64,000 nucleotides of DNA from Pseudoxanthomonas sp. F37 (lineage in GTDB: Bacteria; Pseudomonadota; Gammaproteobacteria; Xanthomonadales; Xanthomonadaceae): NCBI RefSeq assembly GCF_022965755.1, contig NZ_CP095187.1:3224001-3288000 (forward strand). Direction: 5' to 3'. The first letter of the stretch is position 1; the number at the start of each line of letters is the position of its first letter. The notes beneath the pieces were generated by a model. It saw only the letters and a list, made by a program, of their open reading frames with translations, ran no database searches and was not told the origin of the DNA. Positions 1 through 64,000 of this stretch are shown piece by piece. The translations under genes were made by a program, and so were the position numbers.

Positions 1-1392
1 CTCCATCTCGGGGTTGTCGCGCTGCACGCTGGCGAAATCCAGGTCCTCGGCGCTTTCGCCCGAAGCGACCGAACTGGCCGCGCCGCCGCCCAGGCCGATC
101 AGCATGGCCGGGCCACCCAGCACGATGACGGCGTCGCCGGGCGACAGCGTCTTCTTCTCCACCTGGATGCGGTCGATCGCGCCCAGGCCACCAGCCAGCA
201 TGATCGGCTTGTCGTAGGCGCGGGTCAGCGCCTCGCCTTCGGGCAGTTCGAAGCTGCGGAAATAGCCCAGCAGGTTCGGCCGGCCGAACTCGTTGTTGAA
301 CGCGGCGCCGCCCAGCGGACCGTCCAGCATGATGTCCAGCGCCGGCGCCATGCGCGGATTCAGCGCGCGCGGCGTCTCCCAGGGCTGGGGCAGCGTGGGG
401 ATGCGCAGGTGCGAGACCGAGAAGCCGGTCAGGCCCGCCTTGGGCTTGCCGCCACGGCCGGTGGCGCCTTCGTCGCGGATCTCGCCGCCGGCACCGGTGC
501 TGGCGCCGGGGAACGGCGCGATCGCGGTCGGGTGGTTGTGCGTCTCCACCTTGATGCAGAACGCGGAGTCGAGCGTCGCTTCGACCCGGTACTGGCCGCT
601 GCCGTCCGGGCGGAAACGCGCGGCCGGATAGCCTTCCAGCACGGCGGCATTGTCGCTGTAGGCGCTGAGCGTGTGCTCCGGCGTCTGCGCGTGGGTGTGC
701 TTGATCATCCGGAACAGGGAACGGTCCTGCTCCTTGCCGTCGATGGTCCAGCTGGCGTTGAAGATCTTGTGCCGGCAGTGCTCGGAGTTGGCCTGCGCGA
801 ACATCATCAGTTCGACATCGGACGGATCCCGGCCCAGCTCGGCGTAGCGCGCGCGCAGGTAGTCGATCTCGTCGTCGGCCAGCGCCAGGCCCAGGCGCGC
901 GTTCGCGGCCTCCAGCTGCGCCAGCGGGATGCGCTCCAGCATGCCGCGTGCCGGGGCGGTGAACAGTGCCTGCGCCTGCTCGCGGCTGGCGAGCAGGGAT
1001 TGCGTCATCGGGTCGTGCAGCGCCTTGGCCAGTGCCGGCGAGGCATCGTCCCAGCCCTCCAGGTCGATGCGCAGGCCGCGCTCGACGCGCTTCACCGGCT
1101 GGCCGGCGCCGCGCAGCAGCTCGGTGGCCTTGCTGGCCCACGGCGACAGCGTGCCCAGGCGCGGGGTGACGAAGCGGGAGACCGTGCCGTCCGCCTGCGG
1201 GGCATCGCCCTGGTTGGCCTGCAGCACGCGCCGCAGCGTGGCCAGGTCCGGGCTGGCGCCCGGGTCCGCCTCGACGAAGTACACGTGCCAGGCACCGCGG
1301 ACACGGACGGCGGGGGCGCTGGACTGGAGCTTGGATTCGAGCCGCGCGCGGCGGAAATGCGACAAGGCCGATTGGCCTTCGAGGACGATCAT
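1..1392 (-). CDS. purL: Phosphoribosylformylglycinamidine synthase, N-terminal part (cut by window edge)
   Basis: Large single-chain PurL of de novo purine synthesis, which converts FGAR plus glutamine and ATP to FGAM in the cytoplasm. Only the first 464 residues are in the window; the reading frame is open to base 1, and the C-terminal ATPase and glutamine amidotransferase parts lie outside. Visible landmarks are ANSEHCRHK (residues 201-209) and the long [20 protein letters not shown] stretch (about 283-302) followed by GGEIRDEG, both signatures of FGAM synthase. The start is the ATG at 1392, giving [11 protein letters not shown], the expected opening of gammaproteobacterial PurL. The gene runs away from dsbC in the same orientation with an 80-base gap. 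Identification is firm. Confidence 0.95.
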
Positions 1393-1472
1393 GTCCGGGA
1401 ACCGTGGGGGCGTGCCGTCAGGACGGGGCCCGCTATTGTAGCGAAGCCGGCCCGGGGCCGGCTTCCCTGGCG

Positions 1473-2300
1473 TCAGGGGGCGGCGCCCGCGGCGGCGGCC
1501 GGGGCCTTTTTCGCCGCCAGCTCGTCCAGCTTGGCCCGCAGCGCGGCCGGCGGCAGGTAGCCGCCCAGCTGGACGCCTTCGGCCGAATAGATGGCCGGGG
1601 TGCCGCTGACGCCCACGCGCTGGCCGACGTCGTATTCCATCGTCACCGGGTTCTTGCAGTCGCGGGGGGCGACCGGCTTGCCGGCCTTGGCGTCGGTCAG
1701 CGCGCGCTTGCGGTCGGGCGAGCACCAGACCGAGATCATGTCCTTGTGGTCCTGGCTGCCCAGGCCCATGCGCGGGAACGCCAGGTACTCCACGGCGATG
1801 CCGAGGCGGTTGAGCTCGCCCACTTCGCCATGCAGCTTGCGGCAATAGCCGCATTCGATGTCGGTGAACACGGTGACGGTGTACTTGGCATTCGGCGGCG
1901 CGAACACGATGCGTTCGGCATGCGGGATGGTGGCGATCAGCTTGCGGCGATGCTCGGCCAGCGCGGGGCTGTTCTGCATCAGGTCTTCCTGCGCCTCCAG
2001 GTCGAGCACGGCGCCCTGCATCAGGTAGCGGCCATCGTCGCTGACATAGAGCAGCTGGCCGCCGGCGATCACCTCGCGGAAGCCCGGCAGCGGTGCCGCA
2101 CCCACGTATTCCACCTTGGCGCGGGGGTTGAGCTTGGCGATCGCGGCCCGGGCGCGGTCCTCCGCCGAGCCGCTGGCGGCCGTCGACGCCGCGGCGGGCT
2201 TGGCCGTGGCCGGCTTGTCGGCGGCAGGCGCTTGCGGGGCCTGCGCGCACGCGGTCAGGCTGAGGGCGCCCAGCAGGGCGGCGGTGATCAGGCGGGGCAT
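1473..2300 (-). CDS. dsbC: Thiol:disulfide interchange protein DsbC-like
   Basis: Periplasmic disulfide isomerase of the DsbC/G family, 275 residues from the ATG at 2300. The thioredoxin-fold active site ECGYC is at residues 149-153 (Cys150 and Cys153), preceded by TVTVFTDI and followed by RKLH, as in DsbC. An N-terminal dimerisation-like region (about 45-115) precedes it. The leader [18 protein letters not shown] ends in an LTAC lipobox, so the protein may be lipid-anchored at Cys18 rather than freely soluble; an Ala/Pro-rich linker follows. An alternative ATG at 2309 adds three residues. It lies downstream of xerD in the same orientation, an order I believe is common in Xanthomonas (from memory). 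Family certain; lipidation is inferred. Confidence 0.9.
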
Positions 2301-2406
2301 CAGGACCATCCGGTGGAGCCGCGAGGCGGCGAGTGGCGGAGAGAGGTGCCGATTCTGGCACACGCCGGCGGGCGGCCGGCTTAACCGGCTGCAAGCGTGA
2401 CCGGGT

Positions 2407-3360
2407 TCATGCGCGCGGGTGATGGCGGCCGTGCAGCTGCTTGAGGTGTTCTCGCGCCACCAGGGTGTAGATCTGCGTGGTGGACAGCGAACTGTGCCCC
2501 AGCAGCAGCTGCAACGCGCGCAGGTCGGCGCCACGGTTGAGCAGATGGGTGGCGAAGCTGTGCCGCAGACCGTGCGGACTGATGCGGGCAGGGTCGATGC
2601 CGGCCACCGCCGCGTACCGCTTCACCAGAGCCCAGAACTGCTGCCGGGTCGGCGGCTGGCCGTCCGTGCCGAGGAACAGCCACGGCAGGCTGCGTTTGCC
2701 GGCCAGGACAGGCCGGGCCTGCGCCAGGTAGGTTTCCAGCCAGTGCTGGGATTCCTCGCCCAAGGGCACCAGCCGGTCCTTGCTGCCCTTGCCGGTGACC
2801 CGCAGTACGCCCTGGCGCAGGTTGACCGCGGTAGCCGGCAGGTTGACCAGCTCGCTGACGCGCAGGCCGGCGGCGTACATCAGTTCCAGCATGGCGCGGT
2901 CGCGCAGGCCAGGCGGCGTGGCCGTGTCGGGAGCGGCCAGCAACGCATCGATTTCGGTTTCGGCCAGCGCCTTGGGCAGCGAGCGCGGCAGGCGCGGCGG
3001 GTCCAGCAGAGCGGTCGGATCGTCGCGCCGCAGCCCCTGCCGCAGCCGGTAGGCGAAGAAGGCCCTCAGGGCCGACAGCAGGCGCGCGTTGCTGCGCGGC
3101 GAATAGCCCTGGCGCGTGCGCCAGGCCAGATAGTCGAACAGGCCCGCGCGATCGGCCCCGGCCAGTCCACCCTCGCGGCCATCGCGCCAGCGGGCGAAAC
3201 CCTCCAGGTCGCGCCGGTAGCTGTCCAGCGTGGGCCGGGCCAGCCCGTTCTCGGCCCAGACCGCATCGAGGAAGGCCGCGATGTCGGTGGCGTCGGCCCC
3301 GGGTACGGGCGGCAAGGCCTGGGCCTGATGGCGGCGTTCGGCGGGCGTGCGGGCGGGCAT
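2407..3360 (-). CDS. xerD: Site-specific tyrosine recombinase XerD
   Basis: Tyrosine recombinase that, with XerC, resolves chromosome dimers at dif during division. The 317 residues carry an N-terminal SAM-like core-binding domain (about 25-115) and a catalytic domain with the full set of residues: Arg167 (AGLRVSEL), Lys in TGKGSKDR (about 191), His263 and Arg266 ([10 protein letters not shown]), His289 (LGHSS) and the nucleophile Tyr298 (TTQIYT). There is no sign of phage or integron context, and the length is typical of XerD. XerC cannot be excluded by eye, but the dsbC neighbour favours XerD. Confidence 0.88.
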
Positions 3361-3515
3361 GCGACAAGCTTAGGCGATGCCCGCGCTCCTTGTGAGGCCG
3401 GCGTCAGTCGCGATCAGGGGTGCGGGAAAGCCGGCGACGCCAGGAAGGATACAGCCCTCGCCATTGGCGTCGCTGCCACAGGAGCTTGGGTGGCGTTAGC
3501 CGGTATCCTGTCGCG

Positions 3516-3983
3516 ATGGAATCCGCCCCCGCCATCGAGAAACCCCGTGCCCTGATCGGCTGGCGCCTGCTCGCCCTGCTCTACGACGTCTGGCCGGTGC
3601 TGGCGATGTGGCTGGCCGTGGCCATCCCGTTCGTCCTGGTCGATGTGGTGATCAGCGGCGACGTCCGCCACAACATCGCGCCCTTCAGCCCGATGTGGTG
3701 GCTGTTGTGGGCCTGTTGCTGGGGCGTCGCCGGCCTGTACGCCACCTTCAGCTGGCTGCGCGGCGGACAGACACTGGGCATGCGGCCGTGGCGGCTGAAA
3801 GTGACCGCACCTGACGGCAGCGCGCCGACCCTCGCCGCGCTGTGGCGCCGCTATGCGCTGGCCACGATGTCCACGCTCGCCGGAGGCCTTGGCTTCTGGT
3901 GGGCCTGGCTGGACCGCGACCGCCTGACCTGGCACGACCGCGTCAGCGGCACGCGCATGGTGCGGCTGCCCAAGCGCGCCTGA
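3516..3983 (+). CDS. RDD family inner-membrane protein
   Basis: 155-residue membrane protein of the RDD family (function generally unknown). The start is the ATG at 3516 (MESAPAIEKPRALIGWRLLALLYD). Three hydrophobic segments are visible: about residues 20-45, 60-80 and a weaker one near 120-135. The RDD hallmarks are the LIGWRLLALLYD opening and the C-terminal RDRLTWHDRVSGT, with GQTLGMRPWRLKV in the middle. It lies alone between divergent xerD and convergent lptG, whose stop is only seven bases away. The sequence shows no substrate clue. Confidence 0.85.
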   Translation: MESAPAIEKPRALIGWRLLALLYDVWPVLAMWLAVAIPFVLVDVVISGDVRHNIAPFSPMWWLLWACCWGVAGLYATFSWLRGGQTLGMRPWRLKVTAPDGSAPTLAALWRRYALATMSTLAGGLGFWWAWLDRDRLTWHDRVSGTRMVRLPKRA

Positions 3984-3990
3984 GGCCGCG

Positions 3991-5094
3991 TCAGCGGCTG
4001 CGTCGCCGGAACATCAGCCAGGAGATGCCCAGCAGGGCGAACGGCGGGATGGCGTAGGCGATGCGGTAGTCCAGCCGGAACGCCCCGGCCAGCCGCACGA
4101 ACATCGTCTGCAGCACCCAGAAGCCCACGGCGAACACGATGCCCAGGAACAGCCGCTTGCCCATGCCGCCGCTGCGCAGGCTGCCGAAGGCGAAGGGAAT
4201 GGCGGCCAGGCACAGCGCCAGCACGTTGAGCGGATAGAACCAGCGCGCCCAGTACTGGTCCTCGTAGTCGCGCGCGTCCAGTCCGTTGCGCTTGCGGTAG
4301 TCGATGTTCTGGCTCAGCTCGTGGCTGGGCATGTTGCGCGCGCGCACCAGGCTGGACGACAGCACCGAGGCGTCCAGTTCCGACTCCCAGCGCTCGCCCA
4401 GCACCGTGACCTGGGTGGCGGAGCGCTCGTTGAAGGTGGTGCGGCGGACGTTCTTCAGCAGCCAGTAGCCGTCCAGGTGTTCGGCGCTGGCGGCGTGCGC
4501 GATGGAGGCCAGCCGGCCGTCGTCGGCCAGCTCGTACATGCGCACGTCGCGCAGCTGCAGCGACACCTTGCCGCCGGGCTGCTCGCGCTCCTCGCCGCTC
4601 TGCGCGTAGAGGAACGTGTTGCCTTCGCGCGCCCACAGCCCGGAATAGCGGTCCATCGCCACGTTGCCGGTGCGGGCGCTCATCTTCAGTGTGTCGGCCT
4701 GGCGCTGGCCCCACGGACCCAGGGTTTCACCGCTGACCACCATCAGGCCGGTCAACAGCGCCAGCGCCGCCGCCACGGAGACGCTCAACCGCCGCCGCGA
4801 CAGGCCGAGCGCACGCAACGCGGTCAGTTCCGAGCTGGCCGCCAGCTGGCCCAGCCCCATCAGCGAGCCGATCACCGCCGCGGTGGGAAACATCGTGTAG
4901 GCGCGGCGCGGCACCGTGTACAGCACCCAGGCCACGGCATGGCCGAAGGTGTAGTTGCCGGTGCCCAGGTCGCCGATCTCGCCGGACAGCGCCATCACCA
5001 CGTCCAGGCCCACCAGCACCGCCCAGGCCAGCAGGACGGTGACCAGCACCACCTGGCCCACGTAGGTGTCGTGCAGGCGGGGCATGAGCCTCAT
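3991..5094 (-). CDS. lptG: LPS export ABC transporter permease LptG
   Basis: Inner-membrane permease of the LptB2FG complex that extracts lipopolysaccharide and passes it to LptC/A. The 367 residues start at the ATG at 5094 (MRLMPRLHDTYVG) and contain the YjgP/YjgQ family layout: N-terminal membrane helices, a large periplasmic beta-jellyroll region (about 130-260, for example SGLWAREGNTFLYA) and C-terminal helices ending in SWLMFRRRSR. Its start codon overlaps the stop of lptF by ATGA, so the two are translationally coupled. This is the second gene of the lptFG operon, fitting a genome that also devotes a large locus here to O-antigen synthesis. Confidence 0.92.
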   Translation of the reverse strand: MRLMPRLHDTYVGQVVLVTVLLAWAVLVGLDVVMALSGEIGDLGTGNYTFGHAVAWVLYTVPRRAYTMFPTAAVIGSLMGLGQLAASSELTALRALGLSRRRLSVSVAAALALLTGLMVVSGETLGPWGQRQADTLKMSARTGNVAMDRYSGLWAREGNTFLYAQSGEEREQPGGKVSLQLRDVRMYELADDGRLASIAHAASAEHLDGYWLLKNVRRTTFNERSATQVTVLGERWESELDASVLSSSLVRARNMPSHELSQNIDYRKRNGLDARDYEDQYWARWFYPLNVLALCLAAIPFAFGSLRSGGMGKRLFLGIVFAVGFWVLQTMFVRLAGAFRLDYRIAYAIPPFALLGISWLMFRRRSR

Positions 5095-6170
5095 GCGGGC
5101 CTCCGCGGCCGGGACGGCCGCCCGTCGCGCAGATAGAACCAGACCGACGCGGCCAGCAGCGGCAGGGTCAGCCACCACAGGCCGGCCATGCCGGGCAGCT
5201 TGTCGTCGCTGAGCCACTGGGTGCCGTTGAACATCAGGCTGATGCCCACCAGGTAGGCCAGGAAGCCCAGCATCACCCGTCCGTAGCGGGTCTGACGGGG
5301 CGAACTGCGCGACAGCGGCAGGGTCAGCAGCGCGAACGCCAGCGCCAGCAGCGGCGGCGTCAGGCGCGCGTGCAACTGGGCATTGGCGGCCGGACGCGCG
5401 TCGCCCAGCAGGTTCGAGGTGGGCTGCAGCGAGGGATCGTCCTTGTCCAGGGTATCGGCGCGGTCCGGCAGGGCGACTTCGTTGGACTTGTAACGGATCA
5501 GCCGGTAATCCAGGCCGGGACCGTCGGGCCCCTCGACGCGGAAGCCGTCATCCAGCCTCAGGTAACGGTTGCGCTCGCCCTCGAAGAACATCTGCCCGGA
5601 CCGGGCCGTCACCACGTCGATGCGGCCGTCCTTCGCCCGGTGCATGAACACCCTGCTCAGGCCGGTCCCGTCCGGGGTCAGCGTGCTCACGTAGACCACC
5701 GCACCGCTGGACAGCACGGTGAACTTGCCGGCGTCCAGACCCGATACCACCAGGCTGCGGTTGGCGTGGTCCAGCATCTCCTGCGCCGTGCGCAGCGCCC
5801 ACGGCCCCAGCCACAGCGAGCACAGACCGACCACCCCCACCACCGGCACCACCAGCATCAGCAGCGGCCGCAGCAGGCGTCGCGGGCCGATGCCGGCCGC
5901 CGTCAGCACCGCCATTTCCGAATCCCGGTACAGGCGCGAGAACGCCAGCAGCAGCCCCAGCATCAGCGCCAGCGGGATGATGTAGGGCATGTAATTGAGG
6001 AACTGCAGCCCCAGCTGCGACAGCAGCAGGCGGGCGGGCACCTTGCCGTCGGCCACGTCCCCCAGCAGGTCCGCCATCACGCCACCCACGCTGACCATCA
6101 GCAGGATGATCAGGGTGGCCAGGAAACTCTGGGTGAATTCCCGGAACAGGTAGCGGTCCAGCTTCGGCAT
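5091..6170 (-). CDS. lptF: LPS export ABC transporter permease LptF
   Basis: Partner permease of LptG in the LptB2FG LPS extractor. The start was placed at the ATG at 6170 (MPKLDRYLFREFTQSFLATL), which gives 359 residues, the usual LptF size; the frame is open further upstream but that part has no family resemblance and would overrun pepA's control region. Six membrane segments flank a periplasmic domain (about 105-240). The sequence RRLLRPLLMLVVPVVGVVG and the C-terminal LSRSSPRQTRYGRV are typical of the YjgP/YjgQ family. It is divergent from pepA, with 130 bases between the starts. Confidence 0.92.
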   Translation of the reverse strand: MPKLDRYLFREFTQSFLATLIILLMVSVGGVMADLLGDVADGKVPARLLLSQLGLQFLNYMPYIIPLALMLGLLLAFSRLYRDSEMAVLTAAGIGPRRLLRPLLMLVVPVVGVVGLCSLWLGPWALRTAQEMLDHANRSLVVSGLDAGKFTVLSSGAVVYVSTLTPDGTGLSRVFMHRAKDGRIDVVTARSGQMFFEGERNRYLRLDDGFRVEGPDGPGLDYRLIRYKSNEVALPDRADTLDKDDPSLQPTSNLLGDARPAANAQLHARLTPPLLALAFALLTLPLSRSSPRQTRYGRVMLGFLAYLVGISLMFNGTQWLSDDKLPGMAGLWWLTLPLLAASVWFYLRDGRPSRPRRPA

Positions 6171-6300
6171 CAGGAGGGCTTGATCTACAATCTCGGGCTT
6201 GTGCGCCGCACCTGCGGCGGCGGTCTCTGCGGTCCGGGATGGCGCCAGCCACCTTTCATCCGGCCCGCGATTGTACGTAACTGAACCGGGAATCTGATCA
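6171..6300. promoter_or_regulatory. Divergent promoter region between lptF and pepA
   Basis: This 130-base spacer must hold promoters for both directions. On the + strand TACAAT at 6186-6191 is a good -10 for pepA, with a weak TTCGGC 17 bases upstream (6163-6168), inside the lptF start. On the - strand TACAAT at 6275-6270 is a good -10 for lptF, but no convincing -35 is seen at the right distance. Weak support only, from reading. Confidence 0.35.
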
Positions 6301-7776
6301 ATGACGCTGGAATTCACCCTGAACCGCGAAGCCCCCGCCCGGGCCGGTGTCGACTGCCTCGTGGTAGGCGCCTGGGCCGACAAGAGCCTCACGCCGGCCG
6401 CGCAGGCCGTGGATGCGGCCAGTGGCGGCAAGCTGTCGGCCCTGGTCCAGCGCGGCGATGTCGGCGGCAAGACGGGCAAGACCACCCTGCTGCACGACCT
6501 GCCGGGCGTGGCCGCACCGCGCGTGCTGGTGGTGGGGCTGGGCGAAACCGCCAAGTTCGGCGTGGCCCAGTACCTGAAGGCCGTCGGCGATGCGGCGCGC
6601 GCGCTGAAGACCGGCCCGGCGAAGTCGGCGCTGTTCACCCTGTCCGAAGTGGACGTGAAGGACCGCGATGCCGCCTGGAAGATCCGCCAGGCCGTGATCG
6701 CGGCCGACCACGCCTGCTACCGCTACACCGCCACGCTGGGCAAGAAGAAGAACGACGACCCGGGCCTGGTCCGCTTCGACGTCAGTGGCGACGACGCCCA
6801 GGCGCTGGCGCAGGGCGTGGCCATCGCCGCGGGCGTGCAGACCACCCGCGAGCTCGGCAACCTGCCGCCGAACATCTGCAACCCGGCCTACCTGGCCGAG
6901 CAGGCCCAGAAGCTGGCCGCCGAAAACGGCGCCGAGGCCGAGATCCTCGACGAGGCGCAGATGGAGGCGCTGGGCATGGGTTCGCTGCTGGCCGTGGCCC
7001 GCGGCTCGGCCAACCGCCCGCGCCTGATCGTGCTGAAGTGGAACGGGGGCGGCGATGCCAGGCCGTACGTGCTGGTCGGCAAGGGCATCACCTTCGACAC
7101 CGGCGGCGTGAACCTGAAGACCCAGGGCGGCATCGAGGAGATGAAGTACGACATGCTGGGCGCCGGCAGCGTCATCGGCACCTTCGTGGCCGCGGCGAAG
7201 ATGAAGCTGCCGCTGAACCTGGTGGTCATCGTGCCGGCGGTGGAGAACGCCATCGACGGCAATGCCTACCGCCCGTCCGACGTCATCACCAGCATGTCCG
7301 GCAAGACGATCGAAGTGGGCAACACCGACGCCGAGGGCCGCCTGATCCTGTGCGACGCGCTGACCTACGCCGAGCGCTTCAAGCCCGCCGCGCTGGTCGA
7401 CGTGGCTACCCTGACCGGCGCCTGCATCGTGGCGCTGGGTCGCTACGCCAGCGGCCTGATGAGCAAGCACGACGACCTCAGCAACGAGCTGCTGGGCGCC
7501 GGCGAAACCGTGTTCGACCGCGCCTGGCGCCTGCCGCTGTGGGACGAATACCAGACCCAGCTGGAATCCAGCTTCGCCGACGTCTACAACATCGGCGGCC
7601 GCTGGGCCGGCGCCATCACCGCCGGCTGCTTCCTGGCCCGCTTCACCGAAGGCCAGCGCTGGGCGCACCTGGACATCGCCGGCGTGTCCAACGACGAAGG
7701 CAAGCGCGGCATGGCCACCGGCCGCCCGGTCGGCCTGCTGAGCCAGTGGCTGCTGGACCGGAGCAGCGAGAAGTGA
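6301..7776 (+). CDS. pepA: Cytosol (leucyl) aminopeptidase, M17 family
   Basis: Hexameric zinc or manganese aminopeptidase that removes N-terminal residues from peptides; in some bacteria it also acts as a DNA-binding accessory protein in Xer recombination. The 491 residues contain the M17 signature NTDAEGRL (about 341-348), the metal-binding and catalytic lysine region [11 protein letters not shown] (about 258-268), and [13 protein letters not shown] toward the C-terminus. The start at 6301 ([12 protein letters not shown]) follows the divergent lptF promoter region. It is followed by a palindromic repeat and holC, the common pepA-holC-valS order of gammaproteobacteria. Confidence 0.95.
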
Positions 7777-7781
7777 GCGAA

Positions 7782-7832
7782 GAGAAGTGAGGAATGAGCA
7801 GAACACTGCTCCCCTCTCACTTCTCACTCCTC
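7782..7832. repeat. Imperfect inverted repeat of GAGTGAG-type heptamers upstream of holC
   Basis: The left arm GAGAAGTGAGGAATGAG (7782-7798) is matched by an inverted arm at 7816-7832, with three mismatches over 17 bases and a 17-base spacer. It lies between the pepA stop and the holC start. A better copy with the same consensus (GAGRAGTGAGRARTGAG) lies on the other side of holC at 8294-8356. It could fold into an RNA hairpin; its role is unknown. Confidence 0.7.
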
Positions 7833-7852
7833 CCCACTCACTCCTGCCTTCT

Positions 7853-8275
7853 ATGTCCCGAGCCGACTTCTACCTGATCGCCAAGCCGCGGTTCCTCGAG
7901 GAACCGCTCAAGCTCGTCTGCGAGCTGGCCCGCAAGGCCTACGACAGCAACCAGTGGACGCTGGTGCTGGCGCGCGATGCCGCGCAGGCCGAGGCACTGG
8001 ACGAGCTGCTGTGGGAGTTCGATCCGGACGCCTACATCCCGCACCAGATCGCCGGCGACGAAGAGGACGAGCTGACGCCCGTGCTGATCGCCACGCCGGA
8101 CGTCGACGTGCCCGCGCGCGCGCTGGTGATCAACCTGCGCGAGGAGGCCTTCGCCGGCGCCTGCGAGCGCGTGCTGGAAGTGGTGCCCGCCGACCCGTCC
8201 GCACGCGAACCGCTGCGCGAGCGCTGGAAGCAGTACAAGGCGCGTGGCTTTGAAGTGAACAAGCACGATATGTAA
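7853..8275 (+). CDS. holC: DNA polymerase III chi subunit
   Basis: Chi subunit of the DNA polymerase III clamp-loader assembly; it binds SSB and, through psi, the clamp loader. The start is the ATG at 7853 (MSRADFYLIAKPRFLEEPL), preceded by the repeat region; 140 residues is the normal size. Family features are RADFYLI at the start, the ELARKAYDSNQWTLVLARD region, the SSB-pocket-like FIPHQ equivalent (YIPHQIAGDEED, about 62-73) and the C-terminal RWKQYKARGFEVNKHDM. It lies in the pepA-holC-valS order. A probable partner psi gene (holD) is about 3.6 kb away. Confidence 0.92.
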   Translation: MSRADFYLIAKPRFLEEPLKLVCELARKAYDSNQWTLVLARDAAQAEALDELLWEFDPDAYIPHQIAGDEEDELTPVLIATPDVDVPARALVINLREEAFAGACERVLEVVPADPSAREPLRERWKQYKARGFEVNKHDM

Positions 8276-8293
8276 GAGCGAGAATCGAGCGGA

Positions 8294-8356
8294 GAGGAGT
8301 GAGGAGTGAGCAACAGCTCTCCTCTTCCCGCTTCGCCTACTCACTCCTCACTCCTC
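8294..8356. repeat. Perfect 17-bp inverted repeat downstream of holC
   Basis: The arm at 8294-8310 (GAGGAGTGAGGAGTGAG) is repeated perfectly in inverted orientation at 8340-8356 with a 29-base spacer. Each arm is itself built from tandem GAGGAGT/GAGTGAG units, and further ACTCTCTACTCACC follows up to the valS start. The related copy before holC shows the element is mobile-like or amplifying rather than gene-specific. No terminator T-tract is present. Confidence 0.75.
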
Positions 8357-8375
8357 GACACTCTCTACTCACCCT

Positions 8376-11285
8376 ATGTCCCTGGCCCCCAGCTACGACC
8401 CCAGATCCTTCGAATCCCGCCTGTACGCGCAGTGGGAAGCGGCCGGTTACTTCAAGCCCAGTGGCAAGGGCGAGCCGTACACCGTGCTGCTGCCGCCGCC
8501 GAACGTCACCGGCACGCTGCACATGGGCCATGCGTTCCAGCACACGCTGATGGACGCGCTGGTGCGCTACCACCGCATGCGCGGCTACGACACGCTGTGG
8601 CAGATGGGCACCGACCATGCCGGCATCGCCACCGAGATGGTGGTCAGCCGCAACCTGGCGCTGGAAGGCAAGGGCGAGACCCGCGACTCGCTGGGCCGCG
8701 AGGGCTTCATCGCCAAGGTGTGGGAGTGGAAGGCGCAGTCCGGCGACACCATCGAGCGGCAGATGCGCCGCATGGGTGCGTCCGGCGACTGGTCGCGCAG
8801 CACCTTCACGATGGATGAGCAGGCCTCCAGGGCCGTCATCGAGGCCTTCGTTCGCTGGCACGAGCAGGGCCTGATCTACCGCGGCCAGCGCCTGGTCAAC
8901 TGGGATCCGGTGCTGAAGACCGCCATCTCGGATCTTGAAGTGGAGAACGTCGAGGAAGACGGCTTCCTGTGGTCGATCGCCTACAAGCTGGAGGATGGCG
9001 CCACCTACCAGCACGTCGAGCACGATGCGGATGGCAACGAGACGCTGCGCGAGACCCGCGATTATCTGGTAGTGGCCACCACGCGCCCCGAGACGCTACT
9101 CGGCGATGCTGCAGTGATGGTTCACCCTGAAGATGCGCGTTACGCGCATCTGGTCGGCAAGAAGGTTAAGTTGCCGCTTGTCGAACGCGAGTTGCCCGTG
9201 ATCGCCGACGAATACGTCGATCGCGAGTTCGGCACGGGCGTGGTGAAGGTTACGCCTGCGCACGATTTCAATGACTACCAAGTTGGCCAGCGCCATGGCT
9301 TACCGCTGTACAACATCCTTGATGACGCAGCGCGAATCATTGATGACACGTCTTGGACAGAACGACTAAAGCGCCAAGCTTCCGCGACAGCAATTCGTAG
9401 CGGATTGATCGACACGGCGACCGATGCGCGGATTCCAGAGAAGTACCAGGGCCTGGACCGCTACGAAGCGCGCAAGGTCGTGCTGGCGGACCTGGAAGAG
9501 TTCGGCCTGCTGGTGGAAACCAAGCCGCACAAGCTGCAGGTGCCGCGCGGCGACCGTACCGGCCAGGTGATCGAGCCCTACCTGACCGACCAGTGGTTCG
9601 TGAAGATGGACGGCCTGGCCAGGCGCGGCCTGGAGCTCGTCGAATCGGGCGAGGTGAAGTTCGTCCCGCCCAACTGGATCAATACCTACCGCCACTGGAT
9701 GGAGAACATCCAGGACTGGTGCATCAGCCGCCAGCTCTGGTGGGGCCACCGCATCCCGGCGTGGTTCGACCAGGCGGGCAACTGCTACGTCGGCCGCGAC
9801 GAAGCCGAAGCGCGCGCCAAGGCCGGCCTGTCCGCCGATGTCGCCCTGACCCAGGACAGCGATGTGCTGGAGACCTGGTTCTCCTCGCAGCTGTGGCCCT
9901 TCAGCACGATGGGCTGGCCGGACGAACAGGCGATGGCCGAGCGCGGCTTCGACCGCTACCTGCCATCGTCGGTGCTGGTCACCGGCTTCGACATCATCTT
10001 CTTCTGGGTGGCGCGCATGGTGATGGCCACCGACAGTTTCATCGGCCAGGTGCCGTTCCGCGACGTCTACATGACCGGCCTGATCCGCGACAAGGACGGC
10101 CAGAAGATGTCCAAGTCCAAGGGCAACGTGCTGGATCCGCTGGACATCATCGACGGCATCTCGCTGGAAGACCTGGTGGCCAAGCGCACCGGCGGCCTGA
10201 TGCAGCCGAAGATGGCCGAGAAGATCGAGAAGGCCACGCGCAGGGAATTCCCGGACGGTATCGTGGCGCACGGCGCCGACGCGCTGCGCTTCACCATCGC
10301 CGCGCTGGCCACGCACGGCCGCGACATCAAGTTCGACATGGGCCGCGCCGAGGGCTACAAGAACTTCTGCAACAAGCTGTGGAACGCCACCCGCTTCGTG
10401 CTGATGAACACCGAGGGCTTCACCGCCACCGGCGCACCGCAGCCGAAGACCGATGCCGAGCGCTGGATCCTGTCGCGCCTGACCAAGGTCACCGCGGAGG
10501 CCGAAGCGCAGTTCGCCGCCTACCGTTTCGACCTGCTGGCGCAGGCGCTGTACGAGTTCGCCTGGAACGACTTCTGCGACTGGTTCGTCGAACTGGCCAA
10601 GCCCGCGCTCAGCGGCGACGACGCGGCCGCGGCCGACAGCACCCGCCACACGCTGCTGTACGTGCTGGAGACGCTGCTGCGCCTGCTGCACCCGCTGACC
10701 CCCTTCGTCACCGAGGAACTGTGGCAGCAGGTGGCGCCCAGGCTGGGCATCGGGGGCGGTACGGTGTCCCTTCGCCCCTACCCGGCCGCCGCCGATTCCG
10801 CCGGCCAGGACTACACGCAGGCCGACGCCGACGTGGAGTGGCTGAAGACCATGGTCTCGGCGCTGCGGCGCGTGCGCAGCGAACTGAACGTATCCCCGGC
10901 CAAGACCATCCGCCTGCTGCTGCAGGACGGCAGCGACAACGACCGCGTGCGCATCGCGCGCTTCGCGTCTTCGCTGTCGTTCCTGTTGAAGCTGGACGAC
11001 ATCGCATGGCTGCAGGCCGGCGCGGACGCGCCCGCCTCCGCCGCCGCGGTGGTCGGCGAGCTGAAGCTGCTGGTGCCACTGGAAGGCCTGGTGGACCTGG
11101 ATGCCGAGCGCGCGCGCCTGGACAAGGAAATCGCGCGCGTCGCCGGCGAGAAGGACAAGAGCGAGGCCAAGCTGGCCAGGTTCACCGACAAGGTGCCGCC
11201 GGCCGTGGTCGAGCAGGAGCGCCAGCGCCTGGCCGACTGGAGCCACCAGCTCGCTGCCCTGCACGCGCAGCGCGCGAAGCTCTAA
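8376..11285 (+). CDS. valS: Valyl-tRNA synthetase
   Basis: Class I aminoacyl-tRNA synthetase charging tRNA-Val; 969 residues. The HIGH-type motif is GTLHMGH (about 46-52) after LLPPPNVT, and KMSKS is at residues 577-581 ([11 protein letters not shown]). An editing (CP1) domain lies between, an anticodon-binding domain after about 680, and a C-terminal Val-tRNA arm coiled coil ends in [11 protein letters not shown]. Bases about 9100-9440, inside the editing domain, have visibly lower GC and rare codons (TTA, CTA) compared with the rest of the gene, suggesting a short recombined tract. A stable hairpin follows the stop. Confidence 0.97.
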
Positions 11286-11290
11286 GCCCC

Positions 11291-11330
11291 CCGTCATCCC
11301 GGCTTTGGCCGGGATGACGGTTGGATTGTT
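11291..11330 (+). terminator. Hairpin terminator after valS
   Basis: A 13-bp stem at 11291-11303 and 11308-11320 (CCGTCATCCCGGC / GCCGGGATGACGG) with a TTTG loop, followed by a T-rich tract TTGGATTGTTT. It begins five bases after the valS stop codon. The stem sequence resembles the palindromic GTCATCCC-type repeats common in intergenic DNA of this family, so it may double as a REP-like element. Confidence 0.75.
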
Positions 11331-11366
11331 TCGCCGTCGTGCCGCGCCCGCGGACCCAGGCCCGCC

Positions 11367-11876
11367 CTACAGCGGCGGCATGGTGGTGATGTCGTCGGCG
11401 ACCAGCTCGATCGCCATCACCAGCGCATCCTCGCGGCCATCGCGGGCCGGGTAGTAGCGTGGGCGGCGGCCGATCTCGTTGAAGCCTTCGCTGTGGTACA
11501 GCGCGATAGCGCCGGGATTGGAAGGCCGGACTTCCAGGAACACGCGCTGCGCGCGCTGGTCGCGCGCGATCTTCACCAGCGCACGCAGCAGGTGGCGACC
11601 GAGGCCCCGCCCCTGGCGCTCGGGCGCGACGCAGATGTTCAACACATGCGCCTCGTCCGCGGCGATGCTCAACAGCCCATAGCCGATCACCAGCCCGTGC
11701 TCGGTCATCACCCACGACGGATAGCCCGACTTCAGGCAGTCGCGGAAGATCCCCCGGGTCCAGGGGAATGGATAGGCCCGCTGCTCGATGGCCATCACCG
11801 CGTCGAGGTCGCCCTCGCGCATCGGCCGCAGGCTGGGTGCGGACGCCGGTGATGCCTCGACGCCCAGTGCGCTCAC
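11367..11876 (-). CDS. rimI: Ribosomal protein S18-alanine N-acetyltransferase (GNAT)
   Basis: GNAT acetyltransferase of the RimI type, which acetylates the N-terminal alanine of ribosomal protein S18. The fold elements are visible: LRPMREGDLDAVMAIE at the start, VLNICVAPERQGRGLGRHLL (the acetyl-CoA P-loop QGRGLG), VFLEVRPSNPGAIALYHSEGF (motif B). I place the start at the GTG at 11876, which overlaps the stop of the upstream gene as GTGA and gives 169 residues; an ATG start further in would give about 150. It is the last gene of a coupled set pssA / probable holD / rimI, mirroring the holD-rimI pairing known in Escherichia coli. Confidence 0.88.
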   Translation of the reverse strand: MSALGVEASPASAPSLRPMREGDLDAVMAIEQRAYPFPWTRGIFRDCLKSGYPSWVMTEHGLVIGYGLLSIAADEAHVLNICVAPERQGRGLGRHLLRALVKIARDQRAQRVFLEVRPSNPGAIALYHSEGFNEIGRRPRYYPARDGREDALVMAIELVADDITTMPPL

Positions 11877-12301
11877 GACGGCGTGCCCCGCCGCAGGCGC
11901 CGCAGCAGGGGCCACAGTGCGCGCTTGGCCGCGGGATTTCCGCGCAGCTCGGCCGACGAAGGCCATTGCGCGAACACCTCCGCCGCGCCCGGCGCGTTGG
12001 GATTCAGGCCCGAGGCGCGGATCAGCGCGAAGTGCAGCCGGTCGGGCATGCGCGAACCGGGCCTGCGCGCTGGCGGCGCGGGACGCACCGGCGGTGTGCG
12101 CTCGATCGCCTCCGGTGCCGGCGGCCGGGCACGCATGGGCGACGGGGGCGCCTCGGGTCCGGGGCGCACGGCCGCTGCCCCGGCCGGCGCTGGCGCCCCC
12201 GCCTCGGTGGGCCAGTCGGCGGGCAGGAAGACGGTCAGGCCCAGCGCGCGCAGCCAACCCTGCTGCTCGGCCGACCACAGGCGGTCCGCCGCGAGCGTCA
12301 C
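11873..12301 (-). CDS. Hypothetical protein, probable DNA polymerase III psi (HolD-like)
   Basis: A 142-residue protein with a GTG start at 12301 that overlaps the pssA stop (GTGA), and a stop that overlaps the rimI start in the same way. The N-terminal third, RLWSAEQQGWLRALGLTVFL followed by PAD, resembles the psi-subunit opening in which a short helix precedes an (A/M)GI.LW(V/I) strand; then comes a long Pro/Ala-rich linker (about 40-90) and a C-terminal part RLHFALIRASGLNPNAP...AEVFAQWPSS...NPAAKRALWPLLRRLRR. In E. coli and Pseudomonas the gene directly before rimI is the psi gene, and holC is also in this window, so psi is the best guess. The similarity is by eye and weak. Confidence 0.6.
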   Translation of the reverse strand: MTLAADRLWSAEQQGWLRALGLTVFLPADWPTEAGAPAPAGAAAVRPGPEAPPSPMRARPPAPEAIERTPPVRPAPPARRPGSRMPDRLHFALIRASGLNPNAPGAAEVFAQWPSSAELRGNPAAKRALWPLLRRLRRGTPS

Positions 12302-13077
12302 GCCTGCGCGTCCTTCTGCCGACGCGCCCGGTGCCACAGCCAGTACCCCGGCCCCGACAGGGCATACACCACGCCGACGGCCAGCAGCGTGCGCGGCAGA
12401 TCGATGAACAGGATGGCCAGCACCAGCGGCACCAGCGCCAACACCACGAACGGAATGCGATCGGCCTTCGCTCCGCCTTCGCCCGTGCCCTTGAAGCTCC
12501 AGAAGCGGATGCGGCTGACCATCAGCAGCGCCGCGGCCAGGGTCACGCCCAGCGCCACGTAGCGCAGTTCCTCGCCGGTCCAGCCCAGTTCGCCATCGGC
12601 GAACGCCCACACGAAGGACATCATCAAGCCCGCCGCCGCCGGGCTGGCCAGGCCGATGAACCAGCGCTTGTCCACCGTGCCCACCTGGGTGTTGAAGCGG
12701 GCCAGGCGCAACGCCGCGCAAGCCGCGTACAGGAACGCCACCACCCAGCCCACGCGGCCCATCACGCCGCCATCGAACTTCAGCGCCGACAGCGACCAGT
12801 GGTACATCACCAGCGCCGGCGCCAGGCCGAAGCTGACCAGATCGGCCAGCGAGTCGTATTGCACACCGAAATCGCTGCTGGTGCCGGTCAAGCGCGCCAC
12901 CCGCCCGTCGATGCCATCCATCAGGCCCGCCACGAAGACCGCGACGGCCGCGTGGACGAACTGGCCGTTCGCCGCGGCGATGATCGCGAAGAACCCCGCG
13001 AACAGGCCCGCCGTGGTGAACAGGTTGGGCAGCAGGTAGATCCCGCGCGAACGCGGGGGCGGCTTGATTTCGTTCAT
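12298..13077 (-). CDS. pssA: CDP-diacylglycerol-serine O-phosphatidyltransferase
   Basis: Integral membrane CDP-alcohol phosphatidyltransferase making phosphatidylserine from CDP-diacylglycerol and serine, the first step to phosphatidylethanolamine. The catalytic motif D-G-x2-A-R-x8-G-x3-D-x3-D is present: DGRVARLTGTSSDFGVQYDS then LADL, about residues 67-87. Around seven hydrophobic segments are visible. The start is the ATG at 13077 (MNEIKPPPRSRGIYLLPNL); 259 residues. The downstream gene begins inside its stop codon. CDP-alcohol transferases for other head groups share the motif, but the IYLLPNLFTTAGLFAGF opening is typical of type II PssA. Confidence 0.9.
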   Translation of the reverse strand: MNEIKPPPRSRGIYLLPNLFTTAGLFAGFFAIIAAANGQFVHAAVAVFVAGLMDGIDGRVARLTGTSSDFGVQYDSLADLVSFGLAPALVMYHWSLSALKFDGGVMGRVGWVVAFLYAACAALRLARFNTQVGTVDKRWFIGLASPAAAGLMMSFVWAFADGELGWTGEELRYVALGVTLAAALLMVSRIRFWSFKGTGEGGAKADRIPFVVLALVPLVLAILFIDLPRTLLAVGVVYALSGPGYWLWHRARRQKDAQA

Positions 13078-13170
13078 GGGTCGCAGTTTAGCCCAGCGGT
13101 CCGCCGGCCGGCTTGCCTGCGCGGCCCCGGGGTGCTGCAATCGACGTTCCCGCTACCCCCGGAGCCCGAC

Positions 13171-13557
13171 ATGCGCCCACTGTCCTGCCTGTCCCTGCTG
13201 GCGCTGTGCCTGGCCGCCGCGTCCGCCGCGCAGGCCCAGCAGGTCTACCAGTGGAAGGACAAGAACGGCGTCACCCACTACGCCGACAGCCCGCCGCCGA
13301 ACCAGGTGGTGCAGAACCGGCGCATCAGCCAGTACGGCGCACCGGCGGCGGAAGCCGCGCCTACCGGCAAGCCGGTCGAGCATCCGCAGTGTGCGACGGC
13401 GCGGAAGAACCTGGACATCCTGGGCCAGCAGGGCCCGGTGCAGCAGGATACCGATGGCGACGGCAAACCCGACGCCACCCTGGACGACACGGCGCGCGCC
13501 AACCAGCGCGCCCTGGCGGAAGCGGCGGTGAAGGCCTACTGCAAACCGGGCGGCTGA
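13171..13557 (+). CDS. Secreted DUF4124-domain protein
   Basis: 128 residues with a clear Sec signal peptide (MRPLSCLSLLALCLAAASAAQA, cut before QQVYQW). The DUF4124 motif follows directly: VYQWKDKNGVTHYADSPPP. The rest is hydrophilic and contains QDTDGDGKPDAT, an acidic DxDxDG-like stretch that could bind calcium, and two cysteines (about 72 and 125). Function of the family is unknown. A second DUF4124 protein starts six bases after the stop, and the pair probably form an operon leading toward proS. Confidence 0.85.
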   Translation: MRPLSCLSLLALCLAAASAAQAQQVYQWKDKNGVTHYADSPPPNQVVQNRRISQYGAPAAEAAPTGKPVEHPQCATARKNLDILGQQGPVQQDTDGDGKPDATLDDTARANQRALAEAAVKAYCKPGG

Positions 13558-13563
13558 CGCCTC

Positions 13564-13860
13564 ATGCGGGCCTGGCTGGCCATCGCGGTCGGCATCGCGG
13601 TCGGCATCGCGGCCGGTGCCGGCATCGCCTGGTGGCTGGCGCGCGAGGCCCCGGACGCCCGCCAGCGCACGCAGGCGCGGGCCGGGCAGGCGGCTGCCCA
13701 GGCACAGGACGCCCGGCCTTCGCTGTACCGCTGGCGCGACGATGCCGGCGTGCTTCAGATCACCGACCGTCCACCGGCAGGCCGACGCTACGAACGGCTG
13801 GACCGCGACGCGCCCGCCGGCATCCGGGTCGAAGGCGATCGGGCCGAGCCGCCGGAATAA
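13564..13860 (+). CDS. Small membrane-anchored DUF4124-like protein
   Basis: 98 residues: one N-terminal hydrophobic helix (MRAWLAIAVGIAVGIAAGAG then IAWWLA) without an obvious cleavage site, an Ala/Gln-rich spacer, and a C-terminal DUF4124-like motif PSLYRWRDDAGVLQITDRPP. The repeated DNA GTCGGCATCGCG encodes the VGIA repeats. It differs from the protein just upstream, which has a cleaved-looking signal, so the two may be anchored and released versions of one fold. Function unknown. Confidence 0.8.
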   Translation: MRAWLAIAVGIAVGIAAGAGIAWWLAREAPDARQRTQARAGQAAAQAQDARPSLYRWRDDAGVLQITDRPPAGRRYERLDRDAPAGIRVEGDRAEPPE

Positions 13861-13915
13861 CGCCCCGCACGCGGCCAAGGCTGGCAAAATAGGCGATTCG
13901 TCCCCCTGAACGCCG

Positions 13916-15616
13916 ATGCCGATGCGCCTGTCGCAGTTCCACCTCCGCACCACCAAGGAAACCCCGGCCGACGCCGAACTGGTCAGCCACCAGTTGATGC
14001 TGCGCGCCGGCATGATCCGCAAGCTGGCCGCCGGCCTGTACACCTGGTCGCCGCTGGGCCTGCGCGTGCTGCGCAAGGTGGAAACCGTCGTGCGCGAGGA
14101 GATGGACCGTGCCGGCGCCATCGAAATGATCATGCCCACCATCCAGCCGCGCGAGCTGTGGGAGGAAACCGGACGCTGGGAGAAGTTCGGCGGCCAGTTG
14201 CTGAAGATCACCGACCGCAAGGAGCAGCACTTCTGCTACAGCCCCACCGCAGAGGAAGCGGTCACCGACTTCGCGCGCCAGGAGCTGTCCAGCTACAAGC
14301 AGCTGCCGGTCAACTTCTACCAGATCCAGACCAAGTTCCGCGACGAGATCCGCCCGCGCTTCGGGGTGATGCGCGCGCGCGAATTCGTGATGAAGGATGC
14401 GTACTCCTTCCACCTGACCGACGAGGACCTGGTGCGCGAGTACCGCAACATGCATGCGGCCTACACGCGTATCTTCACCCGCCTGGGTCTGGACTTCCGC
14501 GCGGTGCAGGCCGACAGCGGCGCCATCGGCGGCGACGCCTCGCAGGAGTTCCACGTGCTGGCGGATTCGGGCGAGGACGCCATCGCGTTCTCCACCGGCT
14601 CGGACTACGCCGCGAATGTCGAAGCCGCGCAGGCGGCCGCACCCGGCCCGCGCGCGGCTGCCTCGCAAGCGATGGACAAGGTCGCCACGCCCACCCAGAA
14701 GACCTGCGAGGACGTCGCTGCGCTGCTCGGCATTCCGCTCCAGCGCACCGTCAAATCGGTGGCCGTCATGACCGACGGCGGCTTCGTGCTGGCGCTGGTG
14801 CGCGGCGACCACGCCGTCAACGAGATCAAGCTGGGCAAGGTGGCCGGGATGGCCGACTACCGCCTGGCGACGGAGGCCGAAATCCTGACCCACCTCGGCA
14901 GCGAACCCGGCTTCCTTGGCCCGATCGGCGCGAAGCGGGCGATCCGCGTGGTCGCCGACCGCGACGTGGCGGCGATGGCCGATTTCGTCGTCGGCGCCAA
15001 CGAGGACGGCTTCCACCTGGCGGGCGTCAACTGGGGCCGCGACCTGCCGGAGCCGGAGACCGTGGCCGACATCCGCAACGTGGTGGCCGGCGACAGCGCG
15101 GCCGACGGCGGCCAGATCCGCATCGTGCGCGGCATCGAGGTGGGCCATGTGTTCCAACTGGGCCGCAAGTACAGCGAAGCGATGAAGTTCACCGTGCTGG
15201 ACGAGACCGGCAAGGCCGCCACGCCGGCGATGGGCTGTTACGGCATCGGCGTGTCGCGCATCGTGGCGGCGGCGATCGAACAGAACCACGACGCCAACGG
15301 CATCATCTGGCCCGCGCCGATGGCGCCCTGGGCGGTGGCGGTGTGCGTGATCAATCCGAAGAACGATGCCGCCGTGGAGGCCGCGGCCGGGCAGCTGCTG
15401 GCGGACCTCCAGGCCGCGGGCGTCGACGCCGTGCTCGATGACCGCGGGCTGCGCCCTGGCGCGATGTTCGCCGACATCGAGCTGATCGGCATTCCCCACC
15501 GCGTGGTGGTGTCCGAGCGCGGCCTGGCGGCGGGCACGTTCGAATATCGCGCGCGTCGCGCCGCCGAGGCGGAGAACATCGGACGCGACGAACTGCTGGC
15601 GCGCCTGCGGGGCTGA
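13916..15616 (+). CDS. proS: Prolyl-tRNA synthetase
   Basis: Class II aminoacyl-tRNA synthetase of the bacterial ProS type, 566 residues. The order is catalytic core ([20 protein letters not shown], motif 2 [19 protein letters not shown] near 140-160), then the INS/YbaK-like editing domain (about 225-390, with [19 protein letters not shown] and [12 protein letters not shown]), then motif 3 ([10 protein letters not shown]) and the C-terminal anticodon-binding domain. The first ATG at 13916 is used; the ATG at 13922 matches the E. coli start and is equally possible. It is followed by the H-NS promoter region rather than another gene of its pathway. Confidence 0.96.
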
Positions 15617-15640
15617 TGCGCAGGACGGATTCCGTAAGAG

Positions 15641-15684
15641 GGGATCATCGCGGTTTGTGCCGCGATTATCCCGTCGATTAAGAT
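15641..15684 (+). promoter_or_regulatory. Promoter of the H-NS-like gene with palindrome over the -35
   Basis: TTGTGC at 15655-15660 and TAAGAT at 15679-15684, 18 bases apart, form a sigma-70-type promoter about 50 bases before the H-NS-like start. The -35 lies in the middle of a near-perfect inverted repeat: GGGATCATCGCGG (15641-15653) and CCGCGATTATCCC (15660-15672), one mismatch in 13. This is the layout of an operator, although the hairpin could also serve as a weak proS terminator (no T-tract follows). Confidence 0.5.
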
Positions 15685-15732
15685 GATTATTCGGCCAAGG
15701 ACGGGCGTTTCCCTTCCTGACTGGAGATTCTG

Positions 15733-16101
15733 ATGTCGATCGACCTGCGTAACCTGTCCGCCAAGGAACTTGGCGCCCTGATCGAAAAAGCCAAGCAGCA
15801 GCAGAGCCGGCTGGCCAAGCGCACGCCCATCGCCACCGTGCGCAGCAAGATCACCAAGTTCGCCAAAGCCGAAGGCTACACGCTGGAAGAGCTGTTCGGC
15901 ATGTCCGGCCATCGGGGCGCCAAGGCCGGCGCGAAGCCCAGCCCCCGCGCCGGCCGCAAGCTGGGCAAGGTGGCGCCCAAGTACCGCAACCCGGCCAACC
16001 CCAAGGAAACCTGGAGCGGCCGCGGCAAGCACCCCCGCTGGATGGCCGCGCTGATCGCCAAGGGCAAGAAGGCCGACGACTTCCTCATCAAGAAGAAGTG
16101 A
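15733..16101 (+). CDS. H-NS family nucleoid-associated protein
   Basis: 122-residue H-NS-like DNA-binding protein. The N-terminal helical part (MSIDLRNLSAKELGALIEKA) drives oligomerisation. The C-terminal DNA-binding domain has the conserved YRNPANPKETWSGRGKHPRW (about residues 84-103) with the WSGRGK loop that inserts in the minor groove of AT-rich DNA. A basic linker (GHRGAKAGAKPSPRAGRK) joins them. Such proteins silence foreign AT-rich DNA, relevant to the lower-GC glycan regions in this window. Xanthomonas has several paralogues (XrvA and others); I cannot assign which. A strong terminator follows. Confidence 0.92.
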   Translation: MSIDLRNLSAKELGALIEKAKQQQSRLAKRTPIATVRSKITKFAKAEGYTLEELFGMSGHRGAKAGAKPSPRAGRKLGKVAPKYRNPANPKETWSGRGKHPRWMAALIAKGKKADDFLIKKK

Positions 16102-16123
16102 GCCGCTCCGGCATGGGACACGA

Positions 16124-16150
16124 ACGGGAGGCCAGGCCTCCCGTTTTCGT
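16124..16150 (+). terminator. Intrinsic terminator after the H-NS-like gene
   Basis: A strong hairpin: ACGGGAGGCC (16124-16133) pairs with GGCCTCCCGT (16135-16144), followed by TTTCGTTCG. Because the ThrE-type gene converges from the other side (stop at 16165), it probably ends transcription from both directions. Confidence 0.8.
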
Positions 16151-16164
16151 TCGCGCGGGCCGGG

Positions 16165-17412
16165 TCAGAGGTTCTTGCGCGAGGAGATCAGCAGGTTGCC
16201 GAACAGCAGGCCCGCGATCAGCGCCATCACCACGTTGGTGACCGCCAGCAGCGCGGACTGGCCCACGCCCACATCCTGCTGCTGCACCAGCGTCAGCAAT
16301 CCGCGCAGACTGGTGCTGCCCGGCACCAGCATCAGGATGCCCGGCACGCGGATCAGCGCGCCCGGCCGGTTGGCCCAGCGCGCGAACGCGTTGCCGGCGG
16401 CCGTCAGCACCAGCGCGGACAGGAAGATGCCCACCGGACTTCCCCAGGCCTGCCCGGCATAGCGCGAAATGCTGTACCCGGCGATGGCGGCGGCCATCAC
16501 CCAGAAATAGTCGCGCCGGTGGGCCTTGAACAACACGGCGAAGGCATACGCCGCGAACACCATTGCGCCCCACTCCACCCATTCCGGCTGCGGACGCAGC
16601 GCGCGCACCTCGGGGTACAGGCCCACCAGCTGCGCCAGCGTCACCGCGATCATGCTGCCGACGGTCAGTTTGAGCACCGTGGCCATGGCGCCGGCGAAAC
16701 GGGCCACGCCCGACACCAGGTGCTGGCTGGTCAGTTCGTTCACCGCATTGGTCAGGGCCATGCCGGGCAACAGCACGATCAGCGACGCGATGATCACCGT
16801 GTTGAGGTTGAGCGGCGCGATGAAGTTGGCCACCAGGATGGCGACGAAGCCCGCCACCAGCGCCGAGATCGCGTCGCTGGCTTCCTTCATCTGCGGCCGG
16901 CGTGCGATCAATTCGCCCAGCACGCCGATGATCACGCCGATGAGCCCCGCGGTCGCCATGTCCAGCCACGGCAGGCGCCACAGGCCGGCGACGGCCGCCG
17001 CCGCCAGGCCCGACGCGAAGATCTGCATCGCCCGCCAGCGCACGCTCGGTGTCCGGTCGAGTGCGCGCAGCGCCGTGTGGCCCTGGGCGATGCTCATTTC
17101 GCCCATGGACACCGCGTCGGCAATGCGGTCCGCTTCGCTGAGCTTGTGCAGGTCGGTCTCGCCTGGCGCCAGCCTGATCACCCGCGTGGTGTCGCTGGCC
17201 CCCAGGGGCCGCACCGGATCGCTGAAGCTCAGGATCAGGCCGGTCGGGTTCGACCACGGTTCGCAGTCCAGTCCCAGCCGCTGCGAAAGCCCCACCACCG
17301 TGCCTTCCAGCCGCTGCGCGGTGGTGCCATAGCGGTGCAGGCGTCCGGCGATCTCGCAGATGAAGGCGATGCGCTGGGCGTAGGTCGCGGGAGTCAACGT
17401 GTCGTCGGCCAT
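16165..17412 (-). CDS. ThrE-type threonine/serine exporter family membrane protein
   Basis: 415-residue protein with the two-part layout of the ThrE family: an N-terminal cytoplasmic-like domain (about 1-130; IAFICEIAGRLHRYGTTAQR, typical of DUF1212) followed by some ten hydrophobic segments, the last five of which form the DUF3815-like half. Members export threonine and serine in Corynebacterium; the substrate here is inferred only from family. The start is the ATG at 17412 (MADDTLTPATYAQ); an upstream ATG would add 13 residues. It is divergent from the DMT transporter gene at 17497. Confidence 0.85.
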   Translation of the reverse strand: MADDTLTPATYAQRIAFICEIAGRLHRYGTTAQRLEGTVVGLSQRLGLDCEPWSNPTGLILSFSDPVRPLGASDTTRVIRLAPGETDLHKLSEADRIADAVSMGEMSIAQGHTALRALDRTPSVRWRAMQIFASGLAAAAVAGLWRLPWLDMATAGLIGVIIGVLGELIARRPQMKEASDAISALVAGFVAILVANFIAPLNLNTVIIASLIVLLPGMALTNAVNELTSQHLVSGVARFAGAMATVLKLTVGSMIAVTLAQLVGLYPEVRALRPQPEWVEWGAMVFAAYAFAVLFKAHRRDYFWVMAAAIAGYSISRYAGQAWGSPVGIFLSALVLTAAGNAFARWANRPGALIRVPGILMLVPGSTSLRGLLTLVQQQDVGVGQSALLAVTNVVMALIAGLLFGNLLISSRKNL

Positions 17413-17496
17413 CGGCACAGTATCGCCGAAGCGGCGGGCAGCCGCCTTCATCGTACGCTGCTTACACTAGGCACCTGCACCAGGACAGGGGGAAGG

Positions 17497-18387
17497 GTGG
17501 GCATCGGCGAGGCCATGGCGCTGGGCAGCGCAGCGACATGGGCAGTGGGCGTGATCCTGGCAAGGCAGCTGGGCGTGCATCTGCCGCCGCTCGCGCTCAA
17601 CCTGCTCAAGAACGGACTGGTGCTTGCCGTGCTGGCGCCGGTGGCGCTGATGCTGCATGCGGGTGCCTGGCCTTCGCTGCCGGCCACGGAACTGGCCATC
17701 GTCGTGGCCAGTGGCGTGATCGGCATCGCGCTGGCCGACACCCTGTACTTCCGCGCGCTCAACGAACTGGGCGCCGGACGGATGGGGGTGATCGGCAATC
17801 TCTACAGTCCCCTGGTACTCCTGCTGGGCTTCCTGTTCCTGGACGAGCGCCTGGGCGCGGGACAGTGGCTGGGGTTCGCGCTGGTGGGGCTGGGCGTCCT
17901 GCTGGTCAGCCGCCCTCCCGGGGAATGGCGGACGCATCCGCAGCACACGGCGCGCGGCGTCGCGATCGGGCTGGCCGCGATCGCGCTGATGGCCATCGCC
18001 ATCGTGATGGTCAAGCGCACGCTGGAAACCCAGCCCCTGTTGTGGGTGACCGCACTGCGGCTGGCCGGCGCGGTCGCGGGCCTGCTGGTGCTGGCCGCGC
18101 TGCCTGCGATGCGTGCGCGCATGCGCTTCGTCGCCTCCGAGGTGCCGTGGCGTCGCCTGCTGGTGGCCGCGCTGGTCGGTCAGGGACTGTCGATGGTGTT
18201 GTGGCTGGGGGGCTACAAGTTCACCTCGGCCTCGGTCGCCGCGATCCTCAACGAGTCCGCCTCGGTGTTCGTGGTGGTACTGGCGGCGCTGTGGTTGCGG
18301 GAGCCGCTGGGCAAGCGGGCGTTCATCGGCGTGGTCCTCACGTTCAGCGGGATAGCCTGTATGCTCCTTGGCCGAGCGATGCCATGA
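17497..18387 (+). CDS. EamA/DMT superfamily transporter
   Basis: 296-residue membrane protein with ten hydrophobic helices arranged as two EamA repeats (about 1-140 and 150-290); the second half contains GYKFTSASVAAILNESASVF, a typical EamA signature. The start is taken as the GTG at 17497 because a purine-rich AGGGGGAAGG lies just before it; the ATG at 17515 is the alternative. Its stop overlaps the start of the MlaE-like gene (ATGA), so it is co-translated with the lipid-transport operon. Substrate unknown; family members export amino acids and metabolites. Confidence 0.82.
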   Translation: MGIGEAMALGSAATWAVGVILARQLGVHLPPLALNLLKNGLVLAVLAPVALMLHAGAWPSLPATELAIVVASGVIGIALADTLYFRALNELGAGRMGVIGNLYSPLVLLLGFLFLDERLGAGQWLGFALVGLGVLLVSRPPGEWRTHPQHTARGVAIGLAAIALMAIAIVMVKRTLETQPLLWVTALRLAGAVAGLLVLAALPAMRARMRFVASEVPWRRLLVAALVGQGLSMVLWLGGYKFTSASVAAILNESASVFVVVLAALWLREPLGKRAFIGVVLTFSGIACMLLGRAMP

Positions 18388-19499
18388 CCCCCACCCTTGC
18401 CCGCCCGCACTGCGAAGCCGATGCCGCCGAACCCCGCCGGGTGCGGCTGGGCGGCGACTGGACGCTGTCCAGCGCGCTGCAGGTGGCCGAGCAGCTGCGC
18501 ACGCTGCCGGATGCGGTCGACCGGCTGGATGCCACCGGCATCGACCGCATCGATTCGGCCGGCGTGCTGCAGTTGATGCGCTTCGCCAAGCGCCGGGGCA
18601 TGGAGTTGTCGGACATCGAGTTCCGTGCCGACCATCGGGCGCTGGTCAGCACCATCGAGGATGTCGCCGACGACCGGCCACCGCGCAAGCGCGACTACGG
18701 CGTGCTCGCCGCGCTGTCCCGGCTGGGCCAGCGGGTCCACGAGAACGGGCAGGAGATCGTCGCGCTGCTCAGCTTCACCGGCGAGAACCTGGTCAAGCTG
18801 CTGCGCATGGCCAAGCAGCCACGCCGCTTCCGCCCCACCGCCACCGTGGCGCACATGGAGGCGGTGGGCCTGGATGCGGTGCCGCTGGTGATCCTGCTGT
18901 CGTACATGGTGGGTGCGGTGATCGCCTTCCTGGGCTCCACCGTACTGCGCGACTTCGGCGCGGAAATCTACGTGGTGGAGCTGGTGAGCATCGCGTTCCT
19001 GCGCGAGTTCGCCGTGCTGATGACGGCTATCGTGCTGGCCGGCCGCACCGCCTCCGCCTTCACCGCCCAGATCGGCGCGATGAAGAGCCGCGAGGAGATC
19101 GATGCCATCCGCACGCTGGGCCTGGATCCCATCGACCTGCTGGTGATCCCGCGCCTGATCGCGCTGCTGGTGATGCTGCCGCTGCTGACCTTCATCTCGA
19201 TGATGGCGGGCCTGGCCGGTGGCGTCACCGTGGGTGCCTTCGACCTGGACATCCCGCCGCAGATGTACCTCGCGCGCATGCACGACACCATCGAAGTACG
19301 CCACTTCCTGGTGGGGCTGTCCAAGGCACCGGTGTTCGCGCTGGTGATCGGCCTGATCGGCTGCCTGGAAGGCCTGCGCGTGGAAGGCACCGCGCAGTCC
19401 GTCGGCGAGCGCACCACCTCCAGCGTGGTGCAGGCCATCTCGCTGGTGATCATGCTCGATGCGCTGGCCGCGCTGTGGTTCATGCACATGGACTGGTGA
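18384..19499 (+). CDS. mlaE: MCE-system ABC permease with N-terminal STAS domain (MlaB-MlaE fusion)
   Basis: 371 residues. The N-terminal 85 residues look like a STAS domain (VRLGGDWTLSSALQVAEQLR, then DATGIDRIDSAGVLQLMRFA), the role played by separate MlaB in E. coli; after a linker the MlaE/YrbE permease fold follows (about 115-371; MEAVGLDAVPLVILLSYMVG, TASAFTAQIGAMKSREEIDA, the conserved cytoplasmic coupling region). The permease and ATPase power transfer of phospholipids between membranes through an MCE ring. Its start overlaps the transporter gene upstream; mlaF, mlaD and a lipoprotein follow. No separate mlaB or mlaC is present here, consistent with the fusion. Confidence 0.88.
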   Translation: MTPTLARPHCEADAAEPRRVRLGGDWTLSSALQVAEQLRTLPDAVDRLDATGIDRIDSAGVLQLMRFAKRRGMELSDIEFRADHRALVSTIEDVADDRPPRKRDYGVLAALSRLGQRVHENGQEIVALLSFTGENLVKLLRMAKQPRRFRPTATVAHMEAVGLDAVPLVILLSYMVGAVIAFLGSTVLRDFGAEIYVVELVSIAFLREFAVLMTAIVLAGRTASAFTAQIGAMKSREEIDAIRTLGLDPIDLLVIPRLIALLVMLPLLTFISMMAGLAGGVTVGAFDLDIPPQMYLARMHDTIEVRHFLVGLSKAPVFALVIGLIGCLEGLRVEGTAQSVGERTTSSVVQAISLVIMLDALAALWFMHMDW

Positions 19500-19501
19500 C
19501 G

Positions 19502-20389
19502 ATGGCATCGGAGATCGGAAAGCAAGCGATAGGCACGGGCGGCGCGCTTCCGCCGGCAACGGGGGAGGGGCATGCCTCTTCCGCCACCGGTGAGGCCGTG
19601 ATCCAGGTGCGTGGGCTGGTCAACCGTTTCGGCGAGCAGACCGTGCACGAAGGCCTGGACCTGGACGTGCGCCGTGGCGAGATCCTCGGCGTGGTCGGTG
19701 GTTCCGGTACCGGCAAGTCGGTGCTGATGCGCGCCATCCTCGGCCTGCGGGAACCCCAGGAAGGCCGGATCTCCGTGCTGGGCGAGGACGCACTGTCGCA
19801 GAATCCCGCCGCGCGCCAGCACATCGAGCGCAACACCGGCGTGCTGTTCCAGGATGGCGCGCTGTTCTCCTCGCTGACCGTCGGCGAGAACGTGCAGGTG
19901 CCGCTGAAGGAGCATCATCCGGAACTGCCCGACAGCTGGCGCTACGAACTGGCCCTGCTGAAGGTCAAGCTGGCCGGCCTGCCCGCCGATGCGCTGAACA
20001 AGCTGCCGTCGCAGCTGTCCGGCGGCATGCGCAAGCGCGCCGGACTGGCCCGCGCGCTGGCCCTCGACCCGCCGCTGCTGTTCCTCGACGAACCCACCGC
20101 GGGACTGGACCCGATCGGCGCGGCCGCGTTCGACCGCCTGATCAAGACCCTGCAGGAAGCGCTCGGCCTGACGGTGTTCCTGATCACCCACGACCTGGAC
20201 ACGCTGTATGCGATCTGCGACCGCGTGGCCGTGCTGGCGGACCGCAAGGTGGTCACGGTCGCGCCGCTGCCGGAGGTGGAGCGGTTCGACCATCCCTGGG
20301 TGCAGGAATACTTCCACGGTCCGCGCGCGCGCGCCGCGCGCGACGGACAGCGGGCCTCCGGGCCTTCCCTTTCGCAAACGGCGGTCTGA
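19502..20389 (+). CDS. mlaF: MCE-system ABC transporter ATP-binding protein
   Basis: 295-residue ATPase of the Mla-type lipid transporter. Walker A is GGSGTGKS (about residues 77-84), the signature motif LSGGMRKRAGLARAL (about 172-186), Walker B LLFLDEPTAGLDP (about 195-207) and the H-loop LITHDLDTL. The LSGGMRKR form is characteristic of MlaF/Ttg2A. An unusually long, hydrophilic N-terminal extension of about 40 residues precedes the fold. It starts three bases after the permease and is followed three bases later by mlaD. Confidence 0.92.
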   Translation: MASEIGKQAIGTGGALPPATGEGHASSATGEAVIQVRGLVNRFGEQTVHEGLDLDVRRGEILGVVGGSGTGKSVLMRAILGLREPQEGRISVLGEDALSQNPAARQHIERNTGVLFQDGALFSSLTVGENVQVPLKEHHPELPDSWRYELALLKVKLAGLPADALNKLPSQLSGGMRKRAGLARALALDPPLLFLDEPTAGLDPIGAAAFDRLIKTLQEALGLTVFLITHDLDTLYAICDRVAVLADRKVVTVAPLPEVERFDHPWVQEYFHGPRARAARDGQRASGPSLSQTAV

Positions 20390-20392
20390 GCC

Positions 20393-21319
20393 ATGGAAAC
20401 GCGCGCCAATTACGTCCTCATCGGGGCCTTCACCCTCATCATCGCCAGCGCGCTGCTGCTGTTCGGGCTGTGGGCGGCCAAGTATTCGTCCGAACGCACC
20501 TGGCAGGAGTACCAGGTGGTGTTCCGCGAGGCGGTCACCGGCCTGTCCGTCGGCAGCCCGGTGCAGTACAACGGCATCGCGGTGGGCTCCATCACCAAAC
20601 TGTCGCTCGCGCCCAACGACCCGCGCCAGGTGATCGCGCGCATCCGGGTGGAGTCGTACACCCCGGTCAAGACCGATACCCGGGCCAAGCTGGCCATCAC
20701 CAGCCTGACGGGTCCGACCATCATCCAGCTCAGCGGCGGCACGCCGCAGGCACCTGCCCTGACCAGCGTGGACAGCCGCGAAGCCCCGGTGATCCAGACC
20801 GCACCCTCGGCGCTGCAGAACATCACCGACACCGCCAACCGCATCGTCGAGCGCCTGGACCAGGTGCTGAGCGACAAGAACGTGGCCAGCATCGCCGCCA
20901 CGCTGGAAAACCTGGAGTCCATGAGCGACTCGCTCGCCAGCCGCGAAGACGGGCTGGAGTCGCTGATCGTCAGCGCGCGCGACGCGGCGCAGAACCTGGA
21001 CAAGACCCTGACCACCACCAACGGCGCCATCGAGCGCCTGGACAAGAACCTGGTGCAGGAGCTGCCGGGGATCCTGGACAAGCTGGAAACCACGCTGGGC
21101 AAGCTGGATTCGGCGGCCGGCAACGCCGATGCGATCCTCGGCGAGAACCGCGCCGCCATCAACAGCTTCGCCAACGACGGACTGGGCCAGCTGGGCCCCA
21201 CGCTGACCGAGCTGCGCGGCCTGGTGCGCGACCTGCGCCGTGTCAGCGACCGCCTAGAAGGCAATCCCGCGCGCTACCTGCTGGGCCGCGATGCACCCAA
21301 GGAGTTCGAACCGAAATGA
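20393..21319 (+). CDS. mlaD: MCE (MlaD) domain protein
   Basis: 308 residues: a single N-terminal membrane helix (NYVLIGAFTLIIASALLLFG), then one MCE domain (about 40-120; VVFREAVTGLSVGSPVQYNG, IAVGSITKLSL), which assembles as a hexameric ring around a lipid tunnel, then a long helical coiled-coil-like tail (about 140-290) such as seen in MCE proteins that extend across the periplasm. It is longer than E. coli MlaD (about 180 residues) because of this tail. Its stop overlaps the lipoprotein gene (ATGA). Confidence 0.9.
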   Translation: METRANYVLIGAFTLIIASALLLFGLWAAKYSSERTWQEYQVVFREAVTGLSVGSPVQYNGIAVGSITKLSLAPNDPRQVIARIRVESYTPVKTDTRAKLAITSLTGPTIIQLSGGTPQAPALTSVDSREAPVIQTAPSALQNITDTANRIVERLDQVLSDKNVASIAATLENLESMSDSLASREDGLESLIVSARDAAQNLDKTLTTTNGAIERLDKNLVQELPGILDKLETTLGKLDSAAGNADAILGENRAAINSFANDGLGQLGPTLTELRGLVRDLRRVSDRLEGNPARYLLGRDAPKEFEPK

Positions 21320-21951
21320 AGCCGATGCGCCTCGTCCTTGCCCTCCCCCTTGCGCTCGCGCTGGCCGGCTGCTCCATCCTGGGCAGCGAGCAGCGGGACC
21401 CCGTCACCATCTTCGCCCCCGACGTCCGCGTGTCCGCGCGCCCCGACTGGCCCGCCGTGTCGTGGACGCTGGTGATCGCCAAGCCCACCGCGGCGAGGGT
21501 GATCGACAGCCCCCGCATCAGCGTGCGACCGACCCCGGGCGAACTGCAGGTCTACCGCGGCGCGTCCTGGGCGATGCCGGCGACGGACATGCTGCAGGAC
21601 GCGGTACAGCGCACGCTGGAGGATTCCGGCCGCATTCCCGCTGTGGCCAGCGCCGACGCGGGCATCCTGGGCGACTACAAGCTGGTCATGGACCTGCGCC
21701 GGTTCGATGCCGACTATGCGGGCGGCGCGCTGCCGGAGGCGGTCGTGGAAGTGAACGCCAAGCTGGTGAACAACCGCGGACAGCACGTCGTCGCTTCGCG
21801 CACGTTCCTGCAGCAGCGGCAAGCCGATGGCGTGGACGTGGCCCGTGTGGCCGCGGCGTTCGAACAGGCCCTGCAAGCGGCCACGGCCGAGATCGCGGGC
21901 TGGGTGCTCGTTTCGGGGAATGGCGACCCGAAGCCGGCCGCGTCCCGCTGA
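21316..21951 (+). CDS. ABC-type transport auxiliary lipoprotein (PqiC/Ttg2-associated type)
   Basis: 211-residue lipoprotein: MKPMRLVLALPLALALAGC has an LAGC lipobox (Cys19). The rest matches the auxiliary-lipoprotein family found with MCE systems (PqiC-like), with paired strands such as SWTLVIAKPTAARVIDSPRI, a YRGASWAMPATDMLQDAVQR central motif and a C-terminal FEQALQAATAEIAGWVL. It is likely held in the outer membrane, docking the MCE complex. The start overlaps the mlaD stop. It converges on alkB with only 12 bases between the stops. Confidence 0.85.
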   Translation: MKPMRLVLALPLALALAGCSILGSEQRDPVTIFAPDVRVSARPDWPAVSWTLVIAKPTAARVIDSPRISVRPTPGELQVYRGASWAMPATDMLQDAVQRTLEDSGRIPAVASADAGILGDYKLVMDLRRFDADYAGGALPEAVVEVNAKLVNNRGQHVVASRTFLQQRQADGVDVARVAAAFEQALQAATAEIAGWVLVSGNGDPKPAASR

Positions 21952-21963
21952 CCTGTCCGCCGC

Positions 21964-22587
21964 TCAGCGGCGACGCGCGGGATCGATCTGTCGGAACGTC
22001 AGGTTGATCCGCGCGGCCACCTCGCGCGACGTGCGTGGAAGCGCATGCCGGTACAGGCGCTGGGTGTCCCCCGACATCACCAGCAGGCTGCCATGCGGCA
22101 GTTCCAGCGCGCCTTTCAGCGCCGCATCATGGCGATGCTTCAGCGCAAAACGCCGTACCCCACCCAGGCTCACCGAGGCGATGACCGGGCGTGGGCCCAG
22201 TTCGGGCTCGTCGTCGCTGTGCCAGCCCATGGCGTCGCGTCCGTCGCGGTACAGGTTCGCCAGCACGCTGTTGAACGGCACCCCCAGTTCTTCCTGCAGC
22301 CGCGCCCTGAGCCCGAACAGGGCGCCATTCCAGGGACAGGGCGTGAAATCGGCCCCCGAATAGCGATAGACCGCGCCCACATCCCCGATCCAGGCGCTGA
22401 GGCGGGGGGAATCCACTTCGCGTCCGAACATCCTGATCCGGTGCACGCTCCACGGCAGCTCGCGCTGGAGGAGGCGCAACAGCGCATCGGCTTGGTCGGC
22501 GCCCAGCCATTCCGGCACGAACGCAAGCGATGCACCCGGCAGCGCGGCCAGGGCTCCATCCGTCGACAGTGGCAAGGGTATGGTCAC
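21964..22587 (-). CDS. alkB: AlkB-like DNA repair dioxygenase
   Basis: 207-residue 2-oxoglutarate/Fe(II) dioxygenase that reverses alkyl lesions such as 1-methyladenine in DNA. The iron ligands are visible: HSD in GWHSDDE (about residues 122-128) and the distal His in YRHALPRTSR (about 181-190); the 2OG-binding arginine is in ARINLTFRQI. NSVLANLYRDG and PRPVIASVSLG are also typical. It lacks an adjacent ada gene. ALKBH2-like proteins of this kind are common in Xanthomonas. Confidence 0.88.
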   Translation of the reverse strand: MTIPLPLSTDGALAALPGASLAFVPEWLGADQADALLRLLQRELPWSVHRIRMFGREVDSPRLSAWIGDVGAVYRYSGADFTPCPWNGALFGLRARLQEELGVPFNSVLANLYRDGRDAMGWHSDDEPELGPRPVIASVSLGGVRRFALKHRHDAALKGALELPHGSLLVMSGDTQRLYRHALPRTSREVAARINLTFRQIDPARRR

Positions 22588-22669
22588 GCCCGCGATGCTC
22601 GCGGATTTGCCCCGTCCGGTGCAAACCCCGAAAATACCGGCAGCCTAACGCCATGCTGGAGCAAGCCCG

Positions 22670-24280
22670 ATGTCCGATGTCGAACGCGATGTGATGGAGT
22701 ACGACGTCGTCACCGTCGGCGCGGGCCCGGCGGGCCTGGCCTTCGCCATCCGGCTGAAACAGCTGAATGCCGACATCTCGGTCTGCGTGATCGAGAAGGC
22801 CAGCACCATCGGCGCGCACATCCTGTCCGGCGCGGTGATCGAACCCGCACCGCTGGATGCCCTGCTCCCCGGCTGGCGCGACAACCCGCCACCGATCTGC
22901 GTGCCGGCCACGGAGGACGAGTTCTGGTACTTCAGCAAGGAGGGCGGCCGCAGGTTTCCGATGGTGCCACCGGGCATGCGCAACCATGGCAACTTCATCG
23001 TGTCGCTGGGCGCGATGTGCGCCTGGCTGGCCCCGCAGGCCGAGGCACTGGGCGTGGAGATCTACCCGGGCTTCGCCGCTTCGGAAACGCTTCACGATGA
23101 CGACGGCAAGGTCGTGGGCGTGCGCATCGGCGACATGGGCATCGCCAAGGACGGCAGCCACAAGCCCGGCTACACGCAGGGCATCGACATCCGCGCCAAG
23201 GTCACCGTGCTGGCCGAAGGCGCGCGCGGCCACCTGACCAAGCGACTGGTTAAGTGCTTCGCGCTGGACAAGCACAGCGATCCGCAGGCGTACTCCATCG
23301 GCATCAAGGAGCTGTGGCAGGTGCCGGAAGGCCGGGCCACGCCAGGCAAGATCGTGCACACCCTTGGCTGGCCGGCCAGCAACGACATCTATGGCGGAAG
23401 CTTCCTGTACCACCTGGAAAACAACCGGATCGCGCTGGGCTACGTCAGCGGCCTGGACTACAAGGATCCGGAATACAAGCCGTGGGAGGCCTTCCAGCAA
23501 TGGAAGAACCACCCGCTGATCAAGCCCCTTCTGGAAGGCGGCAACATCCTCTCCGCCGGCGCACGCGCCATCGTCACCGGGGGCTGGCAGTCGCTGCCGA
23601 AGGTCGAGATGCCCGGCGCGCTGCTGATCGGCGATACCGCCGGCTTGCTCAACGTGCCGAAGATCAAGGGCACGCACCAGGCCATCCGCAGCGGCATGCT
23701 GGCGGCCGAGCACCTGGTCTCGTCGCAGCTTGCGCCGCAAGGTTTCGATGCGAAGCTGCGCGCCTCGGAGGCGATGGCGGAGTTGAAGTCGGTGCGCAAC
23801 ATCAAGCCCGGTTTCAAGAAGGGCCTGTGGTTCGGCATGGCCAACGCCGCATGGGAAACGCTCACCGGCGGCCTGTCGCCCTGGACGCTCAAGGTGAAAC
23901 CCGATTGGTCGTCACTGGAGAGGATCGGCGAGCACGAAGCGCCCAGGCGCGACTACGTGGATCGCACCCTGGCCCCGCGCGATCGCCTGCAGGGCGTGTA
24001 CTTCGCCGCCACCGAGCACGACGAGGACCAGCCCGTCCACCTGCGCGTCCACGACACCTCGGTATGCGTGACCCGTTGCGCCGCCGAGTACGACAACCCC
24101 TGCACGCGCTTCTGCCCGGCGGGGGTGTATGAAATCGTCGACGACGGCAGCGGCAAGCGCCTGCAGATCAATGCCGCCAACTGCGTGCACTGCAAGACCT
24201 GCGACATCAAGGACCCCTACCAGCTCATCGACTGGGTGACGCCGGAAGGCGGCTCGGGGCCGAATTACCAGAACCTCTAA
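22670..24280 (+). CDS. Electron transfer flavoprotein-ubiquinone oxidoreductase
   Basis: 536-residue membrane-associated flavoprotein that passes electrons from ETF to ubiquinone. The FAD-binding GAGPAGLAFAIRL motif is at about 17-29, an ETF-QO domain is in the centre (GGWQSLPKVEMPGALLIGDT around 305-325), and a [4Fe-4S] site lies at the C-terminus, CTRFCPAGVYE and NCVHCKTCDIKDP. Its electron donor ETF is encoded about 10.5 kb away by etfBA. The start at 22670 (MSDVERDVMEYDVVTVGAGP) is used. The next gene starts eight bases later but differs in function and composition. Confidence 0.95.
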   Translation: MSDVERDVMEYDVVTVGAGPAGLAFAIRLKQLNADISVCVIEKASTIGAHILSGAVIEPAPLDALLPGWRDNPPPICVPATEDEFWYFSKEGGRRFPMVPPGMRNHGNFIVSLGAMCAWLAPQAEALGVEIYPGFAASETLHDDDGKVVGVRIGDMGIAKDGSHKPGYTQGIDIRAKVTVLAEGARGHLTKRLVKCFALDKHSDPQAYSIGIKELWQVPEGRATPGKIVHTLGWPASNDIYGGSFLYHLENNRIALGYVSGLDYKDPEYKPWEAFQQWKNHPLIKPLLEGGNILSAGARAIVTGGWQSLPKVEMPGALLIGDTAGLLNVPKIKGTHQAIRSGMLAAEHLVSSQLAPQGFDAKLRASEAMAELKSVRNIKPGFKKGLWFGMANAAWETLTGGLSPWTLKVKPDWSSLERIGEHEAPRRDYVDRTLAPRDRLQGVYFAATEHDEDQPVHLRVHDTSVCVTRCAAEYDNPCTRFCPAGVYEIVDDGSGKRLQINAANCVHCKTCDIKDPYQLIDWVTPEGGSGPNYQNL

Positions 24281-24287
24281 GGACTCC

Positions 24288-26372
24288 GTGTCGAATTCCC
24301 TGTCCCGGCAACTTCGCACCACGCTTTTCTACGCGCTTCGGACAGCCTTCCGGTTGACGCCGATGCCACAGGCAACGCGCGACCGCTTGCGCCAGCGCTT
24401 TCTCGACACGCGCGGACATTGGGTGCCGGAAGGCCCCAAGGGCAAGGCACCCACCGGCGAACTGCCGCGACGCCCCTACGTACGTTCGGATGAGCGCGCC
24501 ATTGGCTACGTCCCCTACGAACAGGGCGAGCTGCCGGACCCCTTGCCCGCCACCCTTGTCGCGTTCTATCTGCCGCAGTTCCATACCATTCCGGAGAACG
24601 ACGAGTGGTGGGGCAAGGGCTTCACCGAATGGCGCAACGTCGCCCGCGCCCTGCCCCAGTTCGAGGGCCACCACCAGCCGAAGCTACCCGGCGACCTGGG
24701 CTTCTACGACCTGCGCAACGTCGAAGTCATGCACGAGCAGGCGCGCCTGGCCCGCGAATACGGCATCAGCGCGTTCTGCTTCTACTTCTACTGGTTCGGC
24801 GGCAAGACCCTGCTGGAAACTCCGCTGCGCAACTGGCTCAACGACAAGTCCATCGACCTGGAGTTCTGCCTGTGCTGGGCGAACGAAAAATGGACCCGGA
24901 CCTGGGACGGCCGCGGCGACGAGATCCTCATCGACCAGCAGCACTCCCCCGAGGACGACATCGCGTTCATCGAGTACGTGGCGGAGTACATGCGCGACCC
25001 GCGGTACTTGCGGGTGGATGGGAAGCCGATGCTGCTGGTTTACCGCCCAGGCCTTTTCCCGGACATGGCTGCGACCGCCCTTCGCTGGCGCCGCTGGTGC
25101 CGCGACAACGGCATAGGCGAAATTCACTTGGCCTACGTGCAGAGTTTCGAGAGGCCCGATCCGGCGGAGATCGGGTTCGATGCGGCGGTGGAGTTCCCGC
25201 CCAGCTTCAGCAGCCCCACGCGCATTGCCGGCACGCAACAGCTCCTCAACCCGGAGTTCAAAGGGGCAGTCCTCGATTGGCGCGACATGTCGAGCGAGTA
25301 CCTGATGCGTTCCCCGACGGAATACCTTCTGCATCGTGGAGCAAATCCTGGATGGGACAACGAGGCGCGCCGCTCGGGCGCGGGGCGCATCTTCTTTCAT
25401 GCTGCGCCACGCCGATATCGTGACTGGCTGACGGGCATCGTCGCAAAGTCCAGGGAAGTTGCTTCATCCAGCCCCTTGATCTTCGTAAACGCTTGGAACG
25501 AGTGGGCGGAGGGAGCTACGCTTGAGCCTGACGCCACGCATGGGTATGCGGCACTCGAAGCCACCAGGCATGCCCTTCGATCGACTGCCGGGTTGATGGA
25601 AGAAGCGCCAAGGCGTCCTTGCGCTGTGATACATGCTTGGTATCTGGACGAGTTCGGGGAACTCCTCAAGGAACTGGAGCGTAGCGGGCTCGACTGGAAC
25701 ATCTTCGTAACCACGTCGAGCCGGAATCTAAAGGCGATCCAGGCCATGGTGGAACACTGCCGGTTTGCGGCAACCGTTATTGCAGTCGAGAACCGGGGAC
25801 GGGACATTTTGCCTTTCTTGCGGTTGGCCAATCGACTTCTGGACAGCGGAGTCGATATCGTGCTCAAACTGCACACGAAACGGTCACCCCATTTGAGCAA
25901 TGGGGACGCTTGGCGGCGCGAGCTCATTGGAAGACTGGTGGCCCAAGGACGGGCGCGAACGATTATGTCCGCTTTCGATGCAGACAGCCGCCTCGGCTTG
26001 GTCGGGCCCGAAGGTCACATTCTGCCGATTGCTCCTTTCATTGGCGGGAACAGAGGTGCGATCGACCGACTATGGCGAAGAATGGCGCTCTCCGAATCGG
26101 TACCGGAGGACGGCCGCTTCGTGTCAGGCAGCATGTTCTGGGTGAGACTGGCTGCGCTGAGGCCACTGCTCGACACCCCTGTTTACGAATCGCAATTCGA
26201 GGTCGAGTCGGGCCAAACGGACGGCACGCTGGCGCACGCTTTGGAAAGGATATTCGGCATCTGTGCAGAAGCGGCTGGATTCACCATGAGAAGCTCCGCG
26301 GCCATCATCGGCCGCCCGGATGTGACCACTGAAACCTATGCTTACGCCCGGGCCAACAACCCTCATGAATGA
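24288..26372 (+). CDS. Two-domain glycan protein: WbsX-like glycosyltransferase plus RgpF-like rhamnan synthesis domain
   Basis: 694 residues from a GTG at 24288. Residues about 85-425 match the WbsX family (GH99-like fold, polysaccharide synthesis): LVAFYLPQFHTIPENDEWWG, KGFTEWRNVARALPQFEGHH, later NAWNEWAEGATLEPD. Residues about 445-690 match the rhamnan synthesis protein F domain: HAWYLDEFGELLKEL, ENRGRDILPFLRLANRL, VLKLHTKRSPHLSNGD, FVSGSMFWVRL. Both domains occur in cell-surface glycan clusters; this fusion suggests assembly of a rhamnose- or deoxyhexose-containing chain. GC falls through the gene, from near the core level to lower values after about 25300. First of four glycan genes placed right behind ETF-QO. 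Confidence 0.85.
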   Translation: MSNSLSRQLRTTLFYALRTAFRLTPMPQATRDRLRQRFLDTRGHWVPEGPKGKAPTGELPRRPYVRSDERAIGYVPYEQGELPDPLPATLVAFYLPQFHTIPENDEWWGKGFTEWRNVARALPQFEGHHQPKLPGDLGFYDLRNVEVMHEQARLAREYGISAFCFYFYWFGGKTLLETPLRNWLNDKSIDLEFCLCWANEKWTRTWDGRGDEILIDQQHSPEDDIAFIEYVAEYMRDPRYLRVDGKPMLLVYRPGLFPDMAATALRWRRWCRDNGIGEIHLAYVQSFERPDPAEIGFDAAVEFPPSFSSPTRIAGTQQLLNPEFKGAVLDWRDMSSEYLMRSPTEYLLHRGANPGWDNEARRSGAGRIFFHAAPRRYRDWLTGIVAKSREVASSSPLIFVNAWNEWAEGATLEPDATHGYAALEATRHALRSTAGLMEEAPRRPCAVIHAWYLDEFGELLKELERSGLDWNIFVTTSSRNLKAIQAMVEHCRFAATVIAVENRGRDILPFLRLANRLLDSGVDIVLKLHTKRSPHLSNGDAWRRELIGRLVAQGRARTIMSAFDADSRLGLVGPEGHILPIAPFIGGNRGAIDRLWRRMALSESVPEDGRFVSGSMFWVRLAALRPLLDTPVYESQFEVESGQTDGTLAHALERIFGICAEAAGFTMRSSAAIIGRPDVTTETYAYARANNPHE

Positions 26373-26508
26373 CGCTTCGTGCCGGTCCAAGCGCGGAAGT
26401 CGAGAGCCAGAGCTTGGCGTACCGGCTGCCAATCTGACGTCCGCCCGACCTGCGCGATCACACCTCGCTTGATGATACGCAGGCCCCCGCTTTCCGCTGC
26501 TCGTGACC

Positions 26509-27615
26509 ATGAAAGAACGCATCCTATTCATCTCTAGAAAATGGCCGCCGTCGGTCGGCGGCATGGAAACATATGCGTCAGAGCTTAGCGCCGGCCTGAG
26601 CGACGTTTTCGACCTCCGCCTGCTCGTCCTGAGAGGGCGTGAAGACGGACGTCCGCCCGCGCTCTGGGCCTACGCGGCGTTTGTCATCAAGGCGATGGCG
26701 TTCTGCCTCTTCCGCGGGCGGCGCTACGACCGGGTCATCTTCGGCGACCTGATACTTTTCCCGGCAGCCCTGTGTCATCACCTGACCAACAAGAGAGCTA
26801 CGCGATTGGTGATCCTGTATGGACTCGATCTGGTCTATCACAGGAGGAAAGGTGTTTTGCCGAGGCTGTATGGACTCTTCTTCCGCCTGTTTCGTGCCTC
26901 CCAGTCATGCTTCAGCGCCTGCGTGGCCATCTCGGCCCATACCTCGGCACTGGCAGCCGCAGAGCGCATACGCAATGTCAACGTAATTACTCCCTCGCTT
27001 CCCGCCAGCAGCTTCCCAAGCGAAGACGTGGCGTCAGAGCGACTCCCGGACGTCTGGAACAAGTCAAAAGACTGCTTCCGGATCCTGTATTTCGGTCGAC
27101 TCGTGCCCCGCAAGGGCTCCTTGTGGTTCGCCACCAACGTGGTCCCGAGAATCAGCGGCGGGGCCTGCTTCTTCGTAGTAGGGGACACTTCCGATTCGGA
27201 GTACAAGCTCAAACTACGCGCGTGCGAGCGTACCCATTGCCTGGGACGGCTCGATGCCCCCGCGCTGGCGTCGATGATACGAAGCGCCGATGCCGTCGTA
27301 ATGCCCAACATTCCAACGCCAGACGCTGTCGATGCCGAAGGCTTCGGCCTGGTGGCGATCGAGGCGTCTTCTTTGGGAGCGAGGCTCTTGGCGTCTCGGC
27401 TCGATGGCATCACCGATGCGGTCATCGACGGGAAGACCGGTCTCCTACTGCAGGCGGGAAACGCCGACGCATGGGTCTCCGCGATAGAAGGGCTTCGCGA
27501 TCCAGCGCGCGGGGTACTGGAGGACCGGGGCGCAATCGCGCGCCATACACGGGAGCGCTTCTCACGTAGCGCCCAGACCTCTGCTTTCGTTACGCTGCTC
27601 GAGGATGCTCGTTGA
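26509..27615 (+). CDS. Glycosyltransferase family 4
   Basis: 368-residue GT-B fold glycosyltransferase. The N-terminal acceptor domain begins ILFISRKWPPSVGGMETYAS, the classic GT4 opening; the donor domain carries FRILYFGRLVPRKGSLWFAT (about 185-204), HCLGRLDAPALASMIRSADA and AEGFGLVAIEASSLGARLLA (the EX7E motif, about 278-290). I start at the ATG at 26509; a GTG two codons upstream is possible. The 136-base gap before it is lower in GC and holds nothing I recognise. Its stop shares a base with the methyltransferase start. Sugar donor unknown. Confidence 0.85.
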   Translation: MKERILFISRKWPPSVGGMETYASELSAGLSDVFDLRLLVLRGREDGRPPALWAYAAFVIKAMAFCLFRGRRYDRVIFGDLILFPAALCHHLTNKRATRLVILYGLDLVYHRRKGVLPRLYGLFFRLFRASQSCFSACVAISAHTSALAAAERIRNVNVITPSLPASSFPSEDVASERLPDVWNKSKDCFRILYFGRLVPRKGSLWFATNVVPRISGGACFFVVGDTSDSEYKLKLRACERTHCLGRLDAPALASMIRSADAVVMPNIPTPDAVDAEGFGLVAIEASSLGARLLASRLDGITDAVIDGKTGLLLQAGNADAWVSAIEGLRDPARGVLEDRGAIARHTRERFSRSAQTSAFVTLLEDAR

Positions 27616-28373
27616 TGCCGAAGACAATGGAACCCGCCTCGGAACGGTCAAGACTGCCACATGCAGTCCTTGATGAAGCAAGTCGTATACTCAAGGCGCG
27701 GAAGATCGTCGCGCTCCTCGGTGAGCAGCGCTTCTCCGATGCCCGCCGCATTCTTGAAATCGGCTGTGGGTCGGGTGCAATCTCGTCGACGCTCGCCCGG
27801 ATCGGTCACGCGGATGCGCATGTAACTGCGGTCGATGTTGCGGACAATCGCATAGTGACCGACGGCTACACTTTCATTAAGGTTGATGGAACGAGCTTGC
27901 CTTTCGACGCGGGAAGTTTCGATGTCATCGTCACCAACCACGTCATTGAGCATGTCGGAGACCGCTCCGAGCAGTTGCATCACCTTCGCGAGATTGCCCG
28001 GGTAATGGATGCCTCGGCAATCACCTACCTCGCCGTACCCAACAAGTGGAGACTCATCGAACCCCACTTTCGCCTCCCTCTGCTGAGCTGGCTGCCCATC
28101 CAGGTAGCAGACCTGTATGTCCGCCTCATGCGAAGGGGCGATCACTACGACTGCATACCCCTCAGCGACGCAGAAGCCAGGAAATTGTTCCAGGAGGCGG
28201 GACTGATCCATAGTGAGTCGACCATCGAAGCCGTCCGACTGACGTTGCTGATCGAGTATCCGGAATCTCGGATCGCGAGGTTCCTTTCCTCGTCGCTGCC
28301 ATCCCCGCTCATCAAGCTGGCGAAACCCCTCATTTCGACCCTGATCTATACGCTGCAGAAGGGTTCACCGTGA
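27615..28373 (+). CDS. Class I SAM-dependent methyltransferase
   Basis: 252-residue methyltransferase with motif I ILEIGCGSGAISSTLARIG (about 45-63) and post-motif VDGTSLPFDAGSFDVIVTNH, then VIEHV (about 95-120), the Methyltransf_11/25 pattern. The ATG at 27615 overlaps the glycosyltransferase stop (TGATG), and the stop overlaps the next start (GTGA), so the genes are translationally coupled. In this setting it probably methylates a sugar or lipid-linked glycan; that is inference from neighbours. Confidence 0.85.
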   Translation: MPKTMEPASERSRLPHAVLDEASRILKARKIVALLGEQRFSDARRILEIGCGSGAISSTLARIGHADAHVTAVDVADNRIVTDGYTFIKVDGTSLPFDAGSFDVIVTNHVIEHVGDRSEQLHHLREIARVMDASAITYLAVPNKWRLIEPHFRLPLLSWLPIQVADLYVRLMRRGDHYDCIPLSDAEARKLFQEAGLIHSESTIEAVRLTLLIEYPESRIARFLSSSLPSPLIKLAKPLISTLIYTLQKGSP

Positions 28374-29317
28374 AGCGTCTGTGGTCTGTGCTTGGACTGC
28401 TGATCGGCTTGGCATGTCTGTACCTGTTCTTGCAAGCCGCTGCATCGCACTGGGAGGCGTTCAGGCTGGTACACGTCGATGGCACAACGGTTCTCAGCCT
28501 GGCGATGGCGCTGGTCTGCTACCTCCTCACCTATCTTCTCAGTGCGCGAGGTTGGCAGTTGGTACTCCGCATCGTGGGCGTGGACCTCGCATACCACAGA
28601 TCGCTGGGCATCGTGGCCACGTCCCAGATTGGCAAGTATCTGCCTGGCAACGTGGGCCAGCATGTCGGGCGAATGCTCCTGGCCCGACGTTCCGGCGTCG
28701 ACATGGGCCGGGCCGGCGCGAGTATCGCCCTTGAACCCATATTCCTCTTGGCAGCAGCGTGCGCATGTTCTTTTTTTGCGTTGGATCTTCTTTCGCGGGC
28801 TCTTTTCATTTATGCGCCCACCGCAAAGGACAATCTCCTGCTTCTGGCCGGGGGCATGCTGCTCTGCATCCTGGTGGTTTTCCTAGTACCGCAGTTTCGG
28901 ACGAGGGCGGTGCCAGTCGCCATGAAATCCCGACTTCTCCTATCGGGAAGAAACCTCGTGCTGGCGCTGCACGTGCTGGGAATCAATGGGGCCTGCCTCC
29001 TGCTGGGCTCGATCGCACTCTGGCTCATCGTGGGCGCCATGAGCGTTCCGTACCAGGATTTCCACCCTGCTCTTCTTGGCGTCTATGCGATCGCCTGGTT
29101 GTTCGGGTTTGTCGTACCGGGCGCGCCGGCGGGACTTGGCGTAAGAGAGGCACTCCTTATCCTTGGATTGACGCCACTGTATGGGGGTGAAGTGGCGGTC
29201 ACCAGCACTGCCATCTTGCGGTTGACCACAGTGCTGGGGGACGGCTTCACCTACTTGATCGGGATTTCCCTTCGCCCCAGATTGGGCAGCAACGCCTCCG
29301 GCGGCGGCATTGGCTAG
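28370..29317 (+). CDS. LPG-synthase-like (YbhN/AglD type) membrane protein
   Basis: 315-residue polytopic protein with about seven to eight hydrophobic segments and the two conserved loops of the lysylphosphatidylglycerol-synthase membrane-domain family: SQIGKYLPGNVGQHVGRMLL (about 85-104) and FVVPGAPAGLGVREALLILG (about 243-262). It lacks the soluble aminoacyl-transfer domain of MprF. Family members often accompany glycan or lipid-linked sugar genes, with proposed flippase or glycosyl-transfer roles. GTG start overlapping the methyltransferase stop. Last gene of the four-gene cassette; an IS fragment follows. Confidence 0.8.
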   Translation: MKRLWSVLGLLIGLACLYLFLQAAASHWEAFRLVHVDGTTVLSLAMALVCYLLTYLLSARGWQLVLRIVGVDLAYHRSLGIVATSQIGKYLPGNVGQHVGRMLLARRSGVDMGRAGASIALEPIFLLAAACACSFFALDLLSRALFIYAPTAKDNLLLLAGGMLLCILVVFLVPQFRTRAVPVAMKSRLLLSGRNLVLALHVLGINGACLLLGSIALWLIVGAMSVPYQDFHPALLGVYAIAWLFGFVVPGAPAGLGVREALLILGLTPLYGGEVAVTSTAILRLTTVLGDGFTYLIGISLRPRLGSNASGGGIG

Positions 29318-29377
29318 GCCTCCCGCGCTTTTGAAGTCCGCTTGAAGCTGCTCTGCCCCGTTTTCACAGGCGGGGTT

Positions 29378-29735
29378 CTACCGCGAAATCCCGGACGGTT
29401 TCAAAAGGACTGAGGGTTTCTGATCTTGGCTCGCAACCCTTTGTCGCATTATCGGGCTGTCGGACCGCTCATTGTATTCAAACAAATCGATGTCCCGGCG
29501 TTCCTCGGCCAGCACCCGCTTGAGCAGGTAGTTCTCCGCCTCAAGTCCCTTCAGACGTATGGCGTCCTCGGCTTCCATGCCACGCCGTATTCGGCACGCA
29601 GGCATAGAAGCTGGCTGAGTTGAAACTGTTCTGCCAGGCCGCTTCCGACACGCCATGCCGGCCTCGGAGCGACCGCTTTCGAAGGTACCGAGCGGTCGTT
29701 CATCTTGTAAGCCCCCTGCAAAGAGTCGTCGCACT
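29378..29735 (-). pseudogene. Degraded IS3-family OrfA transposase fragment
   Basis: The minus strand between 29378 and about 29735 encodes GMEAEDAIRLKGLEAENYLL followed by KRVLAEERRDIDL, the leucine-zipper segment seen in OrfA of IS3-family elements (IS51/IS407-like groups). The upstream half has lost the helix-turn-helix sequence, with recognisable pieces spread over two frames, and no OrfB is present. No clear terminal inverted repeats or target duplication were found. The rest of the 29318-29846 gap holds only a hairpin near 29791. This is a scar of past insertion at the edge of the glycan cassette. Confidence 0.5.
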
Positions 29736-29790
29736 TAGCAGAAAAAACCCCTGCGTAGAACGCAATATGGCGCAATACCGCCGAAGGAGA

Positions 29791-29816
29791 AGCGGGTCGG
29801 CAGAAGCCGACCCGCT
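29791..29816 (-). terminator. Hairpin downstream of the metalloprotease gene
   Basis: AGCGGGTCGGC (29791-29801) and GCCGACCCGCT (29806-29816) form an 11-bp stem with a four-base loop, about 30 bases past the minus-strand protease stop. The following minus-strand bases are TCTCCTTC, a weak T-tract, so termination is plausible rather than certain. Confidence 0.5.
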
Positions 29817-29846
29817 CAATTTGCTCATACTTGCCTCGTGCGCTGC

Positions 29847-32195
29847 TCAGGGGTACACGCCCCATCGCTGGTCGCTCACCGTGGCCGCGTTCTTGGCGTT
29901 GGAAGAAAGCCCCGAGCCCCAGATGGCGTTGATACCGCTCGCCGAATTCCGCCAGAAGATGTCCCACGTGCCGTTACCGTCGAAGTCGCCCGTCGTGGCC
30001 ACGTACCACGTAGTCCCCGCACTGCTTGAGGTCGATCCCGCAGCAGTACCCGACCACCATATCGAGTTGGCGCCACCCAGCGAAATGTTCCGCCACAGGA
30101 TGTCGTATTTGCCGTCGCCATTGAAGTCGCCGGCACCCACCACCCTCCAACTGGTTGCAGTCTTGCTCGCAAGCGCGCCAGCCGGCACGGCCGACAGCCA
30201 GATTGAATTGTCACCGCTCGCAAGGTTTCGCCACATCACGTCGAATTCGCCGTCCCCATCGAAGTCGCCTGTGGCCACCACGCTCCAAACCGGGTTGGCA
30301 CTACTTGCCCGTGCTCCCGTGGCTGCACCCGACCACCAGATCAAGTTGCTGCCAGTTGCCGGATCGCGCCAGAACACGTCCTCCTTGCCGTCGGCGTTGA
30401 AGTCGCCGGTGCCGACCACCTGCCAGTTTGTGGCCATCTGGGAATTGACAGCGCCAGCGGACGAGCCCGACCGCCAGATTGAGTTCAGGCCGAGCTGCTG
30501 GTGGCGCCAGAAGAGGTCCGATCGGCCATCTCCATTGAAATCGCCAGTGCCCACCACCTGCCAGCCCGTACCCGCTGTGCTGTTCATCGCACCCGTCGGC
30601 ACCCCCGCCAACCAGATGGAGTTGCTGTTAGTTTGCGAATGGCGCCAGAAGACATCCGATTTGCCGTCTCCATTGTAGTCATTGTTCAACCGACCCAAGA
30701 ATGGCACCACGGTCGCCCGGAACGTCGCCACCACCGGAATCGTCTGGTTCAGGCTGCGCGCATTGTCCTCGCTGTTGGCCACACCGCACGCCAAATTGGC
30801 GCCGCTGCCACAGGTGCTCTTCAAGGGCGTGGAGAAGATGCGGTGCGAAATCTGGCCGGTATCGCCGTACGCCATCACGGTGTAGAAATTGCCGGCTGCT
30901 GCCGCTGTCTTGTACCCGAACGAATAGGGATACGCGCCATACTGCAGGACCGTCGTATTGTTGGGGCCGGTGGTGGTCGAATTGGCCCGGTCATGCGCCG
31001 AACCCATCAGGTGGGCGGCTTCGTGCACCAGGGTCTCGTCTGCGCAGTAGTACGTCTTGCCGTCCGTGCCCTGGTCGTAGCCGTCACTGATGACCGCATA
31101 TCCCCAGGGTGCATCCGCTGCGGTGATCGCGGTCTGGTTGGCGCCGTTCAGCCAGGCGATGCCGCAGCCGTCGTTCTCCGGCGTATTGAACTTGCGCACC
31201 AGCACGACGATATCCGCGCCGTACTGGTCGCGCGCCGTGCGCAGCGGGGTCAGGCTGGCCGGAACGGTGACGGCGGACTGACCATCGCTGCCGGTCAGCT
31301 CGGACAGTGCCGTCTCGTTGCTGTTGGTATTGGTATAGCTGACCTGCAAGGCATGGACGATGCGCAGGTAGCCGTTGACGTCGCTGTTGACGAAGGCCTG
31401 GTTGCCCACCTGGACCAGGAAGACCAGACGCGTCGCGGCGCCGGACGCGCCGCCGTTCGCCGTGGCGAATTCGGGCGTGTAGCCGATCGCCACGTCGATG
31501 GTATTGGCCGAGGTCTGCGGCGCAGACTGCGCCACCATGGTCGCGCCCTGGCTCACGGGCGCGGACTGGCTGACCGCGGCCCCCATCGACGAGCGCAGCG
31601 CGGCCGCCTCCGGGATCATCATGTCCACGTGTCCCTTGGTCGCCGACACCACCTTCGAAGGATCGGTCTGGACGGCGAACACGCTGCCGTTTCGGGTTTG
31701 CAGGCTCAGGGCCGGCTTGCCATTGGCCTGCGGGATGGAACCGAACACCGCCTTCTCGCCGAAGGTGATGATGGCCTCCTGCATCGGATCGCCGCCGACC
31801 ACACGGCCGATCCAGGTCCAGTTGCCGTCGATTTCCTCGACATGGCGCTCGTAACGCAGCTTGACCTGGCTGCCATCAGGCGACGGCACCGTCATTTCGC
31901 CGGTGGCCACGGCCTTGAAGGCGTGCGCCTCGCTGATGGCGGTGGGGTACCACGTGTAGGCGCCCTCCTGCTTGGCAGCCTTCGCCTTGTCCGGATAGGA
32001 CAACAGCGCGCCGCGATCCGGCGCATTGGCGATGGAGGCGCCGATCGCGCGGGCCAAGGGAAGCGCGGCCGGCAGCGCACCGGACGACTGAGTGGCGGCG
32101 ATGCCGCGCATTCCGGCTACGCCCGATTCGGGGTTGCCTCCACTGCACCCGGCCAAAGCCACTACCAAGGCGCAAGCGCCAATGCGGAGTTTCAT
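29847..32195 (-). CDS. Metzincin metalloprotease lipoprotein with six FG-GAP-like repeats
   Basis: 782 residues. MKLRIGACALVVALAGC ends in an LAGC lipobox (Cys17). The pro-region contains GNWTWIGRVVGGDPMQEAII. The catalytic site is HEAAHLMGSAHD (about residue 410), the extended metzincin zinc motif HExxHxxGxxHD, with a Met-turn-like FYTVMAYGD downstream; this fits reprolysin-like / peptidyl-Asp metalloendopeptidase (M72) proteins. The last 280 residues are six tandem repeats of about 46 residues, each starting D(F/Y)NGDGxxD(V/I)FWR, a calcium-binding FG-GAP-type beta-propeller blade. Start chosen at the ATG at 32195, after GAGGG. Likely secreted or surface-anchored; substrate unknown. Confidence 0.88.
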   Translation of the reverse strand: MKLRIGACALVVALAGCSGGNPESGVAGMRGIAATQSSGALPAALPLARAIGASIANAPDRGALLSYPDKAKAAKQEGAYTWYPTAISEAHAFKAVATGEMTVPSPDGSQVKLRYERHVEEIDGNWTWIGRVVGGDPMQEAIITFGEKAVFGSIPQANGKPALSLQTRNGSVFAVQTDPSKVVSATKGHVDMMIPEAAALRSSMGAAVSQSAPVSQGATMVAQSAPQTSANTIDVAIGYTPEFATANGGASGAATRLVFLVQVGNQAFVNSDVNGYLRIVHALQVSYTNTNSNETALSELTGSDGQSAVTVPASLTPLRTARDQYGADIVVLVRKFNTPENDGCGIAWLNGANQTAITAADAPWGYAVISDGYDQGTDGKTYYCADETLVHEAAHLMGSAHDRANSTTTGPNNTTVLQYGAYPYSFGYKTAAAAGNFYTVMAYGDTGQISHRIFSTPLKSTCGSGANLACGVANSEDNARSLNQTIPVVATFRATVVPFLGRLNNDYNGDGKSDVFWRHSQTNSNSIWLAGVPTGAMNSTAGTGWQVVGTGDFNGDGRSDLFWRHQQLGLNSIWRSGSSAGAVNSQMATNWQVVGTGDFNADGKEDVFWRDPATGSNLIWWSGAATGARASSANPVWSVVATGDFDGDGEFDVMWRNLASGDNSIWLSAVPAGALASKTATSWRVVGAGDFNGDGKYDILWRNISLGGANSIWWSGTAAGSTSSSAGTTWYVATTGDFDGNGTWDIFWRNSASGINAIWGSGLSSNAKNAATVSDQRWGVYP

Positions 32196-32235
32196 ACGTA
32201 CCCTCAAGAAAAACAGATGGAGCCCCTGAACGGAC

Positions 32236-32264
32236 AATATAGCCCAGCTGGCCGACTGTAAAAC
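32236..32264 (-). promoter_or_regulatory. Possible promoter of the metalloprotease gene
   Basis: Reading the minus strand, TATATT at 32241-32236 is a good -10 about 40 bases before the start codon; 17 bases upstream is GTTTTA (32264-32259), a poor -35. The 180-base gap to scoB is relatively AT-rich and contains no gene. Confidence 0.35.
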
Positions 32265-32376
32265 AGCCAACCCGGTCCGCTTACCTGTTTATCGGCAGGA
32301 TGACGTACAGCTGAAAGTCAGATGTATCGCTAGCAAAACGAGCAGGGGCTTGACATCCGTCACGCATCGACGCCTG

Positions 32377-33011
<635 letters not shown>

Positions 33012-33012
<1 letters not shown>

Positions 33013-33755
33013 CACTTCTCTCCTTGGCGGACGGTGCGCTGCTCGATGCGCTTTTCGGGGGTGGGGTTGTGGACGATGCGGTCCACGTAGATGCCCGGCA
33101 AGTGGACGTGGTCGGGATCGATCGCGCCGATTTCCACCACTTCCTCGACCTCGGCGATGCAGACCTTGCCGGCCATCGCGCAGGCCGGGTTGAAGTTGCG
33201 CGCGGTCTTGCGGAACACCAGGTTGCCCGCCTTGTCGGCCTTCCACGCCTTGACCAGCGCCACGTCGGCCACCAGGGCCGTCTCCATCACGTACCAGTGC
33301 TCGCCGAACTGGCGGGTTTCCTTGCCTTCGGCCACCACCGTGCCGTAGCCCGTGCGGGTGAAGAAGGCGGGGATCCCGGCGCCGCCGGCGCGCAGCCGCT
33401 CGGCCAGCGTGCCCTGCGGGTTGAATTCCAGTTCCAGTTCGCCGGAGAGGAACTGGCGCTCGAATTCCTTGTTCTCGCCCACGTAGGACGAAATCATCTT
33501 CCTGATCTGACGGGTCTCCAGCAGCAGCCCCAGCCCGAAGCCGTCCACGCCCGCGTTGTTGGAGATCGCCGTGAGCCCCTTCACCCCACTGTCGCGCAGG
33601 GCGCCGATCAGCGCTTCGGGGATGCCGCACAGTCCGAAGCCGCCGACCGCCAGCGTCTGGCCGTCGGCCACGACCCCTTCGAGCGCCGCTGCCGCGCTGG
33701 GATAGAGCTTCTGCTTGCCTCCGGAGCCGGGATTGCCCGCCATGACGCGATCCAT
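33012..33755 (-). CDS. scoA: Succinyl-CoA:3-ketoacid CoA-transferase subunit A
   Basis: 247-residue alpha subunit, partner of scoB and upstream of it. Features are [19 protein letters not shown] (the CoA-transferase family I loop), [19 protein letters not shown], and [20 protein letters not shown]. The start at 33755 ([13 protein letters not shown]) is used; an ATG four codons in is possible, and neither has a strong ribosome binding site. Divergent from the ATP-grasp gene across about 100 bases. Confidence 0.92.
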
Positions 33756-33856
33756 TCGATGGTGAAAGCCGGCATTCTACCCAGCCGCCCCTCCCCGACA
33801 CAGGTACTTTCGGGCAATGGGAATCCGGTGCGGGGCGTGCGCGTACACTGCCCCCC

Positions 33857-34792
33857 ATGAGAACCGTCGCCCTCGTCACCGCCGTCGCTGCCACCGGGCA
33901 TGACGATGACCTCGCCCCCCTGCTCGATGCGTGCGCCGATGCTGGCCTGCATGCCCGCGCCGTGGCCTGGGACGATCCCACCGTGAACTGGGGGCGCTTC
34001 GATACCGTCCTGCTCCGCTCGCCCTGGGACTACACCGAGCGGCTGCCGGCGTTCCTGGCATGGGCCGAACGAGTGGACCGGGCGACCACGCTGCTCAACC
34101 CGCTGAACGTGGTCCGCTGGAACACGGACAAGCACTACCTGGCCGATCTGGCCGCCGTCGGCATCTCCACGGTGCCGACGACGTTCGTGGAGCCCGATGC
34201 CGAGCCCATGGAGGCCCTGATCCGCTTCCTGCAGGCGTTCGCGGATGCTGACGAGTTCGTGGTCAAGCCGACCGTCAGTGCCGGGGCACGCGACACCCAG
34301 CGCTACCAGCGCGACCAGCAGTTCGCCGCCGGCAACCATATCGCCCGGCTCCTCGACCAGGACCGCAGCGTAATGCTGCAGCCCTACCTGTCCACGGTGG
34401 ATGCCGCCGGCGAAACCGCACTGGTCTATTTTGCCGGCCGGTTCAGCCACGCCCTGCGCAAGGGCGCGCAGTTGCCCCCCGGCGAAGGCGCGCGGCAGGC
34501 GCCCATGGCGGCGGGCGACATCACCGCGCGCGATGCCCTGCCTTCGGAACTCGGCCTCGCCGAACGCATCCTGGCCGCGACCACGCGCCTGCGCCAGCTG
34601 GAGGCGCCCCTGCCTTACGCACGCATCGACCTGCTGCCCGGCCCGGACGGCCAACCCTGCCTGCTGGAACTGGAACTGACCGAGCCCTCCCTCTTCTTCG
34701 ACCAGGCCCCCGGCAGCGCAGCCCGGCTTGCCGCCCTGCTCGCCACGCTGCCGGCAGACGCCACCGTACGGACTCGCATGGATCGGGCCTGA
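33857..34792 (+). CDS. ATP-grasp domain protein (RimK/DcsG-like)
   Basis: 311-residue ATP-grasp ligase-like protein. Landmarks are [57 protein letters not shown] (ATP-binding lysine loop), [20 protein letters not shown] and [20 protein letters not shown], with a C-terminal acid [10 protein letters not shown] in the metal site. The spacing resembles the group containing O-ureido-D-serine cyclo-ligase DcsG, found widely in genomes without a cycloserine pathway. The actual ligated substrates are unknown. It stands alone between divergent scoAB and the etfBA promoter. Confidence 0.8.
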
Positions 34793-34868
34793 CGGCTAAA
34801 ATCCGGCTTCTGCCCTCGGCCAGCCGCCGCGGCCGGGCCTCTCCGTCGCACACAGGAATTCCCGCAGG

Positions 34869-35615
34869 ATGAAGATTCTCGTCGCCTACAAGCGCGTGGT
34901 GGACTACAACGTCCGCATCCAGGTCAAGCCGGACGGCTCCGGCGTGGTCACCGACGGCGTCAAGCTGTCCCCCAACCCCTTCGACGAGATCGCGCTGGAA
35001 GAAGCCCTGCGCCTGCGCGACAAAGGCATCGCCACCGAGGTGGTGGTCGCCACCATCGCCCCCGCCGACGCCCAGGCCCACCTGCGCAACGGCCTGGCCA
35101 TGGGCGCCAACCGCGCCATCCATGTGGTCACCGACCAGGCCATCCAGCCGCTGACCGCCGCCCGCACCCTGCTGAAGCTGGTCGAGAAGGAATCTCCCGA
35201 CCTCGTGATCCTGGGCAAGCAGGCCATCGACGACGACGCCAACCAGACCGGCCAGATGCTGGCCACCCTGTGGGGCCGCCCACAGGCGACCTTCGCCGGC
35301 AAGCTCGACATCGCCGACGGCAAGGCCACCGTGGTGCGCGAAGTCGACGCCGGGCTGGAAACACTGGAGATCGACCTGCCTGCGGTCGTCACCACCGACC
35401 TGCGCCTCAACGAACCGCGCTTCATCAAGCTGCCCGACATCATGAAGGCCAAGAGCAAGCCGCTGGAAACGGTGCAGTTGGCCGACCTGGGCGTCGAATC
35501 CGCCGATACGCACAAGACCACGCATTACGCTCCGCCGGCCAAGCGCAGCAAGGGCGTCATGGTGAAGGACGCGGCCGAACTGGTCGCCGCACTCAAGCAG
35601 AAGGGGTTGCTGTAA
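34869..35615 (+). CDS. etfB: Electron transfer flavoprotein beta subunit
   Basis: 248-residue beta subunit of ETF, carrier of electrons from acyl-CoA and other dehydrogenases. Signatures are MKILVAYKRVVDYNVRIQVK at the start, VKLSPNPFDEIALEEALRLR, the AMP-binding VILGKQAIDDDANQTGQM and LPAVVTTDLRLNEPRFIKLP. A TAAAAT -10-like sequence lies at 34797-34802. The stop shares a base with the etfA start. In Xanthomonas, etfA marks one flank of the LPS locus, which starts just downstream here. Confidence 0.95.
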   Translation: MKILVAYKRVVDYNVRIQVKPDGSGVVTDGVKLSPNPFDEIALEEALRLRDKGIATEVVVATIAPADAQAHLRNGLAMGANRAIHVVTDQAIQPLTAARTLLKLVEKESPDLVILGKQAIDDDANQTGQMLATLWGRPQATFAGKLDIADGKATVVREVDAGLETLEIDLPAVVTTDLRLNEPRFIKLPDIMKAKSKPLETVQLADLGVESADTHKTTHYAPPAKRSKGVMVKDAAELVAALKQKGLL

Positions 35616-36556
35616 TGGGCAAGGTTCTCGTCATCGCCGAACACCTGGACGGCAGGCTCAACGCCTCCACCGCCAAGACCGTCAGCGCCGCCGTGGCGGT
35701 GAAGGCCGATGCCATCGACGTGGTCGTGCTGGCCGCCGACCCGGCGGCCGTCGCCGCCGAAGCCGCGCAGCTCGCAGGCGTCGGCAAGGTGCTGACCGTC
35801 GCCAACGCGGCCAATGCGAACGCCATCGCCCAGGTGCTGGCGCCGCAGATCGCCAAGCTCGCCGCGGGCTATACCCACGTGTTCGCGCCCTCCACCACCT
35901 TCGGCAAGGATCTGCTGCCCTGCGTGGCCGCCCTGCTCGGCGTCAATCAGGTCTCCGACCTGATGGCCGTGGAAGGCCCGCACACCTTCAAGCGCCCGAT
36001 CTACGCCGGCAACGCGATCATCACCGTCGAAACCCCGGCCGACCAGACCGTCGTCGCCACCGTGCGTACGGCATCGTGGCCGGAAGCCGCCAAGGGCGGC
36101 AGCGCAACGATCGAAGCCGCCAGCGTGGATGTCACGCTGCCGACACATACGCGGTACATGGGCCTGGCCGCCGGCAAGTCCGACCGCCCCGACCTGCAGA
36201 GCGCCAAGCGCGTGGTCTCCGGCGGCCGCGGCGTGGGCTCGGCCGAGAACTTCAAGGTCATCTACGCCCTGGCCGACAAGCTGGGCGCCGCCGTCGGCGC
36301 CTCGCGCGCCGCGGTGGACGCCGGGTACGTCCCGAACGAGCTGCAGGTCGGCCAGACCGGCAAGATCATCGCCCCCGAGCTGTATGTCGCCGTCGGCATC
36401 TCCGGTGCCATCCAGCACCTGACCGGCATCAAGGACGCCGGCACCATCGTGGCGATCAACAAGGACGGCGAAGCACCGATCTTCGAGATTGCGGATATCG
36501 GGTTGGTGGGGGATCTGTTCCAGTTGCTGCCGGAGCTGGAAGCTGCCATTGCCTGA
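35615..36556 (+). CDS. etfA: Electron transfer flavoprotein alpha subunit
   Basis: 313-residue alpha subunit. The FAD-binding C-terminal domain has the standard run [17 protein letters not shown] (about 200-216), then [40 protein letters not shown] and [20 protein letters not shown]. Start ATG at 35615 overlapping the etfB TAA. It partners the ETF-ubiquinone oxidoreductase at 22670. The phosphomannomutase of the O-antigen locus begins 22 bases later in the same orientation, so read-through transcription is likely. Confidence 0.95.
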
Positions 36557-36578
36557 CGCGCCCAAGGAAGGTTTTTAG

Positions 36579-37940
36579 ATGAATGCTGCCTGCTTCAAGG
36601 CCTATGACATCCGTGGCCGCGTCCCCGACGAGCTGAATACCGACCTGGCCCGACGCATAGGGTCAGGGATGGCGCGCTTGCTTGGCCCTGGCCCCGTCGT
36701 GATCGGCAGGGATGTGCGGCTGACGAGTCACGCCCTGCAGCGGGCGCTGGAGGAAGGCTTACTGCATGCAGGCCGCGATGTGATCGACATCGGCCTCTGT
36801 GGCACCGAAGAGGTCTATTTCCAGACATTCCATCGCGGTGCGGCGGGTGGCGTCATGGTCACGGCCAGCCACAACCCGATGGATTACAACGGGATGAAGC
36901 TGGTTCGCGACGGCGCGCGTCCAATCAGCGGCGACTCCGGCCTGCATGCCATCAGGGACTTTGCGCTGGGTTCGGAAGTACCCACGCAGATCGCGGGCGC
37001 CCAACGGACGGAAGCACCGGACAAGACCGCATTCATCGAACATCTGCTGGGCTATGTCGACCCCGCGACGCTGAGGCCGCTGAAGATCGTCGTAAACGCC
37101 GGGAATGGCGGCGCCGGCTTGATTGTCGACCAGTTGGCGCCCCATCTGCCTTTCGAGTTCATCCGTATCCAGCACGAACCCGACGGCAGCTTCCCCAATG
37201 GGATTCCCAATCCCCTGTTGCCCGGAAATCGCACAGCGACGGCCGAAGCCGTACGCCTCCATGGCGCAGACCTTGGACTGGCATGGGATGGCGACTTCGA
37301 CCGATGCTTCTTCTTCGACGCGGACGGTTCGTTCATCGAAGGCTACTATCTGGTGGGGCTGCTGGCTCAGGCACTGCTGGCCCGCGCCCCGGGGAGTCGG
37401 ATCATCCATGACCCGCGCCTGACCTGGAACACCATCGAGATGGTCCAGGCCGCGGGCGGGCTTCCGGTCATGAGCAAGACCGGACATGCGTTCATCAAGG
37501 AGCGCATGCGCGCGGAAGACGCCATCTACGGTGGCGAGATGAGCGCACATCACTACTTCCGCGACTTCGCCTACTGCGATTCCGGAATGATCCCCTGGCT
37601 GCTCATCACGGCCCTCATGTCGGCAACGGGCAAGCCGCTGGCCGAACTGGTAGCCGATCGCATGCGGGCTTTCCCGTGCAGTGGAGAGATCAATTTCCGG
37701 GTGGCCGACGCGCGCGAAGCCGTAAGGCGGGTTCTCGAACATTACGCGGACCAGTCCCCCGTGTTGGACCACACTGACGGGGCGAGTGCCGATTTCGGCA
37801 CCTGGCGCTTCAATCTCCGCAGCTCCAACACGGAGCCGCTCCTGCGGCTGAACATCGAAACGCGAGGCGATGCATCGTTGCTTGCCAAGTGTACCGACGA
37901 GCTTTCCGCATTGATCGGCGGCAAGCCCGCCTCTCACTGA
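36579..37940 (+). CDS. Phosphomannomutase / phosphoglucomutase
   Basis: 453-residue alpha-D-phosphohexomutase converting mannose-6-P to mannose-1-P (and probably glucose-6-P to glucose-1-P). The phosphoserine loop is [13 protein letters not shown] (about residues 96-108), the metal loop [11 protein letters not shown] (about 237-247), the sugar-binding [10 protein letters not shown] (about 317-326) and the phosphate-binding [12 protein letters not shown] near the C-terminus. It has a good AAGGA ribosome binding site. In Xanthomonas the equivalent is XanA; AlgC/ManB are related names. First gene of the O-antigen locus, paired with the guanylyltransferase next door. Confidence 0.92.
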
Positions 37941-37953
37941 TCAAGGACTATCC

Positions 37954-39357
37954 ATGCCCTCTATTCTTCCCGTCATCCTTTCAGGCGGATCCGGCACGCG
38001 CCTTTGGCCCCTCTCGCGCGAAGCCTATCCGAAGCAGTTCCTGCCGCTGGTCGGCGAGGACACCATGCTGCAGGCCACGTGGAAGCGGGTCGCGCCCGTT
38101 TCGGACCTGGCACCCATCGTGGTGGCCAACCAGGAGCACCGGTTCATGGCAGCGGAACAATTGAGGGAGTGCAACGCGCAGCCCGACGCCATCATCCTTG
38201 AGCCCGTGGGCCGCAACACTGCCCCGGCCATCGCGGTGGCGGCCCTGCACGCCCTCACCAAGCACGAGGACGCGTTGCTGCTCGTTCTCCCGTCCGATCA
38301 CGTGATCCGCGACGAGTCCCGGTTCCGGGATGCGGTGCGGCAGGCCGCAGAGGCCGCCTCTCACGGGAAACTGGTGACCTTCGGCATTGTGCCCGATGCG
38401 CCCGAGACCGGTTATGGCTATATCAAGGCTAAGGATGGCCCAGGGGTCCGTGAAATCGATCGCTTCATCGAGAAGCCGGACCGGGCCACCGCCGAGCAGT
38501 ACGTCGCGTCCCAAGACTATTTCTGGAACGGCGGCATGTTCGTATTCAAGGCTTCCCGCTACCTGGATGAGCTTCGCAAGTTCCGGCCCGAGATCGTCTC
38601 GGCTAGCGAGAACGCACTCAGGCAAGCGTCGCGCGACCAGGATTTCATCCGCCTGGATCCCGAAGCCTTCGCTGCAAGCCCCAGCGACTCCATCGACTAC
38701 GCCGTCATGGAGAAGACAACCGCTGGGGCGGTAGTACCTCTCGATGCAGGATGGAGCGACGTCGGCTCCTGGTCCGCGCTGTGGTCGGTGTCCGACAAGG
38801 ACGATGCTGGCAACGCCCATCACGGCGACGTGATGGAAGTCGATTGCAGGAACACGTACGCCTACGGCACCAAGTTGATCGCGATGATAGGTCTCGAGGA
38901 CCTGATCGTGGTCGAGACAGACGACGCGATTCTCGTGGGACACAAGAGCCGCATCCAGGACGTGAAGACCGTGGTGGGGCGCATCAAGCAGGAAGGCCGC
39001 AGCGAGGCAGTGGCCCATCGAAAGGTGTACCGGCCCTGGGGCGCGTACGACTCCATAGACAACGGCACGCGCTTCCAGGTGAAGCGGATCACCGTAAAGC
39101 CAGGCGCCGTGCTGAGCCTGCAGATGCATCACCACCGTGCCGAACACTGGATCGTGGTCAGTGGAACCGCGGAGGTTACGCGGGGGGACGAAGTGGTCCT
39201 GTTGACGGAGAACCAGAGCACGTATATCCCGCTGGGCGTCACGCACCGGCTCAGGAATCCCGGCAAGCTCCCGCTGGAACTGATAGAAGTCCAGTCGGGG
39301 AGCTATCTCGGGGAGGACGACATCGTGCGTTTCGAGGATACCTACGGACGCGTATGA
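37954..39357 (+). CDS. Mannose-1-phosphate guanylyltransferase / mannose-6-phosphate isomerase
   Basis: 467-residue bifunctional type II enzyme (XanB/ManC/AlgA family). The nucleotidyltransferase half has LSGGSGTRLWPLSREAYPKQ (pyrophosphorylase signature, about 8-27) and FIEKPDRATAEQYV; the C-terminal cupin isomerase half (about 350-460) has VKPGAVLSLQMHHHRAEHWI and VVSGTAEV. It makes GDP-mannose, precursor of the GDP-D-rhamnose made by gmd/rmd in this locus. Starts 13 bases after the phosphomannomutase. Confidence 0.95.
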   Translation: MPSILPVILSGGSGTRLWPLSREAYPKQFLPLVGEDTMLQATWKRVAPVSDLAPIVVANQEHRFMAAEQLRECNAQPDAIILEPVGRNTAPAIAVAALHALTKHEDALLLVLPSDHVIRDESRFRDAVRQAAEAASHGKLVTFGIVPDAPETGYGYIKAKDGPGVREIDRFIEKPDRATAEQYVASQDYFWNGGMFVFKASRYLDELRKFRPEIVSASENALRQASRDQDFIRLDPEAFAASPSDSIDYAVMEKTTAGAVVPLDAGWSDVGSWSALWSVSDKDDAGNAHHGDVMEVDCRNTYAYGTKLIAMIGLEDLIVVETDDAILVGHKSRIQDVKTVVGRIKQEGRSEAVAHRKVYRPWGAYDSIDNGTRFQVKRITVKPGAVLSLQMHHHRAEHWIVVSGTAEVTRGDEVVLLTENQSTYIPLGVTHRLRNPGKLPLELIEVQSGSYLGEDDIVRFEDTYGRV

Positions 39358-39481
39358 GATCTTCCGGATCTGCATGCAGCTGGCAGCCACTGCCGCCAGG
39401 CGCGAAGAATGACGGATAATCGCCAATAGCGACCGTCAGGTCGTCCAATGATTCCGGTTGCCGCAAGGAGCGTGCTACCCC

Positions 39482-40432
39482 ATGAAGTTGATCATCCAGA
39501 TCCCCTGCCTCAACGAAGCCGAAACCCTTGCGGTAGCCGTTGGCGCGCTACCCCGGTCTGTCGCAGGATTCGAGCACGTCGAGTGGCTGATCGTCGACGA
39601 CGGCTCGACCGATGACACGGCCAGATTGGCACGGCAGTTGGGCGTGCACCACGTTGTTCGGCATCCGGTCAATCGCGGCCTCGCTACCGCCTTCATGACA
39701 GGCCTGGATGCATGCCTTCGCTTGGGCGCGGACGTCATCGTCAACACGGACGCCGACAACCAGTATGAAGCCGACGACATTCCACTACTGACCTCACCCA
39801 TCCTCGCTGGCGAGGCCGACATGGTGATCGGCGCCCGACCCATCGACGAGACCGAGCATTTTTCCTGGGTGAAGAAGAAACTGCAGCGACTTGGCAGCTG
39901 GGCCGTACGTGTGGCCAGCCAGACCGACGTTGCGGATGCGCCGAGCGGGTTTCGCGCCATCTCGCGGGAAACCGCAATGCGCTTGAACGTCTTCAATGCA
40001 TATACCTACACGCTGGAAACCATCATCCAGGCAGGGCGCAGCAATCTGCGCGTGTTGTCGGTACCGATTCGGACCAATCCCGATCTTCGCCCTTCGCGGT
40101 TGGTGAAGAGCATCCGCAGCTACGTGCAGCGCTCGCTGGTCACCATCTTGCGCGTGTTCGCGATCTACCGGCCGTTCTTCTTGTTCTTCTGGCCCAGCAT
40201 CATCCTGGGTGCGGCGGGGCTGCTCGCAGGCCTGCGCTATCTCTACTTCGTGCTCATCGGCGACGGCGCAGGCCACATCCAGTCCGTCATCTTCGCCGCC
40301 CTGTGCCTGATTCTGGGCGCCATCACCCTGATGATGGGTTTTCTTGCGGATCTGATCGCCACCAACCGCAAGCTGATGGAACGCATTGACGTACGAGTAC
40401 AGCGCATCGAACACGAGGTGCGCAGGAGCTAG
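39482..40432 (+). CDS. Family 2 glycosyltransferase with C-terminal membrane helices (DPM1/GtrB-like)
   Basis: 316 residues. The GT-A catalytic part has IQIPCLNEAETLAVAVGALP (residues about 4-23), WLIVDDGSTDDTARLARQLG and the DxD-type NTDADNQYEADD; two hydrophobic helices follow (about 232-255 and 270-290). This arrangement is that of polyprenyl-phosphate glycosyltransferases such as GtrB/DPM1, which charge undecaprenyl phosphate with one sugar for periplasmic decoration. Start ATG at 39482, with AAGGAG 11 bases upstream. The polytopic protein at 41151 could be the transferase that uses the product; inference only. Confidence 0.85.
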   Translation: MKLIIQIPCLNEAETLAVAVGALPRSVAGFEHVEWLIVDDGSTDDTARLARQLGVHHVVRHPVNRGLATAFMTGLDACLRLGADVIVNTDADNQYEADDIPLLTSPILAGEADMVIGARPIDETEHFSWVKKKLQRLGSWAVRVASQTDVADAPSGFRAISRETAMRLNVFNAYTYTLETIIQAGRSNLRVLSVPIRTNPDLRPSRLVKSIRSYVQRSLVTILRVFAIYRPFFLFFWPSIILGAAGLLAGLRYLYFVLIGDGAGHIQSVIFAALCLILGAITLMMGFLADLIATNRKLMERIDVRVQRIEHEVRRS

Positions 40433-40450
40433 GGCCCTTCCGAGTGCAAA

Positions 40451-40478
40451 GGGCCGAAGCCATCGCCGACTTCGGCCC
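40451..40478. terminator. Bidirectional hairpin between convergent genes
   Basis: GGGCCGAAG (40451-40459) pairs with CTTCGGCCC (40470-40478) between the convergent GT2 and lipoprotein genes. On the minus strand it is followed by TTTGCA. A second smaller inverted repeat, GGCCCTT/AAGGGCC, overlaps its left side (40433-40455). Confidence 0.6.
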
Positions 40479-40489
40479 ACCCAATCACA

Positions 40490-41044
40490 TCATCGCTTGC
40501 GAGCGACCTGATACGAAGTAATGGAAACACGTGCATCTTTCGGCACCAACGCACGGATTTCCAGATCAGAAACATCGCTGGCGAGAACGATGTCGAAGGT
40601 CGGGAACGGTCCCACCTGAGTGACATTCACGCCGCCATGCGCCACTGTCCCCTTGCCGGAAGCGGCATCGAGGCGAAACTGTCCGGCGGCGACTGCATCG
40701 ACATTGCCCTGGAGCGATACGGTGTAGGTTCCTGCCTTTAATCCCACATACGGGCCAAACAAGACATAGCCATTCCTGCTGCTGTCATTGACCAGCTTGC
40801 CGTCCACCCATTTGCCGCCCTGCGTGTTGTACTTGTCGGTAGCGAGGTTGCGCGACAGGGAGTCCGCATAGGCCAATTCGGGCGCCGCCTCAACAGGCGA
40901 GGCGGCTGACGCCGGCGGCGCTTCAGCCGCGGCGTCCGGCGAGGATTCCGGCATCGGCTCCAGATGCACTCCCTCATCCTGCTGTTTGCAGGCAGTCAGG
41001 GCAAGCAATACGGCAACTGCGAGCAAAGAAGTGATCGTCTTCAT
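40490..41044 (-). CDS. Small lipoprotein with C-terminal GPY module
   Basis: 184 residues, start ATG at 41044. MKTITSLLAVAVLLALTAC has an LTAC lipobox (Cys19), then an acidic Ala/Pro/Ser linker (about 20-62). The C-terminal 120 residues form a beta-rich module with NGYVLFGPYVGLKAGTYTVS and, nearer the end, DVSDLEIRALVPKDARVSIT. The same pattern ends the membrane protein at 41151 and the large glycosyltransferase at 45419, so the module is shared inside this locus. No family recognised. Possibly a periplasmic glycan-binding lipoprotein; that is inference. Confidence 0.78.
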   Translation of the reverse strand: MKTITSLLAVAVLLALTACKQQDEGVHLEPMPESSPDAAAEAPPASAASPVEAAPELAYADSLSRNLATDKYNTQGGKWVDGKLVNDSSRNGYVLFGPYVGLKAGTYTVSLQGNVDAVAAGQFRLDAASGKGTVAHGGVNVTQVGPFPTFDIVLASDVSDLEIRALVPKDARVSITSYQVARKR

Positions 41045-41150
41045 GAAATCCTCGAAATCGGTAGTCATTGGTAGCGCCGCATCAGGCGTCGGAACGTACA
41101 CCGCCGGCATGCCACGCCGGTAGGGGGCAGAATCTTATACCTTGTGCAGC

Positions 41151-43307
41151 CTAGAGTCCCGCGACCGCCGGTTGCAGCGAGTATCCGGCAACGGTCAGAT
41201 CGTCGCCCGCCCCCACCCACAGCCGAACTTCAACCGACGCCTGGTCGCTGGGCACCTCGAAACGCCACGCGCCCAGCGAATCCGGGGACCTGGCGATAAG
41301 TGCTTCCTTCATCAGCACGCGGCGTCCCCCGTCCGAAACCACGTCCAGATAGGCCGCTTCCAGGGTGTTCGCCCTCCCCCGCAACCTTAATTCATAAATC
41401 CCGGCCGGCAAGGGACGATAGGGTCCGAAGAACAGATAACCCTCGCGGCCCGTCGTCAGCAGCCCCGTTTCGCCAAGCTTGCCAACCCTCGTGAATCTGG
41501 CGAGATCACCCGGGGAGCTGTTGAGGCATCCTCCCGACAGGAGGCACGTTTCGCCCATCCGGGGACGCCATTGGCTTCCGGAACTGGCACTGGCCCGCGC
41601 GACCGGATATCGCAGCTGCGCCGGGGCCTCTTTTACGAACACCCGCAGTCCTGTATCACTCTCAATGCCCACGACCGACAGCTCAGGATGCCGTTGTTTC
41701 CACCCTGCATTGTATGTAAGCAGCGCCCCCCGGCACGGACCGTTCGCCCACGACTCCGCCTCTTTCCCCTTCTCGTAGCGATAGTTGAAGAAGAAGAAGG
41801 AATACAGGAAACCTCGCTCGACTTGGGCCGATGCCGGATTCATATCCCGCGGCAAGGACGCCATGTCGAAGTAGACACACCCATCCGCGTAGTTGCCCCG
41901 GACGAACTCCACCACCTCCGATGGCCTGCTGCGCGTTTCCAATATGGCGCGGTGCCAATCGATCTGCGAAGTCGCAGCGAAACAGTAGAGGGCAAGAGCA
42001 CCTGACCACGCCAGGTAACGCGGCAGCAAATTGAATGCGATGACGCCCATCGCCCCCAGAGCCAGCCATCTGGAAACCGGCCCTTCCCTGAGGAACAATT
42101 CCGGCCACAAGCCGGAAATATTCACACGGTTGATTCCCCCGGATGCACCAACGCCATGACTTAACCAGATGCCGACCACGCACACCAGTATCGCGACTCC
42201 GACCATCACCCAGCGGCGTCGCTGACTCAACAGGCCAAGGGCCAGCAAAGGGAGCACGAAAGCGTCCTGATACCGCCCATAGACCCAGTGATCGAGCCGA
42301 TCAGGTGTGCCGGTGGCGGTACTGAGCGCAGTCAGCGCGATGCAGCCCAAGGGGGCGAGCAACACGAATATCCCGACCACCTCGGTCGGGACATGCGTTG
42401 CCGTCGCGTCAGCGCTCGCGAGATGACGCTGGCGCCAGCGCCTCAGAATTTCTATGGCGCCCAGGACACTGACGCCGAAGCTGGCTATCACGTTGTAGGA
42501 CAATTGCCCAAGCGCGGATCCAAGCAGCTTTGTCCACGCGCTAACGTCAAGGACAACGGCCGCGACCTTCCCCAGGCCGGGATAGTGCAAACCAGGATCG
42601 CCACCGCCGGGCGTCATGCCCGCGACCCGCCAGGGCTCCACACCATATCGATAGGCTGCGACCAAACCCAAAGAAACAACCGCATGCAACATCAGTAATC
42701 GATATGGGCGCGGCGCGACCACGAGCGCCAGTGCGAGCAGCGAAGCTATCGGCGCGACGGCGCCCGTTGGGTGAATCCAGAACTGGAGCCCGACGAGAAT
42801 CGCATGCGGGATGACCGTCAACGGTCGAAGTGGGTCGACCCGGAACAGGCTCCATACGGACAGGATGAAGAAGAACGCCACCGCGCTTTGACTGAAGGCA
42901 TATCCGCTCATCGCAAGGTTGGCTGGATAAGCAGCGACCAGCGAGGTGGCCAGAAGCAGCTGCAATCGTGACGCGGCCGGGAATAGTCTCCGGGCAACAT
43001 CATGCACGAGGCCCAGGGAAACGCCCCACATAACTGCGTTGATTATCAGCACGCCTCGCCAGACCACCCGGGGGTCATCCAGGAAGTAGAACAGGGGCGC
43101 GAGCAGAAACGAGTAGCCCGCATGATAGCTACTGGCGGAACTTACGAAGTGCCCTGCAATGAAGGCGCCATTCGTCAGATAACCTATTTCGTCGGCCAGG
43201 TACGCCGGGCCCGCCACCCATGCAGTCGCTGCGTAGAAGACGATGGCAGTCAGCAGCAGAATGCCGGCAAAGACGCCTAATTCTGGAATCCGTCCAGATT
43301 GCGTCAT
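41151..43307 (-). CDS. Polytopic membrane protein (GT-C-like) with C-terminal GPY module
   Basis: 718 residues, start ATG at 43307 preceded by a strong AGGAGAAG. About ten to twelve hydrophobic segments fill residues 10-450, with charged loops such as YLADEIGYLTNGAFIAG near the N-terminus that recall the GT-C first loop (acidic residue after helix 1). The region after about 450 is soluble and likely periplasmic, ending in the shared module (REGYLFFGPYRPLPAGIYEL, then VEVRLWVGAGDDLTVAGY). Best guess is a polyprenyl-phosphate-sugar-dependent transferase decorating the O-antigen, paired with the GT2 at 39482. No direct family assignment. Confidence 0.78.
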   Translation of the reverse strand: MTQSGRIPELGVFAGILLLTAIVFYAATAWVAGPAYLADEIGYLTNGAFIAGHFVSSASSYHAGYSFLLAPLFYFLDDPRVVWRGVLIINAVMWGVSLGLVHDVARRLFPAASRLQLLLATSLVAAYPANLAMSGYAFSQSAVAFFFILSVWSLFRVDPLRPLTVIPHAILVGLQFWIHPTGAVAPIASLLALALVVAPRPYRLLMLHAVVSLGLVAAYRYGVEPWRVAGMTPGGGDPGLHYPGLGKVAAVVLDVSAWTKLLGSALGQLSYNVIASFGVSVLGAIEILRRWRQRHLASADATATHVPTEVVGIFVLLAPLGCIALTALSTATGTPDRLDHWVYGRYQDAFVLPLLALGLLSQRRRWVMVGVAILVCVVGIWLSHGVGASGGINRVNISGLWPELFLREGPVSRWLALGAMGVIAFNLLPRYLAWSGALALYCFAATSQIDWHRAILETRSRPSEVVEFVRGNYADGCVYFDMASLPRDMNPASAQVERGFLYSFFFFNYRYEKGKEAESWANGPCRGALLTYNAGWKQRHPELSVVGIESDTGLRVFVKEAPAQLRYPVARASASSGSQWRPRMGETCLLSGGCLNSSPGDLARFTRVGKLGETGLLTTGREGYLFFGPYRPLPAGIYELRLRGRANTLEAAYLDVVSDGGRRVLMKEALIARSPDSLGAWRFEVPSDQASVEVRLWVGAGDDLTVAGYSLQPAVAGL

Positions 43308-43354
43308 CTTCTCCTCCCCTCCTCGATTCGCGTCCCCAGGTTCATCGGCGCTTG

Positions 43355-44254
43355 TCAGCCGTCCGCCAGCATCCAGCGCAACGTTTCCCGCAATGGCGCG
43401 GCCTGCCAATCGCCCAACAGGGCGCGAAGACTCGCATTGTCGCCCCGCAACACCTTCACTTCATTTGCCCGGACGAACGCGGGATTGACTTCGATTTCCA
43501 GATCATGGCCTGTCAGTTCACTGCACATGGCGACCACCTCCCGGAGCGAATGCGCCTGTCCCGAACTGATGTTGTAGGTGCCTCCCACGGCGTCGCGCGT
43601 CTCGACAAGCCGGCGATAAAGATGCACCACCGTCCTGACATCACTGAAATCCCGTGATACATCGAGATTTCCCAATTCAATGCGTTCGGCACGCCGCCGG
43701 AAGTGGGCAACGATCTTCGGAAGCAGGTAGTTGCTGGCCTGTCCAACGCCTGTGTAGTTGAAAGGACGGGCGACCACTATGGGAAGGCGGTCACTCCATA
43801 GCCGCGCCATGTACTCCATGGCCAGCTTGCTTACGGCGTAGTCGTTTGCGGGCGCGGGTGGCGTACTCTCACTGAGCGACCCTTCGCTTGCATTTCCGTA
43901 CACGTTTGCACTGCTCGCGAGCAGAACGCAATCGGGACGGTTTCCGGCACCTGCGGCTGCGTCTAGGAGATGTCGAGTGCCTATGACGTTCACACGGTAG
44001 AAATCATCGGCATCGCCATGGCCGACAAATGCCAGCGCGGCCAAATGAATGACGATTCGAGGCTGCAGATCCGCAAGCAGCGACCGCATTGCCTCTGCAT
44101 CAGTCAGATCCACCCGGTGGTAGTCCGCGCGGTCGCTTTCGCCGCTACCCATTCCGACAACCTGGTAGCCTGAGCGGGACAGCTCATCCATCAGGTAGCG
44201 CCCCGTGAAGCCTAGGGCGCCGGTGACAAGGACCCGCTTGCCGGGCTCCGCCAT
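43355..44254 (-). CDS. rmd: GDP-4-dehydro-6-deoxy-D-mannose reductase (probable)
   Basis: 299-residue short-chain dehydrogenase/epimerase. The NAD(P) motif is VTGALGFTGRYL (about 9-20), the catalytic Tyr-Lys pair is in DYAVSKLAMEYM (about 138-149), with LLASSANVYGNASEGSLSES before it. Immediately downstream of gmd (stop and start share a base), so it most likely reduces the gmd product to GDP-D-rhamnose. GDP-fucose synthase (Fcl) or GDP-talose synthesis are alternatives, but the sequence RDFSDVRTVVHLYRRLVET is of the Rmd type. Confidence 0.85.
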   Translation of the reverse strand: MAEPGKRVLVTGALGFTGRYLMDELSRSGYQVVGMGSGESDRADYHRVDLTDAEAMRSLLADLQPRIVIHLAALAFVGHGDADDFYRVNVIGTRHLLDAAAGAGNRPDCVLLASSANVYGNASEGSLSESTPPAPANDYAVSKLAMEYMARLWSDRLPIVVARPFNYTGVGQASNYLLPKIVAHFRRRAERIELGNLDVSRDFSDVRTVVHLYRRLVETRDAVGGTYNISSGQAHSLREVVAMCSELTGHDLEIEVNPAFVRANEVKVLRGDNASLRALLGDWQAAPLRETLRWMLADG

Positions 44255-45288
44255 CAGAACGAAACCCCCTTCTCGTTTCTGCGCAGATCGGCTTCCACCA
44301 TCATCGCGCACAGGCCTTCCAGGTTCGTGTTCGGCCGCCAGCCAAGCTGCAAGCGGGCCTTCTCGGGATTTCCGATCAGCAGATCGACTTCCGCAGGACG
44401 GTAATACCGCGGATTGATTCGGACCAGTTCCCTCCCCGTGACAGCCTCGACACCCCGCTCGCCTTCGTCCTTGCCCGTCCATTCGATCACGGTGCCGGCC
44501 GCCTTGAAGGCCATGGTCACAAAGTCGCGAACAGTCTCGGTGCGATTGGTCGCCAATACATAGGTATCCGGTTCCTCCGCCTGGAGCATGCGCCACATGC
44601 CGTCAACGTACTCGCGCGCATATCCCCAGTCCCGCTTGGCGTCCAGATTGCCCAACTCAAGCACATCAAGTTTCCCCAGCGCGATCTTGGCGACGGAGTC
44701 CGTGATCTTGCGGGTAACGAACTCGCGTCCACGCAGTGGCGATTCATGATTGAAGAGAATGCCACTGCAACCGAAGATGTCGTACGACTCGCGATAATTG
44801 ATCGTCATCCAGTGCGCATAGAGCTTGGCCACACCATACGGACTACGAGGGTAGAAAGGAGTCGTCTCGGTCTGCGGCACCGCCTGGACCTTGCCGAACA
44901 TTTCCGAAGTCGACGCCTGATAGAAGCGAATCTTCGAATCCACCTGACGGATGGCCTCCAACAAGTGGACCGGCCCGATACCGGTAATATGTGCGGTCGT
45001 CGTCGGCTGATCGAAAGAAACACCGACGAAGCTCTGCGCCGCGAGATTGTAGACCTCGGTCGCGCCGGTAGTCTCCAGCATACGGATGCTTGATCCCAGA
45101 TCGGTCAGATCGTACTCGATCAAATGGAGATTGGGGTGCTGGTCGATCCCCAATTCCTCGATGCGCCAGAAGTTCACCGAACTCGTGCGACGGTAGGTGC
45201 CGTAGACTTGGTATCCCTTCTCCAGCAGGAGTTCGGCCAGATATGCCCCATCCTGGCCGGAGATCCCCGTAATCACTGCCGTCTTCAT
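44254..45288 (-). CDS. gmd: GDP-mannose 4,6-dehydratase
   Basis: 344 residues converting GDP-D-mannose to GDP-4-keto-6-deoxy-D-mannose. NADP-binding [19 protein letters not shown] (about 7-25), [15 protein letters not shown], the catalytic [10 protein letters not shown] with Tyr/Lys in [15 protein letters not shown], and the Gmd-specific RRWDYARDFV-type stretch (here [14 protein letters not shown]). The start is the ATG at 45288; the codon before it is TTG. It feeds rmd, and both act on GDP-mannose from the two genes at 36579-39357. Confidence 0.94.
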
Positions 45289-45418
45289 CAAAGTTCCTCA
45301 ATTATGGATTGCCTGTTCAGGCGAACTCGCCGGGATAATACTGCAAGCTTGTCATCCAGCTCCAGTTGCCCATGCCGTGAGATCTGCCGCGAGCGCACGA
45401 TTCCTCCCTTTCACGCCA

Positions 45419-48400
45419 TCAACATCGGGATTCTGACTCGGCAGCACAAGGAATAATCCGCAGCGCCGCAATGGAAAGCCGGGTATCGGCCCGGACGGAA
45501 ATCCGGATTTCGAGGTCCGGCACGTCGTTCGGCAACACGAAGTTGGCGCCGACCAATAGGCCGTCCTCGCTATTGGAGACCGCCAACGCGAACGGTTGAA
45601 CGAAGTGAACGGTGGTACCGCTGCCCGAGCAGACATCCAGCCAACCGCCCCCCGTTCCCGTGCCTTCTACCTCGAGCCGGTAGTCACCCGCGGCCTGCGG
45701 AACATAGGGGCCATAGAGCAGGATGCCTTCGCGCCCCCGGGTTTCCAGCCTTCCGCGCACCACGCAGCCCACCTCCGACTTCAGGCGGTAGTCGGTTGCC
45801 GCAAACTGACGAACCGGGCCAGGCAACCATTGGTGAACCCATTGCCCTTCCGATATCACCCCTACGAGTTGCCGGGTGGCTGTTGCCCAACTAGCCCAAG
45901 TGATGCCATCGGCCTTCGGGTGTTCGCCGAGCTCGTATAGCGTCAGCCAAGACTGGACGGCTGCGGACAGACTGCCTGCGTCGTAACCACTGAAGTAGTG
46001 AGCATGGTCACCCGCCACCTCGCGAAAGACAGGGAGATCCCTGGCTATCAACGGCACTCCATGACGGGCGGCCTCAATCAGTGGCAGGCCGTAGCCTTCT
46101 CCCTCTGAAGCCATCAGCAATGCCGAGGCTCGCCGGTAAGCCTCCAGCAAAAGGACATCACCGGCTTCGTCGAACCAGAACAGCCGCCTGTCCCGCTCTG
46201 GATGATTGGCGATCCTAGCGACCAGATCTTCCACTAGCCAGCCTGGCCGTCCGATCAATACCAGGTTGATTTCGGCCCCCTGCTGCCAAAGTTGCTCGAA
46301 CGCGGCGAGCGCCTGCGCGTGTCCCTTCCGGGGCTCGATCGTGCCGACCATCAGCACATTCACGCGTCCGGACAGCGCCGCAAGGTCATCGTCGACGGAA
46401 GGAGGGGCCACCAGTCTGGTCGCCGAGGATCCATCGAGATCCGCGCCTAGGTGAAACCAACCGATCCGCAAAGGGTTCTGGCGCTCCGGGCGCGACTGGT
46501 GCAGCCAATGCTCGAACTCATCCGCCACAGCCTTGGATATGCAGAGAACTCCGTCTGAAACCTCGGCGACGGCCTCATACCACGCGCGGAACAATGGAAG
46601 CAGGTGGGATTCGAAACAATCCGGGCGCAAGAGCGGCAGAAGATCGTAGACGACGAAGTACTGCCTCACCCCCTGGCTGCTCAGCTGGCGGAACCTGCTC
46701 ACGTAAGCAGGCACCAGATGGGCCACCAGATCCAGGCCCAGATAAACGTCACCGGATGCGAATTCCACGGGCCCATCTTCGGGCAGTTCCTCCCCGGAGA
46801 AATATCGACGGGCGCAGTACGAACGCGCGTACCGGAATATTCCGTCGTCACCGAGGCTGACGGGTTCGATGCGGTAGCCCACTGGGGGCGAATGCATCAG
46901 TTCGTCCAGCATGTGGCGAACCACGCGCTGTATTCCGGTGCCGGCATCACGCACTGCCAAGTTAGTGATGTCGACGAACCAACGCGGCTCCCGCACATCG
47001 TTCCGATTGGCCACCCACGCTTGTGCGAACCTGGCCCAATCACCTTCACCGGCATATGCCGAGGATTTGTCACGCACCAGCTCTCCAGCCAGCTGGCGGA
47101 TCTCATCACGCCACCCGGGAATCACTCCCGCAGGCCGCCGGTCCGTCCGGATCAATTGGCATCGGCCAACGAGCTCCAGGGCCTCGACGGGCAACAACGT
47201 CGCCAGGGCGTCGGCAGCGTAGCCCGCCGTCAGTCCTTGCGCCAACGCGGGATAACCGCCGTATCGATAAAGTACTTCAGCTATCGCGGCACGGTCGAGT
47301 CTCGCCAATTCGGCCCAGAGCCGACCTATAGATCCCGTTTCTACGACCAGGTCCGCCGGATACGCGCGCGCCGCCATCAAGGTCTTGGCACAATATTCGC
47401 TGTCGGTGACCTCGACCACGAACCGGTCAATCTCGGATGCCCAGTCGGCCAACTCCGATAGCCTGTGCTGGCACGCCGGTCGCAGGCCCGCAGCCACGTC
47501 CCCCAACACAACGACAGCGCCATCAGGCACGTCTTCCCTGCCCCCGGGCGCGGGCAGCCAGGCATATGGCTGGCCGTGGGCCCTCATGTCCGGTTCTGCT
47601 TCCTGCGACTTTCGTCGGGAAGACGCAGAGCACTTCCTTTCATAGGCTCGCTCCATGCCGTCCAGAGCGAGCGAGGCCGATGCCTCCCAAGAAAACCGCT
47701 TCACCTGCAGCAGGGCGTGCGCGAGAAATCTCTGGCGGAAATCCTCGTCAGTCAGGGCATGCCTGAGCTTCAAGCTGAATCCAACGTCGTCCGTCGGATC
47801 AAACAGCGCTTCTTCCATGCCAATGACTTCCGGCAAACTCGAGCAGTTCGAACCGATAACCACGGCGCCACTGGACATGGCTTCCAAGGCAGGCAAGCCA
47901 AAACCTTCCTGCAGGGAAGGAAACGCATAGAGACGGCATTGGTTGTAGAGGCCGACCAGATCGGCGTCGGCCACGAATCCAGCAAACACGACGTTGTCGG
48001 CACCCAGGCCACATTCGGCGACCACTGCTTCAAGCGACAATCGTTCAGAAGCGGGCGCCTGCCCTACGATCACCAGTTGGTGTGTTGTCCGAAGCCCATC
48101 GGGGAGCATGGCGAAAGCCCGAACTAGGGCGGAGATGTTCTTGCGCGAATCGAATCCACCTGCATACATCACGAACGGCCGTTCAATGCCGTAGCGGGCG
48201 AGGAGCCTATCGCGCCGGAATTGTCCTGGTTCTTCACGGCGGAATATTTCGTCCGCCGCACCCAGGATGTTGGTGACTCTATCTGGCTCGACGCCGAGCA
48301 ATCCGATCGCTTCCTCGCAGGAAAACTGCGATATTCCAAGCATCTGGTCCGCTGCCCGGAACTGCTCGAGCCTCGCCATGTACCATGCGCGCACGCCTTG

Positions 48401-48862
48401 ATCCGCCAGGTAGCTCTGCCGGTGGACCAATGGAATCAAGTCGTACAGAGTAACCACGTTGATGTAGGGATCGCTTTCCGAAAGCGTCGATACGACGTCG
48501 TCGGCGACGCCCTCGAATACACTGGCCACGTGAACCACGTCTGGCGCAAGGGATCGCAGCATTTGCCTCCTGAGGACCTCGGACGCACGTCTACGGAATG
48601 CGTTTTCCGCCGGAATGAACCCTGTCTTCGCCAATCCTCTCCATATGATGATGTCGCTGTCCGGCAGGTACGGCTGGAACTGCGCACGCAAGAAGCCAAG
48701 CCGCTCGGGCATCGCCGAGTTGAGCAGGATGGAGATGCGGTGTCCTCGTGGGCTTGCGGCGATCGCCTTCGCGAGCGACAGTGAATAGCGCCCGATGCCC
48801 CGCCTCCCGCTCTCGGGGGATTGGCAAGCCTGCAAGTCCAGTACGATATGCAATTGCGCCAC
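45419..48862 (-). CDS. Large tandem-GT4 glycosyltransferase with C-terminal GPY module
   Basis: 1147 residues. Domain 1 (about 1-410) is GT4: LDLQACQSPESGRRGIGRYS, FVMYAGGFDSRKNISALVRA, FPSLQEGFGLPALEAMSSGA. A stretch of some 230 residues with no recognised fold follows. Domain 2 (about 640-1010) is also GT4: WFVDITNLAVRDAGTGIQRV, VNVLMVGTIEPRKGHAQALA, ASEGEGYGLPLIEAARHGVP. The last 115 residues are the shared module (REGILLYGPYVPQAAGDYRL; PDLEIRISVRADTRLSIAAL). Tandem GT4 proteins such as WbdA polymerise mannan or rhamnan O-antigens exported by Wzm/Wzt, the situation here, so this is the probable chain polymerase. Linkages cannot be read from sequence. Confidence 0.85.
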   Translation of the reverse strand: MAQLHIVLDLQACQSPESGRRGIGRYSLSLAKAIAASPRGHRISILLNSAMPERLGFLRAQFQPYLPDSDIIIWRGLAKTGFIPAENAFRRRASEVLRRQMLRSLAPDVVHVASVFEGVADDVVSTLSESDPYINVVTLYDLIPLVHRQSYLADQGVRAWYMARLEQFRAADQMLGISQFSCEEAIGLLGVEPDRVTNILGAADEIFRREEPGQFRRDRLLARYGIERPFVMYAGGFDSRKNISALVRAFAMLPDGLRTTHQLVIVGQAPASERLSLEAVVAECGLGADNVVFAGFVADADLVGLYNQCRLYAFPSLQEGFGLPALEAMSSGAVVIGSNCSSLPEVIGMEEALFDPTDDVGFSLKLRHALTDEDFRQRFLAHALLQVKRFSWEASASLALDGMERAYERKCSASSRRKSQEAEPDMRAHGQPYAWLPAPGGREDVPDGAVVVLGDVAAGLRPACQHRLSELADWASEIDRFVVEVTDSEYCAKTLMAARAYPADLVVETGSIGRLWAELARLDRAAIAEVLYRYGGYPALAQGLTAGYAADALATLLPVEALELVGRCQLIRTDRRPAGVIPGWRDEIRQLAGELVRDKSSAYAGEGDWARFAQAWVANRNDVREPRWFVDITNLAVRDAGTGIQRVVRHMLDELMHSPPVGYRIEPVSLGDDGIFRYARSYCARRYFSGEELPEDGPVEFASGDVYLGLDLVAHLVPAYVSRFRQLSSQGVRQYFVVYDLLPLLRPDCFESHLLPLFRAWYEAVAEVSDGVLCISKAVADEFEHWLHQSRPERQNPLRIGWFHLGADLDGSSATRLVAPPSVDDDLAALSGRVNVLMVGTIEPRKGHAQALAAFEQLWQQGAEINLVLIGRPGWLVEDLVARIANHPERDRRLFWFDEAGDVLLLEAYRRASALLMASEGEGYGLPLIEAARHGVPLIARDLPVFREVAGDHAHYFSGYDAGSLSAAVQSWLTLYELGEHPKADGITWASWATATRQLVGVISEGQWVHQWLPGPVRQFAATDYRLKSEVGCVVRGRLETRGREGILLYGPYVPQAAGDYRLEVEGTGTGGGWLDVCSGSGTTVHFVQPFALAVSNSEDGLLVGANFVLPNDVPDLEIRISVRADTRLSIAALRIIPCAAESESRC

Positions 48863-48962
48863 CCTTATCCCTGCACGCCCGGTCGGTGAGCGGCTTTTGT
48901 CGCATCCATGATTTCACGGTTCGCGCGAGAGGAATGCCAGTCCAGCGCCGGCGCGCCATCGT

Positions 48963-50372
48963 CTATCTGCATGCCGCCCCCCCCTGCAGGTAGGCACCAG
49001 CTGGCCCAAAAAGAAACGCGCGCGCGCGATTGACAGGAGCCGAGTGCTTTCCTAGCAGTGCCACGACGGGGCGCCGTAGGGCCTCCCACTGCGCAATCTT
49101 CCGGAGGGCCGGTTTCGCGGTTCTTTTGACGCTGGCCAGCGGACTGCGGAACGCCTTGGTGATTGAGATGGCCAACTCCTGACCCACGAGCCGGGTTGCC
49201 CGCAAGGGCCGCGTCACCCGCCAAGACGTGCTTTGGTGGATGTTGGCAAGCTCCTGTCGGACTCTGTCCGAGTCCGCGCGCTCACGGGCCATCTGTACTT
49301 GATGGCCCGCAATGATGGAATGCGCCTCGGCGATCTGCTTCTCTGTGGCCCTGAGGCTTTCCTCCCTTGCCTTGACTTGCCCCCGCAGGGCGGTGATCGC
49401 CAGTTCCTTCAGATCCATATCTTCCCGCAGCGCGCGCAACTGTTGGAGTTGCTCCGCCAAATCCTGGTCGCGACGCTCGCCCTCACGACGCAGCTCCAGG
49501 GTGATGGCCTCATGGTTCCTGCGCTCGGTCTCCAGGCGTTCGCCCAACACCCCTATCCGGTGGCGAAGGTCCACCAGCGCAGCCTCTCTGCGCTCGTTCT
49601 CCGACCTGAGGAAATCCGACACCTCCTGCCATTTGATCGATTGTTCTATCGCCGTCCTGGCCGCCTGCTGCTCCAGCAGCAAGGTGTGCTCCGAAGCACG
49701 CCGGAACTGGTCGAACACATTGGGGGGATGGATGAATGCGCCGTCGAGATCGATGCGCTCGTCGGCCACATAGAACCGGTTCAGGCCGTCCGCGTAAACG
49801 AAGTGATAGCCATGTCCCAGCAACAGATCCTGCCAATCCTCATAGGCGGGAACCTTGCTCTTGGGCTCTGTCGCCTCTACCAAGACAATCCAGGGTCGGA
49901 CCGAATCGAATGAAAAGCCCCTTAGCGCGGCGGCTTCGGCGCCCTCGCAGTCGACCTTGAGGAAATGGATCTGGCCGACCTTGTTCTGGCGACATATTTC
50001 GTCAAGCGTGACACAGGGAACGATGTATTCGGAAACCTCGAATCCGTCATCCAAGTGTCGCCTTGCATATGCCTCGTTGGTCGTGGATAGCCCCGTATCC
50101 TTGACATCGTAGAACTTCATTTCTCCCGCGCGATCCGATACCGCCACGCACAAATTGGTGTCGTGAGCCCGCTCCTGAACCAACCTTTCGAACCAATGCC
50201 GCGCGGGATCCACGTTGATTCCGCTCCAACCCATGTCATAAAAGGCCTTGGTCACCGAATCGTTGCAGGGGTCCTGGGCGCCGATATCGACATAGAAGCC
50301 CTTTTTCACGCCATGCAGCGCGCGATGCAGCATCACGTCTTCGAAATTCTGTGCGTATGAGATGAAAGTCAC
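48963..50372 (-). CDS. FkbM-type methyltransferase with long coiled coil (possible O-antigen chain terminator)
   Basis: 469 residues from a GTG at 50372 that overlaps the wzt stop (GTGA). Residues about 1-205 are an FkbM methyltransferase: KKGFYVDIGAQDPCNDSVTK (motif I), FLKVDCEGAEAAALRGFSFD (motif IV). Residues about 225-390 are a continuous heptad-rich coiled coil (ERREAALVDLRHRIGVLGER and onward). The tail is basic and amphipathic (TSWRVTRPLRATRLVGQELA). A methyltransferase joined to a coiled coil and a membrane-binding tail, next to a Wzt with a C-terminal domain, is how WbdD caps and sizes O9a O-antigen; a similar job is inferred. Confidence 0.85.
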   Translation of the reverse strand: MTFISYAQNFEDVMLHRALHGVKKGFYVDIGAQDPCNDSVTKAFYDMGWSGINVDPARHWFERLVQERAHDTNLCVAVSDRAGEMKFYDVKDTGLSTTNEAYARRHLDDGFEVSEYIVPCVTLDEICRQNKVGQIHFLKVDCEGAEAAALRGFSFDSVRPWIVLVEATEPKSKVPAYEDWQDLLLGHGYHFVYADGLNRFYVADERIDLDGAFIHPPNVFDQFRRASEHTLLLEQQAARTAIEQSIKWQEVSDFLRSENERREAALVDLRHRIGVLGERLETERRNHEAITLELRREGERRDQDLAEQLQQLRALREDMDLKELAITALRGQVKAREESLRATEKQIAEAHSIIAGHQVQMARERADSDRVRQELANIHQSTSWRVTRPLRATRLVGQELAISITKAFRSPLASVKRTAKPALRKIAQWEALRRPVVALLGKHSAPVNRARAFLFGPAGAYLQGGAACR

Positions 50373-51595
50373 TGCCTGGCCACCTTGATGCTGGGATTCA
50401 TATAGGAGCTTCCGATGAAGAAAGGCAGCCCGAGATTCTGGACATTGAAGACCAACGCGAGATCACGCCATTCGTAGTTGTCCACCAGATGCGTGTCGGA
50501 ACTGACCAGAGCCGTGGATATGGAATAGCTTCCAGGCCCAAGGTTCATGGGAAACGCGATAGCGTAGTCCACGACGTCACCTGCCTTGACGTTTTCCATG
50601 ATCTGGTCGGTGTGGTAGGTGTTGGTCCCAAATACGACCTGTCCCAACCTGTCCTTCACCATGTAGCCGAGCACCAGGCGTTCGATGTCGCGCAACACGC
50701 GCACCCTGATATTCAGGGAAACCTCGGCTCCGACCGATACGAACTCCAGCGGGAGACCTTCGCGATCGCGCAGCTCGATATCTTCGACAACGGCCTCACC
50801 AGTCCCTGAAATGGTCTGCACCCTGCCGTCGACGCTGCGCCCGGTACGAACGGTGCTGTTCTCCCGTTCGGCAATGAGCGCATTGTAAAAATCCATGACC
50901 TCTTCCGGCGCGCCATCCTTGATCAATACCCCGCGCTCCAGTAGCAGCGCCCGCGTACACAGGCTCTGTACCGCGCCACGGTCGTGCGACACGATCAGCA
51001 GCGATGTCCCTCGTTCCTGGTACTGCCTGATCCGATCGAAGCATTTGTGCTGGAAATAGGCATCGCCTACCGAAAGTGCTTCGTCCACGATCAGCAAGTC
51101 CGGCTTGAAGGCCGTGGCAACGCTGAAAGCCACACGCATCTGCATGCCGCTGGAGTACGTGCGAACCGGTTGGTCGAAGTACTCGCCAATCTCGGCGAAC
51201 TCCTCGATTCCCGGCATGCCCTGCTCTATCTCAGCGGTGGACATGCCCATCAATCCGGCCGAATGGAAGACGTTCTGGCGCCCGGTCAGTTCGGGGTTGA
51301 ATCCCATGCCCAGTTCCAGGATGGCCGCGACGCGCCCCTGGACCACCACGCTTCCTTCGCTCGGCCGCAAGGTTCCGGTGATGAGCTTGAGCAGGGTGCT
51401 CTTACCGGCGCCATTCTGGCCCACGATGCCGATCGCCTCGCCGGGCCCGAGCGAGAATGACACGCCACGCAGCACCCAATGCTCACTGCTTGCCCGTGCC
51501 GGTATGCCAAACCAGGTGGCAAAGCGCAGCAGTTCACTGCGGTACTCGCGGAAGGCCTTGCCAAGACCTCTTGCCGTGACCAGCTCCCTGCTCAT
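50369..51595 (-). CDS. wzt: O-antigen ABC exporter ATP-binding protein with C-terminal glycan-binding domain
   Basis: 408 residues, ATG at 51595 overlapping the wzm stop (ATGA). The ATPase half has Walker A GIVGQNGAGKSTLLKL (about 53-68), the signature TYSSGMQMRVAFSVATAF and Walker B LLIVDEALSVGD. After about 260 comes the Wzt C-terminal domain, beta-rich (VVEDIELRDREGLPLEFVSV, MVKDRLGQVVFGTNTYHTDQ, NLGPGSYSISTALVSSDTHL). In characterised systems this domain recognises the modified non-reducing end of the glycan before export, which matches the neighbouring methyltransferase as the modifier. Confidence 0.93.
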   Translation of the reverse strand: MSRELVTARGLGKAFREYRSELLRFATWFGIPARASSEHWVLRGVSFSLGPGEAIGIVGQNGAGKSTLLKLITGTLRPSEGSVVVQGRVAAILELGMGFNPELTGRQNVFHSAGLMGMSTAEIEQGMPGIEEFAEIGEYFDQPVRTYSSGMQMRVAFSVATAFKPDLLIVDEALSVGDAYFQHKCFDRIRQYQERGTSLLIVSHDRGAVQSLCTRALLLERGVLIKDGAPEEVMDFYNALIAERENSTVRTGRSVDGRVQTISGTGEAVVEDIELRDREGLPLEFVSVGAEVSLNIRVRVLRDIERLVLGYMVKDRLGQVVFGTNTYHTDQIMENVKAGDVVDYAIAFPMNLGPGSYSISTALVSSDTHLVDNYEWRDLALVFNVQNLGLPFFIGSSYMNPSIKVARQ

Positions 51596-52386
51596 AGGAC
51601 GTCCACCATGTCCGCGGATGCGCGACGAAACAGGAACAGCGACAGTCCCAACAGGAGCAGGGATAAGCCGCCCACGATAGCAAGGCCTTGGAGATCGGGG
51701 GACCGGCCGTGCAGCAGCACGTCCTGATAACCAGAAATGATGGGATAAAGCGGATTGCTCTGGAAATAGTGCCGCGCGGACTGGGGCACGATATCGATCA
51801 TGTAGACCACGGGCGTGAGCCAGAACCACAGCTGCAGCACGACGGCGACGACTTGCGCCACATCCCGCACGAACACATTGAAGATTCCCAGCATCATTCC
51901 AAGTGCCATCCCGAAGGCGACATTCACCAGCAGCAGGACCGGCAGCCACATCAGCCCCGCTGACGGCCAATGCCCCAGCGCCGCAAAGACCAACAACGTC
52001 GTTGCAACAAGCAGCGCGTTGTTCACCAGCGCAGATCCCGCCGCCACGACGGGCAGGCAAATGCGGGGAAACATTATCTTCTTCATGATGTTGCCGTTGT
52101 CGACGAACATGGTCAGTGACCGACTCACGAGTTCGTTGAACAGGGTCCAGGCCACAATGCCCGACATCAGGTAGATCGGATACGCATATGGGCTGTCGAC
52201 GTGCGGAAGCTTCGCCGCCAGTACTTTCGACAATACCAACGCGTAAATGGCGCATTGGGCCAGCGGCTGGAGAATCATCCACAACGTGCCGAGCTTACTC
52301 CGGACAAATCGTGCCCGCACATCGTTCCTTATGGATGTGGCAATGAAATTCCGATACGCCCATATGGCCTTGAACAGGTCTTTCAT
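51592..52386 (-). CDS. wzm: O-antigen ABC exporter permease
   Basis: 264-residue ABC-2-type permease with about six membrane helices and the amphipathic N-terminus IWAYRNFIATSIRNDVRARF, then VRSKLGTLWMILQPLAQCAI, and later LWFWLTPVVYMIDIVPQSAR, all typical of polysaccharide exporters. The start is the ATG at 52386; the frame is open upstream but unlike the family. Partner of wzt; together they move finished undecaprenyl-linked O-antigen across the inner membrane. Confidence 0.93.
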   Translation of the reverse strand: MKDLFKAIWAYRNFIATSIRNDVRARFVRSKLGTLWMILQPLAQCAIYALVLSKVLAAKLPHVDSPYAYPIYLMSGIVAWTLFNELVSRSLTMFVDNGNIMKKIMFPRICLPVVAAGSALVNNALLVATTLLVFAALGHWPSAGLMWLPVLLLVNVAFGMALGMMLGIFNVFVRDVAQVVAVVLQLWFWLTPVVYMIDIVPQSARHYFQSNPLYPIISGYQDVLLHGRSPDLQGLAIVGGLSLLLLGLSLFLFRRASADMVDVL

Positions 52387-52423
52387 GGCGGGGAGTTCCG
52401 GTGGGCCGTCGAGAGCGACATAT

Positions 52424-53806
52424 TCACTCGCATGGAGATTGGATCCGTTCTTGAATGGCCTGCAGGTGGCCCATGAGTGCGGTACCGACCGCGTCTCCTG
52501 ATAGCCGACTCCGCACATCGGACTGGGCCCGCAGACCACGGGCTTTCGCGGTAGCCGGGTCAGCCACCACTTCACGCATCAGTATTGCGGCACGTCCGAT
52601 GTCAGGCTCGGCCCAGCGCTGCCCATCCGCATGCGGGTATTGGCCCGCGAGTACCGGGACCAGCGTGGCCGGAACCAGATAGCTGTTCTGTTCCGACATG
52701 AACTCCATGTTCCCAGACCATGCCGTGGCCACGACCGGTTTTCCCAGTGCCATCGACTCGGCCATGCCCAAACCAAAGCCCTCTGCACGGTGCAGGGAAA
52801 CATAGGCATCCGCGCATCGCTGAAGCGCCTGCAAATGCGGCTTCTGGATCAGATCATCCCTCACCAGTATGCGCTCGTCCGCAGCCGCGGCCTGCAGCAG
52901 TTGGGACAACAGCTGCGAATAACCGCTGCCATTCACGGACTTGATCACCAGCTGGACCGGGGTGGCAGGGTCCGGAAAAGCGGCCTGGAATGCGGCGATG
53001 ACCCCAAGCGGATTCTTGCGCCAGAAGGAAGAATTGAAGTCGAAGGTGGTCAAGAACAGGAATGCGTCTTCGCGCAACCCAAAATCGCGACGGGCTAGGC
53101 CGCTATCGGTCGCGGGAAACAACGGCAAAGGAACCTTCAGCACCGGCTTCTTGGTCACGCCGACGAGCAAATCCCGTATGAATGCGCTGGCCACCAGAAA
53201 CTCGTCTGCCATGGACAATGACGAATGCCATTCGTCCGGAAATCTCTCCAGCTCCCAGAACCAGCATGCGACGGTGTAGCGCCGAGGAGTGTCCGCACGC
53301 CCCACCCATGACAAGGCCTGCTCAAGGTAGTCGGGGTTTACGAACACCAGATCGATATCGTGCATCGGCGCTCGGGCCGCGTATTTTGCCAAACTGTCGT
53401 CTTGCTGCGAGGCTGGCGCGGGTAGCGGAACGTCCTGGACCGCCACGGGATAGCCACGTTCGATCAGCGCGCGGGTGTAAAGCCGGGCGCTCTCACCAAG
53501 CCCCAAGGGGCCGCTGGCAAAGGCGACGATGTTCACGCCGCCTTCCTTGGAATGGGATGCCGTTTGGCTCGCATTGAGGGAGGTATCGCCACGATCCCGT
53601 GTACGAACGCTGGCGTTCCATCGTTCGGTCCGCGCAAATGCCAGATCGCCCGCCATGCGTGAACCCACCCAGCGCGCCAGCTTTTCGCGCCATGGGGTAG
53701 GCACGTGGCGATAAAGCGTCCGCCAGATCGCACTCCGGGCCAGCCGGGAAACCAGCCTCATAAGATATCGCTTGTCGGCAGAGGTGCGCGGGGCCACAGG
53801 CGTCAT
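52424..53806 (-). CDS. Glycosyltransferase family 4 (O-antigen locus)
   Basis: 460 residues. After an N-terminal extension of about 85 residues rich in Arg, the GT4 fold begins at NIVAFASGPLGLGESARLYT; donor-site motifs are FLFLTTFDFNSSFWRKNPLG, LQRCADAYVSLHRAEGFGLG and MAESMALGKPVVATAWSGNM. I place the start at the ATG at 53806 because GAGGAG lies eight bases upstream; a GTG three codons earlier is possible. It is the first LPS gene next to the metB-like gene. Sugar unknown; rhamnosyl or mannosyl transfer is likely from the available donors. Confidence 0.85.
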   Translation of the reverse strand: MTPVAPRTSADKRYLMRLVSRLARSAIWRTLYRHVPTPWREKLARWVGSRMAGDLAFARTERWNASVRTRDRGDTSLNASQTASHSKEGGVNIVAFASGPLGLGESARLYTRALIERGYPVAVQDVPLPAPASQQDDSLAKYAARAPMHDIDLVFVNPDYLEQALSWVGRADTPRRYTVACWFWELERFPDEWHSSLSMADEFLVASAFIRDLLVGVTKKPVLKVPLPLFPATDSGLARRDFGLREDAFLFLTTFDFNSSFWRKNPLGVIAAFQAAFPDPATPVQLVIKSVNGSGYSQLLSQLLQAAAADERILVRDDLIQKPHLQALQRCADAYVSLHRAEGFGLGMAESMALGKPVVATAWSGNMEFMSEQNSYLVPATLVPVLAGQYPHADGQRWAEPDIGRAAILMREVVADPATAKARGLRAQSDVRSRLSGDAVGTALMGHLQAIQERIQSPCE

Positions 53807-53846
53807 CCGGCGCACTCCTCAAATCTCCGGAAGATTGCTTCCATCC

Positions 53847-55031
53847 TCAAGGAAGTGCGCGCTCGATATCGAATCGGAGATCACCCGCGTCCTCCACACC
53901 CACGCTCAACCGCACGAGCCCCTCACCGATGCCGAGCGCAGTCCTCCGTTCCACGGGAATCGACGCATGCGTCATCACCGCGGGATGATTGACCAGGCTC
54001 TCAACGCCACCCAGCGATTCGGCCAGGGTGAACAGCCGGGTGCCTTCGCAGAACTTGCGGGCCGCTTCGAAACCGCCCTTCAGAATGATGGAGATGATGC
54101 CGCCGTAGCCCTGCATCTGGCAGCCAGCCAGGAGATGGTGCGGGTGGCTCTTCAGTCCTGGGTAGATGACTTTTTCGATGGCCGGTTGTTGCTGCAGCCA
54201 TTCGGCCAGCGCCATCGCGTTCTCGCAGTGGGCCTTCATTCGCAGACTGAGCGTCTTCAAGCCGCGCAGGGCCAGGAAGCTGTCGAAGGGGCCCTGCACC
54301 GCGCCGATGGAGTTCTGCAGGAACGCCATCTGCTCGGCAAGTTCGGTGTTGTCGCCTACCACGACCATGCCGCCGACCATGTCCGAGTGGCCGTTGAGGT
54401 ACTTGGTGGCCGAATGCATGACGATGTCGGCGCCCAGCGATAACGGGCGTTGCAGGATCGGCGAGGCGAAGGTGTTGTCCACCACCACGATCAGGCCGCG
54501 CTTGTGGGCAGCTTCGGCAATCGCCTGGATATCGACGATCTTCAGCATCGGATTGGTCGGAGTCTCGATCCAGACCATCCGGGTGCTCGGGCGGATGGCC
54601 GCTTCGAACGCAGTCGGGTCGCTCAGGTCGACGAAGCTGAACCCCAGCCCAGCGCTGCGTTTGCGCACGCGCTCGAACAGGCGGTAGCTGCCGCCGTAGA
54701 TGTCATCCATGGCGATGACGTGGCTGCCGCTATCCAGCAGCTCCAGCACCGTGGAAGTGGCCGCCATGCCGGAAGCAAACGCGAAGCCGCGGCTGCCGCC
54801 TTCCAGTGCGGCCACGCAGCGCTCATAGGCGAACCGGGTCGGGTTGTGGGTGCGCGAATATTCGAACCCCTGATGGACGCCCGGGCTGGCTTGGGCGTAG
54901 GTCGAGGTGGCATAGATGGGCGGCATAACCGCCCCGGTGCTCGGATCCGGGGCCTGGCCACCGTGAATGGCCAAGGTGGCGAGGGCGAGCGAAACTGCGC
55001 CCGCCTCGTTGTGGGGCATGGGGTCCGACAT
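53847..55031 (-). CDS. metB: Cystathionine gamma-synthase / gamma-lyase (Cys/Met PLP family)
   Basis: 394-residue PLP enzyme. The PLP lysine lies in MHSATKYLNGHSDMVGGMVV (about residue 210), with YSRTHNPTRFAYERCVAALE near the N-terminus and ESLGGVESLVNHPAVMTHAS near the C-terminus. Sequence alone does not separate synthesis (O-acetyl- or O-succinylhomoserine plus cysteine) from cystathionine cleavage. Its direct neighbour is cystathionine beta-synthase, which argues for lyase activity in reverse transsulfuration. In Xanthomonas this gene, called metB, marks the LPS locus boundary. A TAAAAT -10-like box (minus strand, 55065-55060) sits between CCGCGG half-sites. Confidence 0.9.
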   Translation of the reverse strand: MSDPMPHNEAGAVSLALATLAIHGGQAPDPSTGAVMPPIYATSTYAQASPGVHQGFEYSRTHNPTRFAYERCVAALEGGSRGFAFASGMAATSTVLELLDSGSHVIAMDDIYGGSYRLFERVRKRSAGLGFSFVDLSDPTAFEAAIRPSTRMVWIETPTNPMLKIVDIQAIAEAAHKRGLIVVVDNTFASPILQRPLSLGADIVMHSATKYLNGHSDMVGGMVVVGDNTELAEQMAFLQNSIGAVQGPFDSFLALRGLKTLSLRMKAHCENAMALAEWLQQQPAIEKVIYPGLKSHPHHLLAGCQMQGYGGIISIILKGGFEAARKFCEGTRLFTLAESLGGVESLVNHPAVMTHASIPVERRTALGIGEGLVRLSVGVEDAGDLRFDIERALP

Positions 55032-55130
55032 GGGAAAATCCTTTGAAAATCGACCGCGGATTTTAGCAGCCGCGGCTTAACTTACTGTCCTTTTACGCCC
55101 TTCCCTGCCTGGCCGGCAGGGGCCGGGAAG

Positions 55131-56501
55131 CTACTGTGCCCGGCGTCGCAGATAGTTCAGCAGGTCGATGCGGGTGATCAGCCCCAGGAAGGCGTCGCCG
55201 TCGGTGATGATGGCTACCTGGCCGCGGTCGAAGACCGGCAGCAGGGCCTCGATCGGGGAGCGCACGTCCAGCCGGTCCAGCTTGCTGACCATGGCCGTGG
55301 CGACCGGGTCGCGGAAACGGGCTTCGTCGCCGTAGACATGCAGCAGCACGTCGCTTTCATCGACGATGCCGGCCAGGCGGTCGCCCTCCATCACCGGCAG
55401 CTGCGAGACGTCGTACAGCTTCATGCGCTGGTAGGCCGTGGTCAGCAGATCGGTGGGGCTCACCACCACCGTGTCGCGCTGGCTGTAGGGCCGCAGGATG
55501 AGGTCGCGCAGGTCGCCGTACTGGGGACGGTCGATGAATCCGTTGTCCAGCATCCAGTAGTCGTTGTACATCTTGGACAGGTACTTGTTGCCGGTGTCGC
55601 AGACGAACACCAGCACCTTCTTCGGCTCGGTCTGCTCGCGGCAGTACTTCAGCGCCGCCGCCAGCAAGGTGCCCGTGGACGAACCGCCCAGGATGCCCTC
55701 CTTCGCCAGCAGCTCGCGTGCGGTCAGGAAGCTCTCGCGATCGCTGATCGCATAGGCCTTCCTGACCCGGCTGAAATCCGAGATCTGCGGCAGGAAGTCC
55801 TCGCCGATGCCTTCCACCAGCCAGCTGCCCGACTTGGTGCTGAGCGTGCCTTCGTTGATGTACTGGGTGAGGATGGAGCCCACCGGATCGGCGAGGATCA
55901 TCTCGGTCTGCGGCGAATGCTGCGCGAAGCAGCGCGACAGGCCGGTCATGGTGCCGGAGCTGCCGCAGCCGAACACGATGGCGTCCAGCCGCCCCTCCAT
56001 CTGGCGCAGGATTTCCGGCCCGGTGCCGAACTCATGCGCGGCCGGATTGTCCGGATTGCCGAACTGGTTGATGAAGTAGGCGCCGGGCGTCTCGCGCGCG
56101 ATGCGCTCGGCCAGGTCCTGGTAGTACTCGGGGTGTCCCTTGGCCACGTCGGAGCGGGTCAGGATGACCTCGGCCCCCATGGCCTTCAGGTTGAAGATCT
56201 TCTCCCGGCTCATCTTGTCCGGGACCACGAGTATCAGTTTGTAGCCCTTCTGCTGGGCCACCAGGGCCAGGCCGATGCCGGTGTTGCCGGCGGTACCCTC
56301 CACCAGCGTGGCGCCGGGCTTCAGGTCGCCCCGCTTCTCGGCTGCCTCGATCATCGACATGCCGATGCGGTCCTTGATGGAGCCGCCGGGGTTGGCGCTT
56401 TCTAGCTTCAGGTAGAGCGTGCAGGGGCCGGTGTCCAGGCGCCTGGCCTGGACGATCGGCGTATCGCCGATCAGCTCGAGTACGGAGGAGTGGATCGCCA
56501 T
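55131..56501 (-). CDS. Pyridoxal-phosphate-dependent cystathionine beta-synthase
   Basis: 456 residues from the ATG at 56501 (MAIHSSVLELIGDTPIVQA); an in-frame ATG four codons upstream is possible. The PLP lysine is in SANPGGSIKDRIGMSMIEAA, the phosphate loop GTAGNTGIGLALV, and GCGSSGTMTGLSRC. The C-terminus carries two CBS domains (about 335-456), seen in SPTDLLTTAYQRMKLYDVSQ and GQVAIITDGDAFLGLITRID. There is no N-terminal haem-binding extension as in animal CBS. It condenses homocysteine or uses O-acetylserine-type donors; the metB-like gene follows in the same direction. Confidence 0.92.
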   Translation of the reverse strand: MAIHSSVLELIGDTPIVQARRLDTGPCTLYLKLESANPGGSIKDRIGMSMIEAAEKRGDLKPGATLVEGTAGNTGIGLALVAQQKGYKLILVVPDKMSREKIFNLKAMGAEVILTRSDVAKGHPEYYQDLAERIARETPGAYFINQFGNPDNPAAHEFGTGPEILRQMEGRLDAIVFGCGSSGTMTGLSRCFAQHSPQTEMILADPVGSILTQYINEGTLSTKSGSWLVEGIGEDFLPQISDFSRVRKAYAISDRESFLTARELLAKEGILGGSSTGTLLAAALKYCREQTEPKKVLVFVCDTGNKYLSKMYNDYWMLDNGFIDRPQYGDLRDLILRPYSQRDTVVVSPTDLLTTAYQRMKLYDVSQLPVMEGDRLAGIVDESDVLLHVYGDEARFRDPVATAMVSKLDRLDVRSPIEALLPVFDRGQVAIITDGDAFLGLITRIDLLNYLRRRAQ

Positions 56502-56615
56502 GCGGCCGTGCATCCGGTGCGGAACGTGAACCGGATTATCGCACCAGGGTGACGCGGACGGCGACGGCCGACGAGGAGGCCGTCGCCGCCCGCGACGAGA
56601 AAGCTCGGGGAGGCG

Positions 56616-56834
56616 TCAGTGGGGCTTGGCGTCGTAGATCCGGAGCAGGCGCTCCTTGGCATGCAGCTTCTCGCGCTTCATCTGGCCCAGCAGGTTGTCG
56701 TCGATGGGCAGCACGCCCAGTTCTGCGTCGGTGACCTTCTTGTCGAGCTCGCGATGGCGCTGATAAAGCTGCTTGAACTCCGGATCGGCCTTGATGAGTG
56801 CCTCGATTTCGGCCCGCGGTTGACCTTCGAACAT
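56616..56834 (-). CDS. YdcH-like DUF465 small protein
   Basis: 72-residue helical protein of the YdcH/DUF465 family. Start ATG at 56834 with a perfect GGAGGT ribosome binding site seven bases upstream. The sequence FEGQPRAEIEALIKADPEFK, then LYQRHRELDKKV and GQMKREKLHAKERLL follow the family pattern of two helices with charged heptads. Function unknown in the family. It lies between cbs and a hairpin that separates it from the OmpA gene. Confidence 0.85.
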   Translation of the reverse strand: MFEGQPRAEIEALIKADPEFKQLYQRHRELDKKVTDAELGVLPIDDNLLGQMKREKLHAKERLLRIYDAKPH

Positions 56835-56859
56835 GATCGTTACCTCCTTCAGCGGAAAT

Positions 56860-56894
56860 ACAAACGCCCCGGCCTTCACAGGCACGGGGCGTTG
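56860..56894 (-). terminator. Terminator-like hairpin upstream of the YdcH-like gene
   Basis: On the minus strand AACGCCCCG pairs with CGGGGCGTT around an 11-base loop that can pair further, followed by TTGTATTTCC. It would stop transcription coming from the OmpA side just before the YdcH-like gene. It overlaps the end of the small candidate reading frame at 56876-57001. Confidence 0.6.
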
Positions 56895-57001
56895 GCTTGG
56901 GAGCGGAGGACCTGGCCGGCAGCGCTGGCACCCTGCACCGGAATGCCCGCGGCAATCTGCTTGCCGTCGGCGGTCTCCGGTGGAATGGGGACGGGCGTCA
57001 T
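56876..57001 (-). CDS. Candidate small protein (41 aa), uncertain
   Basis: The 355-base gap between the YdcH-like and OmpA genes holds one plausible small frame on the minus strand: MTPVPIPPETADGKQIAAGI, then PVQGASAAGQVLRSQANAPCL, ending at the terminator hairpin. GGAG lies ten bases before the ATG and a perfect CCAAGCGAC/GTCGCTTGG hairpin lies further upstream (57023-57044). The only cysteine is next to last. No homologue recognised; the alternative is that this stretch is a leader or small RNA. The rest of the gap (57045-57190) holds only short inverted repeats. Confidence 0.25.
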   Translation of the reverse strand: MTPVPIPPETADGKQIAAGIPVQGASAAGQVLRSQANAPCL

Positions 57002-57190
57002 CGGGTCGATTCTCCGGTGAGCCAAGCGACGGAAGTCGCTTGGGTATACGACCCTACTCCACCCCTACGGGGCCGGCAAGACCTGCCGCAAGCTCTTGAT
57101 CCATATGGCCGCAGCAGGCAGCGGCGGCATTCAGGCGGGCCCGCGCAAAGCCCGGGAGCCTCGTTCATCCCATTGATTCATATGGGAAAA

Positions 57191-58078
57191 TCAGTGCGTG
57201 ACGACCACTTCCAGCGCGCGAGCCTTGCTGCCCGTGCCCTTACCGCTACTCTGCAGCCTGGATTTCGCTATCCCCGCCGCCGTCAGCGCGTCGCGCAGGG
57301 CGTCGGCGCGGCGCTGGCCCGGGGTCTGCTTGTCGCCATAGCCGTCGATGCGCGCACGCGCCTTCGGGTTGGCCTGCAGGTACGCGGCCAGGGCGCTCGC
57401 ACGGGAGGCCCCACTGGCCGACAACGCGGCCGAGTCGCTGGCGAAGGCGTCGGCCCCCAGCGTGAACACCTCGCCGCGGGCCTCGAACCGGGAGGCCGGC
57501 AGCTTGGCGCCGGACACGAGCTCGGCCTCTTCCCGGGCGAGCTTCAGTTCGCGCTGCCGCGCCGCGCTCAGGCGGTTGGCCTGCTGGCCGGCGACCGTGT
57601 CCAGCGTGGTCTCCGCTTCCTGCCGCGCCAGCGCCTCGGCTTCTGCGGCAAGGCGCAGGCGCTCGGCCTCCTCGGCCTGGATCTGGGCCTGCACCCGCAG
57701 GCGCTCGGCTTCGCGGCGTGCCCGTTCGGCCTCGCGCCGGCTGGCTTCCACCAGCAGCTCACTGCGCGTACGGTCGAGACGGTCGGCTTCGCGGCGCGCC
57801 GCCTGGGTGCGCGCCGCGATCTCGGCGATCTGCACCCGGCGCTCGGCCACGTACTGCGCCGTTTCGCGCTGGCTGCGCCGTGCCTTGCTGAAGGCGGCCA
57901 CCGCGTGCTGGGCCTGCAACTTCTCGTATGCGGCCAGTTCGGCCAGGTCGGGATCGGCCTGGAGGGCAGCCAGCCGCTGGTTCAGCTGCACGACCACGGG
58001 ATTGTCGGCCGCCGTTGCCGTCTGGATGACCAGCGCCAGACCCAACAGGCCGGCCAGGATCTGCTGACGGCCCTTCAT
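57191..58078 (-). CDS. OmpA-like C-terminal domain protein with coiled-coil body
   Basis: 295 residues. A Sec signal (LAGLLGLALVIQTATAADN) is followed by a very Ala/Arg/Glu-rich helical region (about 40-200; DRTRSELLVEASRREAERAR). The C-terminal 100 residues are an OmpA-like peptidoglycan-binding domain: GEVFTLGADAFASDSAALSA, LAAYLQANPKARARIDGYGD, QRRADALRDALTAAGIAKSR. It starts inside the stop of the DUF4398 gene (ATGA). The pair probably forms a periplasmic complex spanning envelope to cell wall. The OmpA-domain ligand residues are only partly typical. Confidence 0.85.
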   Translation of the reverse strand: MKGRQQILAGLLGLALVIQTATAADNPVVVQLNQRLAALQADPDLAELAAYEKLQAQHAVAAFSKARRSQRETAQYVAERRVQIAEIAARTQAARREADRLDRTRSELLVEASRREAERARREAERLRVQAQIQAEEAERLRLAAEAEALARQEAETTLDTVAGQQANRLSAARQRELKLAREEAELVSGAKLPASRFEARGEVFTLGADAFASDSAALSASGASRASALAAYLQANPKARARIDGYGDKQTPGQRRADALRDALTAAGIAKSRLQSSGKGTGSKARALEVVVTH

Positions 58079-58470
58079 CGCCGACCCTCCGCGCCGATCT
58101 GGCGCTGCAGGTCGGCGATCTCGGCCTGGCGCTGCGCGACCTCGGCGGCCGTCACGGCCTGCTGGCTGAGCGCACGCGCCAGATCGGCATCGACGGCGGC
58201 ACGCAGGGCCAGATCCAGCGCCGCCTTCTTCTCGCGCGAAGCATGAGCGGCCTGCGCCTGCGCCAGTGACTGGCGGGCCACGGCGAGTTCGGCCGGCGCG
58301 TACTGGTCGGCATCGGCCTGGGTGGCGCGCTGCACGGCCTGTACGGCGGCTTCCAGTTCGGGCGTCAATGCCGCCTGCGCAAACACGGGCGCGGCCGACA
58401 GGGCCAGTGCCACTACTGCGGCCGCCATCACATGCGGGGGTCGTCGGAAGTATGAGAAGCTAGCTGTCAT
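58075..58470 (-). CDS. Secreted DUF4398 domain protein
   Basis: 131 residues from the ATG at 58470 (MTASFSYFRRPPHV). A signal peptide ends around AAPVFAQA. The mature part is almost entirely helical with LTPELEAAVQAVQRATQADA, then QYAPAELAVARQSLAQAQAA, the DUF4398 pattern in which the (A)PxELxxAxxxLxxA motif repeats. DUF4398 genes are regularly paired with OmpA-domain genes, as here. Divergent from pilU across 95 bases. Confidence 0.85.
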   Translation of the reverse strand: MTASFSYFRRPPHVMAAAVVALALSAAPVFAQAALTPELEAAVQAVQRATQADADQYAPAELAVARQSLAQAQAAHASREKKAALDLALRAAVDADLARALSQQAVTAAEVAQRQAEIADLQRQIGAEGRR

Positions 58471-58565
58471 TGGGGTGCCGTGGCTCAGAGGGGTGCGCGC
58501 GGCCATTGTCGGAAGCCTTTGGTGCGGTTGCAACGCCGCGCCACGCAACGTTGGGAGCTTTGCAC

Positions 58566-59702
58566 ATGGACATCGGCTATTTCCTGAAGCTGATGACCGA
58601 GAAGAACGCCTCGGACATGTTCCTGACCACGGGGGCGCCGGTCTACATCAAGATCGAGGGCAAGCTGTACCCCTTGGGCAATACCGGCCTGCCGCCCGGC
58701 ATGGTCAAGAAGATCGCGTATTCGCTGATGGACGAGGGCCAGGTGCCCGTGTTCGAGCGCGAGCTCGAGCTGAACATGGCGATCGCCCTGCAGGACGCCG
58801 GCCGCTTCCGCGTCAACGTGTTCAAGCAGCGCGGCGAGGTGGGCATGGTCATCCGCGCCATCCGCAGCGTGATCCCCAGCATCGAGGAGCTGAACCTGCC
58901 GCCGGTGCTGAAGGACATCATCATGACGCCGCGCGGCCTGGTGCTGATCGTGGGGTCCACCGGCTCGGGCAAGTCGACGTCGCTGGCCTCGATGATCGAT
59001 TACCGCAACACCACCAGCACCGGCCACATCCTCACCATCGAGGATCCGATCGAGTACCTGCACAAGCACAAGCAGTCCATCGTCAACCAGCGCGAAGTGG
59101 GCCTGGATACCCACGCCTTCCACAATGCGCTGAAGAACGCGATGCGCGAGGCGCCGGACGTCATCCTGATCGGCGAGATCCTGGACGCCACCACGATGGA
59201 AGCGGCCATCGCTTTCGCCGAGACCGGCCACCTGTGCCTGGCGACGCTGCACTCCAACAACGCCGACCAGACCATCGAGCGCATCCTCAACTTCTTCCCC
59301 GAGAGCGCGCACAAGAACGTGCTGATGAACCTGGCCCTGAACCTGCGCGCGGTGGTCTCGCAGCGCTTGGTGAAAGGCGTCGACGGGCGCCGCCTGCCCG
59401 CCGCCGAGGTGCTGATCAACACACCGATGATCCGCGACCTGCTGCGCCGCGGGCAGGTGCACGAGATCAAGGCCGCCATGGAGGAATCGCTGGAGGAAGG
59501 CATGGAATCCTTCGACCAGTGCCTGTTCCGGATGGTGAAGGAAGGGCTGATCGAGCAGGAGGAGGCGCTGCGCGCGGCCGACTCGCGCGACGGCCTGGCC
59601 CTGAAGTTCCGCCTGTCCGAGGGCAGCAAGGGCGAGCACGACCCCTACGCCGACTACGACACCGGCAGCGCCTCGCCCCGCATCACCCACGGCTTCGGCT
59701 GA
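58566..59702 (+). CDS. pilU: Type IV pilus retraction ATPase accessory, PilU
   Basis: 378-residue PilT/PilU-type secretion ATPase. Walker A is GSTGSGKSTSLASMIDYRN, Asp box EDPIEYLHKHKQSIVNQREV, Walker B region APDVILIGEILDATTMEAAI, and His box ETGHLCLATLHSNNADQTIE. The N-terminal MDIGYFLKLMTEKNASDMFL and GHLCLATLH are PilU-like rather than PilT-like. The usual GE(I/M)RD motif reads GEILD, so the conserved Arg is Leu. The C-terminal tail is acidic/Gly-rich. No pilT is seen next to it in this window. Twitching motility is the expected role. Confidence 0.9.
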   Translation: MDIGYFLKLMTEKNASDMFLTTGAPVYIKIEGKLYPLGNTGLPPGMVKKIAYSLMDEGQVPVFERELELNMAIALQDAGRFRVNVFKQRGEVGMVIRAIRSVIPSIEELNLPPVLKDIIMTPRGLVLIVGSTGSGKSTSLASMIDYRNTTSTGHILTIEDPIEYLHKHKQSIVNQREVGLDTHAFHNALKNAMREAPDVILIGEILDATTMEAAIAFAETGHLCLATLHSNNADQTIERILNFFPESAHKNVLMNLALNLRAVVSQRLVKGVDGRRLPAAEVLINTPMIRDLLRRGQVHEIKAAMEESLEEGMESFDQCLFRMVKEGLIEQEEALRAADSRDGLALKFRLSEGSKGEHDPYADYDTGSASPRITHGFG

Positions 59703-59727
59703 CGGCGCGCGCGGCCCACGCGCCCCG

Positions 59728-59755
59728 ACGGGCGGTTGGCCGCCCGTTGTTTCAG
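59728..59755 (+). terminator. Terminator between pilU and maiA
   Basis: ACGGGCGG (59728-59735), loop TTGG, CCGCCCGT (59740-59747) followed by TGTTTCAG. It ends pilU transcription and lies just before the convergent maiA stop at 59752. Confidence 0.7.
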
Positions 59756-60411
59756 ATGTTGGCGTCGGGCTGGTTCTCGGGGCGCGCCTGCTCGAAGGCC
59801 GGCAAGGCGAGACAGGCCTGTTCGACGCGCAGGATGGTGGGGAACGCCGCCATGTCCACGCCGAAGCGGCGCGCATTGAATACCTGCGGTACCAGGCAGC
59901 AGTCGGCCAGTCCGGGCGTCTGCCCGTGGCAGTACGCGCCCGTGGCCGCATCCTCGGCCAGCAGGGTCTCGACGGCGGTGAAACCCTCGACGATCCAGTG
60001 CTTGACCCAGTCCTCGCGCTCGGCCTGGGGGACGTGCCAGGTGTGTTCGAAATACTGCAGCACGCGCAGGTTGTTCAGCGGGTGGATGTCGCACGCCACC
60101 ATCTGCGCCAGTGCGCGCACGCGGGCGCGATCGCGCGCCGTCATCGGCAGCAGGCGCGGCGACGGCCAGGCCTCGTCCAGATATTCCAGGATGGCCAGCG
60201 ACTGCCGGATCACCCGCTCGCCATGCTGCAGCGTGGGCACCATGTGCTGGGGGTTCTTGGCCACGTAGTCGGCCGCGTGCTGCTGCCCACCTTCGCGGAC
60301 CAGGTGCACGGGCAGCGTCTCGAACGCCAGACCCTTGAGGTTCAGCCCGATGCGCACGCGGTAGGCGGCGCTCGAGCGCCAGTAGGAGTACAGCCGCAGT
60401 TGCTCAGCCAT
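59752..60411 (-). CDS. maiA: Maleylacetoacetate isomerase (zeta-class GST)
   Basis: 219-residue glutathione-dependent isomerase converting maleylacetoacetate to fumarylacetoacetate in tyrosine/phenylalanine breakdown. The zeta-class active-site motif appears as SYWRSSAAYRVRIGLNLKG (about 9-27), where the usual SSCS is SSAA, so the catalytic serine is kept but the cysteine is not. YVAKNPQHMVPTLQHGERVI and QSLAILEYLDEAWPSPRLLP complete the thioredoxin-like half. Downstream of the fumarylacetoacetase gene in the same direction, about 100 bases apart. Confidence 0.9.
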   Translation of the reverse strand: MAEQLRLYSYWRSSAAYRVRIGLNLKGLAFETLPVHLVREGGQQHAADYVAKNPQHMVPTLQHGERVIRQSLAILEYLDEAWPSPRLLPMTARDRARVRALAQMVACDIHPLNNLRVLQYFEHTWHVPQAEREDWVKHWIVEGFTAVETLLAEDAATGAYCHGQTPGLADCCLVPQVFNARRFGVDMAAFPTILRVEQACLALPAFEQARPENQPDANI

Positions 60412-60509
60412 GCAGACCGCCCCTTGCGGAATGCCCCTTCGAGTGCCAGAAATCCGCGTCCATGCCCATTCCGCTCCGTCCTCCGTTCACACTGGGCCCG
60501 GGCGGGTCA

Positions 60510-61499
60510 TCAAGGCAAGGGCTGCGGTTCGATCCGCTGCTCGATCACGCCAAAAATGGAACTTCCGTCACGATTCTTCATTTCGATGTGGACCACGTCG
60601 CCGAACTTCATGAAGGGGGTGGACGGCTTGCCGTCCCGCAGCGTCTCCACCGTACGCTTCTCGGCGAAGCAGGAGGCGCCCTTGGACACGTCCTCGTTGG
60701 CGATGGTGCCGGACCCGACCAGCGTGCCGGCCGACAGCGGACGGGTCTTGGCCGCGTGCGCCACCAGCTGGGCGAAGTCGAACTGCATGTCCACGCCGGC
60801 TTCCGGCGCACCGAACCATTCGCCGTTGATGTGCGTCACCAGCGGCAGGTGCACCTTGTTGTCCGTCCACGCATCGTCCAGTTCGTCCGGCGTCACGAAC
60901 ACCGGCGACAGCGCCGAGCGCGGCTTGGACTGCAGGAAGCCGAAACCCTTGGCCAGCTCGGCCGGAATGAGGTTGCGCAGCGACACGTCGTTGACCAGGC
61001 CGATGAGCTGGATGTGCGCGGCCGCCTGGGCGGGCGTGACCGCCATCGGCACGTCGTCGGTGACCACCACGATTTCCGCTTCCAGGTCGATCCCGTAATC
61101 CTCGCTGACCACCTTCACCGGATCGCGCGGGCCCAGGAAGGCCGCACTGGTGGCCTGGTACATCAGCGGGTCGGTGTAGAAGCTCGCCGGCACTTCCGCG
61201 TTGCGCGCACGGCGCACGCGTTCGACATGCGGCAGGTAGGCGCTGCCGTCGACGAATTCGTAGGCGCGCGGCAATGGCGCCGCCATGGCCTGGGCGTCCA
61301 TGTCGAAGGCGCCGTCGGCATCGCCGGCGTTCAGCGCTTCGTACAACGCGTTCAGGCGCGGCGCGATGTTGCTCCAGTCCTCCAGCGCGCGCTGCAGGGT
61401 CGGCGCGATGCCGGTGGCGCGCACGGCGCGCGTCAGGTCCCGCGACACCACGACCAGGGTGCCATCACGACCGCCTTCCTTCAGGGAACCCAGCTTCAT
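60510..61499 (-). CDS. Fumarylacetoacetate hydrolase family protein
   Basis: 329 residues from the ATG at 61499 with GGAG five bases upstream. The C-terminal FAH fold carries the metal-binding GIDLEAEIVVVTDDVPMAVT (acidic ligands) and the family run KGFGFLQSKPRSALSPVFVT, LVGSGTIANEDVSKGASCFA, with FGDVVHIEMKNRDGSSIFGV near the end. Two-domain FAHs of this length are common in proteobacteria and hydrolyse fumarylacetoacetate to fumarate and acetoacetate. Pairing with maiA supports tyrosine catabolism; acetoacetate could then be used by ScoAB. Confidence 0.88.
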   Translation of the reverse strand: MKLGSLKEGGRDGTLVVVSRDLTRAVRATGIAPTLQRALEDWSNIAPRLNALYEALNAGDADGAFDMDAQAMAAPLPRAYEFVDGSAYLPHVERVRRARNAEVPASFYTDPLMYQATSAAFLGPRDPVKVVSEDYGIDLEAEIVVVTDDVPMAVTPAQAAAHIQLIGLVNDVSLRNLIPAELAKGFGFLQSKPRSALSPVFVTPDELDDAWTDNKVHLPLVTHINGEWFGAPEAGVDMQFDFAQLVAHAAKTRPLSAGTLVGSGTIANEDVSKGASCFAEKRTVETLRDGKPSTPFMKFGDVVHIEMKNRDGSSIFGVIEQRIEPQPLP

Positions 61500-61561
61500 C
61501 GGAACTCCAGTCAACCGCGCACGCGCGCCTTCGTTTCAATTGTAACGAATCCGATCCGGAA

Positions 61562-62299
61562 TCAGCCGGCTTCGTCGTCGCCCTGGAAGCCGCCGGACCG
61601 GAACGTCAGCACCAGCGTATCCCGGTGGCCGGCACCGTCCACCGGCTGGATCGGCGTGGACTCGTGGATGACACGCGCATCGTCCAGGAACAGCAGCGAC
61701 CACGGGACCTCCAGGGTGAAGCGCTGCCCGTCCGGCCCGGCCGCCTCGAACACCCGGGTCTCGCCACCCTTGATGCCGGCACGACCCACCAGCAGCACGG
61801 CCACGAAGTCCACGCCGTCGCGGTGGGCGCCTTCCGGCGTCGGCCGGCCGATGCCGTCGGTGGTGTCGATACGGAACTGGTGCGCTTCCACGTACCAGGC
61901 GCGTTCACCCTTCAGTGCGGAGCACCAGCGCGCCAGGCCGACCAGCAACTGGCGCCAGGCGGGCGCCTGGGCCACGGCCGGCTCGATCGGTTCGAACCAG
62001 CGCTGCATGCCGCCGTGCAGGGCGTTGTAGTCCAACGACTGCCAGTGCGCACGGTGCGGCGCCTGGAGGACCTGGTCGCCCTCCACCACGAAGCAGGCGT
62101 GCCGCCGGCGACGGTAGCGCCCGCCGTCCTTCAGGTAGCCGTCCGGCGCCAGGTGGTCCCAACTGGGGACCAGCGCGTCCAGGCCGGCCAGTCCGGCGCC
62201 CGTGCCCTGCGCCATGTCCGTCGGTGCGAGCACGGCATAGCCGCGCGCGCGCATGCGGGGCAGCGCTTCGGCGACCGGGCAGAAGGGAGGTTTGAACAT
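61562..62299 (-). CDS. 2OG-Fe(II) dioxygenase family protein (PF10014 type)
   Basis: 245 residues from the ATG at 62299 (MFKPPFCPVAEAL); an ATG three codons upstream is also possible. Iron ligands are in EGAHRDGVDFVAVLLVGR (His and Asp, about residues 161-178), with a distal His in DDARVIHESTPIQPVDG and the 2OG arginine in HRDTLVLTFRSGGF. This pattern matches the 2OG-Fe dioxygenases that include bacterial L-isoleucine and related amino-acid hydroxylases. Substrate unknown. It lies past the tRNA-Gln terminator, so it probably has its own promoter. Confidence 0.82.
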   Translation of the reverse strand: MFKPPFCPVAEALPRMRARGYAVLAPTDMAQGTGAGLAGLDALVPSWDHLAPDGYLKDGGRYRRRRHACFVVEGDQVLQAPHRAHWQSLDYNALHGGMQRWFEPIEPAVAQAPAWRQLLVGLARWCSALKGERAWYVEAHQFRIDTTDGIGRPTPEGAHRDGVDFVAVLLVGRAGIKGGETRVFEAAGPDGQRFTLEVPWSLLFLDDARVIHESTPIQPVDGAGHRDTLVLTFRSGGFQGDDEAG

Positions 62300-62323
62300 G
62301 GCGACCATCGGCAGAGCCCTCAA

Positions 62324-62354
62324 CGCAAAAACCCGCCAGAGGCGGGCTTTTGCG
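62324..62354 (-). terminator. Terminator downstream of tRNA-Gln
   Basis: CGCAAAA-CCCGCC and GGCGGG-TTTTGCG pair around an AGA loop with one mismatch, giving T-tracts in both directions. On the minus strand it lies 22 bases after the tRNA 3' end. Confidence 0.8.
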
Positions 62355-62375
62355 GATGTCCAGTGGACTTCAAGT

Positions 62376-62450
62376 TGGCAGCCCCGGATGGATTCGAACC
62401 ACCGAATGCCTGAGTCAGAGTCAGGTGCCTTACCGCTTGGCGACGGGGCT
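62376..62450 (-). tRNA. tRNA-Gln (anticodon CTG)
   Basis: 75-base tRNA with a full cloverleaf: acceptor AGCCCCG / CGGGGCT, discriminator G and encoded CCA, anticodon stem CCTGA / TCAGG with loop CTCTGAC, giving anticodon CTG (codon CAG, glutamine), and T-loop GGTTCGAATCC. It lies 34 bases downstream of rpsI on the same strand and is probably cut from the rplM-rpsI transcript or a short transcript of its own; a terminator follows. Confidence 0.93.
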
Positions 62451-62483
62451 GTGTAACCAGTGACGCATAGTGTAGCGCGTCTG

Positions 62484-62876
62484 TTAGCGCTTGGAGAACT
62501 GGGTGGCGCGACGGGCCTTGTGCAGACCGACCTTCTTGCGCTCGACTTCGCGGGCGTCGCGGGTCATGAAGCCTGCCTTGCGCAGTTCCGGCTTCAGCGA
62601 CTCATCGTACTCCACCAGCGCGCGGGCGATGCCCAGGCGGATGGCGCCGGCCTGGCCGGTGATGCCGCCGCCGGTGGTGGTCACGGTGATGTCGAAGTTT
62701 TCGGTGTTCTTGGTCAGCTCCAGCGGCTGGCGCACGATCATGCGGCCGGTCTCGCGGCCGAAGAACTCGTCCAGCGGACGACCATTGACCGTGATGTTGC
62801 CGGTGCCCTTGCGCAGGAACACGCGGGCGGTGGAGGACTTGCGACGGCCGGTGCCGTAGTTCTGAGTGATAGCCAT
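62484..62876 (-). CDS. rpsI: 30S ribosomal protein S9
   Basis: 130-residue uS9. [40 protein letters not shown] and the C-terminal [16 protein letters not shown], whose basic tail ends at the P-site tRNA. Starts two bases after rplM in the normal rplM-rpsI operon. The tRNA-Gln gene follows. Confidence 0.98.
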
Positions 62877-62878
62877 GA

Positions 62879-63307
62879 TTAGATGTCCAGGACCTGCGGC
62901 TGCTGAGCGGCGTGCGGATGATTCGGGCCGGCGTAGACCTTGAGCTTGCGATACATGTCGCGGCCCAGCGGGCCCTTCGGCAGCATGCCCTTCACGGCGG
63001 TCTCGATGACGCGCTCCGGATGGCGCTCCAGCGCCTGGGCCAGCGTCTCGGTCTTCAGGTTGCCGATGTAGCCGGTGAAGCGGTGGTACTTCTTGTCGGC
63101 CAGCTTGTTGCCGGTGACATGGATCTTCTCGGCGTTGATCACGACCAGGTAGTCGCCGGTGTCAACGTGAGGGGTATAGACGGGCTTGTGCTTGCCGCGC
63201 AGGCGGCGGGCCAGCTCGGTGGACAGGCGACCCAGGGTCTTGCCTGTGGCGTCGACGACGTACCAGTCGCGCTGGACGGTCTCGGACTTGGCGGTGAAGG
63301 TGCTCAT
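62879..63307 (-). CDS. rplM: 50S ribosomal protein L13
   Basis: 142-residue uL13 from the ATG at 63307 ([20 protein letters not shown]). Landmarks are [40 protein letters not shown] and [20 protein letters not shown]. First gene of rplM-rpsI. A readable sigma-70 promoter lies about 90 bases upstream, leaving a 5' leader of some 85 bases in which autoregulation could act. Confidence 0.98.
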
Positions 63308-63397
63308 GTGGATCTCGTGTGGATGGTCGGGCGGATTCCGCGGTTTCCCGGGCGGAACTTTGCCACGCGTTGTGAAGGGTGAAACGGAAGAGGCGGG

Positions 63398-63426
63398 ATT
63401 GTACGGTGCGTTGCCGCAATGCGCAA
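63398..63426 (-). promoter_or_regulatory. Promoter of rplM-rpsI
   Basis: On the minus strand TTGCGC (63426-63421) and TACAAT (63403-63398) are separated by exactly 17 bases, a good sigma-70 promoter, as expected for a highly expressed ribosomal operon. Confidence 0.6.
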
Positions 63427-63493
63427 CCGCGCCTGCCCCCGCGTAGCGGGTGCCCGGGCAGACGCCGGTCTGCCGAGGCGGCACAATGGCCCC

Positions 63494-64000
63494 ATGAACA
63501 CGCGGACCTACTCCCTTCTCGACGACTGGCTGGTGGAGGCGCAGCGAGGACTGGACACCGTCTTCGGCAACCCGCCCGCCCACCGCGCCAACCCCGCCGG
63601 GGATACCCCCCAGGTCGCCCTGGACCCGGACGAGCAGCGCCATGCCGCCGGCCTGATGCGCATCAACCATGTCGGCGAGGTCTGCGCCCAGGGCCTGTAT
63701 TTCGGCCAAGCGGCCGTCGCCCGCGACGACGCCACCCGCGCCCACCTGCTGGGCGCGGCACAGGAAGAAACCGACCACCTGGCCTGGTGCGCCGACCGCC
63801 TGCGCGAACTGGACAGCCGGCCCAGCCTGTTCAACCCGCTGTGGTACGCCGGCAGTTACGCGCTGGGCGCCCTGGCCGGCCTGCGCGGGGATGGCTGGAG
63901 CCTGGGGTTCGTGGTGGAAACCGAGCGCCAGGTGGAGGCGCACCTGGACGAGCATCTCGAATCGCTCCCCCCGGCCGACCTGCGCAGCCGCGAGATCCTG
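63494..64000 (+). CDS. coq7: Coq7-family ubiquinone biosynthesis monooxygenase (cut by window edge)
   Basis: The first 169 residues, frame open to the window end. Start ATG at 63494 ([20 protein letters not shown]). Di-iron ligands are visible: Glu in [17 protein letters not shown] (about 57-73), EETDHLAW (about 94-101), and [10 protein letters not shown] (about 144-153). This is the DMQ hydroxylase that makes the penultimate ubiquinone intermediate in the inner membrane; [20 protein letters not shown] and [14 protein letters not shown] are typical of the family. Quinone production ties to the ETF-ubiquinone oxidoreductase in the window. Confidence 0.93.

What the first reader, a model, noticed from the sequence alone, without database searches (positions are those of the whole stretch)
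40490..48862. One undescribed-looking C-terminal module shared by three different proteins of the O-antigen locus
Seen: a small lipoprotein (40490-41044), a polytopic membrane protein (41151-43307) and a two-domain glycosyltransferase (45419-48862) all end in a beta-rich segment of about 100-120 residues with the same two blocks. Block 1: NGYVLFGPYVGLKAGTYTVS / REGYLFFGPYRPLPAGIYEL / REGILLYGPYVPQAAGDYRL. Block 2: DLEIRALVPKDARVSIT / VEVRLWVGAGDDLTVAG / DLEIRISVRADTRLSIA. The glycosyltransferase and membrane protein also share a preceding VG...G.L.T.GREG lead. I do not know a named family for it. Three topologies (lipid-anchored, membrane-tethered, cytoplasmic) with one module suggests a common ligand, most simply the growing or finished O-antigen, so it may be a glycan-recognition or length-sensing domain. 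The module's presence on both sides of the membrane is puzzling and worth resolving.
Basis: partly seen in the sequence, partly recalled or inferred. Interest (0 to 1): 0.75.

Follow-up and report, generated by a model that had tools for sequence, protein, structure and literature searches.

The report
Shared sugar-binding module, O-antigen proteins
Three different proteins of a bacterium's surface-sugar gene cluster end in the same unnamed small domain, which is predicted to fold like known sugar-binding domains and most likely lets each protein hold the sugar chain.

Summary
Three minus-strand genes (lipoprotein, polytopic membrane protein, WbdA-like double GT4) end in one homologous module of about 120 residues, found nowhere else in this genome. 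No Pfam model fits it. AlphaFold gives a confident beta jelly-roll (pLDDT 88.7) whose PDB neighbours include CBM6, CBM35 and CBM36, but also non-sugar jelly-rolls. The module occurs in 56 of 297 genomes of the family, in 40 by partial match only. Of 42 host proteins collected, 18 have a recognised enzyme domain, always sugar-related: GT4, OpgB-like sulfatase fold, PMT, putative glycoside hydrolase; 24 have none or were not scanned. In 8 of 13 genomes with strong full-length copies the module is near gmd-rmd (GDP-D-rhamnose). Best reading: a carbohydrate-binding module for the O-polysaccharide. Both membrane sides are then expected, since the chain is made inside and exported by Wzm/Wzt. Length sensing has no support; the adjacent FkbM protein is a better ruler candidate. 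Precedents exist (Citrobacter ORF12, EmbC, Wzt). Unusual is one unnamed family on a polymerase, membrane proteins and lipoproteins of one locus. Binding, and a common ligand, are untested.

The parts
40490..41044 (-). lipoprotein (184 aa): signal peptide, linker and one module
   Evidence: lipobox LTAC with Lys at +2; same layout in 6 module lipoproteins of other genomes
40493..40855 (-). module copy 1 (lipoprotein C-terminus)
41151..43307 (-). polytopic membrane protein (718 aa), candidate GT-C glycosyltransferase; acidic motif LADEIGY after the first membrane segment; long C-terminal soluble tail
   Evidence: no Pfam match above cut-off and no NCBIfam family
41154..41525 (-). module copy 2 (membrane protein C-terminus)
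   Evidence: model mc4082f2a40f5 residues 141-250
45419..48862 (-). WbdA-like polymerase (1147 aa), two GT4 domains plus module
   Evidence: plasmid genes annotated wbdA match between residues 4 and 1000 (69% of the query in two pieces, about 39% identity) and stop before the module
45434..45811 (-). module copy 3 (polymerase C-terminus)
   Evidence: model m5f26c1628fe3
43355..44290 (-). rmd-like reductase of the GDP-D-rhamnose pathway (start codon not settled)
   Evidence: SDR/GDP_Man_Dehyd families; the name rmd is recalled
44254..45291 (-). gmd-like GDP-mannose 4,6-dehydratase
   Evidence: conserved next to rmd in relatives; name by recall, not scanned
48963..50372 (-). FkbM methyltransferase with a long charged tail; candidate chain terminator and ruler
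50369..51604 (-). Wzt ATPase with C-terminal Wzt_C domain
   Evidence: PF14524 E 8.7e-36
51592..52437 (-). Wzm permease
   Evidence: PF01061
52424..53815 (-). second GT4-type glycosyltransferase, no module found
39458..40432 (+). GT2 resembling polyprenyl-phosphate-sugar synthases, possible donor maker for the periplasmic enzyme
   Evidence: below NCBIfam cut-offs

Best explanation
The shared C-terminal segment is an unnamed carbohydrate-binding module (CBM), a beta jelly-roll of about 120 residues, that binds the backbone of the O-polysaccharide made by this locus (GDP-mannose and GDP-D-rhamnose are the donors that its genes suggest). On the WbdA-like polymerase it would hold the growing chain in the cytoplasm. 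The chain is exported by Wzm/Wzt, whose Wzt carries its own unrelated Wzt_C domain. On the membrane protein, most likely a periplasmic GT-C enzyme fed by the GT2 encoded next door, it would bind the exported chain as acceptor. On the lipoprotein it would bind the same chain on the periplasmic or outer-membrane side. Shown: homology of the copies, predicted jelly-roll, hosts and gene neighbourhood. Inferred: ligand, periplasmic placement, GT-C chemistry, and any effect on affinity or processivity.
For: Homology of the three copies. Fold: copy 3 modelled with 6 sequences at pLDDT 88.7, pTM 0.82; PDB neighbours CBM6 5fui (E 5.2e-4, TMt 0.65), CBM36 7ay3 (6.7e-4, 0.63), CBM6 1uy0 (7.1e-4, 0.60), CBM35 2w1w (1.3e-3, 0.66). 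Copy 2 (module part pLDDT about 72-90) reaches CBM6, CBM4-2, CBM16, CBM61 and CBM36, all at E above 0.001. Hosts: 42 proteins with 43 copies. Ten are GT4 enzymes, 8 of them double; six are sulfatase-fold proteins, the two given to NCBIfam being phosphoglycerol transferase I; one matches PMT; one is a GxGYxYP putative glycoside hydrolase with two copies. The 14 polytopic hosts fall into six groups without detectable mutual similarity, as for a movable module. Neighbourhood: of 13 genomes with a strong full-length copy in a 297-genome family sample, 10 have rmd, against 21 of the 284 others; in 8 of 13 it lies near the module. Precedents: Citrobacter youngae ORF12, a GT-C whose isolated C-terminal CBM bound its unmodified O-polysaccharide (PMC11127046), and EmbC, whose CBM's structural neighbours include CBM6 and CBM36 (PMC3044687).
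Against: No binding was tested. The fold is generic: Cry-toxin domains, capsid proteins and binary-toxin components score as well as CBMs, and the top hit of copy 2 is a toxin component. No Trp is invariant; G-P-Y, one G and one E are invariant in the 35 of 43 copies aligned, and among the 8 copies left out L087 has G-P-F and the five shortened OpgB-type copies lack that part. 24 of 42 hosts have no recognised domain or were not scanned. 3 of the 13 strong genomes lack rmd at the cut used and 21 of 31 rmd genomes lack a strong copy; the Fisher test ignores relatedness, and only some candidates per genome are scored. In the five loci with two or more copies, copies cluster by host type (4 changes, 0 of 500 shuffles as low) and not by locus (9 changes, 201 of 500 as low), so nothing shows that copies of one locus share a ligand. 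In ORF12 the CBM was not essential under the conditions tested (PMC11127046).
Confidence: 0.7

Rival explanations
1. The module is a protein-protein docking or dimerisation domain that assembles the O-antigen machinery, not a glycan binder.
For: Jelly-rolls also serve as assembly domains: streptococcal accessory secretion proteins and capsid proteins are among the structural neighbours. The columns invariant in A5 include no Trp.
Against: One homotypic scaffold cannot easily join cytoplasmic polymerases and lipid-anchored lipoproteins. Copies also occur on OpgB-like proteins with no match to 16 named genes of the window's region in the 15-16 kb fetched around them (L026-L029, L075, L088) and twice on a putative glycoside hydrolase.
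Confidence: 0.15
2. The module binds something common to many envelope glycans or lipid-linked intermediates (a primer, polyprenyl-phosphate-linked sugar or core sugar) rather than the O-polysaccharide backbone.
For: OpgB-like hosts act on other periplasmic glycans (NCBIfam name; substrate recalled), and regions outside the family hold other polysaccharide genes.
Against: Strong full-length copies are enriched with rmd and often near it. Among the 23 core copies compared, identity is at most 50%, leaving room for different specificities.
Confidence: 0.1
3. The module senses chain length.
For: It is on a WbdA-like polymerase.
Against: The locus has an FkbM methyltransferase with a long charged tail next to the polymerase, resembling the terminators with coiled-coil rulers described for Klebsiella and E. 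coli (PMC11231755); the coiled coil itself is only suggested here. The module is also on proteins that are not polymerases.
Confidence: 0.05

Closest known systems
C-terminal CBM of Citrobacter youngae ORF12 (GT136, GT-C) (PMC11127046; section 9 and passages seen)
   Same: C-terminal beta-rich domain after the membrane part of a periplasmic sugar transferase in an ABC-exported O-antigen locus with a rhamnose/mannose backbone; the isolated domain bound the unmodified O-polysaccharide
   Different: The parts I saw mention no copies on a polymerase or lipoprotein.
EmbC C-terminal CBM (PMC3044687; abstract and section 7 seen)
   Same: Beta-sandwich CBM at the C-terminus of a GT-C enzyme, top structural neighbours including CBM6 and CBM36, linked to acceptor binding
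   Different: Different enzyme and polymer; the Trp residues and calcium site described there were not shown here
Wzt_C (PF14524), domain of the O-antigen ABC transporter
   Same: Sugar-chain recognition (from the papers) at the end of a protein of the same locus
   Different: No sequence relation: 35 modules against 5 Wzt_C domains give probability 3.7% over 13 columns
WbdA polymannose polymerase (E. coli O8/O9a, Klebsiella type)
   Same: Double-GT4 polymerase of an ABC-dependent locus; plasmid wbdA genes about 39% identical over 69% of the query
   Different: Those matches end at residue 1000, before the module
CBM6, CBM35 and CBM36 families
   Same: Predicted jelly-roll fold
   Different: No CBM model among the Pfam matches of 35 copies; 10-16% identity in the structural alignments
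Phosphoglycerol transferase I (NF009027, OpgB-like)
   Same: Its members here carry a module copy at the C-terminus, so this whole-protein NCBIfam model spans the module region

Membership tests
Carbohydrate-binding modules (jelly-roll CBMs) as a kind | beta-sandwich jelly-roll fold | tested here: met
   by prediction only; second copy (weaker); fold shared with non-CBMs
Carbohydrate-binding modules (jelly-roll CBMs) as a kind | non-catalytic module joined to carbohydrate-active proteins, movable between them | tested here: met
   18 of 42 hosts have a recognised enzyme domain, all sugar-related; six unrelated polytopic groups; 24 hosts unassigned
Carbohydrate-binding modules (jelly-roll CBMs) as a kind | measured carbohydrate binding | not testable with these tools
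   none
CBM6/CBM35/CBM36 sequence families | match to the family's sequence model | tested here: not met
   35 of 43 copies scanned against Pfam-A; the 12 families listed at E 0.5 hold no CBM; CAZy's own models not available
Wzt_C | sequence homology to PF14524 | tested here: not met
WbdA-like polymerase (for 45419-48862) | two GT4 domains with similarity to WbdA along both, in an ABC-dependent locus | tested here: met
WbdA-like polymerase (for 45419-48862) | polymerising activity and linkage | not testable with these tools
   none
GT-C glycosyltransferase (for 41151-43307) | polytopic membrane protein with acidic motif after the first membrane segment and GT-C kinship | tested here: inconclusive
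   motif LADEIGY and 13 hydropathy peaks; no family match for this protein; L070, a module-bearing protein of another group, matches PMT PF02366
GT136 (ORF12) | sequence homology to ORF12 | not tested
Lipoprotein (for 40490-41044) | signal peptide with lipobox cysteine | tested here: met
   by eye: LTAC-K; lipobox also in 6 other module lipoproteins, none with Asp at +2; sorting rule recalled

The most novel reading that the evidence does not exclude
One unnamed sugar-binding module family accompanies the O-polysaccharide through its life: on the cytoplasmic polymerase, on the periplasmic decorating enzyme, and on a lipoprotein made of little else. That lipoprotein would be a dedicated O-polysaccharide-binding factor at the envelope, a kind of LPS-handling protein that I do not recall being described; a paper search for such a lipoprotein listed 10 papers, none with that subject in its title or abstract start (open-licence papers only).
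Probability: 0.3. Interest if true: 0.75.

Novelty: new variant of a known kind. Interest (0 to 1): 0.58.

Why it matters
CBMs on O-antigen enzymes are known singly and their purpose is unsettled: in ORF12 the CBM binds the chain yet was not essential as tested (PMC11127046). Here one homologous family sits on polymerases, on several unrelated membrane proteins, on OpgB-like transferases and on stand-alone lipoproteins. That allows a comparative test of what a CBM adds to chain synthesis, decoration and retention, gives an unnamed domain a testable ligand, and marks otherwise unannotated membrane proteins as probably glycan-active.

Tried and rejected
Length sensing by the module: rejected as the lead reading (see rivals). 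Kinship with Wzt_C: rejected by profile comparison. Gmad2, the only Pfam hint over the module in the three proteins (E 0.042, 14.6 bits against a cut-off of 25.7; best 0.0026 for 1 of 35 copies): not shared, rejected. DUF4397 (4 of 35 copies, best E 0.019): too weak. PDB sequence search with the profiles: a designed protein (9vgj, E 5.3e-4 and 4.4e-5, partial) and chance-level hits, not used. Copies of one locus resembling one another: not supported (locus 9 changes, shuffled mean 9.7; host type 4, shuffled mean 7.4; 15 rows of 5 loci). Rows left out of the 35-row tree: 8 of 43 copies (L020 twice, L083, L085, L086, L087 without a host type; L028 and L029 as near-copies). Rows left out of the 35-row alignment A5: 8 of 43 (L026-L029, L088, L081, L084, L087). 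Phage-borne copies: none in 50,697 phage records with the membrane-protein module; in viral contigs with A1, 120 stretches matched a pattern and none was confirmed. Relative of the whole membrane protein on plasmids: none at E 0.001. Coiled coil in the FkbM tail: heptad score 0.36 against shuffled mean 0.26, reached by 17 of 300 shuffles, suggestive only. Neighbourhoods of L083, L084 and L085 were not examined. Literature on this module: searches listed nothing that by title or abstract start describes it; only open-licence papers are held, and papers were seen as follows: PMC11127046 (section 9 and passages), PMC11231755 (passages), PMC3044687 (abstract, section 7), PMC2238763 (passages); all others as listings.
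Full report
1. Observation. The three genes lie on the minus strand at the stated coordinates, and the quoted blocks are all there. In the window's own genome (one contig, 3.97 Mb) the lipoprotein's module finds only itself and the other two; profile searches agree. Pairwise local scores stand 12, 24 and 21 standard deviations above 1000 shuffles each. The module is about 120 residues long; the 11-row consensus centres on GYLLFGPYV.L.AG.Y and DLEIR..V. In 35 of the 43 copies collected, G-P-Y, one further G and one E are invariant, and one G, one Y and one R nearly so. The 8 copies not in that alignment are five shortened OpgB-type ones, which lack the G-P-Y part, and L081, L084 and L087; L087 has G-P-F.

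2. Locus. From the metB side: a GT4-type transferase without module (52424-53815), Wzm, Wzt with a Wzt_C domain, an FkbM methyltransferase with a long charged tail, the WbdA-like double GT4 with module, gmd, rmd, the membrane protein with module, the lipoprotein with module; then, facing them on the plus strand, a GT2 resembling polyprenyl-phosphate-sugar synthases, manC, a phosphomannomutase-like gene and etf genes (gmd, rmd, manC, phosphomannomutase and etf named by recall and context). An LPS locus between metB and etfA is described for all sequenced xanthomonads and a Stenotrophomonas (PMC2238763, passages), so the organism is probably of that family; no call named it. The genes suggest GDP-mannose and GDP-D-rhamnose as donors. 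Plasmid genes annotated wbdA match the GT at about 39% identity over 69% of its length, between residues 4 and 1000, and end before the module.

3. What the module is. In the three proteins no Pfam or NCBIfam match above cut-off covers it. Thirty-five copies scanned one by one against Pfam match 12 families at E 0.5 (best 0.0026), 11 of the 12 by a single copy, and none a CBM. AlphaFold on the polymerase copy with 6 sequences gives pLDDT 88.7 and pTM 0.82, an all-beta domain. Foldseek against the PDB returns 12 matches at E 0.001 or better; CBM6 (three entries), a CBM36, a pectate-lyase carbohydrate-binding domain, an arabinoxylanase and a carbohydrate esterase are among them, and so are five insecticidal Cry proteins; a CBM35 follows at 1.3e-3 with the highest TM-scores of the 50 rows shown. 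The list shows a fold, not a ligand. Its neighbours include CBM6, CBM4-2, CBM16, CBM61 and CBM36, but also toxin components (one of them the top hit), capsid proteins and secretion proteins, none at E 0.001 or better. The jobs share an alignment and are not independent; no superposition could be run, and the lipoprotein copy was not modelled on its own.

4. Who else has it. Counts include the window's genome. With the three-row profile 9 of 61 genomes match, all in the genus. With 11 rows, 56 of 297 genomes of the family match, in 17 of 54 genera, and 11 of 397 in a phylum sample; with 35 rows, 7 of 370 in a class sample. Only some candidates per genome are scored in the larger searches, so these are lower bounds. 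Of the 56, 13 hold a strong full-length copy (E 4.2e-11 or better), 3 a weaker one (G502, G676, G520), and 40 only a partial match from about position 38 on, in open frames of about 700-870 residues. Five loci with such partial copies were looked at (L026-L029, L088): all five proteins are sulfatase-fold by Pfam, and the one given to NCBIfam, L027, is phosphoglycerol transferase I; that whole-protein model spans the module region. L075 carries a full-length module on a protein of the same kind. The other partial-match proteins were not examined. The genome-contig scan gave two confirmed loci of 29 stretches: a Paucibacter double GT4 with gmd and rmd nearby, and a metagenomic GxGYxYP putative glycoside hydrolase with a copy at each end. 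A Sphingobium plasmid has a weak match (27.7% identity, E 9e-4, the only record of 72,556 at E 0.1) in the N-terminal part of a DUF6492 protein among glycosyltransferase, FkbM and ABC genes. Hosts L086 and L087 and the membrane host L082 lie among sugar-modifying, glycosyltransferase or ABC-2 export genes.

5. Hosts. The loci read in full give 43 copies on 42 proteins: 10 GT4 proteins, 8 of them double; 6 sulfatase-fold proteins; 14 polytopic proteins; 7 lipoproteins; the glycoside hydrolase; 4 others. Eighteen have a recognised enzyme domain, all sugar-related (GT4 10, sulfatase fold 6, PMT 1, GxGYxYP 1). Of the other 13 polytopic proteins 11 were scanned without a Pfam match above cut-off; L021's and L078's were not scanned. 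Three of 7 lipoproteins and three of the 4 others were scanned without a match above cut-off. The polytopic hosts, compared without their modules, form six groups with no mutual match at E 0.001 by BLASTP or phmmer: the window's alone; L024 alone; L022 with L070; L021 with L074; L069, L077, L078, L079, L080 and L082; L025 with L081, weakly. Distant kinship between groups is not excluded. On a tree of 35 copies host type needs 9 changes against a shuffled mean of 18.0, 0 of 200 as low; support is poor, 3 of 32 inner branches starred. In the five loci with two or more copies (15 rows) host type needs 4 changes (shuffled mean 7.4, 0 of 500 as low) and locus 9 (shuffled mean 9.7, 201 of 500 as low). 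Each host lineage has mostly kept its own version, and there is no sign of sharing within a locus.

6. Association with D-rhamnose genes. In a family sample of the same size, with handles inside those, rmd at E 1e-60 or better is found in 31 of 297 genomes. It is present in 10 of the 13 with strong full-length copies and 21 of the other 284 (Fisher p 8e-9), or 10 of 16 and 21 of 281 with the weak ones (p 2e-7). In 8 of the 13 it is close to the module (window, L024, L069, L071, L077, L078, L079, L080). The test does not correct for relatedness. Three strong genomes lack rmd at this cut (G591, G692, G517), and in two rmd-positive ones the two lie on separate contigs (G693, a sulfatase host; G679, on a 3.5-kb contig). 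So the ligand may be D-rhamnan-like in many strains, but this is not proven and not general.

7. Mechanism. The simplest reading of the host list is a carbohydrate-binding module for the chain its host works on. Cytoplasmic and periplasmic placement follows the route of the chain: synthesis inside, export by Wzm/Wzt, decoration outside. That the membrane-protein copy is periplasmic is inferred from the GT-C-like layout (acidic motif after the first membrane segment, long tail after the last, five cysteines in the tail), not shown. The lipoprotein has a lipobox followed by Lys, which by the recalled E. coli rule points to the outer membrane. Precedents: ORF12 of Citrobacter youngae, whose isolated CBM bound its own unmodified LPS but not control LPS, though the enzyme worked without it (PMC11127046); EmbC, whose CBM is linked to acceptor binding and has CBM6 and CBM36 among its neighbours (PMC3044687); and a Klebsiella O7 chain terminator with a predicted CBM of unpursued function (PMC11231755).

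8. Verdict. Real, well formed, and probably a sugar-binding module: a new variant of a known kind, an unnamed CBM-like family on proteins at successive stages of one pathway. The stand-alone lipoprotein is the least expected part. Interest 0.58.

Noticed in passing
window 48963-50372 (-): FkbM methyltransferase followed by about 170 residues rich in charge and poor in Gly/Pro, next to the polymerase and Wzt: resembles a WbdD-like chain terminator with a coiled-coil ruler. Heptad score only suggestive (17 of 300 shuffles reach it). Open-frame lengths of relatives differ (starts not settled).
   Followed up: partly
The E. coli-type model NF003000 aligns only up to residue 457 of L027.
   Followed up: partly
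L020:5358-8318: GxGYxYP putative glycoside hydrolase of a metagenomic bacterium with one module copy before and one after the enzyme domains.
   Followed up: partly
L089:5791-7173 (Sphingobium sp. YG1 plasmid pYGP2): DUF6492 protein with a weak module-like match in its N-terminal part, in a plasmid-borne polysaccharide region with an IS66 element.
   Followed up: partly
   Followed up: yes
   Followed up: no
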